The notes beneath the pieces are model-generated. The model had not been told where the DNA came from. It saw only the letters and a list, made by a program, of their open reading frames with translations, and did not search any database. Shown in pieces: positions 1 through 32,504 of a DNA stretch of 32,504 nt. The stretch comes from an uncultured Bacilli bacterium. Lineage in GTDB: Bacteria; Bacillota_I; Bacilli_A; ML615J-28; CAG-698. The stretch spans positions 1 to 32,504 of the forward strand of contig CANQVC010000019.1 in NCBI GenBank assembly GCA_947627195.1. Direction: 5' to 3'. The number at the start of each line of letters is the position of its first letter. The stretch's first letter is position 1. The translations under genes were made by a program, and so were the position numbers.

Positions 1-201
1 GAACAAGCAAAGCCAAGTCAACCAGTTCAAAATAATAAACCAGTTGAACAAGCAAAAGCTAATCAACCAGCACAAAATAATAAACCAGTTGAACAAGTAA
101 AACCAGTTCAACCAGCACAAAATGCTAAGCCAGTTGAACAAGCAAAACCTAGTCAACCAGCACAAAATGCTAAACCAGTTGAACAAGCAAAGCCTAATCA
201 A
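1..201 (+). repeat. 45-bp in-frame tandem repeat
   Basis: Units of 45 bp begin at 40, 85, 130 and 175, preceded by a partial unit at 1-39. Each codes for PVEQAKPxQPAQNxK. Differences between copies are mostly single-codon changes. The period is a multiple of three, so copy-number change would alter length without breaking the frame. Confidence 0.85.
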
Positions 202-378
202 CAAAATAATAACAATAGAAGATCTGAACCTGCTAAGTTAACACAAACTGTATTAACACCTGCAGATGCTGCTAAAGCTGCTGCTGAAGCTGCCAAAGCT
301 GCCGCTGATGCTGCCAAAGCCGCTGCCTTAACAGCTGAAAGAACTTTAGAAAGCTCTAATAATTCTAACAAGAAATAA
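1..378 (+). CDS. C-terminal part of a repeat-rich low-complexity protein (5' end outside window)
   Basis: Frame 1 is open from the first base to a TAA at 376-378 and encodes 125 residues, so the gene begins upstream of the window. The first ~65 residues are about four and a half copies of a 15-residue unit, PVEQAKPSQPAQNAK, with small substitutions. A basic patch (NNNNRRSEPAK) follows, then an alanine-rich stretch with repeated AAKAAAE/D heptads that should form a long helix, and a short N/K tail. The composition (P, Q, K, A, N) suggests a flexible spacer or surface/wall-associated tail. No catalytic domain is visible in this part, and I do not recognise the family. A strong terminator follows directly. 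The reading frame is certain; the function is unknown. Confidence 0.75.
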   Translation, partial: EQAKPSQPVQNNKPVEQAKANQPAQNNKPVEQVKPVQPAQNAKPVEQAKPSQPAQNAKPVEQAKPNQQNNNNRRSEPAKLTQTVLTPADAAKAAAEAAKAAADAAKAAALTAERTLESSNNSNKK

Positions 379-389
379 GAGTTAGTATT

Positions 390-431
390 AATAATGTCAG
401 TATCATTTATATGATATTGACATTATTTTTT
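390..431 (+). terminator. Rho-independent terminator
   Basis: A 16-bp stem (390-405 with 412-427, one G-T wobble) with a 6-nt loop is followed directly by a T run. It lies 12 bp after the stop of the repeat-rich gene. Confidence 0.85.
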
Positions 432-432
432 A

Positions 433-462
433 TTTCCCTTTTTATTAAAAATTTGATATAAT
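433..462 (+). promoter_or_regulatory. Probable promoter of tatD
   Basis: A perfect TATAAT lies at 457-462. The -35 region is poor (TTTCCC/TTCCCT around 433-439). It sits between the upstream terminator and the ribosome site AGGAGG at 471-476. Confidence 0.6.
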
Positions 463-485
463 ATTATACAAGGAGGATTTTGATA

Positions 486-1238
486 ATGATAATTGATTCT
501 CATATTCATTTAAATGATCCTATATATGAAAATATCTTAGATGAAGTAATTAATGATGCAATTAAGAATAGTGTCATAAAAATGTTTGTAGTTGGATATG
601 ATAAAGAAAGTAGCATTAAAGCAATTGAAATAGCTAATAAATATCCCTTTATATATGCAATTATAGGATTACATCCTAGTGAAGTAGAAAAAGAAACAGA
701 TACTAATTTATCTTGGTTATTAGAATTATTAAAACATCCTAAAGTAATAGCTATAGGTGAAATAGGAATAGATCTTCATTATGATAAAGATAAACAAGAT
801 TTGCAAATAAACTATTTCAAAAAACAAATAGAAATAGCTAATAAATTTAATAAACCAATATCAATTCACAGTCGTGATGCATGTGAATTAACTTATCAAA
901 TATTAAAAGAAAATCCATCTAAAGGAGTTATTCATTGTTATAGTTATAGCTTAGAAATGGCAAAGAAATTTATTGATTTAAATTATTTATTAGGTATTGG
1001 TGGTGTATTAACATTTACTAATACAAAACTAAAAGAAATAGTTAAATCAATTGATTTGAAATATTTAATTACAGAAACTGATGCCCCATATTTAACACCT
1101 GTTCCATTTAGAGGAAAATTAAATAGACCAGAATATATTAAATATGTAGTTCAAGAAATAGCAAATTTAAAGCATATATCAACTGATGAAGTTGAATTAC
1201 AAATTGAAAAAAATATTATGAATTTATTTGGAGTGTAA
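486..1238 (+). CDS. tatD: TatD family metal-dependent DNase
   Basis: This is a cytoplasmic TIM-barrel hydrolase of the TatD family (3'-5' DNase in characterised members), 250 residues, the usual length. Metal-site motifs are visible in order: DSHIHL at the N terminus (HxH), GLHP, the glutamate of GEIGID near residue 92, HSRD near 128, HCYSYS near 150, and TETDAPYL near 199. The ATG at 486 is chosen because AGGAGG (471-476) is 9 bp upstream; an in-frame TTG at 480 sits only 3 bp from that site. In many Firmicutes tatD lies near metG, rnmV and ksgA, but here it is followed at once by a protease gene (2-bp gap), so the two are probably cotranscribed. The family is certain; the physiological substrate is not. 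Confidence 0.93.
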   Translation: MIIDSHIHLNDPIYENILDEVINDAIKNSVIKMFVVGYDKESSIKAIEIANKYPFIYAIIGLHPSEVEKETDTNLSWLLELLKHPKVIAIGEIGIDLHYDKDKQDLQINYFKKQIEIANKFNKPISIHSRDACELTYQILKENPSKGVIHCYSYSLEMAKKFIDLNYLLGIGGVLTFTNTKLKEIVKSIDLKYLITETDAPYLTPVPFRGKLNRPEYIKYVVQEIANLKHISTDEVELQIEKNIMNLFGV

Positions 1239-1240
1239 AT

Positions 1241-2059
1241 ATGAAAAATATTAAAAAAATCTTTTTTGTTATTTTATTAATGATTGTTTTATTAAATGTT
1301 TCTGGATGTTCATCCACAAAAACAAATAATGAAATTTATAATAAAACATATGATGTTTCCATAAATATTCAAGAATTTGAAGAATTAGTTGAAGCAGCAA
1401 TTGAAAAAGCATCACCTGCTATTATAAGTGTTGGTGCATATGTTGGAACAACATTTTCTTCAAGATTAGATAGTACTGGTAGTGGAGTTATTTATCAAGG
1501 CAAAGCAATTTTAAATAATGGAACAGAAATTGATATTGAAGAATCTAAAACTCATAATGATATTAATTATTATCAATATAATGCCATAACAAATTATCAT
1601 GTCATTGAAGGAACTAATATTGTTAAAGCATATTTCGGCAATGATAAAGATGAAGTAAAAGTAGATGTTATTAAAACTAATAAATCTCTAGATTTAACAA
1701 TCCTTTCTTTTAAAACATCATTTTTTATTAAACCATTAGAATTTGCTGATAGTGATAATGTGAAAAGAGGATCATTTGTTATAGCTATTGGTAGTCCTGA
1801 AGGATACGAATTTCATGGAACAGCTACATTAGGTATTGTATCATATGCTAATCGTTATGTTTTAGAAGATGATGGTGTTAAAAGATTATATATGCAAACT
1901 GATACAGCTATTAATCCTGGAAATAGTGGTGGAGCATTAATTAATTTACAAGGAGAAGTAATAGGCATAAATACAATGAAATTTGTTGATGACGAAATAG
2001 AAAACATGGGATTTGCTATTCCTAGTAATGTTGTAAAAAATTTCATTTATAGTTTTTAA
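1241..2059 (+). CDS. Trypsin-like (HtrA/S1C type) serine protease lipoprotein without PDZ domain
   Basis: The 272-residue protein begins with a basic and hydrophobic signal ending in a lipobox (NVSGC, Cys23), so it should be a lipoprotein on the outer face of the membrane. The catalytic triad is visible: His120 in TNYHVIEG, Asp151 in SLDLTILSF, and Ser229 in INPGNSGGAL. The core matches the chymotrypsin-fold domain of HtrA/DegP. The protein ends at residue 272, right after the AIPSNVV segment where HtrA proteins normally continue into one or two PDZ domains, so it is a PDZ-less form. Likely role: extracytoplasmic protein quality control or processing. It begins 2 bp after tatD, and GGAG at the end of tatD serves as its ribosome site. 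A shared convergent terminator follows. Confidence 0.88.
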   Translation: MKNIKKIFFVILLMIVLLNVSGCSSTKTNNEIYNKTYDVSINIQEFEELVEAAIEKASPAIISVGAYVGTTFSSRLDSTGSGVIYQGKAILNNGTEIDIEESKTHNDINYYQYNAITNYHVIEGTNIVKAYFGNDKDEVKVDVIKTNKSLDLTILSFKTSFFIKPLEFADSDNVKRGSFVIAIGSPEGYEFHGTATLGIVSYANRYVLEDDGVKRLYMQTDTAINPGNSGGALINLQGEVIGINTMKFVDDEIENMGFAIPSNVVKNFIYSF

Positions 2060-2087
2060 AAAAGGACAATATTTTCGTTGTCCTTTT
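2058..2087. terminator. Bidirectional terminator between convergent genes
   Basis: The stem AAAAGGACAA / TTGTCCTTTT (2060-2069 with 2078-2087) has an 8-nt loop and A and T runs on its two sides. It lies between the convergent protease and PBP stop codons and can serve both. Confidence 0.85.
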
Positions 2088-4072
2088 TAGTTTGTATATA
2101 TATACCAAGGAATATTATTAATATCAAAATATAAATTTTTTTGATATTCATTATTTTTACCTTTAGTACCAGATATAGGATTTAATCTAATTGGTATAAC
2201 TGAACTAGGAGTATCATACCAACCACTACCTTTATCTTTCATATAATATTCCATAGCCTCAGCCCACATATATTTAATAAATCTCGTTTCAATATTATTT
2301 ATTAAAGTATTATCATCATAACCACACCATATACCCAAAACAATATCTTTATTAAAGCCAATCATCCAATTATCAGTATCAGTAGAACCACTTTTGGCCG
2401 CATATTTATGCTTTAACATCGTTACAATAGTTGCACCAGTAACATTAGTTTGAATAGCTAAATGATTATCAAATACATTTGTCATTGTTTCCGATAATAT
2501 ATAAGATGATTCTTTGGAAAAATCTTGTTTAAAATTATGATTAGCTTTATATAATATATTACCATGATGATCTTCAATTCTTTCAATATAAATTGGTTTA
2601 ACATCTTTACCTAAACTAGCAATTTTCGCATATCCATTAACTAATTCATTTAAATGTACTTCACTAGTACCAAGAGCTAAAGATGGATTATTATTAATAG
2701 GAGTAGTAAAACCAAAATCAATTAAAGTATTATAAAGAGTAGAAGTACCTAAAAATAAATGAGTTTTTATAGCATAAATATTATCTGATGTAGCTAATGC
2801 ATATGCCATAGAAACATCTTGATTAGGATACAAATCATGATAATTATTTGGTGAATATTCTAATCCATCAATATAAAAAGAAGTTTTACCACTATAAAAA
2901 GTAGTTGCAGGAGTAAAACCATTTTCTAATGCTGCATAATACAAAAATGGTTTAATTGTTGATCCTGGTTGCCTTTTCGCATTTATTGCTCGATTAAATG
3001 TTGAAAGTTCATAATTTTTACCACCAATTAAGGAAATAACATTACCATTACTAGGATTCATAGCAAACATCGCAATTTGTAATTTATCATTATCAGGACA
3101 ATATTTATCAATCAATTTCATAAAATAACTAGTAAAATCTAAATTAATAGAAGTATATACTTTTAAAGGTTCATTAGAATTTATTGATAATTTATTTAAT
3201 TGTTCAAGTATAACATCTTGATAATATGGAGCCATATTATTGTCTGTTTTATTTATTTTACCATAATATTTTATTTGTTCATTTAAAGCATTTATCTTCT
3301 CATTTTCACTAATTTTACCATCATTATATAGTTCATTAATAATCAAATTTTTCCTACTTAAATTGTTTTTTGGATTTCTAATTGGTGAATAATATATTGG
3401 TCCTTTTGGTATTGCCGCTAGTGTTGCAGCCTCAGCTAATGTGACATTATTACAATCTTTATTAAAATAAAAATGACAAGCATCACTTATCCCATATATA
3501 CCATGATCAAAATAAATAGTATTTAAATATCCTTCTAATATTTCATCTTTAGTATATTTTGTTTCTAAATTCATGGCAATTAAAATTTCTTCTATTTTTC
3601 TTTTATATGTTTTTTTACTTGATAAAAATAATGTTCTAGCATATTGTTGTGTAATAGTAGAAGCTCCTTGTTCTAATGATTTCTTTTTTAAATTAGTAAA
3701 TAAAGCTTTTCCCATTCTTAGAACATCAATTCCTTTATGACTATAAAACTTTTTATCTTCAATAGAAATAAAGCAATCAATTATTTTTTGATCTATTTCA
3801 TCAATTGAAACATATGATTGTTTCTTTTGATTATTCAATGATAAATATAAATTACCATTTTGATCATATATATCAATATTTCTAATTTTTGGAATTTCAT
3901 AATTTAATTTATGTGAGTAATATATAAAAATTGTTGATACAACAATTACTAAAACAAACATTAATATAAATATATATTTTGATATAGTTAAGATTAATTT
4001 AGACAACGTCAAGTTAGACAACGTCAAATTAGACTTTGTCAAATTTGATTTTACAAATTTTGGCTTTATCAT
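2087..4072 (-). CDS. Class A penicillin-binding protein (glycosyltransferase + transpeptidase)
   Basis: A bifunctional murein synthase of the PBP1A/PBP1 type, 661 residues. A short cytoplasmic tail is followed by one membrane span (about 30-52). The GT51 domain contains SIEDKKFYSHKG (catalytic Glu105), QGASTITQQYAR and AEAATLAAIPKGP. The transpeptidase domain carries the SxxK motif in RQPGSTIKP (Ser371, Lys374), the SxN motif SDN (429-431), and KSGST (560-564), a variant of KTGT. It therefore polymerises lipid II and cross-links stem peptides at the outer membrane face. The start at 4072 has AAGGTG 5 bp upstream. The N-terminal tail is odd: it is built from repeated SNLTL pentapeptides encoded by a 15-bp tandem repeat. 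The gene stands alone, convergent to the protease. Confidence 0.95.
   Translation of the reverse strand: MIKPKFVKSNLTKSNLTLSNLTLSKLILTISKYIFILMFVLVIVVSTIFIYYSHKLNYEIPKIRNIDIYDQNGNLYLSLNNQKKQSYVSIDEIDQKIIDCFISIEDKKFYSHKGIDVLRMGKALFTNLKKKSLEQGASTITQQYARTLFLSSKKTYKRKIEEILIAMNLETKYTKDEILEGYLNTIYFDHGIYGISDACHFYFNKDCNNVTLAEAATLAAIPKGPIYYSPIRNPKNNLSRKNLIINELYNDGKISENEKINALNEQIKYYGKINKTDNNMAPYYQDVILEQLNKLSINSNEPLKVYTSINLDFTSYFMKLIDKYCPDNDKLQIAMFAMNPSNGNVISLIGGKNYELSTFNRAINAKRQPGSTIKPFLYYAALENGFTPATTFYSGKTSFYIDGLEYSPNNYHDLYPNQDVSMAYALATSDNIYAIKTHLFLGTSTLYNTLIDFGFTTPINNNPSLALGTSEVHLNELVNGYAKIASLGKDVKPIYIERIEDHHGNILYKANHNFKQDFSKESSYILSETMTNVFDNHLAIQTNVTGATIVTMLKHKYAAKSGSTDTDNWMIGFNKDIVLGIWCGYDDNTLINNIETRFIKYMWAEAMEYYMKDKGSGWYDTPSSVIPIRLNPISGTKGKNNEYQKNLYFDINNIPWYIYTN
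3999..4058 (-). repeat. 15-bp tandem repeat in the PBP N-terminal coding region
   Basis: Four 15-bp units (3999-4013, 4014-4028, 4029-4043, and a degenerate 4044-4058) share the pattern TTAGACAACGTCAAR. They encode SNLTK-SNLTL-SNLTL-SKLIL in the cytoplasmic tail before the membrane span. Confidence 0.75.
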
Positions 4073-4165
4073 TTTATCACCTTACTTTATATTTATTTTT
4101 TCCGAAAATTTTAAAAATATAATAGAAAAAATTAATGAAAACGAATCAATAAATATATAAATAAG

Positions 4166-4194
4166 TTGTAAAAGATGAATATTTATGTTAGAAT
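4166..4194 (+). promoter_or_regulatory. Sigma-A-type promoter of ychF
   Basis: TTGTAA (4166-4171), a 17-bp spacer, and TAGAAT (4189-4194). It lies 44 bp before the ychF start. The rest of the 166-bp gap between the divergent PBP and ychF genes is plain AT-rich sequence. Confidence 0.7.
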
Positions 4195-4238
4195 ATTTTA
4201 GAGAATATAAATAAAAATAATAAATTAAGGAGTTAAAT

Positions 4239-5348
4239 ATGGGATTAACAGCAGGAATTGTAGGTTTACCAAATGTTGGAAAATCAACATTATTTAATGC
4301 AATTACAAAATCAAATGTTTTGAGTGCAAATTATCCATTTGCCACAATCGAACCTAATGTTGGAGTTGTTGAAGTAAAAGATGAAAGATTAGATAAAATC
4401 GTTGAAATAGTTCAGCCACGTAATGTCGTTTATACAACATTTTCCTTTACTGATATAGCAGGTTTAGTAAAAGGGGCTAGTCATGGCGAAGGATTAGGAA
4501 ATCAATTTTTATCACACATTAGAGAAGTAGATGCCATATGTCAAGTTGTTCGTTGTTTTGATAACAAAGATATTATTCATGTCAATGGTGTTGTTAACCC
4601 AATAGATGATATTGAAACAATCAATTTAGAATTAGCTTATGCTGATATGGAAGTAATCGAAAAAAGATTACCTAAAATTGAAAAGAAAGCTCAATTTAAA
4701 ACAGATCATGAATCTGTTGTTGAATATGATGCTTTAATGAAAATTAAAAAAGTACTAGAAGAAGGTAAAATGGCAAAAGATGCTATTCTAACTGATGAAG
4801 AAAAACTAATGGTTAAAAACTTTTGCTTTTTAACATTAAAACCAATGATATATGTATTAAATATCAGTGAAGATGAAGTAGGATCAGATAAAGAAAATCA
4901 TTATGTTCAAGAAGTAGAACAATATGCCAAAAAACAAAATATTAAAACAGTTGTTGTTAGTGCTAAAATTGAAGAAGAATTAAGTCAATTAGATGATGAA
5001 GAAAAACAAATGTTTTTAGAAGAGCTTGGCATGAAAGAAAGTGGGTTAGATACTTTAATTAAAGAATCATATCAATTATTAGGCTTACAAACTTTCTTTA
5101 CAGCTGGAGAAAAAGAATGCCGAGCATGGACATTCAAAAAAGGAATGAAAGCCCCTGAATGTGCTGGTGTTATTCATACTGATTTTGAAAAAGGATTTAT
5201 TAAAGCTGAAGTTGTTTCATATGAAGATTTCATCCAATATAAATCAATGACAAAAGTAAAAGAAGCAGGTAAAATGCGTCTTGAAGGAAAAGATTATGTT
5301 TTCCAAGATGGTGATATTACTGTCTTTCGCTTTAATGTCGGAAAGTAG
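4239..5348 (+). CDS. ychF: YchF (OLA1) family ribosome-binding ATPase
   Basis: A 369-residue Obg-related P-loop protein of the usual YchF length. The Walker A motif GLPNVGKST is at residues 9-17. The G3 motif with its glycine-rich extension is DIAGLVKGASHGEGLGN, starting at residue 72. The G4 position reads NISE instead of NKxD, the change known to give YchF a preference for ATP. The long coiled-coil insert lies in the middle, and the C-terminal TGS domain includes TFFTAGEKECRAWTF. Family members bind ribosomes and are linked to stress and redox responses. The ribosome site AAGGAG is well placed. cinA starts 6 bp downstream and the PTS-like gene follows, forming a three-gene transcription unit up to the terminator at 7724. 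Confidence 0.96.
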   Translation: MGLTAGIVGLPNVGKSTLFNAITKSNVLSANYPFATIEPNVGVVEVKDERLDKIVEIVQPRNVVYTTFSFTDIAGLVKGASHGEGLGNQFLSHIREVDAICQVVRCFDNKDIIHVNGVVNPIDDIETINLELAYADMEVIEKRLPKIEKKAQFKTDHESVVEYDALMKIKKVLEEGKMAKDAILTDEEKLMVKNFCFLTLKPMIYVLNISEDEVGSDKENHYVQEVEQYAKKQNIKTVVVSAKIEEELSQLDDEEKQMFLEELGMKESGLDTLIKESYQLLGLQTFFTAGEKECRAWTFKKGMKAPECAGVIHTDFEKGFIKAEVVSYEDFIQYKSMTKVKEAGKMRLEGKDYVFQDGDITVFRFNVGK

Positions 5349-5354
5349 GAAAAA

Positions 5355-6572
5355 ATGAAAACATGGATTTTATGTGTCGGTGATGAAGTATTACAAGGTA
5401 AAGTTCTTAATACTAATGCTCAAACAATTTCATCATCATTAGATAAAATAGGTGTTGATACTAGTAAAGTAATAACTATTGGTGATAATAGAAATGATAT
5501 TAAAGAAGTTACTAAATCATTTCTAAGAAGCAATGAACAAATAATGATTACAACAGGAGGATTAGGTCCAACACATGATGATTTCACTAAAGAAGTAATA
5601 AGTGAAACATTAGAAATACCTTTAGTTATTAATGATCAAGCTAAACAAGATATGTATAATTATTTTGGTGAAGAAAAAAAAGATAGTAATTTAAAACAAA
5701 TATATTATCCTAAAGGATCTATTATAATAACAAATACAATTGGTACAGCTGATGGATTTATATTAGAAGTTGAAAATGAATTTGGTTTTCCTAAAATAAT
5801 TATTTGTTTAGTAGGAGTACCATTTGAAATGGAAAAAATGTTAGAAGATTCAGTAATACCTTATCTAATTTCCAAAGGAAATGTAAAATTAGTTCAAGAA
5901 TATATTGCAATGGGTAATGGTGAATCATATTTTGAAAATATTTTATTACCAATAGTTAATAAATATCAAAATGTAAATCTTGCTCCATATTGTTCTTTAG
6001 GTAAAATTCGTTATCAAATAACTTCATCAAAACAATATGAAAAAGAATTTAATGATTGTAAAAAAGAATTTGAAAAAGTAATGGAACAATATATTGTATC
6101 TAAAACTAATCAAGAAATAGAAGAAGTAATTGTTGAAAAGCTTCAAGAAAAAAATTATACAATTAGTTTTGCTGAAAGTTGTACTGGAGGTTTACTTTCT
6201 TCAACAATCGTTAATGTAAGTGGAGCAAGTGATGTATTAAAAGAAAGTATTGTTACATATAGTGAACAATCTAAACAAAAAAGATTACATGTAAAAAAAG
6301 AAACAATAGATAAATATACCGTTGTAAGTATCGAAGTTGTTAAAGAAATGGTACAAGGATTAAAAGAAATGACAAATAGCAATGTATCAATTGCTGTTAG
6401 TGGATATGCTGGACCATCAGGTGATAAAGGAAGAATATGTTATGCTATTGATATTAATGGTAAAATATTTGCTGAAGAAAAAAGATTTCAAGGAAATCGT
6501 AACATTATTCGTTTAAGAACAGTAAGATGGATTTTATATAAATTATATGTATTATTGAAAGAAGGAAAATGA
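5355..6572 (+). CDS. cinA: CinA: competence/damage-inducible protein, NMN deamidase
   Basis: A 405-residue two-domain protein. The N-terminal half is a MoCF-like (COG1058) domain with GDEVLQGKVLNTNAQ and TTGGLGPTHDD; in characterised homologues this domain hydrolyses ADP-ribose. The C-terminal half is a PncC-type nicotinamide-mononucleotide deamidase with FAESCTGGLLSS (Ser275 region), a Y-S-E-Q-S-K segment, and AVSGYAGPSG. It is expected to deamidate NMN in pyridine nucleotide salvage. The more common form of the last motif is SGIAGPGG, so the Tyr and Ser are lineage variants. It sits between ychF (6-bp gap) and the PTS-like gene (1-bp gap). No recA lies next to it in this window, unlike in some Firmicutes. 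Confidence 0.94.
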   Translation: MKTWILCVGDEVLQGKVLNTNAQTISSSLDKIGVDTSKVITIGDNRNDIKEVTKSFLRSNEQIMITTGGLGPTHDDFTKEVISETLEIPLVINDQAKQDMYNYFGEEKKDSNLKQIYYPKGSIIITNTIGTADGFILEVENEFGFPKIIICLVGVPFEMEKMLEDSVIPYLISKGNVKLVQEYIAMGNGESYFENILLPIVNKYQNVNLAPYCSLGKIRYQITSSKQYEKEFNDCKKEFEKVMEQYIVSKTNQEIEEVIVEKLQEKNYTISFAESCTGGLLSSTIVNVSGASDVLKESIVTYSEQSKQKRLHVKKETIDKYTVVSIEVVKEMVQGLKEMTNSNVSIAVSGYAGPSGDKGRICYAIDINGKIFAEEKRFQGNRNIIRLRTVRWILYKLYVLLKEGK

Positions 6573-6573
6573 A

Positions 6574-7710
6574 ATGGAAAACAATCAAGTAGAAAATAAT
6601 CAAGAAATAAAATTAGATGAAAATAAATTAGATAATAAAAATAATAAAGATAATATTCATCTAATTAGATGGAAAAAAATATTATCATTCATTATTCAAA
6701 CAATGAATGGAATGGCATATGGATTATTTGCTACTTTAATAATTGGGACAATATTTAAAACAATTGGTGAATTTTTTCCTGATGAGTCATTTTTAAAAAA
6801 TGCTTTTAATAGTTTAGGTGTTGGCTTAACATATATGACTGGTTTAGGTATTGGTATTGGAATAGCATGGAGTATGAAGTTTGAAAACTTAAAATTAGTA
6901 TGTTTAGGTATAGCAGGGGGAATTGCTGCATATATGACTAAACCATATGGAACAAAAGTAGGAGATCCCCTTACTATATATTTAGTTGTCATCTTTACTG
7001 CTTTACTTATTAAACTAGTTTTAAGAAAAAAGACACCAGTAGATATAATCTTAATTCCTTTATTTAGTTGTTTTGTCGCTGGAGCAATTACTTTATTAAT
7101 TAGCAGTCCAGTTGGATATATCACAACTCTAATTGGTAAATTTGTGGGAATAGCCACTGAATATCAACCATTCTTAATGGGTATTGTCATTGCTGTTGTT
7201 GTTGGTATGGCATTAACTGCTCCAATATCTTCAGCTGCTATTGCTGCAATGATTTTTATCGCAACAGATGCAACAAATGCAAATGCCCTTGCAATAGCAG
7301 GAGGAGCTGCTGTTGTGGGATGTTCATGTCAAATGATTGGATTTGCCGTTATGTCGAGAAAAGATAACAACATTGGCACAATTATTTCTATTGGTATTGG
7401 TACTAGTATGTTAGAATTTAAAAACATCTTAAAGAAACCAATTATTTGGTTACCTACTATTATAGCTTCAGCTATCTTAGGTCCTATATCGACATGTTTA
7501 GTAAAAGTACAATGTTTAGGAGTAAGTGCAGGAATGGGAACAGCAGGACTAGTAGGGCAAATTGGCACTTTTTCCACAATGGGTAATACATGGCAAACAT
7601 GGGTGGGAATATTTGTCTTACAAATAATTGCCCCAATTATCATTGTTTTACCAATTGATTTATTATTCCGTAAATTTGGTTTAATTCAAAAAGGTGATTT
7701 AACAGTTTAA
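6574..7710 (+). CDS. PTS EIIC-type membrane transporter (PTS_EIIC_2 family)
   Basis: A 378-residue polytopic membrane protein. A hydrophilic Asn/Lys/Glu-rich N-terminal tail of ~30 residues is followed by about nine hydrophobic segments. Glycine-rich stretches such as MAYGLFATLIIGTIFK, TGLGIGIGIAW, GTSMLEF and AGMGTAGLVGQIGT are those I associate with the PTS_EIIC_2 family of stand-alone EIIC-like permeases. No EIIA, EIIB or sugar-metabolism gene is nearby, so the substrate cannot be read from context and it may not work as a classical phosphotransferase. It starts 1 bp after the cinA stop, with GAAGGA (6561-6566) as ribosome site. A terminator ends the ychF-cinA unit after it. Confidence 0.8.
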   Translation: MENNQVENNQEIKLDENKLDNKNNKDNIHLIRWKKILSFIIQTMNGMAYGLFATLIIGTIFKTIGEFFPDESFLKNAFNSLGVGLTYMTGLGIGIGIAWSMKFENLKLVCLGIAGGIAAYMTKPYGTKVGDPLTIYLVVIFTALLIKLVLRKKTPVDIILIPLFSCFVAGAITLLISSPVGYITTLIGKFVGIATEYQPFLMGIVIAVVVGMALTAPISSAAIAAMIFIATDATNANALAIAGGAAVVGCSCQMIGFAVMSRKDNNIGTIISIGIGTSMLEFKNILKKPIIWLPTIIASAILGPISTCLVKVQCLGVSAGMGTAGLVGQIGTFSTMGNTWQTWVGIFVLQIIAPIIIVLPIDLLFRKFGLIQKGDLTV

Positions 7711-7723
7711 AATATAATCAAAG

Positions 7724-7751
7724 ACAATCTTCATATGAAGATTGTTTTTTT
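7724..7751 (+). terminator. Rho-independent terminator
   Basis: A 10-bp inverted repeat, ACAATCTTCA / TGAAGATTGT (7724-7733, 7736-7745), with a tight loop and a T7 run. It ends the ychF-cinA-PTS unit. Confidence 0.88.
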
Positions 7752-7798
7752 GCTTTTAATAAAAATGAATTTGTTAGTAGCAAAAAAGTATATTTTAT

Positions 7799-7827
7799 TT
7801 GCTTTTCCTTTTGATTTTTGGTATAAT
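7799..7827 (+). promoter_or_regulatory. Sigma-A promoter of tex
   Basis: TTGCTT (7799-7804), a 17-bp spacer, and TATAAT (7822-7827), 28 bp before the tex ATG. The TTG that could pass for a start codon at 7799 is in fact the first half of this -35 box. Confidence 0.85.
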
Positions 7828-7855
7828 AGTACTGTTGATTAAAACGGAGGGTAAT

Positions 7856-10111
7856 ATGGTAGAAAATAATTATATCAATGAGCAATTATTGGAAAAAATT
7901 TCCGCTGAACAAAATGTTAAAATAACACAAATTAAAGCAGTTTTACAATTAATTGAAGATGGTGGAACAGTTCCATTTATTGCCCGTTATCGTAAGGAAG
8001 CAACTGGAGGCCTTGACGAAGAAAAGATTAGAGCAATTTATACAGAATGGGAATATGGACAAAAACTTGCTGAACGTAAAGAAGATATAATGCGTCTAAT
8101 TGAAGAAAAAGGTAAGTTAACAGAAGATTTAAAAGTTTCAATTATTAATTCCAATAAATTAAGTGAATTAGAAGATATTTATCGTCCATTCAAAGAGAAA
8201 AAGAAAACTCGTGCTACAGATGCTAAGAAAAAAGGTCTTGATCCTCTTGCTGAATATTTGTTAAGTTTTCCACTTGAAGGAAATGTTGAAGAAGAAGCAG
8301 CAAAATATGTTACTATTAATCCAACAGAAGAACAAGTTAAAGAAGGAACAGTTGTTAAAGATGTAAAAGATGCCCTTCAAGGAGCTGAAGATATCATTGC
8401 TGAAATGATTTCTGATGATGCAAAATATCGTAAATGGATTCGTAGTTTCTTTGAAAGAAAAGCAAAACTTGCCAGTGAAGTAAAAGACATTACATTAGAT
8501 GAAAAAAGAACTTATGAAATGTATTATAATTATGAAGAACCAATTTCAGAAATTAAATCACATCGTGTATTAGCATTAAATCGTGGTGAAGCAGAAAAAG
8601 TAATTCGTGTTTTTATTAAAGAAGATGTCGATACAATCTTAGATTTCTTAAAAAGAAGAGTAGTTGGACGTGATCATGAAAAATCAATTACTTTACCATA
8701 TGTTGTAGATGCTATAAGTGATTCATATAAAAGATTAATTAAATCATCAATTGAACGTGAAATTAGAGCTGATTTAAAAGATAAAGCTGAAGAACAAGCT
8801 ATTCATGTCTTTGGTGAAAACTTAAAGAAATATTTATTAACACCACCAATGAAAGGAAAAACAGTATTAGGAGTTGACCCTGCATTTAGAACAGGATGTA
8901 AATTAGCAGTTGTCGATCCAACTGGTAAATTCTTAGCTAAAGGTGTTATGTATCCTCATCAAAAAAATAAAGAAGAAGTTGTACCAACTGAACGTTTAAA
9001 TGAAGCAAAAGCTATATTTACTAAATTCTTATTAGAATTTAAATGTGAAGTAGTTGCAATGGGAAATGGTACAGCAAGTCGTGAAACAGAACAATTTGTT
9101 TCATCAACATTAAAAGAATTAGAACCAACATTAAAAAATTTACATCAAGATGTTGAATACATTATTGTTAATGAAGCAGGAGCATCTGTTTATTCCGCAA
9201 GTGATTTAGCAAGAGAAGAATTCCCTGATTTTTCTGTTGAAGAAAGAAGTGCTGTATCAATTGCTCGTAGATTACAAGACCCACTATCAGAACTTGTTAA
9301 AATAGATCCAAAATCAATTGGTGTTGGACAATATCAATATGATGTTAACCAAACAAAATTAGAAGATCAATTAGATTTTGTCGTTGAAGGAGCTGTTAAT
9401 AGTGTTGGTGTAAATGTTAATAGTGCCTCTGTATATCTATTACAACGTGTTGCAGGTTTAAACTCTAAATCAGCAAAAGCCATTGTTAATTATCGTGATG
9501 AACATGGAAAATTCAATAATCGTTCAGAACTAAATATTAAAGGAATTGGACCTAAAACATTAGAACAAGCCATTGGTTTCTTACGTATTCCTGATGGTGA
9601 TGAAAAATTAGATATGACAGCAATTCACCCTGAAAGTTATAAAGCAGCTGAAGCTATTTTAGATAAATTAGGATTTACTAAAGAAGCTATTGGTACAGAA
9701 GAATTGAAAGAAAAAATTAAAAACAGCGATCGTCAAGAATTAATGAAAGGATTAGATATTGGTGAATATACATTCAATGATATCTTAGATGCTTTAATAG
9801 CTCCTTTACGTGACCCACGTGATGCTTTTGATAAACCTGTTCTAAGAAAAGATGCTTTAGATTTATCTGATTTACAACCAGGAATGGAATTAGAAGGCAC
9901 AATTCGTAATGTAGTTGATTTTGGCGTATTTGTCGATTGTGGTGTTCATGAAGATGGATTAGTTCATATTTCTAAAATCAAAAAAGGATACATCAAACAT
10001 CCATTAGATGTTGTTAGTGTAGGTGACATTGTGAAAGTATGGGTTGTATCAGTTGATGTTAATAGAAATCGTCTTGAACTTACAATGATTAATCCTAATC
10101 AAAATAATTAA
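7856..10111 (+). CDS. tex: Tex family S1 RNA-binding transcription accessory protein
   Basis: A 751-residue protein with the full Tex architecture: an N-terminal helical region with GTVPFIARYRKEATGGLDE; a YqgF-like RNase H fold with VLGVDPAFRTGCKLAVVD; tandem helix-hairpin-helix motifs (VAGLNSKSAKAIVNYR and IKGIGPKTLEQAIGFLRI); and a C-terminal S1 domain (GTIRNVVDFGVFVDCG...GLVHISKI). Tex proteins bind nucleic acid and act with the transcription machinery; the exact function in Firmicutes is poorly defined. The ATG at 7856 is chosen because CGGAGGG (7845-7851) precedes it and because a longer frame would run through the promoter. It is monocistronic, with its own promoter and terminator, and uses noticeably more CGT Arg codons than its neighbours, as expected of a well-expressed gene. 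Confidence 0.96.
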   Translation: MVENNYINEQLLEKISAEQNVKITQIKAVLQLIEDGGTVPFIARYRKEATGGLDEEKIRAIYTEWEYGQKLAERKEDIMRLIEEKGKLTEDLKVSIINSNKLSELEDIYRPFKEKKKTRATDAKKKGLDPLAEYLLSFPLEGNVEEEAAKYVTINPTEEQVKEGTVVKDVKDALQGAEDIIAEMISDDAKYRKWIRSFFERKAKLASEVKDITLDEKRTYEMYYNYEEPISEIKSHRVLALNRGEAEKVIRVFIKEDVDTILDFLKRRVVGRDHEKSITLPYVVDAISDSYKRLIKSSIEREIRADLKDKAEEQAIHVFGENLKKYLLTPPMKGKTVLGVDPAFRTGCKLAVVDPTGKFLAKGVMYPHQKNKEEVVPTERLNEAKAIFTKFLLEFKCEVVAMGNGTASRETEQFVSSTLKELEPTLKNLHQDVEYIIVNEAGASVYSASDLAREEFPDFSVEERSAVSIARRLQDPLSELVKIDPKSIGVGQYQYDVNQTKLEDQLDFVVEGAVNSVGVNVNSASVYLLQRVAGLNSKSAKAIVNYRDEHGKFNNRSELNIKGIGPKTLEQAIGFLRIPDGDEKLDMTAIHPESYKAAEAILDKLGFTKEAIGTEELKEKIKNSDRQELMKGLDIGEYTFNDILDALIAPLRDPRDAFDKPVLRKDALDLSDLQPGMELEGTIRNVVDFGVFVDCGVHEDGLVHISKIKKGYIKHPLDVVSVGDIVKVWVVSVDVNRNRLELTMINPNQNN

Positions 10112-10117
10112 TATGAT

Positions 10118-10145
10118 AAATGGACTATTTATTAGTCCATTTTTT
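10118..10145 (+). terminator. Rho-independent terminator of tex
   Basis: The stem AAATGGACTA / TAGTCCATTT (10118-10127 with 10133-10142) is followed by T residues, 6 bp after the tex stop. Confidence 0.87.
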
Positions 10146-10175
10146 ATACAACTACATACAAATTTTTATTTTATC

Positions 10176-10204
10176 TATGAAATCTAAATAAAAAGTGATA
10201 TAAT
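10176..10204 (+). promoter_or_regulatory. Probable promoter of the 10237-11892 gene pair
   Basis: A perfect TATAAT lies at 10199-10204. The -35 position (10176-10181, TATGAA) is weak. It follows the tex terminator. Confidence 0.45.
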
Positions 10205-10236
10205 AAACGTAAATAAAGATGAAAAGAGGAATAACA

Positions 10237-10983
10237 ATGAAACAACATGATGCTATAAATCGTCTACTTGAAATATTAACGGAAACAGAAATAATTGAAG
10301 CATGTATGGTTACAGGAGATATTGCTATAGCAAAAGAAACAGAATTTTCCCCAATTATTTTATATTGTGTTGTTCCCAAAGTTATGCAAGTAGTCTTAAG
10401 AAAAGATATTTTACCATTATTTGAAACATATTATCCTGTATTATATTGTGAAGAGGAAAGAAAACCATTATTAAAATATCATGTCATTTATGAAAATGGT
10501 GTTGAATTATTTATGACATGTTGTTTAAAAGAAGAATTACCAAATGATGAAAATAGAATGATTTTATATGATCCTAAACAATTAATAACAAATGAAGTAA
10601 TAATTCCGAAAATAACAAATAAAGATATAGGTAAATTAATGGATCAATTATCTTGTGATTTATTTCACTTTTATTGTAATCAAAATAATTACCCTGAATT
10701 ATTAAAATTAAGTATAAATATCCATAACATTTATTTAAAATTATTAAAATATCAATGTAATATATTTGATATAAATAATAATGATTTAGAAGAATTACCT
10801 AAAGAAGTATTAAAGAAATATTTTGATATAATGAAATTATTAAAATATGATAAATTAATTATATTAGTACAAGTAATAACTAATGAAATAGATCAAATTA
10901 CTAAATCATTTTCTGTTGATTTAATTAGTTTATATCATTTAGATTTTTATCAACATTGTAAGAAATTAATTTTTAGTTTATGA
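10237..10983 (+). CDS. Unrecognised protein, possibly a degenerate nucleotidyltransferase-like domain
   Basis: A 248-residue soluble protein with no signal peptide or membrane span. The first ~100 residues alternate strand- and helix-like segments (CMVTGDIAIA, then PIILYCVVPK, then YHVIYENGVELFMTCC). The order faintly recalls nucleotidyltransferase-fold proteins of the aminoglycoside adenylyltransferase type, but I see no G-S...DxD catalytic signature, so an active transferase is doubtful. The C-terminal half is helical and rich in Leu, Lys and Asn. The ATG at 10237 is preferred to one at 10219 because AAGAGGA lies 6 bp upstream. It is followed 9 bp later by a diacylglycerol-kinase-family gene, so the two are probably cotranscribed. 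The gene is real by length, codon use and ribosome site; the function is unknown. Confidence 0.7.
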   Translation: MKQHDAINRLLEILTETEIIEACMVTGDIAIAKETEFSPIILYCVVPKVMQVVLRKDILPLFETYYPVLYCEEERKPLLKYHVIYENGVELFMTCCLKEELPNDENRMILYDPKQLITNEVIIPKITNKDIGKLMDQLSCDLFHFYCNQNNYPELLKLSINIHNIYLKLLKYQCNIFDINNNDLEELPKEVLKKYFDIMKLLKYDKLIILVQVITNEIDQITKSFSVDLISLYHLDFYQHCKKLIFSL

Positions 10984-10992
10984 GGATAATAA

Positions 10993-11892
10993 ATGAAACA
11001 CATCTTTGTTATTAATCCTTTATCAGGTAAAAAAGATATTTCTAATATTCTAATTAAAGAATTAGAACAAAATTATTCATCTTTAGATTATGAAATATAT
11101 ATAACTAAAGAAATGAATGATGCCACAAGATTTGTTCATGAATATGCAACAAATAATAATGATGAACTTTGTTTTTATGCATGTGGTGGCGATGGAACAT
11201 TAAATGAAGTAGTTAATGGGGCAGTTGGCTTTCCTCATGTTCGTGTTGGTTGTTATGCATCAGGAAGTGGTAATGATTTTATAAAAGTATTTGCTGATCG
11301 TGAATTTACTAATTTAGATAAAATAATTAATGGTGAAGAAAAATTAATTGATTTAATAAAAGTTAATGATCGTTATGTTATTAATATGTGTAATGTAGGA
11401 TTTGATGCCAATGTTGCCGCAAATACTATTAAATTTAAGAGATTACCATTAATGAATGGTAAAAGAAGTTATAATTTAGCTTTATTTTATAGTTTATTAT
11501 TTAAAATGAAAAGTTATTGTAAGATAAAATTAGATGATTTGGATACATATGAAGGTAAAATCTTATTAACAGTATCTAGTAATGGTATATGTTGTGGAGG
11601 TAGTTATTATTGTTGTCCTAATGCTTTAGTAGATGATGGCTTAATTGATGTTGTGATTGTGAAAAGTGTTGGGCGCATTAAGTTTTTACGTTTAGTAGGA
11701 AAATATAAAGATGGAACATATGTCAATGTTCCTAAATATCAAAGTTTTGTAACAACTAAAAAAATAAAAAAAGTTGAAATAACCGCAAATAAAGATTTAG
11801 TTTATTGTTTAGATGGGGAAATATTAAGAAGTAATCATTTAAATATTACCATAGAACAAAAAGTTTTAAAATTCAATTTACCTAAAAAATAA
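10993..11892 (+). CDS. dagK: Diacylglycerol kinase / YegS-BmrU family lipid kinase
   Basis: A 299-residue protein of the DAGK catalytic family. It has the N-terminal IINP-like motif VINPLSGKK, the nucleotide-binding GGDGTLNEVVNG at residues 65-76, GSGNDFIKVF near residue 91, and a C-terminal beta-rich domain with PNALVDDGLIDVVIV. Members phosphorylate diacylglycerol or related lipids with ATP and feed phosphatidate back into phospholipid synthesis. Close relatives can act on other lipids, so the substrate is inferred. The ribosome site GAGG overlaps the end of the preceding gene. The next gene, acpP, has its own consensus promoter starting 12 bp after this stop. The juxtaposition with an acyl-carrier gene fits a lipid-metabolism neighbourhood. 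Confidence 0.88.
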   Translation: MKHIFVINPLSGKKDISNILIKELEQNYSSLDYEIYITKEMNDATRFVHEYATNNNDELCFYACGGDGTLNEVVNGAVGFPHVRVGCYASGSGNDFIKVFADREFTNLDKIINGEEKLIDLIKVNDRYVINMCNVGFDANVAANTIKFKRLPLMNGKRSYNLALFYSLLFKMKSYCKIKLDDLDTYEGKILLTVSSNGICCGGSYYCCPNALVDDGLIDVVIVKSVGRIKFLRLVGKYKDGTYVNVPKYQSFVTTKKIKKVEITANKDLVYCLDGEILRSNHLNITIEQKVLKFNLPKK

Positions 11893-11903
11893 TAATATCA
11901 AAC

Positions 11904-11932
11904 TTGACATTTTAAGAAGTAATAGTTATAAT
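11904..11932 (+). promoter_or_regulatory. Consensus sigma-A promoter of acpP
   Basis: TTGACA (11904-11909), a 17-bp spacer, and TATAAT (11927-11932): both hexamers are perfect. This predicts strong constitutive expression of acpP. Confidence 0.95.
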
Positions 11933-11967
11933 ATTATTATAATATTGGTTATATAGGAGGAATAAAA

Positions 11968-12192
11968 ATGTTTGAAAAAGTATGTGAAATTATTGCCAAA
12001 GAATTAGGAATAGATAAATCTAAAATCCAAATGGATTCAGATTTACAAAAAGATTTAGGGGCAGATTCATTAGATGCAGTTGAATTAATTATGGATATTG
12101 AAGATGAATTTCATATAAATGTTGATGATGAAAGTGCTCAATCAATTAAAACTGTTGGTGATATTGTTCATTATTTAGAACAATTAAAATAA
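11968..12192 (+). CDS. acpP: Acyl carrier protein
   Basis: A 74-residue acidic helical protein of standard ACP length. The phosphopantetheine attachment serine is Ser34 in LGADSLDAVELIM. It carries growing acyl chains in fatty-acid synthesis after modification by holo-ACP synthase with the 4'-phosphopantetheine group of CoA; coaD, which makes the CoA precursor, also lies in this window. AGGAGG is well placed before ATG 11968. It is monocistronic: a consensus promoter upstream and a terminator downstream. A 42-bp perfect AT palindrome begins at the base right after its stop codon. Confidence 0.97.
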   Translation: MFEKVCEIIAKELGIDKSKIQMDSDLQKDLGADSLDAVELIMDIEDEFHINVDDESAQSIKTVGDIVHYLEQLK

Positions 12193-12234
12193 TAATAAAT
12201 TAATAAATTAATATATTAATTTATTAATTTATTA
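12193..12234 (+). repeat. Perfect 42-bp AT-only palindrome after acpP
   Basis: Arms of 21 bp (12193-12213 and 12214-12234) are exact reverse complements with no spacer. The arms are made of short TAATAAAT-like repeats and contain only A and T. The palindrome touches the acpP stop codon and is separate from the G/C-containing terminator that follows. Confidence 0.9.
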
Positions 12235-12238
12235 ATAT

Positions 12239-12274
12239 AAAAAAAGGACTCATTAGTTATCTTAGTCCTTTTTT
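12239..12274. terminator. Bidirectional terminator between acpP and the NamZ-like gene
   Basis: The stem AAAAAAGGACT / AGTCCTTTTTT has a 13-nt loop, with A and T runs inside the stem flanks. It lies between convergent genes and can serve both strands. Confidence 0.82.
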
Positions 12275-12280
12275 CTATTG

Positions 12281-13483
12281 TTATTTATATATTAAATATT
12301 TTTTTCTTGTTTCCCCAAATTTTTTAGTATCATTTTCAATTAATAAAAATTGTTCATCTAAAGATAAACTATGATTTGTAATAAAATTACATCCCGTAAT
12401 AAGATTCATTTGGGCATTTGTTGCAAAATTATTAGGATAAAGAGTTCTTACAACTTCTATCATTGCCCATCCCGTTTTCACAGGTTTAAATAACTTTTTA
12501 TCAGTAATATGTACTTCAACACCATAACATTCAATTCCTTGATGTTTAGAAGTAGTAGGAACAAAAGCAGCATTACGGAATATAACTCCAGGTAATTCTA
12601 ATTTATTTAATGCTTTTGCATATTCAATACCATCAATCCAAGGAGCACCAATTATTTGAAATGGTACTGTTGTACCTCTTCCTTCGGAAATGTTTGTTCC
12701 CTCAAATATACCTGTACCACTATATAATAAAGCAGTATGAGGAGTAGGCATATTAGGTGAAGGTAATACCCATGGTAATGAAGTATCTTCATAAAACATT
12801 GTTCGATCCCAATTTTTCATTTTAATAATTTCTAAATCACATTGAATATTAAATTCAGTATTAAAATATAAAGCAATTTCGCCAATAGTCATTCCATGTC
12901 TTTGCACAATTGGATATAAACCAATAAAAGAAGAATATTCAGGATCTAAAATATTTCCTTCATAATCAATACCATTTACTGGATTAGGACGATCAAATAC
13001 AACAAATTTCTTTTGATATAATTTACAAGCTTCCATTGCATATGCCATTGTATAAATATATGTATAAAATCTTGCCCCAACATCTTGAATATCAATACAT
13101 AAAACATCGATTGTTGACATCATTTCTTTTGTAGGTCTATTAGAATTAGAATATAAACTATAAATAGGTAATTTTGTTACAGGATCTATTTCTTGATCAA
13201 CATATCCTCCAGCAATACTACTACCTCTAATACCATGTTCTGGAGCAAATAAAGATACCAAATTTACTTTTTCATATAAAACATCAATTGTAGAAACATA
13301 ATCACTATTAATACCAGTAGGATTAGTTATTAAACCAACTTTTTTATTTTCAAAAATATCTAAATGTTCATCAATTAAATCAATTCCTAAATATACTTTA
13401 TTATTTTTACTACATCCTGATATTGAAAAAGTAACAAAGATAGCCATAATAATCAAAATAATTAAATGATTCTTTTTCTTCAT
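12281..13483 (-). CDS. namZ: DUF1343 / NamZ-type exo-beta-N-acetylmuramidase, lipoprotein
   Basis: A 400-residue protein with a lipoprotein signal (basic KKK, hydrophobic core, lipobox SISGC), so it should be anchored outside the membrane. The body matches the DUF1343 family: NKKVGLITNPTGI, LFAPEHGIRG, IDIQDVGARFYTYIYTM, FDRPNPVNG, RHGMTIGEIALYFN, LPWVLPSPNMPT and EGRGTTVPFQIIGAPW. The characterised member NamZ removes terminal N-acetylmuramic acid from peptidoglycan fragments for cell-wall recycling. The start at 13483 is chosen because GGAGGT (13488-13493) precedes it; a longer in-frame start at 13546 would run through the promoter. No murNAc uptake or MurQ genes are nearby, so the recycling route is inferred from family only. 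Confidence 0.88.
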   Translation of the reverse strand: MKKKNHLIILIIMAIFVTFSISGCSKNNKVYLGIDLIDEHLDIFENKKVGLITNPTGINSDYVSTIDVLYEKVNLVSLFAPEHGIRGSSIAGGYVDQEIDPVTKLPIYSLYSNSNRPTKEMMSTIDVLCIDIQDVGARFYTYIYTMAYAMEACKLYQKKFVVFDRPNPVNGIDYEGNILDPEYSSFIGLYPIVQRHGMTIGEIALYFNTEFNIQCDLEIIKMKNWDRTMFYEDTSLPWVLPSPNMPTPHTALLYSGTGIFEGTNISEGRGTTVPFQIIGAPWIDGIEYAKALNKLELPGVIFRNAAFVPTTSKHQGIECYGVEVHITDKKLFKPVKTGWAMIEVVRTLYPNNFATNAQMNLITGCNFITNHSLSLDEQFLLIENDTKKFGETRKKYLIYK

Positions 13484-13504
13484 AAAAACCTCCATATTTA
13501 TTTT

Positions 13505-13533
13505 ATTATAGCAAATAAATATAACAATGTCAC
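13505..13533 (-). promoter_or_regulatory. Sigma-A promoter of the NamZ-like gene
   Basis: On the minus strand: GTGACA (13533-13528), a 17-bp spacer, and TATAAT (13510-13505). Confidence 0.8.
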
Positions 13534-13552
13534 TAAAAATTTTCAAAACAAA

Positions 13553-13581
13553 TTGATTTTATGATAAATAAAGAGTAAAAT
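13553..13581 (+). promoter_or_regulatory. Sigma-A promoter of the cation-efflux gene
   Basis: TTGATT (13553-13558), a 17-bp spacer, and TAAAAT (13576-13581). It is back-to-back with the divergent promoter of the NamZ-like gene; the two -35 boxes are 19 bp apart. Confidence 0.75.
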
Positions 13582-13600
13582 AATATAAAGGAGAAAATAA

Positions 13601-14788
13601 ATGTTCAAGATATTAAGTCGATTGTTTATAAAAAACAAAGATGATGTTCAAAATCCTCAAGTTCGAACAGCATATGGAATATTATCTAGTGTAGTTGGTA
13701 TTTTATCCAACATGTTCTTAGCTGTTTTAAAAATAATATTAGGAATATTAGTAGGTAGTATATCTATTCTTGCTGATGGCGTTAATAACTTAACAGATAG
13801 TGCATCATCTGTTGCTACCTTAATTGGCTTTCATCTAGCAAAACATCCTGCTGATCCTGAACATCCTTTTGGTCATGAAAGAATAGAATATATAACAGGT
13901 GTAGTTATATCGATCTTTATTTTAATAATTGGTTTCTTTTTAGGCGAAAATTCTATAAAAAGAATAATTAGTCATGAAACAATGGATATAAATAATTTTA
14001 TATTATTAATTTCATTATTAATAATATCAATAGGAATTAAAATATGGCAAGGTTTATTTTACCGATCTTGTAGTAAGAAAATAAATTCTTTACCATTAAT
14101 GGCTAATGCTCAAGATAGTTTTAATGATGTTTTTGCCACAACATTTGTATTAATATCTATTTTAATATTTTATTTCTTTGAAATAAATTTAGATGGATGG
14201 TTTGGCGTAGCAGTCTCATTATTTATTATAATTAATGGCATTAAATTAATGAAAGAAACAATTTCTCCATTAATTGGTGAAGCTCCAAGTCCTGAATTTA
14301 CGAAATCAATTACAGATAAAATAAAAAGTTATGAAGGAATATTAGGAGTTCATGATTTAGTAATTCATTCATATGGACCATTAAAAACATATGTTACAAT
14401 CCATGTTGAAGTAGATAGTAGAGAAAATATTTTAGATATACATGAAAAAATAGACAAAATCGAAAGAGATTTAAAAAGAATAGGTTATTTAGTTACTATT
14501 CATATGGATCCAATTGAAGTAGATAATGAAAGAACAAATAATTTAAAACAATTAATATTAAATATATTAATTAAAATCCATCCAATGTTACAAATTCATG
14601 ATTTTCGTGTCATTCATACTAATACATCAACATCTATATTCTTTGATTTAGTCAAACCAAGACAATTAAAAATGACTGATGAAATGTTAAGTAGTGAAGT
14701 GATTAATAATGTGAAAAAAGTTTGTGAAGATTATCTTCATCAACAAGTTGATTTAATTATTAATATTGATCAAGATTATGTATTATAA
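13601..14788 (+). CDS. Cation diffusion facilitator (CDF) family divalent metal exporter
   Basis: A 395-residue membrane protein. The six-helix transport domain spans about residues 25-215. The metal-site motif in TM2 is ADGVNNLTDS (Asp59, Asn62/63, Asp66). The loop histidine motif is HPADPEHPFGHERIEY, and the TM5 motif is AQDSFNDVFAT with a D-x3-D pair. After the membrane part comes a cytoplasmic CDF C-terminal domain (VHDLVIHSYGPLKTYVTIHVEV) and then a further ~100-residue region that looks like a second domain of the same kind, so the tail is longer than in simple CDF proteins. The metal (Zn, Mn, Fe or Co) cannot be fixed from sequence alone. AAGGAG lies 7 bp before ATG. The aminopeptidase gene follows 15 bp later. 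Confidence 0.92.
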   Translation: MFKILSRLFIKNKDDVQNPQVRTAYGILSSVVGILSNMFLAVLKIILGILVGSISILADGVNNLTDSASSVATLIGFHLAKHPADPEHPFGHERIEYITGVVISIFILIIGFFLGENSIKRIISHETMDINNFILLISLLIISIGIKIWQGLFYRSCSKKINSLPLMANAQDSFNDVFATTFVLISILIFYFFEINLDGWFGVAVSLFIIINGIKLMKETISPLIGEAPSPEFTKSITDKIKSYEGILGVHDLVIHSYGPLKTYVTIHVEVDSRENILDIHEKIDKIERDLKRIGYLVTIHMDPIEVDNERTNNLKQLILNILIKIHPMLQIHDFRVIHTNTSTSIFFDLVKPRQLKMTDEMLSSEVINNVKKVCEDYLHQQVDLIINIDQDYVL

Positions 14789-14803
14789 AAAGAGGTAAAA
14801 AAA

Positions 14804-16051
14804 ATGAATCAATATATTATTAACCGTCAAAATTTAGTAGAAAAAATGAAAGATAAAAGTTGTGTAATTTTATTTTCAGGTAGAGTTTTTCAAAAAAGTG
14901 GTGACCAAGATTTTCCATTTGAAGTAAATAAAAACTTTTATTATTTAACTGGTATTAATCAAGAAAATGTCATATTAATGATTGTGAAAAGTGATAAAAT
15001 AAAAGAATATTTATTTATTGAAGAAAATGATTTAGAAAGAGCTAAATGGATTGGTATGAAACTAACTAAAGAAGAAGCAAGTACCATTTCGGGAATTGAA
15101 AATATTTGTTATTTAGAATCATTTGATAAAATGGTATATCAATTTTATAATCCATCACGTAAAAATTGTGATGAATTGGATACCCTTTATTTAGATTTAG
15201 AACGACGTAGTGATTTAGATTATTATAATTTAGGATTAACATATAGCCAAAAATTTAAAGAAATGTATCCTGAAATTAAAATAGAAAATGCATATCCTAA
15301 AATAATAAGATTACGTATGAATAAGTCTAATGATGAAATAGAAAATGTGAAAGAAAGTATTGAAGTAACCAAAATAGCTTTAGAAAATGTAATGAAACAT
15401 TTAAAGCCAGGTTTATATGAATATCAAGTTGAAACATTTTTTGATAGTGAAATTAAATTTCATGGGCAAAAAGATCCTGCTTTCACCACAATTTGTGCAA
15501 CAGGTAAAAATGCCACAATTTTACATTATGTGAAAAATAATACTAAAACAAAAGATAATGATTTGATTTTATTTGATTTAGGATGTCGTACTAATTTCTA
15601 TGTTTCCGATATTTCTCGTACATATCCTGTAAATGGTAAATTTACCGCAAGACAAAAACAAATTTATGAAATAGTATTAGATTGTAATAAAAAATGTATT
15701 GAATTCTTAAAACCAGGAATTACTTGGGATGAATATAATGATTTTGCAAATAGTATTTTAATTGCTGGTTTAAAGAAATTAAAATTAATTAAACATGATA
15801 ATGAATTTAGAAAATATTATTGGCATTCAATTGGTCATTCCATTGGTTTAGATACTCATGATCCTGATATCAGAACTATTAAATTCTTTCCTGGCATGAT
15901 GATGACTGTTGAACCAGGTTTATATATTGAAGAAGAAGGTATTGGTATTCGTATTGAAGACAATGTTTTGATTACAAAAGATGGTTGTATTAATTTAAGT
16001 AAAGATATTATTAAAGAAATTAATGATATTGAAAATTTTATGAAAAAATAA
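14804..16051 (+). CDS. pepP: Xaa-Pro aminopeptidase (M24B family)
   Basis: A 415-residue cytoplasmic metallopeptidase. The N-terminal AMP_N domain includes FEVNKNFYYLTGI. The C-terminal pita-bread domain carries the dinuclear metal ligands: Asp in LILFDLGCR, Asp in VSDISRTYPV, His in SIGHSIGLDTHD, Glu in TVEPGLYIE, and Glu in IRIEDNVLI. It removes N-terminal residues preceding proline. The length fits the PepP/YpdF group. The ribosome site AGAGG is followed by an A-rich spacer. It forms a two-gene unit with the CDF exporter and is closed by the terminator at 16059. Confidence 0.93.
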   Translation: MNQYIINRQNLVEKMKDKSCVILFSGRVFQKSGDQDFPFEVNKNFYYLTGINQENVILMIVKSDKIKEYLFIEENDLERAKWIGMKLTKEEASTISGIENICYLESFDKMVYQFYNPSRKNCDELDTLYLDLERRSDLDYYNLGLTYSQKFKEMYPEIKIENAYPKIIRLRMNKSNDEIENVKESIEVTKIALENVMKHLKPGLYEYQVETFFDSEIKFHGQKDPAFTTICATGKNATILHYVKNNTKTKDNDLILFDLGCRTNFYVSDISRTYPVNGKFTARQKQIYEIVLDCNKKCIEFLKPGITWDEYNDFANSILIAGLKKLKLIKHDNEFRKYYWHSIGHSIGLDTHDPDIRTIKFFPGMMMTVEPGLYIEEEGIGIRIEDNVLITKDGCINLSKDIIKEINDIENFMKK

Positions 16052-16058
16052 TATTTTG

Positions 16059-16087
16059 TCCTGTATAATTTTATACAGGATTTTTTT
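16059..16087 (+). terminator. Rho-independent terminator
   Basis: The stem TCCTGTATAA / TTATACAGGA (16059-16068, 16071-16080) is followed by T7. It ends the CDF-pepP unit. Confidence 0.9.
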
Positions 16088-16119
16088 CATAATATTTAAA
16101 GTAAAAAATTAAGTATTTT

Positions 16120-16125
16120 TATAAT
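16120..16125 (+). promoter_or_regulatory. Probable -10 box of the orphan ABC operon
   Basis: TATAAT lies 28 bp before the start at 16153, after the upstream terminator. No good -35 box is visible at the expected distance (around 16097). Confidence 0.45.
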
Positions 16126-16152
16126 ATATAAGTATGAAAGGAGAATAAAAAA

Positions 16153-16785
16153 ATGAAATTTGTATTAATGGTCATTTTATTTTTTACAGTAGGAAGCATC
16201 AAAGAAAAAGATGTTGAACCATATTCAAAAACTGGTCATGACCAATTTTCTGAACTTATATTAACAAACGGTGGTAATTTAATGATTGATTATCCTGATG
16301 TATTTATTGAAGCAAGTTTGAATGAATTGAAACGTAAAGCTTTTGGCACGACTGATAAACGTTTATTAACATATGCTGATGCATCATATGTTAGTACCAC
16401 AATATTCTCTAGAAGCAATAAAACAAGAGAAGCATACACCTTTACTTATGATTTAAGTACAGTAGTATATTCTGAAGTAAGTGTTGCTGTTAAAGGAAGT
16501 TTAAGTGCTAAAGGAGTATATAAAGCTAAAAAAGGGGAAATTACGGGAAATGGAGAATTGTCTATTACTTATACAACAGATGATTACATTAAAACAACCG
16601 AAAATGGTAAAATGTCAATTGTCATTTATCCAAACAAAAAAGTAAGTTTTCGTATAGTAGGGGAGGCAAAAGTTACAAATGGTATTCGCAAATCATATTT
16701 CCTAGGCATAACAACTAAAAAAGGATGTTATGAAGTAGTTGATATTGTAAGTACATGTTTTGAACTAAAAGAAGAAGATGCGTAA
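16153..16785 (+). CDS. Unrecognised exported protein of an ABC-transporter operon
   Basis: A 210-residue protein. The N terminus (MKFVLMVILFFTVGSI) is a short hydrophobic segment after one Lys, consistent with a signal peptide or anchor; I see no lipobox or clear cleavage site. The mature part is rich in Thr, Ser, Lys, Tyr and Val in alternating beta-like patterns (VSVAVKGSLSAKGVYKAKKG, ELSITYTTDDYI), suggesting a beta-sandwich or barrel outside the cell. Two cysteines near the C terminus (KKGCYEVV...STCFEL) could pair. AAAGGAG lies 9 bp upstream. The stop overlaps the next start by 8 bp, so it is the first gene of a tightly coupled operon of four. I do not recognise the family. Confidence 0.72.
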   Translation: MKFVLMVILFFTVGSIKEKDVEPYSKTGHDQFSELILTNGGNLMIDYPDVFIEASLNELKRKAFGTTDKRLLTYADASYVSTTIFSRSNKTREAYTFTYDLSTVVYSEVSVAVKGSLSAKGVYKAKKGEITGNGELSITYTTDDYIKTTENGKMSIVIYPNKKVSFRIVGEAKVTNGIRKSYFLGITTKKGCYEVVDIVSTCFELKEEDA

Positions 16786-17710
16786 AAAAATAATATTTAT
16801 AGTTTGTTTGTGTATATTTGTTATTGCTTTTATTATTATTATCTTATCATCAAAACAAGATTTAAAAGCAATTGTTATTGAAAAAGATTATTCCCTTACT
16901 TCAACAGTCGATACAATTGATCAAATTAATGTTCCTATTTTATTGAATCAAAAATCTTCATATTTTTCCGATGTTAATCAAATAGATAAAATGACATTAT
17001 CTAATTTGCAAGAAGATGATATGATGCAAGCTAAAATAATAAATATTTCTTTTTCTGATGAAAAAATAAAAATAGAAGATGATAATTATTATATGGCAAT
17101 ATATACATGTGAAATAGAATTTTTTCCAACTGAAGAAATGAAATGGTACTTTCCTGAAATTTATTTAAATATCTTATATAAAAATAATGTTCAAGCTAAA
17201 TTAAAAATAGGCGAAATGACATATAATAAAGTAAATTCTTTTAATCAAGAACATCTCTCTTTATCAACAATTCGTGGCACAACATCAATGATTAATAATA
17301 ACAATATGTTAGATGGTATGTTCTTAGGATTTAGAAATCAAACAAATAATGATATAACAATTAAAAATATTGAAATTATGGATCATAACTTATATATTGG
17401 TAATGAAATTAATCAAGTAAAAGAATATAATGAAAAATTAAAAGGAGAAGATATATTACAAAATAATTATTCTTATTTACAACCAAATGATAAAGATTTA
17501 TCTATTCATTTATCATCTAAAGAAAGTAAAACATATTATTTTCCTATCTTGTATGATGATTATTATATTACTCAATCATTTGCTTTAAAATTAACATATG
17601 AATATTTAGGTGAAGAAAGAATAGCTTATCTTGAACCTTATTTATTCTTTATTAATCATTATGAAACTATTGATAAAGAACATTTAAAAATATATCAATA
17701 TACATTATGA
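16778..17710 (+). CDS. Unrecognised membrane-anchored protein of an ABC-transporter operon
   Basis: A 310-residue protein with an N-terminal MRKK followed by one strong hydrophobic span (about residues 4-23), then a long hydrophilic domain, expected to be outside the membrane. The domain contains many Asn, Asp, Lys and Tyr residues and alternating beta-like stretches; there is no repeat, protease or binding motif I recognise. It overlaps the upstream gene by 8 bp and the downstream ATPase gene by 4 bp (ATGA), which implies translational coupling. By position it may be a third, extracytoplasmic component of the transporter or its substrate-interacting partner; that is inference from operon structure only. 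Confidence 0.72.
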   Translation: MRKKIIFIVCLCIFVIAFIIIILSSKQDLKAIVIEKDYSLTSTVDTIDQINVPILLNQKSSYFSDVNQIDKMTLSNLQEDDMMQAKIINISFSDEKIKIEDDNYYMAIYTCEIEFFPTEEMKWYFPEIYLNILYKNNVQAKLKIGEMTYNKVNSFNQEHLSLSTIRGTTSMINNNNMLDGMFLGFRNQTNNDITIKNIEIMDHNLYIGNEINQVKEYNEKLKGEDILQNNYSYLQPNDKDLSIHLSSKESKTYYFPILYDDYYITQSFALKLTYEYLGEERIAYLEPYLFFINHYETIDKEHLKIYQYTL

Positions 17711-18324
17711 TTTTAATTAATAATTTAGAAAAGAAATATCATCATGAAATAGTCTTACAAATAAATCATTATCATTTTCAAAAAGGCAAATGTTACTTAA
17801 TAATTGGTCATAATGGTAGTGGTAAATCAACATTAATGAAACTAATTGTTGGTTTATTAAATACCAAACAAGGAAATATAATTTGTCATACTAAATCAAT
17901 TGGATATGTTCCTGAAAAACATTATCCAATAGAATATATGAGTGTTAAAACATTTCTAAAACAATTATGTATAATTAGAAAGATGTCCTTAAATGAATGT
18001 GTAAATAAAATAAATGAATTAAGTATATTATGGAATTTACCTTTAGAAAAACAACTTCATAAATTATCTAAAGGAAATTTACAAAAAGTTTTTTTAGTTC
18101 AAGCAATGATACATAATCCTGATTTATATTTATTTGATGAACCGTTATCAGGATTAGATGATCAATATCAATCTTTTTTCTTAGAACAAATAAAATTAAA
18201 AAAACTTCAAGAAAAAACAATAATAATAACCACACATTATCCTAAATATTATGAATATTATGATATTTTGTTACATATGAAAGAAGGACATTTATATGAA
18301 GAAAATGTTACAATTCCATGTTAG
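17707..18324 (+). CDS. ABC transporter ATP-binding protein
   Basis: A compact 205-residue ATPase. Walker A is GHNGSGKST (residues 34-42). The signature appears as LSKGNLQKV, where LSGGQ is usual. Walker B is LYLFDEPLSGLDD, and the switch histidine lies in TTHYPKY. It is shorter than the typical 220-240 residues and resembles ATPases of small ABC-2-type exporters (antibiotic resistance, bacteriocin or immunity type). It overlaps the next gene, a six-span membrane protein, by 29 bp, and together they should form the exporter. The substrate is unknown; no bacteriocin precursor or two-component system is adjacent. Confidence 0.92.
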   Translation: MILINNLEKKYHHEIVLQINHYHFQKGKCYLIIGHNGSGKSTLMKLIVGLLNTKQGNIICHTKSIGYVPEKHYPIEYMSVKTFLKQLCIIRKMSLNECVNKINELSILWNLPLEKQLHKLSKGNLQKVFLVQAMIHNPDLYLFDEPLSGLDDQYQSFFLEQIKLKKLQEKTIIITTHYPKYYEYYDILLHMKEGHLYEENVTIPC

Positions 18325-19009
18325 AATGAATTTATCTAAAAGAATGATAGGAATATTTATTAGTGTTTTAATTATTATTGGTATATGTATATTTACTAAT
18401 GCATATGCTATTGATTTATCATTATCATATGAAGAAAATAATCTTACCTATTTTATTGATTCATTTTTTTATACAAAACTAATTTTATGTTTTTTAGCTG
18501 TTTTCTTTTTTGCATATGGCATGACAGAAAAAATAGATTTTAGTTCATGTTTATTATTAACATCAAATATATCAAGAAATAATTATATAATTTCTAAAAT
18601 TATATTTCATTTTTTGATATTATTTATTTATACTTTTATTATATATTTAATATTTATAATCTTTGGTTATATTTATATTCCTGGATTTAAAATATCTTAT
18701 CTTAATTTTATTTCATTTATTATGATATTTTTAATAATAATTATATATGGATTATATAGTTTAATATGTATGTTACTAATGAAAACTATTTTTGTTAGTA
18801 TTATTCCTTTTGTTATATTTTTACTTACATCAGGTTGGATGGAAGAAAATGATTTATCAATAATTAATAAAATTATTTTATTTTTCTTCCCTAATTATTC
18901 TAATCAATATTTTGATGCATATTATGGAATATTTCATTTATTATTTATATTATTTTTATTAATAATTATAAATGTCTTTATTTATCACGAAAAGGATTTA
19001 AATTTTTAA
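18296..19009 (+). CDS. ABC-2-like permease subunit, six predicted membrane spans
   Basis: A 237-residue, very hydrophobic protein with about six membrane spans (IGIFISVLIIIGICIFTNAY near the N terminus, then FYTKLILCFLAVFFFAYGM, a long Ile/Phe span, LNFISFIMIFLIIIIYGL, TIFVSIIPFVIFLLTSG, and a last one near the C terminus). This is the topology of ABC-2 permeases, and the gene overlaps the ATPase gene by 29 bp, so the assignment rests on both. AAGGAC provides the ribosome site inside the ATPase gene. The lack of any detectable motif means the exact permease family is open. No terminator is visible after it; the consensus infC promoter begins 9 bp past its stop. Confidence 0.75.
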   Translation: MKKMLQFHVRMNLSKRMIGIFISVLIIIGICIFTNAYAIDLSLSYEENNLTYFIDSFFYTKLILCFLAVFFFAYGMTEKIDFSSCLLLTSNISRNNYIISKIIFHFLILFIYTFIIYLIFIIFGYIYIPGFKISYLNFISFIMIFLIIIIYGLYSLICMLLMKTIFVSIIPFVIFLLTSGWMEENDLSIINKIILFFFPNYSNQYFDAYYGIFHLLFILFLLIIINVFIYHEKDLNF

Positions 19010-19017
19010 TTTTCATC

Positions 19018-19046
19018 TTGACAATGATAATTGAATAGTGTATAAT
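19018..19046 (+). promoter_or_regulatory. Consensus sigma-A promoter of infC-rpmI-rplT
   Basis: TTGACA (19018-19023), a 17-bp spacer, and TATAAT (19041-19046), both perfect. This predicts strong growth-linked transcription of the ribosomal operon. Confidence 0.95.
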
Positions 19047-19052
19047 ATATCT

Positions 19053-19180
19053 AGTAAAGTTATCATAGTGGAAAGAAGAAGTGCTCACTTCTCACCTGAC
19101 TGATTATGTTGGTAGGTAAATGTCACTGAAATATTCTTTTTGTGATTTTGTGAGTGCTTTTCTGCACTCATTTTCTTTTT
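19053..19180 (+). promoter_or_regulatory. L20-type leader RNA of the infC operon
   Basis: The ~150-nt untranslated leader between the promoter and infC contains a hairpin AGAAGTG-CT-CACTTCT (19077-19092) followed by CTCACCTG, a pattern I recall from Firmicute infC leaders (Rfam L20_leader). It ends with a terminator-like hairpin (19151-19170) and a broken T run. In Bacillus, ribosomal protein L20 binds the leader and represses the operon, mainly by premature termination. Identification is from memory of the motif and gene context, not from a model search. Confidence 0.72.
19151..19180 (+). terminator. Attenuator hairpin in the infC leader
   Basis: TGAGTGC / GCACTCA (19151-19157, 19164-19170) has a 6-nt loop and is followed by TTTTCTTTTT, upstream of infC. 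Its place inside a 5' leader argues for conditional termination. Confidence 0.75.
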
Positions 19181-19211
19181 CACTTGATAAAGATACAAGG
19201 AGGTGTCAAAT

Positions 19212-19760
19212 ATCAATAAAAATCAAAACCAAGATCGCAAAAATGAAGCTTTAGTTAATGACAATATTAAAGCTGAACAAGTTCTTGTTGTTGATGATTC
19301 GGGAAACCAATTAGGAGTGATGAAAATTCAAGAAGCTTTAAAAGTTGCTGAAGAACAAAATTACGATTTGGTTTGTGTTGCTCCTAATGCGACTACACCT
19401 GTATGTCGTTTAATGGATTATAGTAAGTATCGTTATGAACAACAAAAAAAAGCTAGAGTAGCTAAAAAAAATCAAACAATCATTTGTGTCAAAGAAGTAT
19501 GGTTAACACCAGTTATTAGTTCTAATGACTTTGAAACAAAATTAAAACAAGGTGTTAAATTTTTGCAACAAGGTAACAAATTAAAAGTAGTTCTACGCTT
19601 TAATCGTCGATTAAGACTTTTAAATATGGGTGATCCTGATATTCAAGTATTACAAAAATACATTGATGCAACGTCAGATATTGCGACTGTGGAAAGCAAA
19701 CCTACTTTGGATGGCAAAAGTGTTTCCGCAACTTTAGCACCAAAAAAAGAAAAAAAGTAG
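19212..19760 (+). CDS. infC: Translation initiation factor IF-3, apparent AUC start codon
   Basis: IF-3 prevents premature subunit joining and proofreads start codons. The protein has the N-domain (NEALVNDNIKAEQVLVVDDSG...LMDYSKYRYEQQKKAR) and the C-domain (DFETKLKQGVKFLQQGNKLKVVLRF...LAPKKEKK). The start is decided by the ribosome site: AAGGAGG occupies 19197-19203, so the GTG at 19203 lies inside it and cannot be used. There is no ATG near the expected start; the in-frame codon 8 bp after the site is ATC at 19212. infC is the classic gene with a non-canonical start (AUU in E. coli), through which IF-3 represses its own synthesis. The segment RFNRRLRLLNMGDP replaces the usual RF-K/R-GR motif and is about two residues longer. 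Mature length is 182 residues. Confidence 0.9.
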   Translation: MNKNQNQDRKNEALVNDNIKAEQVLVVDDSGNQLGVMKIQEALKVAEEQNYDLVCVAPNATTPVCRLMDYSKYRYEQQKKARVAKKNQTIICVKEVWLTPVISSNDFETKLKQGVKFLQQGNKLKVVLRFNRRLRLLNMGDPDIQVLQKYIDATSDIATVESKPTLDGKSVSATLAPKKEKK

Positions 19761-19777
19761 ATAGGAGTTGAATAATT

Positions 19778-19978
19778 ATGCCTAAAATGAAAACACATAG
19801 TGGAACTAAGAAACGTTTTAAAATCACTGGTAATGGTGGTGTTAAAAGATGGCGCCCTGGAACAAGTCATCTAGCACCAGGAAAAACGCAAAAAAGAGTT
19901 CGTCACTTACGTAAGTCTGGTACAATATGTACATCAGATATGAAACGTATTAGTCAAATGATTCATAATGTTAAATAG
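19778..19978 (+). CDS. rpmI: Ribosomal protein bL35
   Basis: A 66-residue, very basic protein beginning PKMKTHSGTKKRFKITGNGG and containing SHLAPGKTQKRVRHLRKSG, the standard bL35 pattern. It is a component of the large ribosomal subunit. It lies 17 bp after infC and 33 bp before rplT, the universal order of this operon. The ribosome site AGGAG is at 19763-19767. Confidence 0.97.
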   Translation: MPKMKTHSGTKKRFKITGNGGVKRWRPGTSHLAPGKTQKRVRHLRKSGTICTSDMKRISQMIHNVK

Positions 19979-20011
19979 TCAAATATACAAATAGTAAAGG
20001 AGGAATGTATT

Positions 20012-20371
20012 ATGCCACGTACAAAAGGTGGAATTGTGACAAGAAGAAGACATAAAAAAATACTAAAATTAGCAAAAGGCTATTTTGGATCAAAACATAC
20101 ATTATATAAAACTGCGAATGCCCAAGTAATGAAATCATTGTCTTATGCTTATAGGGATCGTAAAAGAAGAAAAAGAGATTTTAGAAAATTATGGATTGCA
20201 CGTATCAATGCTGCTGCTAGATTAAATAACCTTTCTTACAATAAATTAATGCATGGATTAAAATTAGCAAACATTGAAATTAATCGTAAAATGTTATCTG
20301 AATTAGCAATTCATGATGCAGATGGCTTTAAATCTTTATGCGATACAGCCAAAGAAGCAATGACAAAATAA
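20012..20371 (+). CDS. rplT: Ribosomal protein bL20
   Basis: A 119-residue basic protein with the family sequence [21 protein letters not shown] at the N terminus and [20 protein letters not shown] in the middle. It assembles early into the 50S subunit and, in Bacillus, represses its own operon by binding the infC leader; the leader at 19053 fits that role. AAAGGAGG (19996-20003) precedes ATG. A terminator begins at the stop codon. Confidence 0.98.
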
Positions 20372-20395
20372 AAAGCGTTTCATACGCTTTTTTTT
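20371..20395 (+). terminator. Rho-independent terminator of the infC operon
   Basis: The stem AAAAGCGT / ACGCTTTT (20371-20378, 20384-20391) has a 5-nt loop and is followed by T residues. Confidence 0.9.
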
Positions 20396-20433
20396 AATCT
20401 ACACAAAATTTTTATTAAAAGGAGATTTATAAT

Positions 20434-22089
20434 ATGATTAAAATCCATGTTAATGAAAATAGTTTAGTTAAATATTCTTTTGATGTTTATTTAGATGAAG
20501 AAGATACATTAGAAAATATTGCCCAAAAACTCAATATTAAATGTTATGTTGCGAAAGTAAATAATCGATTAAGAGAATTAACTTATCATCTTAAATCTTC
20601 TTCAACAGTTGAATTTTTGGGTTTAGATGATTTTGAATCTGTTAGGGTTTATCAAACTACATTGCGTTATTTAATTGTTTATGCTTTAAAAGAAATAGAT
20701 CCTAATGCTAATATTTTATTTAGTCATTTTATTTCAAGATCTTTTTATGGCGAAATTAGTAATAATAATCATAAATTTAATGAATCTTATTTAAATAAAT
20801 TAAAAGATAAATTAAATGAAATTATTAATAAAAATATTCCTATTGTAAGAAGAAATGTTTCTAAAAATGAAGCTAATAAAATATATCAAGAAGAACATTA
20901 TTTAGATAAATGCCAAGTATTAGCTTATCGAACTGAAGATATGGTTCATTTATATCAATGTAGTGATTATCAAAATTATATGTATGGTTATATGTTACCA
21001 TCAACTGGTTACATTAAAGATTATGATTTAAAAATGTATTATCCTGGATTTGTTATCCAATATCCACGTAGTGAATTTAAGGGAAAAGTTCCTTCATTTC
21101 AGGATGATCCAACATTTAGTCAAATGATTTTTTCAGCTCGTAAATGGTCAAAACAATGTGGTGTAGAAAACATTGCATCAATGAATGAATTTACATTAGA
21201 TCGTGATTTTGTTGATTTTGTCCATATGTGTGAAACAAAACATAACAACATGTTAGCAGAAATTGGTAATCAAATAAAAAATAATTCTAATATTCGTTTA
21301 GTTGCTATTGCTGGACCATCATCAAGTGGTAAAACAACTTTTTCCAATCGTTTAAGAATTGAATTAATGACAATGGGATTAAAACCTATTATGATATCAA
21401 TGGATGATTATTATTTAAATCGTGAAAATACACCATTAGATGAAAATGGTAATCCTGACTTTGAAAATATTAATGCCTTAGATATTAATTTGTTTAATGA
21501 ACAATTAATGGAATTAATTGCAGGTGATATAGTTACTTTACCAAGTTTTGATTTCAAAGTTGGTAAAAGAATGGTTGGTAAAACAATTCAATTAGAACAA
21601 AATCAACCAATAATAATTGAAGGAATTCATGCCTTAAATGAAACATTAACTAAATTAATTCCCGCAAATCAAAAATATAAAATTTATATAAGCCCAGTTC
21701 CACAAATTAATATAGATGATCATAATCCAATTATTGCCACTGACTTAAGATTACTAAGAAGAATTGTTCGTGATGCGATGTTTCGTAAAACTTCTCCTGA
21801 AAATACATTTAGAATGTGGGAAAATGTGCGAAAAGGAGAATTTAAATGGATTTATCCATGGCAAGCAAGTAGTAATTATGTTTTTAATTCTAGTCTTGCT
21901 TATGAAATTATGGTTATGAAGAAATATGCATTACCAGCTTTACAAAGTATTGATTGTAATAATGAATTCTTTATTCAAGCTAATCGTTTAATTAAGTTTT
22001 TAAAATATTTTAAAGATATTGATGATAAATATGTTCCTTGTAATTCAATATTAAGAGAATTTATTGGCGGTAGTTGCTTTTACGAATAA
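20434..22089 (+). CDS. Nucleoside (uridine) kinase-like protein with N-terminal TGS / ThrRS-like region
   Basis: A 551-residue two-part protein. The N-terminal ~75 residues (SFDVYLDEEDTLENIAQKL) resemble a TGS domain, and the following region (FYGEISNNNHKFNESYL...GYMLPSTGYI...) resembles the second, editing-type domain found in threonyl-tRNA synthetases. The C-terminal half is a P-loop kinase of the uridine kinase/phosphoribulokinase family with Walker A GPSSSGKT near residue 292, then SMDDYYLNRENTPLDENG and LPSFDFKVGKR. Similar fused proteins are common in Clostridia and related Firmicutes and are annotated as nucleoside kinase; the true substrate is not established. AAGGAG lies before ATG. 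It is the last gene before the cotJ operon, and no clear terminator separates them, only three hairpins. Confidence 0.87.
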   Translation: MIKIHVNENSLVKYSFDVYLDEEDTLENIAQKLNIKCYVAKVNNRLRELTYHLKSSSTVEFLGLDDFESVRVYQTTLRYLIVYALKEIDPNANILFSHFISRSFYGEISNNNHKFNESYLNKLKDKLNEIINKNIPIVRRNVSKNEANKIYQEEHYLDKCQVLAYRTEDMVHLYQCSDYQNYMYGYMLPSTGYIKDYDLKMYYPGFVIQYPRSEFKGKVPSFQDDPTFSQMIFSARKWSKQCGVENIASMNEFTLDRDFVDFVHMCETKHNNMLAEIGNQIKNNSNIRLVAIAGPSSSGKTTFSNRLRIELMTMGLKPIMISMDDYYLNRENTPLDENGNPDFENINALDINLFNEQLMELIAGDIVTLPSFDFKVGKRMVGKTIQLEQNQPIIIEGIHALNETLTKLIPANQKYKIYISPVPQINIDDHNPIIATDLRLLRRIVRDAMFRKTSPENTFRMWENVRKGEFKWIYPWQASSNYVFNSSLAYEIMVMKKYALPALQSIDCNNEFFIQANRLIKFLKYFKDIDDKYVPCNSILREFIGGSCFYE

Positions 22090-22090
22090 T

Positions 22091-22149
22091 ACAAACTGTG
22101 TTTGTAATACAAACTTGTAATACAAGTTTGTATTGCAAACTTTGTTTGC
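22091..22149 (+). repeat. Three consecutive hairpins built on a CAAAC/GTTTG motif
   Basis: Hairpin 1: ACAAAC-TGT-GTTTGT (22091-22105). Hairpin 2: AATACAAACTTG-TAATA-CAAGTTTGTATT (22106-22134), a 12-bp perfect stem. Hairpin 3: GCAAAC-TTT-GTTTGC (22135-22149). They directly abut, begin 1 bp after the kinase stop, and have no T run. Confidence 0.85.
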
Positions 22150-22159
22150 ATTGTGCCCA

Positions 22160-22186
22160 GTCATTTCTTATTCTCCTTCATATAGT
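22160..22186 (+). promoter_or_regulatory. Possible sporulation (sigma-E-like) promoter of the cotJ operon
   Basis: CATATAGT (22179-22186) matches the sigma-E -10 consensus CATACAnT at most positions, with GTCATTTC (22160-22167) as an approximate -35. The 11-bp spacing is shorter than usual. In Bacillus the cotJ operon is sigma-E controlled, and no TTGACA/TATAAT pair is present here. Weak evidence. Confidence 0.35.
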
Positions 22187-22209
22187 ATAAACGGAGGTAA
22201 TAATAAGAA

Positions 22210-22608
22210 ATGAATAATCAAAAACATTTTCGTGATATTTCACGAAACAAAAATAATCGAAATTTAATTCCTTTTGATGAAGCATTAGGAAAAGGAACAA
22301 TCTTTAGAAATATCTATGTTCCTTATAAAGTAGATCCTCAAGCACCAATTCCTAATGATGAAAAAGAAAATTTGTTATTGAATATGCAAAAGTATGCTCT
22401 TGCAGTTCAAGATATTAGTTTATATTTAGATGTTGAACCTAATAATAAAGATGCAATTGAATTATATAAAGAATGTTTAGAGAATTTAAAGAATACCAAT
22501 GAAGAATATGAAGCTAAATATGGTTCATTAACTAAAACTTCCAAATATGTGAATGGATATCCATGGCAATGGGATAAAAATAATTGGCCATGGTTAATGG
22601 AGGGATAA
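22210..22608 (+). CDS. cotJB: Spore coat CotJA-CotJB fusion protein
   Basis: A 132-residue protein that joins two families normally encoded separately. Residues ~18-42 (LIPFDEALGKGTIFRNIYVPYK) match the core of CotJA (EALRKGTLWKALYDPY in Bacillus). Residues ~55-130 match CotJB: a helical segment (YALAVQDISLYLDVEPNNKD), then YEAKYGSLT and the hallmark YPWQWDKNNWPW near the C terminus. CotJ proteins belong to the inner spore coat, with CotJC. CGGAGG is present upstream, with about 13 bp between the site and ATG. The gene ends 1 bp before cotJC, the usual operon order. The fusion looks genuine: the frame is continuous and there is no internal ribosome site between the halves. Confidence 0.9.
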   Translation: MNNQKHFRDISRNKNNRNLIPFDEALGKGTIFRNIYVPYKVDPQAPIPNDEKENLLLNMQKYALAVQDISLYLDVEPNNKDAIELYKECLENLKNTNEEYEAKYGSLTKTSKYVNGYPWQWDKNNWPWLMEG

Positions 22609-22609
22609 T

Positions 22610-22726
22610 ATGTGGGCTTATAAAAAGATGTTATGGTTTCCAATAAATATCAAAAAGAAAGATTTAAAATTAGCTAAGGCTTTAGTTACACAATATGGGG
22701 GCCTTTACTCAAATAAACACAAATAA
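22610..22726 (+). CDS. cotJC: cotJC 5' part, interrupted after codon 30
   Basis: ATG at 22610, 1 bp after the CotJA-JB stop, opens a frame reading MWAYKKMLWFPINIKK and, later, LAKALVTQYGG, the N terminus of CotJC (MWVYEKKLQYPVKIKN in Bacillus). At 22702 the homology stops: the frame continues for only seven codons of element sequence and ends at TAA 22724-22726. The coding part that belongs to CotJC is 22610-22701. The break falls exactly at the 10-bp core repeated at 24671-24680, where homology resumes. Joining 22610-22701 to 24681-25152 gives 564 nt with no stop, a 187-residue CotJC. As the genome stands, only a 38-residue peptide would be made. Confidence 0.93.
   Translation: MWAYKKMLWFPINIKKKDLKLAKALVTQYGGLYSNKHK
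22692..22701 (+). repeat. Left attachment core of the cotJC element
   Basis: AATATGGGGG, identical to 24671-24680. Flanks differ on both sides (C before, C after; the right copy has G before, T after), so the exact crossover lies within these 10 bp. It overlaps CotJC codons Gln28-Gly31. Confidence 0.9.
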
Positions 22727-22754
22727 AAAAGCCTAGCTTAAATATTAGGCTTTT
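22722..22754 (-). terminator. Terminator of the recombinase gene
   Basis: The stem AAAAGCCTA / TAGGCTTTT (22727-22735, 22746-22754) overlaps the recombinase stop codon. The A run on the plus strand before it gives the T run for minus-strand transcripts. It may also stop transcripts entering from cotJ. Confidence 0.82.
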
Positions 22755-24186
22755 ATTGGTAAAATTCAATTTGTTTTATACCATTTTCTTTATCAACTTC
22801 TATATATTTAATAAATTTATTAATAAATTCTTTTTTCTCTAATGGTAATAAAGAACACCATATATCAATTATAGATTTTGTTATTATTTTAAATTCAGTG
22901 AGTTTGTTTAGATTTACAAGCTCACTTTTTTTATTTTCTCTTTCTTTTATTTTTATATTTATTTCTTTTAAATCATTTTCTAAATTTATTAATATTTCTT
23001 TATAATCAGCTTTACTAATAAAATCATCAAGAATCATATAATGAAGTTTTTTCTTGCGATTATTTATTTTTTCAATATTTTCTTTAAGTTTTATTATTTC
23101 TTTATCAATTTCATCAATTTGTTTAAGGTTTATTTTAATTTTAACTTCATAAATATTATTAAAATATTTATTCAAATAATTAATAAAAAAATTTTCCATT
23201 AAAGTTTGATTTATTCCTTTATTATTACATCTACCTTGAACTGTTCTATGACATTTATAATACAATATATAATTATTTCTTTTTTTATTAAATGTTGATA
23301 AAGTGGTAAGTCTTTTATGACAAGAAGAACAATATAATTTATTTTTAAATATATAATTATTATTACCAATCTTTTTTGGAAACTTTTTTCTTTCATTTGT
23401 ATATTTTTTAATTTTCTTAAATTCTTCAATTGTAAATATTGGTTCAATATTATTGGCTTTTAAATAAATTGGCTCTTTGTTTTTAGGATGATATAAGAAA
23501 TATCCTGAATAATACCATGCATGAGTTAACATGTAATTAATAGAATTTTCAGCGAATTCATTTCCTCTTTTGTTTCTTAATCCTTCTAAATTAAGTTTCT
23601 TACAAATTTTATTTGAACCATATCCATCAATATGCATTTGAAATATTCTTTTCACAATCTTAGCTTCATCTTCATTAATTGAATACATTTTTGTATTAGA
23701 ATCATAATTATATCCTAAGGGAACTCTACCTGTATACCATCCTTCTTTAGCTCTTTGTTCCATTGCAACAGCTACTCTTTCTCCTATTCTTTCTCTTTCA
23801 TATTGGGCAAATATACCTTTGATATTTAGATTTAATCTATCACCAGCAGTAGAAGTAGTTGTTTGATCAGTTACACTTAAAAATTCAATTTTATAATGTT
23901 TAAAATTATCAATTAAAGTCCATAAATCAACAATATCACGAGTTAATCTATCTAAACAATATACTAATACTATATCAAATTTATTGTCTTTAATATCTAA
24001 AAGAAGTTTTTTTATTTTTGGTCTATTTAAGTTTTTACCTGAATAACCATCATCTATATAAAAATCATATATTTCATAATTATGTTTAATAGTCCATTCA
24101 ATAATATTTCTCTTTTGGGCTTCAATTGAAAAACCTTCATTTGCTTGTTCATCTGTGGATACTCTAATATAAGCTGCTACTTTCAT
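22753..24186 (-). CDS. Large serine recombinase (SpoIVCA-like site-specific integrase/excisionase)
   Basis: A 477-residue large serine recombinase. The N-terminal resolvase domain (about 1-145) has the catalytic Ser10 in YIRVSTDEQ, arginines in YCLDRLTRD, and GIFAQYERERIGER. The recombinase domain follows (VPLGYNYD...IFQMHIDGYGSNKI...LNLEGLRNKRG), then a zinc ribbon (LYCSSCHKRL and YKCHRT...RCNNKG), and a long Lys/Glu-rich coiled coil near residues 355-435. This is the layout of SpoIVCA and phage serine integrases. It is transcribed opposite to cotJC, with its 3' end next to the left core. AGGAGA precedes ATG. The role is recombination between the two cores at 22692 and 24671. No frameshift or missing catalytic residue is seen, so it should be active. 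Confidence 0.96.
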   Translation of the reverse strand: MKVAAYIRVSTDEQANEGFSIEAQKRNIIEWTIKHNYEIYDFYIDDGYSGKNLNRPKIKKLLLDIKDNKFDIVLVYCLDRLTRDIVDLWTLIDNFKHYKIEFLSVTDQTTTSTAGDRLNLNIKGIFAQYERERIGERVAVAMEQRAKEGWYTGRVPLGYNYDSNTKMYSINEDEAKIVKRIFQMHIDGYGSNKICKKLNLEGLRNKRGNEFAENSINYMLTHAWYYSGYFLYHPKNKEPIYLKANNIEPIFTIEEFKKIKKYTNERKKFPKKIGNNNYIFKNKLYCSSCHKRLTTLSTFNKKRNNYILYYKCHRTVQGRCNNKGINQTLMENFFINYLNKYFNNIYEVKIKINLKQIDEIDKEIIKLKENIEKINNRKKKLHYMILDDFISKADYKEILINLENDLKEINIKIKERENKKSELVNLNKLTEFKIITKSIIDIWCSLLPLEKKEFINKFIKYIEVDKENGIKQIEFYQ

Positions 24187-24207
24187 TTTAACATCTCCTC
24201 TATATAA

Positions 24208-24256
24208 AATATATATAATATATATATTATATATATTAAATTATTAAATAATTTAA
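24208..24256. repeat. Two AT palindromes upstream of the recombinase gene
   Basis: A perfect 30-bp palindrome of A and T only (24208-24237) overlaps by 2 bp a 21-bp inverted repeat TTAAATTATT-A-AATAATTTAA (24236-24256). Both lie 22-70 bp upstream of the recombinase ATG, in the promoter/5' leader region, and could be an operator or RNA hairpins. No clear sigma-A or sigma-E promoter is visible there. Confidence 0.8.
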
Positions 24257-24435
24257 TTACAATATTGACAATTTTCTTAATTTTAAGCCTTAAATTTGCG
24301 TTTAAATCGTTTTTATAAACATAAACCATTAAATAAATGAGTAAAAAGAATTGGCAAAATAAATTAATTTTTTAAAATTTATATTTATGTATAGGACAAA
24401 TATTGTATTGAATAAAATAAAAAAGAGGATTAAAA

Positions 24436-24555
24436 ATGGTAGAAGAAAAAGAAAAAATAAATAATATTGATACTTTAGTTTATGAAATAATGAAATGGTA
24501 TATTGAAAAAAGATATCCTGAATATGAAATTGTGTCATTCGAAGAAAAAAAGTAA
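24436..24555 (+). CDS. 39-residue protein inside the cotJC element; candidate excision factor
   Basis: A short ORF with a good ribosome site: GAGGA (24425-24429), 6 bp, ATG. It encodes MVEEKEKINNIDTLVYEIMK followed by WYIEKRYPEYEIVS and FEEKK: acidic and basic residues alternate with a central amphipathic helix, no cysteine. It lies divergent from the recombinase and reads toward the right core, in the same direction as cotJC. Serine integrases need a small directionality factor to excise; examples are the 58-residue SprB of SPbeta and the product of a small gene in the C. difficile skin element. I see no sequence match to either, so the role is inference from size and location. It could also be a chance ORF. 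Confidence 0.6.
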   Translation: MVEEKEKINNIDTLVYEIMKWYIEKRYPEYEIVSFEEKK

Positions 24556-24670
24556 CTATAAAATAATATGATGGTCTTGACAATGCCTAAAAAAGTAAAA
24601 ATGATTTATTATTAGAAATAAGCAATTTTCTAAAATAACTAAAACGTTTCATTTATTTTGCATTTTAGTG

Positions 24671-24680
24671 AATATGGGGG
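24671..24680 (+). repeat. Right attachment core of the cotJC element
   Basis: AATATGGGGG, the second copy of the core at 22692-22701. Downstream sequence is cotJC (P-Y-G-E-L-S); upstream sequence is element DNA. Confidence 0.9.
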
Positions 24681-25152
24681 TCCATATGGGGAACTATCTG
24701 CAGCTTTACGTTATTTAAATCAAAGATATACAATGCCAGATAATAGAGGTAAAGCTTTATTAACTGATATTGGTACAGAAGAATTAGGACATGTTGAAAT
24801 GATATGTACAATGTATTATCAATTAACAGCTACTGCAACAATTGAAGAATTAAAAGAAGCAGGATTATGTTGCAATTATGCTCAACATGGTGGAGAAATA
24901 TTTATGACTGATTGTAATGGTGTACCAATGACAACAGCTAATATTGGTGCAACAGGTGATCCATTAGCTGATTTATCTGAAGATATGGCGGCAGAAGAAA
25001 AAGCTCGTGCAACATATGAACATTTAATGGATATGACTGATGATCCTGATTGTTTAGCTGTATTAGCATATTTACGTACAAGAGAATTAGTTCATTTTAC
25101 TCGTTTTAAAGAATTATATGATTATTATAAAGGCAACAATGTTAACGAGTAA
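24671..25152 (+). CDS. cotJC: cotJC 3' part (manganese-catalase-like spore coat protein), no start of its own
   Basis: This segment continues CotJC from the core: YGGPYGELSAALRYLNQRYT, TDIGTEELGHVEM, DMAAEEKARATYEHLM and RTRELVHFTRF. These are the family's metal-ligand motifs; in the joined 187-residue protein they include Glu35, Glu65, His68 and the C-terminal E and H of RELVHF. CotJC is related to manganese catalases and lies in the spore coat. The frame can be traced back to a TTG at 24658, but those upstream codons are element sequence and no ribosome site precedes it. No frameshift or stop has accumulated, and every expected ligand is present, which suggests the split gene is still under selection. 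Joined length matches the ~189 residues of Bacillus CotJC. Confidence 0.94.
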
Positions 25153-25183
25153 ACAATGTTAACAAATAAACAAACATTGTTTA
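25150..25183 (+). repeat. Inverted repeat after the cotJC stop
   Basis: TAAACAATGTT (25150-25160) pairs with AACATTGTTTA (25173-25183), 11 bp with a 12-nt loop. The left arm overlaps a direct repeat, AACAATGTTAAC, at 25135-25146 and 25152-25163, which spans the last codons of cotJC. Confidence 0.75.
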
Positions 25184-25191
25184 TATAGAAA

Positions 25192-25221
25192 AAAAGTACT
25201 AGTAAAAACGCTAGTACTTTT
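25192..25221. terminator. Bidirectional terminator between cotJC and the glutamine amidotransferase
   Basis: The stem AAAAGTACTAG / CTAGTACTTTT (25192-25202, 25211-25221) has an 8-nt loop and A/T flanks. It lies between convergent genes and overlaps the stop codon of the minus-strand gene. Confidence 0.87.
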
Positions 25222-25885
25222 GATTATTTACAAGTTCTTTAAATTTATCAAATATCATTTTACTTGAAGTTTCTTCAGGTACTTTTTCAGGATGCCATTG
25301 AAAAGAAATAATAGGCAAACTTTCATGAATAAATGCTTCATTATATCCTTCTAAAGAAGTAGCAATAGGAATTAAACCATTTGCCAGTTTATCTAAAACT
25401 TGGTGATGATAACTATTTACTTCCATTTGTTTAGGAAAATCAAAATAACGATTAGGATAAGTATTAACAATATGACGAGTACTTTGATGAGATTTACCAA
25501 TATCTTGAATTAAATCACCACCCATAAATACATTAATAGATTGATGACCTCTACATATACCTAACATAGGTTTTTGATGTTTTACTGCCCATTCAACAAC
25601 CACTTTATCAACAATATCCATCATAGGATCACCTATTTTTGAACCATTGTTTTCTTGATTAAAATATTTAGGGTCTATATCTACTCCCCCTGTAATAACA
25701 AAACCATCACATAATGAAAGTATTACTTCATAATTAGGACTATCAAGGGTTAACATAATAGGGGTGAAACCCATATTACATACTGCTTTCACATATGTTT
25801 CATTGACTGATTGTTTTTTTACCCCATCTTCATAAGAAACACGAGGTGTTAAACCAATTAATTTTACCGAAGTTGTTTTATTCAT
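25211..25885 (-). CDS. Class I glutamine amidotransferase-like hydrolase (peptidase C26 / PuuD-like)
   Basis: A 224-residue cytoplasmic hydrolase. The motifs are GFVITGGVDIDPKYF, the nucleophile elbow GICRGHQSINVFMGG with the catalytic Cys, VNSYHHQ, and the catalytic His/Glu pair in SFQWHPE. This pattern is that of gamma-glutamyl-GABA hydrolase (PuuD) and related gamma-glutamyl hydrolases of family C26. No putrescine-pathway genes are nearby, so the substrate is open. The start at 25885 is chosen because GGAGT lies 9 bp upstream; a start at 25921 would lack a ribosome site and run through the AT-rich promoter region. It is monocistronic and converges on the cotJ operon. Confidence 0.9.
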   Translation of the reverse strand: MNKTTSVKLIGLTPRVSYEDGVKKQSVNETYVKAVCNMGFTPIMLTLDSPNYEVILSLCDGFVITGGVDIDPKYFNQENNGSKIGDPMMDIVDKVVVEWAVKHQKPMLGICRGHQSINVFMGGDLIQDIGKSHQSTRHIVNTYPNRYFDFPKQMEVNSYHHQVLDKLANGLIPIATSLEGYNEAFIHESLPIISFQWHPEKVPEETSSKMIFDKFKELVNNQKY

Positions 25886-26018
25886 TTTGTATTTACTCCA
25901 ATTATTATATATTATATACAATATTGTATAATATTTCTTTTATTTTTTCAATGAAATTTTCATATAATATTATCAAAAAAGAAATATATAACAAAAAATA
26001 TGGAATAATTTATATAAT

Positions 26019-26075
26019 ATATAATGTTGTACATAATGTAGTATATAATGTAGTACATAATGTAGTACATAATTA
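26019..26075 (+). repeat. 12-bp tandem repeat array
   Basis: Four and a half units of RYATAATGTWGT-type sequence, starting at 26019, 26031, 26043, 26055 and 26067. Copies alternate between ACATAATGTAGT and ATATAATGTAGT. GTAC half-palindromes recur at the unit joints. Confidence 0.85.
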
Positions 26076-26196
26076 TTTCAAATAAAAAACAATAAAAATA
26101 AGATAAAAATAATAATTTTATTTATGTGTATATTCTTTATATTTTATAAATTTAAAATAATGAAAAAATGAAAAAAATGAAAACAAAGCATAACTG

Positions 26197-26225
26197 TTGA
26201 CAAAAATGTAATTTAGTATTATACT
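26197..26225 (+). promoter_or_regulatory. Sigma-A promoter of nrdDG
   Basis: TTGACA (26197-26202), a 17-bp spacer, and TATACT (26220-26225), about 107 bp before nrdD. Confidence 0.85.
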
Positions 26226-26262
26226 TAAATCATGATAAAAAATAATGTAAAAAAAAGAAGAT

Positions 26263-26288
26263 AACAACCTATTTTTTTATAGGTTGTT
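26263..26288 (+). promoter_or_regulatory. Leader hairpin upstream of nrdD
   Basis: The stem AACAACCTAT / ATAGGTTGTT (26263-26272, 26279-26288) has a T-rich loop, within the nrdD 5' leader. It is followed by TTATTAACC rather than a clean T run, so it may be an attenuator, an RNA-stability element, or the leftover terminator of nothing now present. Confidence 0.6.
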
Positions 26289-26331
26289 TATTAACCCTAT
26301 TTATTTTATTTTATCACAAGGAGGAGGATAG

Positions 26332-28665
26332 ATGATGACTAAATACATAATGAAACGTGATGGTCGTAAACAAGAATTTAATAGTGAAAAAATTACTGCT
26401 GCCGTAAAAGCTGCCCAAAAAGCATGTCAATACGAAGATGAAGATTTAGGCGAAATGATTACAACCGCTGTTATTGAAAAGATTGAAGATTTGTACAGCC
26501 ATAAAATCCCAACAGTAGAACAAATTCAAGATCTTGTTGAAGAAGCATTAATGGAAGCTGGAGCAACAACTGTTGCTAAGGCATACATTTTATATCGTGC
26601 TGAACGTACAAAAGTACGTGAAGATCAAACACGTTTAATGAAATCATTATATGATATTACATTTAAACCTTCTTCAGAAATAGATGTAAAACGTGAAAAT
26701 GCTAATATAGATGGCAATACCGCAATGGGAACAATGTTGAAATATGGAAGTGAATCAGCAAAAGCATTTTACTTATCACAAGTAATTGATCCAAAGTTTT
26801 CCACAGCCCATACTAATGGTGATATCCATATTCATGATTTAGATTTTTACACATTAACTATGACATGTTGTCAAATAGATATAATCAAATTATTCCATGA
26901 TGGCTTCTCTACAGGTAATGGTTACATACGTGAACCCCAAAACATTCGCAGTTATGCATCATTAGCATGCATTGCCATTCAAGCTAACCAAAATGACCAA
27001 CATGGTGGACAAAGTATTCCTAATTTTGATTATGGCATGGCTTTAGGAGTTAAAAAGAGTTATAAAAAATCTTTCATAAATAATTTAGTTAAAGCATTAT
27101 CATTTTTTGATGAATCAATAACTAAAGAAAATATTAAAGAAATGATTGAAGAAGTTGATAAATTATCTCCTGTTCAATTAGAAGATACAGGATATATCAA
27201 TAATGTTATCGATAAATTAAAAGAAAAATATCAAAATAACAACATTCTTCCAACAAATAACATTAAAAACCTTGTGAAAAAGGTTGAGAAGCTAGCATAT
27301 GATGAAACAAGAGATGCAACATATCAAGCTATGGAAGCATTAATTCATAATTTGAATACAATGCATTCAAGAGCAGGAGCTCAAGTTCCATTTAGTTCAT
27401 TAAATTATGGAACAGATACATCCGAAGAAGGTAGAATGGTAGTTGATTGTTTATTAGATGCCACAATGCAAGGATTAGGAAATGGGGAAACACCAATTTT
27501 CCCAATTCAAATATTTAAAGTAAAAGAAGGTATTAATTTTAATCCTGAAGATAAAAATTATGATTTATTTAAAAAAGCTATTGTTTGTTCAGGAAAAAGA
27601 TTATTCCCTAATTTCTCTTTCTTAGATGCTCCATTTAATAAACAATATTATAAACCAGGAAATTATGAAACAGAAGTAGCTTATATGGGATGTAGAACTA
27701 GAGTTATTGGTAATACTTATGATCCATCAAGAGAAATCGTAACAGGAAGAGGAAATTTAAGTTTTACTTCCATTAACTTACCAAGATTAGCTATTAAGAA
27801 TCGTAATATTGATGAATTTTACCAAGCATTAGATGAAAAAATAGAATTAGTTAAAGATCAATTATTAGAAAGATTTGCTATTCAATGTAAGAAAAAAGTA
27901 TATAACTTCCCATTCTTAATGGGACAAGGTGTTTGGATTGATTCAGAAAAATTAAAATGGGAAGATGATGTTGAAGAAGTAATTAAACATGGCACATTAA
28001 CAATTGGTTTCATTGGTCTTGCGGAATGTTTAAAAGCCTTAACAGGTAAACATCATGGTGAAAGTGAAGAATCGCAAAAATTAGGATTAGAAATTATTGG
28101 ACATATGCGTCAAAAATGTGACGAATATTCTAAAAAATATAAATTAAACTTCTCATTAATTGCTACTCCTGCGGAAGGATTATCAGGAAGATTTGTGAAA
28201 ATAGATAAGAAAGAATTTGGTATATTACCAGGTATAACAGACCAAGAATTCTATACAAATTCTTTCCATATTCCTGTATATTATAATATATCCGCGTTTG
28301 ATAAAATACGTTTAGAAGCTCCATATCATGCCCTAACAAATGGTGGACATATTAGTTATGTTGAAGTTGATGGCGATATTGCGAAAAACCCTAAAGCTTT
28401 TGAAAAAATCATTCGTTACATGAAAGAAGTTGGAATTGGTTATGGATCTGTTAACCATCCTGTAGATAGAGATCCAATATGTGGATATAATGGCATTATT
28501 GATGATGTATGTCCAAAATGTGGAAGACAAGAAGGAGTTGTCAAATTTGAACGAATTCGTCGTATCACAGGATATTTAGTTGGAACATTAGATAGATTTA
28601 ATAATGCTAAGCGTGCTGAAGTTGAAAAAAGAGTAAAACATACAGGCTTTAATAATGAAGATTAA
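26332..28665 (+). CDS. nrdD: Anaerobic (class III) ribonucleoside-triphosphate reductase
   Basis: A 777-residue glycyl-radical enzyme that makes deoxyribonucleotides without oxygen. The N-terminal ATP-cone (YIMKRDGRKQEFNSEKITAA) senses dATP/ATP. The catalytic barrel includes NGDIHIHDLDFY, MTCCQIDI and the HSRAGAQVPFSSLNYG segment. Near the C terminus, zinc cysteines appear in DPICGYNG and DVCPKCGRQEG, and the radical glycine lies in RRITGYLVGTLDRFN. The activase NrdG is encoded next with an 11-bp overlap. AAGGAGGAGG precedes two adjacent ATG codons (26332 and 26335); either could be used. Presence of only class III reductase in this window fits an anaerobe but does not exclude others elsewhere. 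Confidence 0.97.
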   Translation: MMTKYIMKRDGRKQEFNSEKITAAVKAAQKACQYEDEDLGEMITTAVIEKIEDLYSHKIPTVEQIQDLVEEALMEAGATTVAKAYILYRAERTKVREDQTRLMKSLYDITFKPSSEIDVKRENANIDGNTAMGTMLKYGSESAKAFYLSQVIDPKFSTAHTNGDIHIHDLDFYTLTMTCCQIDIIKLFHDGFSTGNGYIREPQNIRSYASLACIAIQANQNDQHGGQSIPNFDYGMALGVKKSYKKSFINNLVKALSFFDESITKENIKEMIEEVDKLSPVQLEDTGYINNVIDKLKEKYQNNNILPTNNIKNLVKKVEKLAYDETRDATYQAMEALIHNLNTMHSRAGAQVPFSSLNYGTDTSEEGRMVVDCLLDATMQGLGNGETPIFPIQIFKVKEGINFNPEDKNYDLFKKAIVCSGKRLFPNFSFLDAPFNKQYYKPGNYETEVAYMGCRTRVIGNTYDPSREIVTGRGNLSFTSINLPRLAIKNRNIDEFYQALDEKIELVKDQLLERFAIQCKKKVYNFPFLMGQGVWIDSEKLKWEDDVEEVIKHGTLTIGFIGLAECLKALTGKHHGESEESQKLGLEIIGHMRQKCDEYSKKYKLNFSLIATPAEGLSGRFVKIDKKEFGILPGITDQEFYTNSFHIPVYYNISAFDKIRLEAPYHALTNGGHISYVEVDGDIAKNPKAFEKIIRYMKEVGIGYGSVNHPVDRDPICGYNGIIDDVCPKCGRQEGVVKFERIRRITGYLVGTLDRFNNAKRAEVEKRVKHTGFNNED

Positions 28666-29152
28666 AATAGCAGGATTAGTAAATGATTCCATTGTTGATG
28701 GACCAGGTTTAAGATTTTCCGTCTTTATGCAAGGTTGTCTTCATAATTGTTTAGGATGTCACAATCCTGAAACACATGATCCCGAAAAAGGAAAATGGCA
28801 AGATACTGAAGAAATATTAAATAAAATCAAACAAAATCCATTATTAGATGGTGTTACATTTACAGGTGGCGAACCATTCATGCAACCAATTCCTTTAAAT
28901 GAAATGGTTACAGAAGTTAAAAAAATGGGCTTAGATGTTATTATATATTCAGGTTATACATATGAAAAATTAATGAAAAATCCTTTATGTCAAGAAATAT
29001 TATCAAAAGCTGATTATTTAATTGATGGTAAATTTATATTAAGTCAAAGAAGTTTATCTTTATTATTTAAAGGAAGTAAAAATCAAAGAATAATTGATTT
29101 AAAAAATAGTAGTATTGATAATATTGTTCTTGCTGATTTTAGTAAATATTAA
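28655..29152 (+). CDS. nrdG: Anaerobic ribonucleotide reductase-activating protein (radical SAM)
   Basis: A 165-residue radical-SAM activase. The [4Fe-4S] cysteines are in MQGCLHNCLGCHNP (C-x3-C-x2-C), preceded by DGPGLRFSVF, and the SAM-binding GGE motif is in VTFTGGEPFMQP. It generates the glycyl radical on NrdD. The start overlaps the end of nrdD by 11 bp, which implies translational coupling. A terminator with a GAAA tetraloop ends the operon. Confidence 0.96.
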   Translation: MKIKIAGLVNDSIVDGPGLRFSVFMQGCLHNCLGCHNPETHDPEKGKWQDTEEILNKIKQNPLLDGVTFTGGEPFMQPIPLNEMVTEVKKMGLDVIIYSGYTYEKLMKNPLCQEILSKADYLIDGKFILSQRSLSLLFKGSKNQRIIDLKNSSIDNIVLADFSKY

Positions 29153-29155
29153 TAT

Positions 29156-29186
29156 AAAAAGTCATATCGAAAGATGTGGCTTTTTT
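29156..29186 (+). terminator. Rho-independent terminator of nrdDG
   Basis: A 13-bp stem with G-T pairs (29156-29168 with 29173-29185), a GAAA tetraloop, and a T6 run. Confidence 0.87.
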
Positions 29187-29201
29187 GTTCTTAAAATTTG
29201 G

Positions 29202-29207
29202 TATAAT
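29202..29207 (+). promoter_or_regulatory. -10 box of the P-type ATPase gene
   Basis: TATAAT in TGGTATAATATT lies 53 bp before the ATG at 29260. A TGG directly before the box resembles an extended -10; the -35 region overlaps the T run of the nrdG terminator. Confidence 0.55.
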
Positions 29208-29259
29208 ATTTGTCCAATTAGAATAAGTATTTTATATATTATTGGAGGATAAATATTAT

Positions 29260-31803
29260 ATGGACAATAATTATTATAATAAAGAAATACCAGAAATATT
29301 AAATAAATTTAATTCTAGTATTAATGGACTTAGTAAAGAATTAATTAGTGAAAATAAAAATAAATATGGTAAAAATGAATTAAAAGAAAAAGAAAAGAAA
29401 ACTAAAGCAAGAGTCTTTTTAGAACAATTTCAAGATATGTTAGTTATTATTCTTATTATATGTGCCATTATTGCTATTTTTATTGGTGAATTAGAATCAA
29501 CAATCGTTATTTTCTTTGTCATTACTATTAATGCATGTCTAGGAACATATCAATATTTCAAAGCTGAAAAATCTTTAAATAGTTTAAAAATGTTATCTAG
29601 TCCAACATCTAATGTCTTAAGAGATAGTAATACAATATCAATTCCCTCTAAAGAATTAGTATGTGGTGATATTGTTTTAGTTAATTCAGGAGATTTAATA
29701 TCTGCCGATGGAAGAATTATTGAAGAAAATGGCTTTGAAGTAAATGAAAGTGCCTTAACAGGTGAATCAACCCCAATAAGTAAAACCAAAGAAACAATTA
29801 ATGAAGAAAATGTTTCTTTAGCGGATCAAAAAAATATGGTCTTTTCAGGAACATTTTGTACTAAAGGACATGCTAAATATATTGTATGTCAAACTGGAAT
29901 GAATACTGAAATTGGTAAGATTGCTAGCTTAATAGGTGAAGCTGAAACTAAAAAAACCCCATTACAAAATAGTTTAGATATATTTAGTAAATATTTATCT
30001 ATTCTAATAATTTTTATTTGTTTTATTGTTTTTATATTAGGAATATATCGCAATATATCTATTTTAGATTCTTTAATGTTTGCTGTTGCCTTAGCTGTAG
30101 CTGCTATTCCTGAAGCATTGAGTACAATTGTAGTGATAGTTCTTGCCATTGGTACTGAAAAAATGGCAAAAGAAAATGCAATAATTAAAAATTTAAAAGC
30201 CGTTGAAGGATTAGGATGTGTAAATATCATATGTAGTGATAAAACAGGAACACTGACAATGAATCAAATGGAAGTAAGAGATGTATATACGTTTCTTGCA
30301 ATTGATAAATTCAAACAACATATTTTATATAGTACTAATTATGAATTATACCAAATGAAAAATTCTAATCCCACAGAACAAGCATTAATTGATTATGTAG
30401 GTACAATAAAAAATAGTTTTAAAGAAAAGAAAATAGGTGAATTACCATTTTCATCATCAAGGAAAATGATGAGTAATTTATATCAAATAGGAACTAATAA
30501 TATATTGTTTTGTAAAGGAGCAATTGAAATAATATTAGAACATACTAATTATATTGATGAAGGCATAAAAAGAATAATCAAAGAAGAAGATAAACAAAGA
30601 ATATTAAAACAAGTAGAAGATTATGCCAAACAAGGAAAAAGAGTAATATCATTTGCTTATAAAAACATTGAAAGAAATAAAATAATAAGTGAAGAAGATG
30701 AATACAATTTAATATTTACAGGATTAGTTGCTTTAGTAGATCCCCCAAGACCAGAATCAAAACAAGCAGTTTTAAAATGTCATCAAGCAGGAATAAAACC
30801 AATAATGTTAACAGGAGATCATAAAGAAACAGCCATTGCTATAGCTAAAGAAATAGGTATTTATAATGATGATAATATTGCTATAACAGGTAGTGAATTA
30901 GATAAAATGAATGACGAAGAATTATATCAAAAAATAGATAAAATCACAGTTTATGCAAGATTAACTCCAAGTCACAAAATTAGGATTGTGAAAACATGGC
31001 AAAAAAAGAAGCAAATAGTAGCCATGACAGGCGATGGCATTAATGATGCTCCAGCCTTAAAACAAGCCGATATTTCTATTGCCATGGGTAAAATGGGAAC
31101 AGAAGTAGCTAAAGATGCTTCCTCAATTATCTTAACAGATGATAATTTTAGTACGATTGTGAAAGCAATTGCCAATGGTAGAAAAGTATATGAAAATATT
31201 CAAAATGCCATTAGATTTTTATTATCAGGTAATTTTGCAGGAATTCTTATTGTTTTATATGCTAGTTTATGTTCTTTACCAATTCCATTTGTTGCCGTTC
31301 ATTTATTATTTATTAATTTATTAACTGATAGCTTACCAGCCATTGCCATAGGTGCCGAAAATAGTAATGACAATTTATTAGATAAACCACCAAGAAAAAG
31401 TAATGAACATTTTTTAAATAAAAATTTAGTTATGAAAATATTATTTGAAGGAATATTATTATGTATTTGTTGTCTATTTAGTTATCAAATAGGATTAAAA
31501 ACAAATATTGGTGTAGCAAGAACAATGACTTTTTCAACTCTATGTATGGCAAGATTGTTTCATAGTTTTAATTGTTCAATGAAATCTTCGATTTTTATTA
31601 AACCAAGTAAAAATAAATTATTATATTTTTCATTTATACTAGGAATGATTTTAATTAATTCTGTTTTATTTATTCCCCCATTACAATCAATATTTGTTGT
31701 TGCAAAATTAACATTAAAACAAATATATATTGTTTATTGTTTTAGTATATTACCAACATTAATTATGCAAATAATTAAATTAATGAAAAAATCCAGGAAT
31801 TAA
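29260..31803 (+). CDS. Cation-transporting P-type ATPase, calcium (type II) class
   Basis: An 847-residue membrane pump. An N-terminal cation-ATPase domain (INGLSKELISENKNKYGKNE) precedes the first membrane pair. The actuator has LTGES, and the phosphorylation motif is SDKTGTLT (Asp327). The nucleotide domain follows, and the hinge carries MLTGDHKETAIAIA and TGDGINDAPALKQAD. Ion-site helices read VAAIPEAL in M4 and NLLTDSLPAIAIG in M6, the pattern of SERCA/PMCA-type calcium pumps. It should export Ca2+ using ATP. The ATG at 29260 is chosen: GGAGG (29244-29248) overlaps the alternative TTG at 29242, which therefore cannot be the start. It is monocistronic. Confidence 0.94.
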   Translation: MDNNYYNKEIPEILNKFNSSINGLSKELISENKNKYGKNELKEKEKKTKARVFLEQFQDMLVIILIICAIIAIFIGELESTIVIFFVITINACLGTYQYFKAEKSLNSLKMLSSPTSNVLRDSNTISIPSKELVCGDIVLVNSGDLISADGRIIEENGFEVNESALTGESTPISKTKETINEENVSLADQKNMVFSGTFCTKGHAKYIVCQTGMNTEIGKIASLIGEAETKKTPLQNSLDIFSKYLSILIIFICFIVFILGIYRNISILDSLMFAVALAVAAIPEALSTIVVIVLAIGTEKMAKENAIIKNLKAVEGLGCVNIICSDKTGTLTMNQMEVRDVYTFLAIDKFKQHILYSTNYELYQMKNSNPTEQALIDYVGTIKNSFKEKKIGELPFSSSRKMMSNLYQIGTNNILFCKGAIEIILEHTNYIDEGIKRIIKEEDKQRILKQVEDYAKQGKRVISFAYKNIERNKIISEEDEYNLIFTGLVALVDPPRPESKQAVLKCHQAGIKPIMLTGDHKETAIAIAKEIGIYNDDNIAITGSELDKMNDEELYQKIDKITVYARLTPSHKIRIVKTWQKKKQIVAMTGDGINDAPALKQADISIAMGKMGTEVAKDASSIILTDDNFSTIVKAIANGRKVYENIQNAIRFLLSGNFAGILIVLYASLCSLPIPFVAVHLLFINLLTDSLPAIAIGAENSNDNLLDKPPRKSNEHFLNKNLVMKILFEGILLCICCLFSYQIGLKTNIGVARTMTFSTLCMARLFHSFNCSMKSSIFIKPSKNKLLYFSFILGMILINSVLFIPPLQSIFVVAKLTLKQIYIVYCFSILPTLIMQIIKLMKKSRN

Positions 31804-31811
31804 TCCTGGAT
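31785..31811 (-). terminator. Terminator of coaD (and overlap with the ATPase stop)
   Basis: The stem ATCCAGGA / TCCTGGAT (31791-31798, 31804-31811) spans the ATPase stop codon. The A run at 31785-31790 gives the T run on the minus strand. Its plus-strand T run is weak. Confidence 0.78.
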
Positions 31812-31820
31812 AGAATAGTT

Positions 31821-32318
31821 TTATTTATTAATTGAATGTCGTTCTTTAATAATATCTGTTACATATTGGACAATTTCTTTAGGAACATATTGTTCAATAG
31901 AAGCATTAAACAAAACAAGTTCTTTGATTGTTGAACTAGATAAAAATAAATTATTAGCTGAGGGAAATAATGCAAAAGTATCAATATCAGGTGAAATTGA
32001 CCGATTAAATTGAAATAAACTAATTTCATCTTGATAATCATTAAAGTTTCTTAAACCTCTAATTATAACATTTGCTTTTACTTTTTGTGAATATAATGAA
32101 ACTAAATCACTTGATTTATCAATAATAACATTAGGAATATGTTTTGTTACTTTTTGTAACATTAAAACTTTTTCATCAGTTGTGAATGTATAATGTTTTT
32201 GCTGATTGATTGCTACAACGACATATACTTTATCAAATACTTTCGCAACTCTTTCAATTATATCTAAATGTCCATTAGATACAGGGTCAAAAGAACCTGG
32301 ATAAACAGCTATTTTCAT
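31821..32318 (-). CDS. coaD: Phosphopantetheine adenylyltransferase
   Basis: A 165-residue enzyme of standard length that transfers AMP from ATP to 4'-phosphopantetheine, the fourth step of coenzyme A synthesis. The nucleotidyltransferase signature is YPGSFDPVSNGHLDII at the N terminus, with the HxGH-type motif appearing as NGHLD. The phosphate-binding motif is VIIRGLRNFNDYQDE, and the SxSSTxIK-type motif is FLSSSTIKEL. AAGGTGG lies 7 bp upstream of ATG on the minus strand. The usual Firmicute partner rsmD is not seen upstream within the window. Confidence 0.97.
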   Translation of the reverse strand: MKIAVYPGSFDPVSNGHLDIIERVAKVFDKVYVVVAINQQKHYTFTTDEKVLMLQKVTKHIPNVIIDKSSDLVSLYSQKVKANVIIRGLRNFNDYQDEISLFQFNRSISPDIDTFALFPSANNLFLSSSTIKELVLFNASIEQYVPKEIVQYVTDIIKERHSINK

Positions 32319-32408
32319 AATTTAACCACCTTACATAAAATAATTAATAATCTTTTTATTTAGTATAACGCAAAAACAAAAAAAATACAAATTATTTCAA
32401 AAATATTT

Positions 32409-32504
32409 TTGTTTTTTGTCAATATTGTGATATAACCCGAGTTTGCCTCGAATGGGGCTCTGTGATAATTTATAAATCTAATAATTTTTAAAAAGACAGT
32501 TAAA
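32409..32504 (+). other. Promoter-like sequence and GC-rich hairpin at the window edge
   Basis: TTGTTT (32409-32414), a 16-bp spacer, and TATAAC (32431-32436) resemble a promoter on the plus strand. Right after it comes a GC-rich island unusual for this region: CGAG-TTTGC-CTCG (32438-32450), followed by AATGGGGCTCTG. This could be the 5' end of a structured RNA or a leader truncated by the window end. No family is recognised. Confidence 0.4.

Follow-up and report, generated by a model that had tools for sequence, protein, structure and literature searches.

Can a coat-protein gene that is cut in two by a recombinase-bearing element be made whole again, and is the element that cuts it an isolated case? 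We addressed this for cotJC, a spore-coat gene with a role in sporulation, in a stretch of 32,504 nt (contig CANQVC010000019.1 of assembly GCA_947627195.1), hereafter called the window. By direct reading, the gene starts at 22610, breaks after 92 nt, and resumes at 24681.

The split cotJC gene and its uninterrupted sister allele

The features of the locus are as follows (positions within the window).

22210..22608, plus strand: cotJB, the upstream gene of the cotJ operon (PF12652, E 8e-19)
22610..22701, plus strand: 5' part of cotJC, to the Tyr-Gly-Gly codons (30 codons and 2 nt)
22692..22701, plus strand: left core repeat AATATGGGGG, proposed crossover GG at 22700-22701
22702..24680, no strand: inserted element, 1,979 bp (direct reading)
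22702..22729, no strand: left arm of the predicted attP (arms symmetric at 17/28)
22731..22754, no strand: terminator-like hairpin (plus strand -10.6 kcal/mol, z -2.7; minus strand -9.6 kcal/mol, z -1.7)
22753..24186, minus strand: large serine recombinase (LSR), 477 aa, P0001 (PF00239, PF07508, PF13408; phrog_95 integrase, E 6e-112)
24436..24555, plus strand: 39-aa open reading frame (ORF), candidate recombination directionality factor, guessed from its size and place
24651..24680, no strand: right arm and core side of the predicted attP (inner ends joined as a circle)
24671..24680, plus strand: right core repeat AATATGGGGG, proposed crossover GG at 24679-24680
24681..25152, plus strand: 3' part of cotJC with the stop codon (PF05067 from profile position 29)

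An earlier note on this DNA had described a cotJC split by a 1.98-kb element, with the same 10-bp core at both joints and an uninterrupted 187-residue protein after joining. All three points were borne out. The two copies of AATATGGGGG lie in identical codon register, the joined flanks encode 187 aa with zero stops, and the 3' part matches the Pfam family PF05067 (Mn_catalase, E 2e-43). The crossover GG was placed from the GG common to the three complete pairs of joints at these codons. Judged from the sequence, exact in-frame restoration of the gene is possible, and site-specific integration by an LSR into a sporulation gene is well supported. An assembly artefact is unlikely, because the joints are in register and independent lineages are broken at identical codons. 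We also considered separate translation of the 3' half from a TTG at 24658; the frame is open and no Shine-Dalgarno sequence was seen before it, and this option was rejected.

The insert has a GC content of 20.5%, compared with 25.8% for the window. Its LSR contains Resolvase, Recombinase, and Zn-ribbon domains in an apparently intact ORF, and R8, S10, D79, R80, and R83, the expected catalytic residues, are conserved with the LSR of a related genome, G017. No phage structural, packaging, or replication genes were found in the insert, and the ORFs besides the LSR are all short. The 39-aa ORF is preceded by a Shine-Dalgarno-like sequence, has zero Pfam matches, weakly matches phrog_3674 (E 0.019), a family of unknown function, and has no convincing relatives in the fetched relative loci. 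The hairpin sits where the truncated 5' cotJC frame and the LSR gene both end. The earlier description of an intact recombinase with little else is thus right about the open recombinase and incomplete in passing over the 39-aa ORF and the hairpin. No sigma-E- or sigma-K-like promoter better than shuffles was found upstream of the 39-aa ORF or the LSR, using B. subtilis consensus motifs that may not fit this host; the region upstream of the window cotJB was also unremarkable by these motifs.

G001, the one further genome of the genus within the 43 of the order, carries the uninterrupted sister allele that the earlier note had proposed looking for. It lies in the same setting, with cotJB upstream and identical following genes downstream; its CotJC is 94% identical to the joined window CotJC across all 187 residues, and its empty site agrees with the joined window flanks at 51/63 nt. 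A second intact cotJC in the window genome, named beforehand, in combination with absence of this copy from sporulation transcripts, as an observation against excision, was ruled out, as PF05067 matches only once in this genome (98% complete, 78 contigs), namely at the split gene.

Both halves of cotJC are, by comparison with G001, under strong constraint. The pN/pS ratio was 0.080 for the 3' half and 0.077 for the 5' half, and higher in cotJB (0.318), nrdG (0.237), and nrdD (0.110). The window lineage showed no excess of amino-acid changes in CotJC (3 vs 5, with 3 undecided). It had been argued that an intact 3' part points to continued selection and so to excision. The constraint is confirmed, but it mostly measures time that may precede the insertion, and therefore fits excision without proving it; if the insertion is young, intact halves need no selection. 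Among the 3' halves on three of the phage contigs described below (L172, L174, and L177, with LSRs sharing 64-86% identity), pN/pS was 0.16-0.22, and this constraint may likewise be older than the insertions.

The window genome encodes Spo0A and SpoIVA; it also has an unsplit sigK-like gene and, following a spoIIGA-like ORF, adjacent sigE-like and sigG-like genes. The sigma names follow similarity and gene order, with a best match of 273 bits against a curated sigma-K cut-off of 299. The presence of these genes suggests that cotJC in the window is probably part of a functioning sporulation programme.

Interrupted cotJC in other genomes and in phage contigs

PF05067 was found in 21 of the 43 genomes of the order (window included), and the match started only at profile position 29 in two of them, the window genome and G017. 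G017 belongs to another genus of the same family, and its cotJC is broken in the same Tyr-Gly-Gly codons. Its two halves lie on separate contigs; the 3' half adjoins an LSR, 46% identical to that of the window, together with metalloprotease-like and phage-type repressor-like genes, and looks prophage-like. Across the class, 117 of 395 genomes had a PF05067 match, and reading the joints identified interrupted cotJC in nine of these. One of them, G183 from another, more distant family, carries a 3.7-kb element in the same codons with the core TTTGGTGGTGC, an LSR 27% identical to the window LSR, and a PemK/MazF-like gene. The right joint of G183 adjoins a 35-aa ORF with a 10/10 sigma-K-like promoter, a score reached by 1% of shuffles and found among about 20 motif tests. 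The sites identified in the class and in named genomes were as follows.

Site A (Tyr-Gly-Gly): window, G017, G183
Site B (Thr-Glu-Glu-Leu): G384, G360, G296, G101, G085 (G085 seen on one side only; G101 halves, like those of G017, on different contigs)
Site C (Ala-Ala-Glu): G214
Site D (near codon 61): Pelotomaculum propionicicum, a Peptococcaceae metagenome-assembled genome
Break near codon 126, seen on one side only: Paenibacillus popilliae

G296 and G214 have an additional full-length member of the family. Several candidates were left out: G136 and G102, which are contig ends; G267, whose match covers profile positions 14-196 and looks like a frameshift; and weak partial PF05067 hits that resemble paralogues. 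A phylum-level set, in which 66 of 392 genomes matched, consists of genomes of the same class or nearer, mostly repeats the class scan, and was left uncounted. Small elements in cotJC recur, with varied cargo: 2.0 kb in the window, 3.7 kb in G183, 4.5 kb in L082, 6.4 kb in G214, 6.6 kb in G296, and 9.1 kb in L092. The window insert is the smallest found among the many elements that break cotJC.

Further searches started from the recombinase. With at most four candidates per genome scored, LSR matches at E <= 1e-60 were found in 4 of 395 class genomes, namely the window genome, G017, and two at 33-34% identity. When the LSRs of the window and G017 were scanned against named genomes, at least 563 relatives were returned, from which 80 loci were kept; cotJC was broken in three of these and absent from the fetched DNA of the other 77. 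It was also absent from the fetched DNA of all 19 IMG/VR relatives. Three of the 101 loci L060-L160 contained a cotJC piece, and none of the three LSRs was sister to that of the window in the tree described below.

We then scanned IMG/VR with nine aligned CotJC proteins and obtained 32 contigs, a set biased to prophage borders. Homology to cotJC ended inside the contig in 31 of the 32, and at the contig end in L183. The breaks fell at recurrent conserved codons, and an LSR was present in the fetched DNA of 21 contigs. A control scan with the ribosomal protein L20 of the window found zero relatives, and is a weak control because a single protein was used without an alignment. We read 22 site-A joints (L169-L181, L191-L195, L197-L199, and L200), leaving out L196. 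Homology began at the Tyr-Gly-Gly codons in 21 of them and about two codons later in L180. In L172 the Tyr codon on the element side is a stop codon, which is what one would see if host DNA were limited to the part beyond the crossover.

Some copies were broken more than once. L191-L195 and L197-L199 carry a cotJC piece of about 37 codons that extends from site A to at or near site B (in L192 the second break rests on 12 nt), and in L198 and L199 this piece lies between two convergent LSR genes. L194 is broken at sites A, B, and C, and L181 at A and C. In total, cotJC was broken at two or more sites in 9 of the 32 contigs, one of the nine at three; two more contigs, L196 (A and B) and L200 (A and D), could belong here. 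The pieces in multi-site copies are still open and in frame. The window element had been viewed as a single isolated insertion, and this view does not hold, given the recurrent codons broken in G017, G183, other class genomes, and phage contigs. cotJC is broken by other elements and phages at a small, shared set of codons, so it resembles a docking site that is used repeatedly, and it may need rebuilding when spores form.

Recombinase lineages, rejoining, and predicted attP

We constructed a maximum-likelihood tree of 53 LSRs, 33 of them beside cotJC and 20 others; the latter lie nearer to the window LSR than a random sample would, because they came from scans with it. Site labels required 7 changes on the tree, compared with a shuffled mean of 27.6. 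Three lineages that are separate on the tree target site A: the clade of 12 with G183, the window plus G017, and L180. The site-B LSRs formed a clade of 10 plus the pair L198/L199, and the site-D LSRs formed one clade of four. Distinct lineages have therefore reached the same codons.

Rejoining was evaluated with two rules. With the longest in-register run taken as the core, 2 of 11 pairs (G360 and L194) yielded a truncated product. A GA in codon 67 is common to the five site-B pairs with both joints and permits in-frame rejoining there; this crossover was chosen after the longest-run rule had failed, and G360 and L194 then rejoin. Cores are weak in G017, G384, G360, and G296, where no in-register run exceeds 3 nt, and the shared GG crossover in G017 was the analyst's choice.

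The inner ends of the window element, joined as a circle, give a predicted attP whose arms agree at 17/28 positions around the GG. This symmetry is modest by itself, because 0.5% of random segment pairs from the element do at least as well, and scores of up to 24 occur at other centres in the AT-rich window. For G017 the predicted arms agree at 19/28 positions, which 0 of 20,000 random pairs do, and for G183 at 17/28. The arm motif ACACAAATAAA, spotted by eye, is common to the predicted attP of the window and of G017.

An exact scan of IMG/VR for the window's own junction gave zero matches, and the junction strings of two relatives matched two loci each, all on known integrated contigs. The recombinases of L172, L174, and L177, used as queries, returned 25 loci, of which 24 were examined (L227 was left out). 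Seven adjoin cotJC (L204-L206, L209, L210, L224, and L225), four of these being the contigs of L172, L174, L175, and L177 again, and 17 do not. Among the 17, a clear GG-centred dyad follows the recombinase in L211 (20/25) and L223 (18/25); the L213 dyad scores 13, not above integrated loci. Several further loci lacking cotJC look, by eye, like the same site reversed. The contigs of L207 and L218 end at the recombinase, and L208 has a different core.

Proposed excision, possible parasitism, and known elements in sporulation genes

The explanation that we find best, and consider somewhat probable, is that the window carries a minimal integrative element in cotJC, most likely a stripped descendant of a phage or island that targeted this gene, which leaves in the mother cell as skin and SP-beta do. 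The serine recombinase would insert the element by crossing over at GG within the second Gly codon, and the reverse reaction would therefore restore the frame exactly. With the element in place, no whole CotJC would be made, because the 5' frame runs 8 more codons into the insert to a TAA, the terminator-like hairpin comes next, and no good start precedes the 3' half. The recombinase, together with a small directionality factor for which the 39-aa ORF is a candidate, would then excise the element as a circle in the terminal mother cell and restore cotJC; excision during sporulation and its timing are proposed by analogy with gin and yin as well as skin and SP-beta. This explanation is favoured by a recombinase gene that has stayed open although the element holds hardly anything besides. 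Observations against it are the lack of joined-form matches in the exact IMG/VR scan for the window junction, the lack of convincing relatives of the 39-aa ORF, the lack of a sporulation promoter above shuffles, the sufficiency of plain phage integration for the larger elements, and the location of most fetched relatives of the window LSR away from cotJC.

A plain parasite in a safe harbour is a more doubtful account. On this account, cotJC is conserved and dispensable for growth and therefore serves as a docking place for LSR phages and islands; exit would be rare, random, and unlinked to sporulation, and the spores of carriers would lack CotJC. Many other cotJC insertions resemble prophages or islands with varied cargo, and the missing promoter in the window element agrees with them. 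LSRs are also described as sharing target genes for no developmental reason, such as magnesium chelatase and prolyl isomerase genes (PMC10083194). Two contigs with recombinases of the large site-A clade and no adjoining cotJC (L211 and L223) carry attP-like dyads. However, an element reduced to its recombinase gains little as a parasite, yet this recombinase was kept open. Close copies have not spread through the class (at most four candidates per genome scored), and some copies are broken at several sites with their pieces still open and in frame. A dead relic, unable to leave and with cotJC lost in the window lineage, is improbable: the sole directionality-factor candidate is a 39-aa ORF without convincing relatives, and skin excision in C. 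difficile is described as requiring such a factor (PMC5025042), but both cotJC halves and the recombinase are open and the window lineage has no excess of amino-acid changes (3 vs 5).

The preferred reading, mother-cell excision of a phage- or island-derived element, has parallels in known systems. The skin elements are far larger than the 2.0-kb window element. Elements have been described in the sporulation genes sigK, spsM, spoVFB, spoVR, gerE, and yabG (PMC5025042, PMC4191935, PMC10747680, PMC5595907). The skin in sigK of B. subtilis and C. difficile is likewise an LSR element in a sporulation gene, with short end repeats and in-frame restoration; it interrupts a sigma-factor gene and its excision is proven, whereas the window element interrupts a coat-enzyme gene and is proposed, by analogy, to be excised (PMC5025042). 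A mother-cell-specific directionality factor has been demonstrated for the C. difficile skin, compared with a guessed candidate in the window (PMC5025042). SP-beta in spsM of B. subtilis similarly combines a spore-envelope gene, an LSR, and precise joining, but is an active prophage (PMC4191935). Phage genes are missing from the window element, and the closer counterpart of SP-beta is G017. The gin element in gerE of B. cereus ATCC10987 is likewise non-phage, with a serine recombinase and a 9-bp overlap at its joints, and differs in having 28.6 kb, 31 genes, and three recombinases instead of 2.0 kb and one recombinase (PMC5595907). The elements yin in yabG of C. botulinum, vfbin in spoVFB, and vrin in spoVR are of the same kind in other sporulation genes; they are prophage-like and apparently use one site each, whereas cotJC has several sites and recombinase lineages (PMC10747680). 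The phi027 prophage of C. difficile R20291 also adjoins a cotJC-family gene, but is described as lying beside a 678-bp ORF rather than splitting it (PMC11222575, PMC12122855).

The earlier note knew of no description of this element, and we likewise found no split cotJC in the literature searched, a body of text that excludes preprints and most subscription journals; the main text of an LSR survey contains neither "cotJC" nor "catalase" (PMC10083194). The kind of element is known; the gene, the several sites, the multiple occupancy, and the 2-kb size seem new.

We tentatively advance, as a possibility of slightly less than even weight, a broader view in which cotJC of many spore formers resembles a gene with removable DNA introns. 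Individual codons would be owned by recombinase lineages, up to three sites would be occupied per copy, and joining would happen only in the mother cell. The window unit would be the smallest of these, a domesticated recombinase with little beyond its att sites.

With these findings, the list of sporulation genes known to be interrupted by removable DNA gains a gene for a coat enzyme, and cotJC is identified, by sequence, as a recurrent multi-site target of several recombinase lineages. The cotJC cases also provide new pairs of recombinases and att sites with known targets. If excision is developmental, some cells would need two or three separate recombinations in one gene to make a single coat protein, and the 2-kb element would be near a minimal natural excision unit.

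Pieces and halves of cotJC

Two IMG/VR contigs have a cotJC piece, about 37-40 codons long, that is flanked by a pair of large serine recombinase (LSR) genes in convergent orientation; each joint of the piece has its own LSR gene:

L198, 2849-2968: cotJC piece between two convergent LSR genes
L199, 2757-2888: cotJC piece between two convergent LSR genes

Two distinct cotJC 3' halves were found within one genome, G384 (loci L044, L045, and L056), and both border non-cotJC DNA at the Thr-Glu-Glu-Leu break site (site B). Just a single 5' half was found in G384.

Neighboring genes and repeats

The cotJC-internal element of Pelotomaculum propionicicum (L092, 2606-11696) has, next to its recombinase gene, two genes that by eye resemble sbcC and sbcD. 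Three consecutive serine-recombinase genes in locus L035 (G000:C17:10000-29000; 6837-10861, minus strand) adjoin genes that by eye resemble the conjugation genes of an integrative element. In the window, near-palindromic repeats of the type TACAAACTTGTAATACAAGTTTGTA form a run upstream of cotJB (22087-22160).

Recombinase specificity

The recombinases of the IMG/VR contig L180 and of L049 (genome G214) are sisters in the LSR tree, yet they break cotJC at different codons. Because GCAGA is common to the joints of L180 (near 7622-7637) and L049, these recombinases may share a single specificity with two landing places within cotJC.

What the first reader, a model, noticed from the sequence alone, without database searches (positions are those of the whole stretch)
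24436..24555. 39-codon ORF in the element may be the recombination directionality factor
It has a good ribosome site (GAGGA, 6-bp spacing) and is the only other credible gene in the element. Serine integrases catalyse excision only with a small partner protein; SprB (58 residues) does this in SPbeta, and the C. difficile skin element needs a small protein too. If this ORF has that role, the element is a two-gene excision module and one of the smallest possible.
Basis: inference. Interest (0 to 1): 0.66.

Follow-up and report, generated by a model that had tools for sequence, protein, structure and literature searches.

The report
Tiny candidate excision switch in cotJC
A 2-kilobase DNA element splits a spore-coat gene and carries only a DNA-cutting recombinase plus one 39-residue protein that is probably the small switch letting the recombinase cut the element out and restore the gene; this is likely but not proven.

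Summary
The 39-codon ORF is at 24436-24555 with GAGGA six bases upstream of ATG, and it is the only ribosome-site-bearing ORF besides the recombinase in a 1,979-bp element that splits cotJC. It is more than chance: shuffles give an equal ORF with ribosome site 0.4% of the time, and its codon use is gene-like (p about 0.002). Excision at the 10-bp repeat AATATGGGGG restores an in-frame 187-residue CotJC that is 94% identical to the intact gene of a same-genus genome.
The directionality-factor reading is favoured but unproven (about 0.6). For it: size and charge (39 aa, pI 4.8; known factors 42-64 aa, mostly acidic), and the SPbeta layout, with recombinase and small ORF facing opposite att ends. 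SPbeta reduced experimentally to sprA+sprB still excises, so this looks like a natural version. New here: at least eight genomes carry cotJC split by serine-recombinase elements at two positions. One, a 3.7-kb element at the same site, has a 35-aa ORF in the same place with a mother-cell-type promoter.
Against it: no homologue of the ORF was found anywhere, including the nearest related element, and its own sporulation-promoter match is weak. Verified SprB also matches no family above cut-off, so missing homology decides little.

The parts
22210..22608 (+). cotJA/cotJB-like gene directly upstream of cotJC; carries a mother-cell-type -10 (CATATAGTA, 31 nt upstream of ATG)
   Evidence: Pfam CotJB E=8e-19 plus weak CotJA; promoter scan
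22610..22726 (+). 5' part of cotJC (codons 1-31), then read into the element to a stop
   Evidence: 91% over residues 1-35 against composite CotJC; intact orthologue in G001/L033
22692..22701 (+). attL core AATATGGGGG (10-bp direct repeat, copy 1)
22692..24670 (.). the element, 1,979 bp, 20.5% GC
   Evidence: core-to-core distance; empty site in same-genus G001
22753..24186 (-). large serine recombinase, 477 aa, intact; 3' end faces attL; SD GAGGA
   Evidence: PF00239 2e-37, PF07508 2e-15, PF13408 1e-6
24392..24401 (+). SpoIIID-like box TAGGACAAAT (suggestive only)
   Evidence: 66 matches of the loose consensus in the window against 42 expected; host encodes SpoIIID, 105 bits
24411..24419 (+). 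weak mother-cell-type -10, AATAAAATA (one mismatch), 25 nt upstream of ATG
   Evidence: not significant in AT-rich DNA
24425..24429 (+). Shine-Dalgarno GAGGA
   Evidence: sequence
24436..24555 (+). 39-codon ORF, candidate recombination directionality factor; acidic, pI 4.8; predicted helix at residues 2-26; 3' end faces attR
24671..24680 (+). attR core AATATGGGGG (copy 2)
24671..25152 (+). 3' part of cotJC (Mn-catalase-like spore coat protein)
   Evidence: PF05067 E=4e-43; with the 5' part gives 187 aa in frame

Best explanation
The element is a skin-type developmental intervening element reduced to its minimum: attL, a serine recombinase, a small directionality factor (this ORF), attR. In vegetative cells the recombinase alone can only integrate or stay idle, so cotJC stays split. 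When the mother cell makes the 39-aa protein during sporulation, it binds the recombinase and switches it to attL x attR synapsis; the 1,979-bp circle leaves and cotJC is rejoined at its Gly31 codon. Shown: intact recombinase, exact repeats, in-frame restoration, a gene-like ORF. Inferred: the ORF's role, its binding to the recombinase, and the sporulation timing.
For: ORF is gene-like. Excision restores CotJC in frame, 94% identical to the intact G001 gene; both parts show dN/dS about 0.05 against G001. Layout equals SPbeta: yokA/sprA (-) at one end, yotN/sprB (+) at the other, each 3' end facing att; SPbeta reduced to sprA+sprB still excises in sporulation (PMC4191935). Size and charge fit GirX 42 aa, CD1234 53 aa pI 4.9, SprB 58 aa pI 5.4, Skr 64 aa. 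Independent cotJC elements repeat the plan: G183 (3,715 bp, same site, recombinase facing attL, 35-aa ORF facing attR with perfect sigma-E/K -10) and G296 (57-aa acidic ORF divergent from the recombinase with perfect -10). Host has SpoIIID and sigma-E/K-type sigma factors.
Against: No homologue of the ORF in its own genome, 395 class genomes, phages, viral contigs or 248 recombinase and other loci. In the nearest related element (G017) the gene facing the far att end is a 69-aa helix-turn-helix protein instead. The promoter and SpoIIID matches upstream of this ORF are not significant. The G183 counterpart is basic (pI 9.5), so the positional analogues share no chemistry. Some serine recombinases excise without a partner (TnpX, from general knowledge).
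Confidence: 0.6

Rival explanations
1. The recombinase excises by itself (as TnpX-type enzymes do) or with a host-encoded partner; the ORF is a real small gene with another role, such as a leftover of the parent prophage.
For: No conservation of the ORF with related recombinases; G017 carries prophage-like repressor and peptidase genes, suggesting the parental type was larger.
Against: Sporulation elements whose factor has been mapped (SPbeta, skin of B. subtilis and C. difficile, gin, phi3T) use a small element-encoded factor. An element stripped to 2 kb that still keeps a gene-like ORF facing att suggests that the ORF matters.
Confidence: 0.22
2. The element is a dead remnant: cotJC is permanently broken and the ORF is decaying sequence.
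For: The sole copy in this assembly is the integrated form; the element is very AT-rich (20.5% GC).
Against: Intact 477-aa recombinase, exact 10-bp repeats, in-frame composite and dN/dS about 0.05 in both parts of cotJC, though a recent insertion would also look like this. Split cotJC recurs in at least eight genomes with in-frame reconstitution where it could be tested.
Confidence: 0.1
3. The ORF is not translated; it is a chance open frame in AT-rich DNA.
For: ORFs of this length without regard to ribosome site occur in 15% of shuffles; a longer ORF without ribosome site lies antisense to it.
Against: Ribosome site plus length p=0.004, codon-usage p about 0.002, the other frames of the stretch score negative.
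Confidence: 0.08

Closest known systems
SPbeta SprA/SprB in spsM (B. subtilis), and the engineered SPmini
   Same: Serine recombinase and small acidic protein at opposite ends, 3' ends facing att; interrupts a spore-envelope gene; two genes suffice for excision
   Different: SPbeta is a 134-kb active phage; SprB (58 aa) has no detectable sequence similarity to this ORF; host gene is cotJC and the recombinase is a distant branch (about 26% over 152 aa)
gin element in gerE (B. cereus), GirC/GirX
   Same: Non-phage element in a sporulation gene; GirX, 42 aa, is a verified directionality factor of nearly the same size
   Different: 28.6 kb, 31 genes, three recombinases
C. difficile skin, CD1231/CD1234
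   Same: Small acidic factor (53 aa, pI 4.9) under sigma-E and SpoIIID; recombinase expressed separately
   Different: Larger, prophage-like, in sigK; its promoter was mapped, here it is a weak guess
B. subtilis skin, SpoIVCA/Skr
   Same: Small ORF beside a serine recombinase, long unidentified
   Different: Skr (64 aa) overlaps and is co-directional with the recombinase gene; here divergent
C. difficile phage phi027
   Same: Lies immediately beside a CotJC-family gene (cotG, downstream of attR; PMC12122855, PMC11222575)
   Different: 56-kb phage beside the gene; no developmental rejoining of the gene is reported in the passages read

Membership tests
Recombination directionality factor of a large serine recombinase | Shifts the recombinase from attB x attP to attL x attR recombination | not testable with these tools
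   Needs a recombination assay
Recombination directionality factor of a large serine recombinase | Binds its recombinase directly | not testable with these tools
Recombination directionality factor of a large serine recombinase | Small protein encoded in the same element as the recombinase | tested here: met
   39 aa, pI 4.8, in the 1,979-bp element
Recombination directionality factor of a large serine recombinase | Conserved with the same recombinase lineage (usual, not required) | tested here: inconclusive
   Absent from the one 46%-identical relative; no closer relative available to test
SprB family (sequence homology) | Sequence similarity to SprB | tested here: not met
   Local score reached by 72% of shuffles
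Sporulation gene-intervening (skin-type) element | Interrupts a sporulation gene, with short direct repeats that restore the frame when excised | tested here: met
   AATATGGGGG at 22692 and 24671; 187-aa CotJC restored
Sporulation gene-intervening (skin-type) element | Encodes a complete large serine recombinase | tested here: met
   Resolvase, Recombinase and zinc-ribbon domains above cut-off
Sporulation gene-intervening (skin-type) element | Mother-cell-specific control of excision | tested here: inconclusive
   Weak -10 and SpoIIID-like box; perfect -10 in the G183 and G296 counterparts only
Sporulation gene-intervening (skin-type) element | Excision observed during sporulation | not testable with these tools
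   No reads or cultures

The most novel reading that the evidence does not exclude
A naturally minimised, two-gene developmental excision module (recombinase plus a 39-aa directionality factor, 1,979 bp) in cotJC, one member of a wider pattern in which cotJC is repeatedly colonised at two positions by distantly related serine-recombinase elements that each bring their own tiny switch protein.
Probability: 0.5. Interest if true: 0.66.

Novelty: new variant of a known kind. Interest (0 to 1): 0.58.

Why it matters
It would be the shortest directionality factor I know of and a natural copy of the artificial SPmini, far smaller than the skin, gin and SPbeta elements. It makes directly testable how little a serine integrase needs to reverse direction. 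The recurrence of split cotJC in at least eight genomes adds a sporulation gene to the list of developmental rearrangement targets; I found no report of cotJC rejoining in the papers searched.

Tried and rejected
Homology for the ORF: Pfam, NCBIfam, PHROGs (one hit at E=0.019 to phrog_3674, with no match in SPbeta: chance); tblastn of phages; 395 class genomes (24 other genomes at E<=0.1, below the roughly 40 expected by chance); phmmer over 248 loci; degenerate DNA patterns in viral contigs (3 hits, all in frames of 9-27 aa). Apparent helix resemblance to SprB: rejected, 72% of shuffles score as high. sigma-E/K promoter and SpoIIID box upstream of the ORF: kept only as weak hints because AT-rich sequence gives such matches freely. 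Small ORFs upstream of about 40 related recombinases: mostly phage helix-turn-helix genes or noise, no shared family. A relative of the ORF at G017's far end: none.

Full report
OBSERVATION. The ORF is as described: 24436-24555(+), 39 codons, GAGGA six bases upstream of ATG. Within the element it is the only ORF with a ribosome site besides the recombinase. Shuffled DNA gives an ATG ORF of that length with a ribosome site in 0.4% of trials; codon usage favours it by 16.6 bits (host genes) or 20.3 bits (recombinase), a level random open frames reach in at most 0.2%. The predicted product is acidic (pI 4.8) with one confident helix, residues 2-26.

THE ELEMENT. Two copies of AATATGGGGG, at 22692 and 24671, bound 1,979 bp. 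Removing one copy and the DNA between gives a 187-aa CotJC. A same-genus genome, G001, has the uninterrupted gene, 94% identical in protein. Both parts of the split gene show dN/dS near 0.05 against it, so nothing suggests decay, although a recent insertion would look the same. The recombinase (22753-24186, minus strand) is intact with all three domains. The host carries SpoIIID and sigma-E/K-type sigma factors.

WHY A DIRECTIONALITY FACTOR. In SPbeta the recombinase sits at one end on the minus strand and sprB at the other on the plus strand, both with 3' ends facing att; the window has the same arrangement with nothing in between. SPbeta cut down to sprA and sprB alone still excises during sporulation (PMC4191935). 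Known factors are 42 aa (GirX, PMC5595907), 53 aa (CD1234, PMC10747680), 58 aa (SprB) and 64 aa (Skr, PMC6957869).

COTJC IS A REPEATED TARGET. Among 395 genomes of the class, 116 have cotJC matches. In eight the gene is split by a serine-recombinase element, at one of two positions. Position A (Gly31): this window; G017 (46% identical recombinase, prophage-like, opposite orientation); and G183 (3,715 bp, core TTTGGTGGTGC, in-frame 186-aa composite). Position B (GTEEL, near codon 66): G101, G360, G384, G296 and G085, whose recombinases form a second, SprA-like branch. For G085 only the 3' part and adjacent recombinase were seen. G183 has a 35-aa ORF at exactly the place of this ORF, with a perfect sigma-E/K -10 (CATAAACTA) 27 nt upstream; G296 has a 57-aa acidic ORF divergent from its recombinase with CATACAATA 23 nt upstream; sprB has CATATAATA 34 nt upstream. 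The -10 consensus used for this scan is from general knowledge.

WHAT ARGUES AGAINST. No relative of the ORF was found, and the nearest related element has a helix-turn-helix gene in that place. As a control, verified SprB also matches no Pfam family above cut-off, so this negative carries little weight. The promoter of this ORF is only a one-mismatch -10 and a loose SpoIIID box, neither significant.

VERDICT. A real small gene in a minimal skin-type element; the directionality-factor role is the best explanation at about 0.6, resting on position, size, charge and precedent. It works like SprB if the inference holds; membership in the class of directionality factors awaits a recombination assay.

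Noticed in passing
L283 6299-6778 and L288 1479-1571 (G183): A second small cotJC element at the same codon (3,715 bp) with recombinase, a MazF/PemK-like gene (by eye) and a 35-aa ORF with a perfect mother-cell-type -10.
   Followed up: partly
L278 1720-8918 (G296), L279/L280 (G360), L281/L282 (G384), L284/L285 (G101), L286 (G085): cotJC split at a second position near codon 66 by SprA-like recombinase elements; where both ends lie on one contig they are about 7, 35 and 43 kb.
   Followed up: partly
L282 5972-6124 (G384): A 50-aa DUF4177 protein (PF13783) occupies the sprB position next to attR of a 43-kb cotJC element; DUF4177 may include directionality factors.
   Followed up: no
L032/L273 (G017): A recombinase 46% identical uses the same crossover codon but sits in the opposite orientation; its inferred attP has a perfect TATAGA-GG-TCTATA inverted repeat.
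   Followed up: partly
window 22210-22608: One gene matches both CotJA (weakly) and CotJB, suggesting a fused cotJA-cotJB.
   Followed up: no
window 44-188: TTGAACAAG recurs every 45 bases at 44, 89, 134 and 179: a tandem repeat at the window's start.
   Followed up: no
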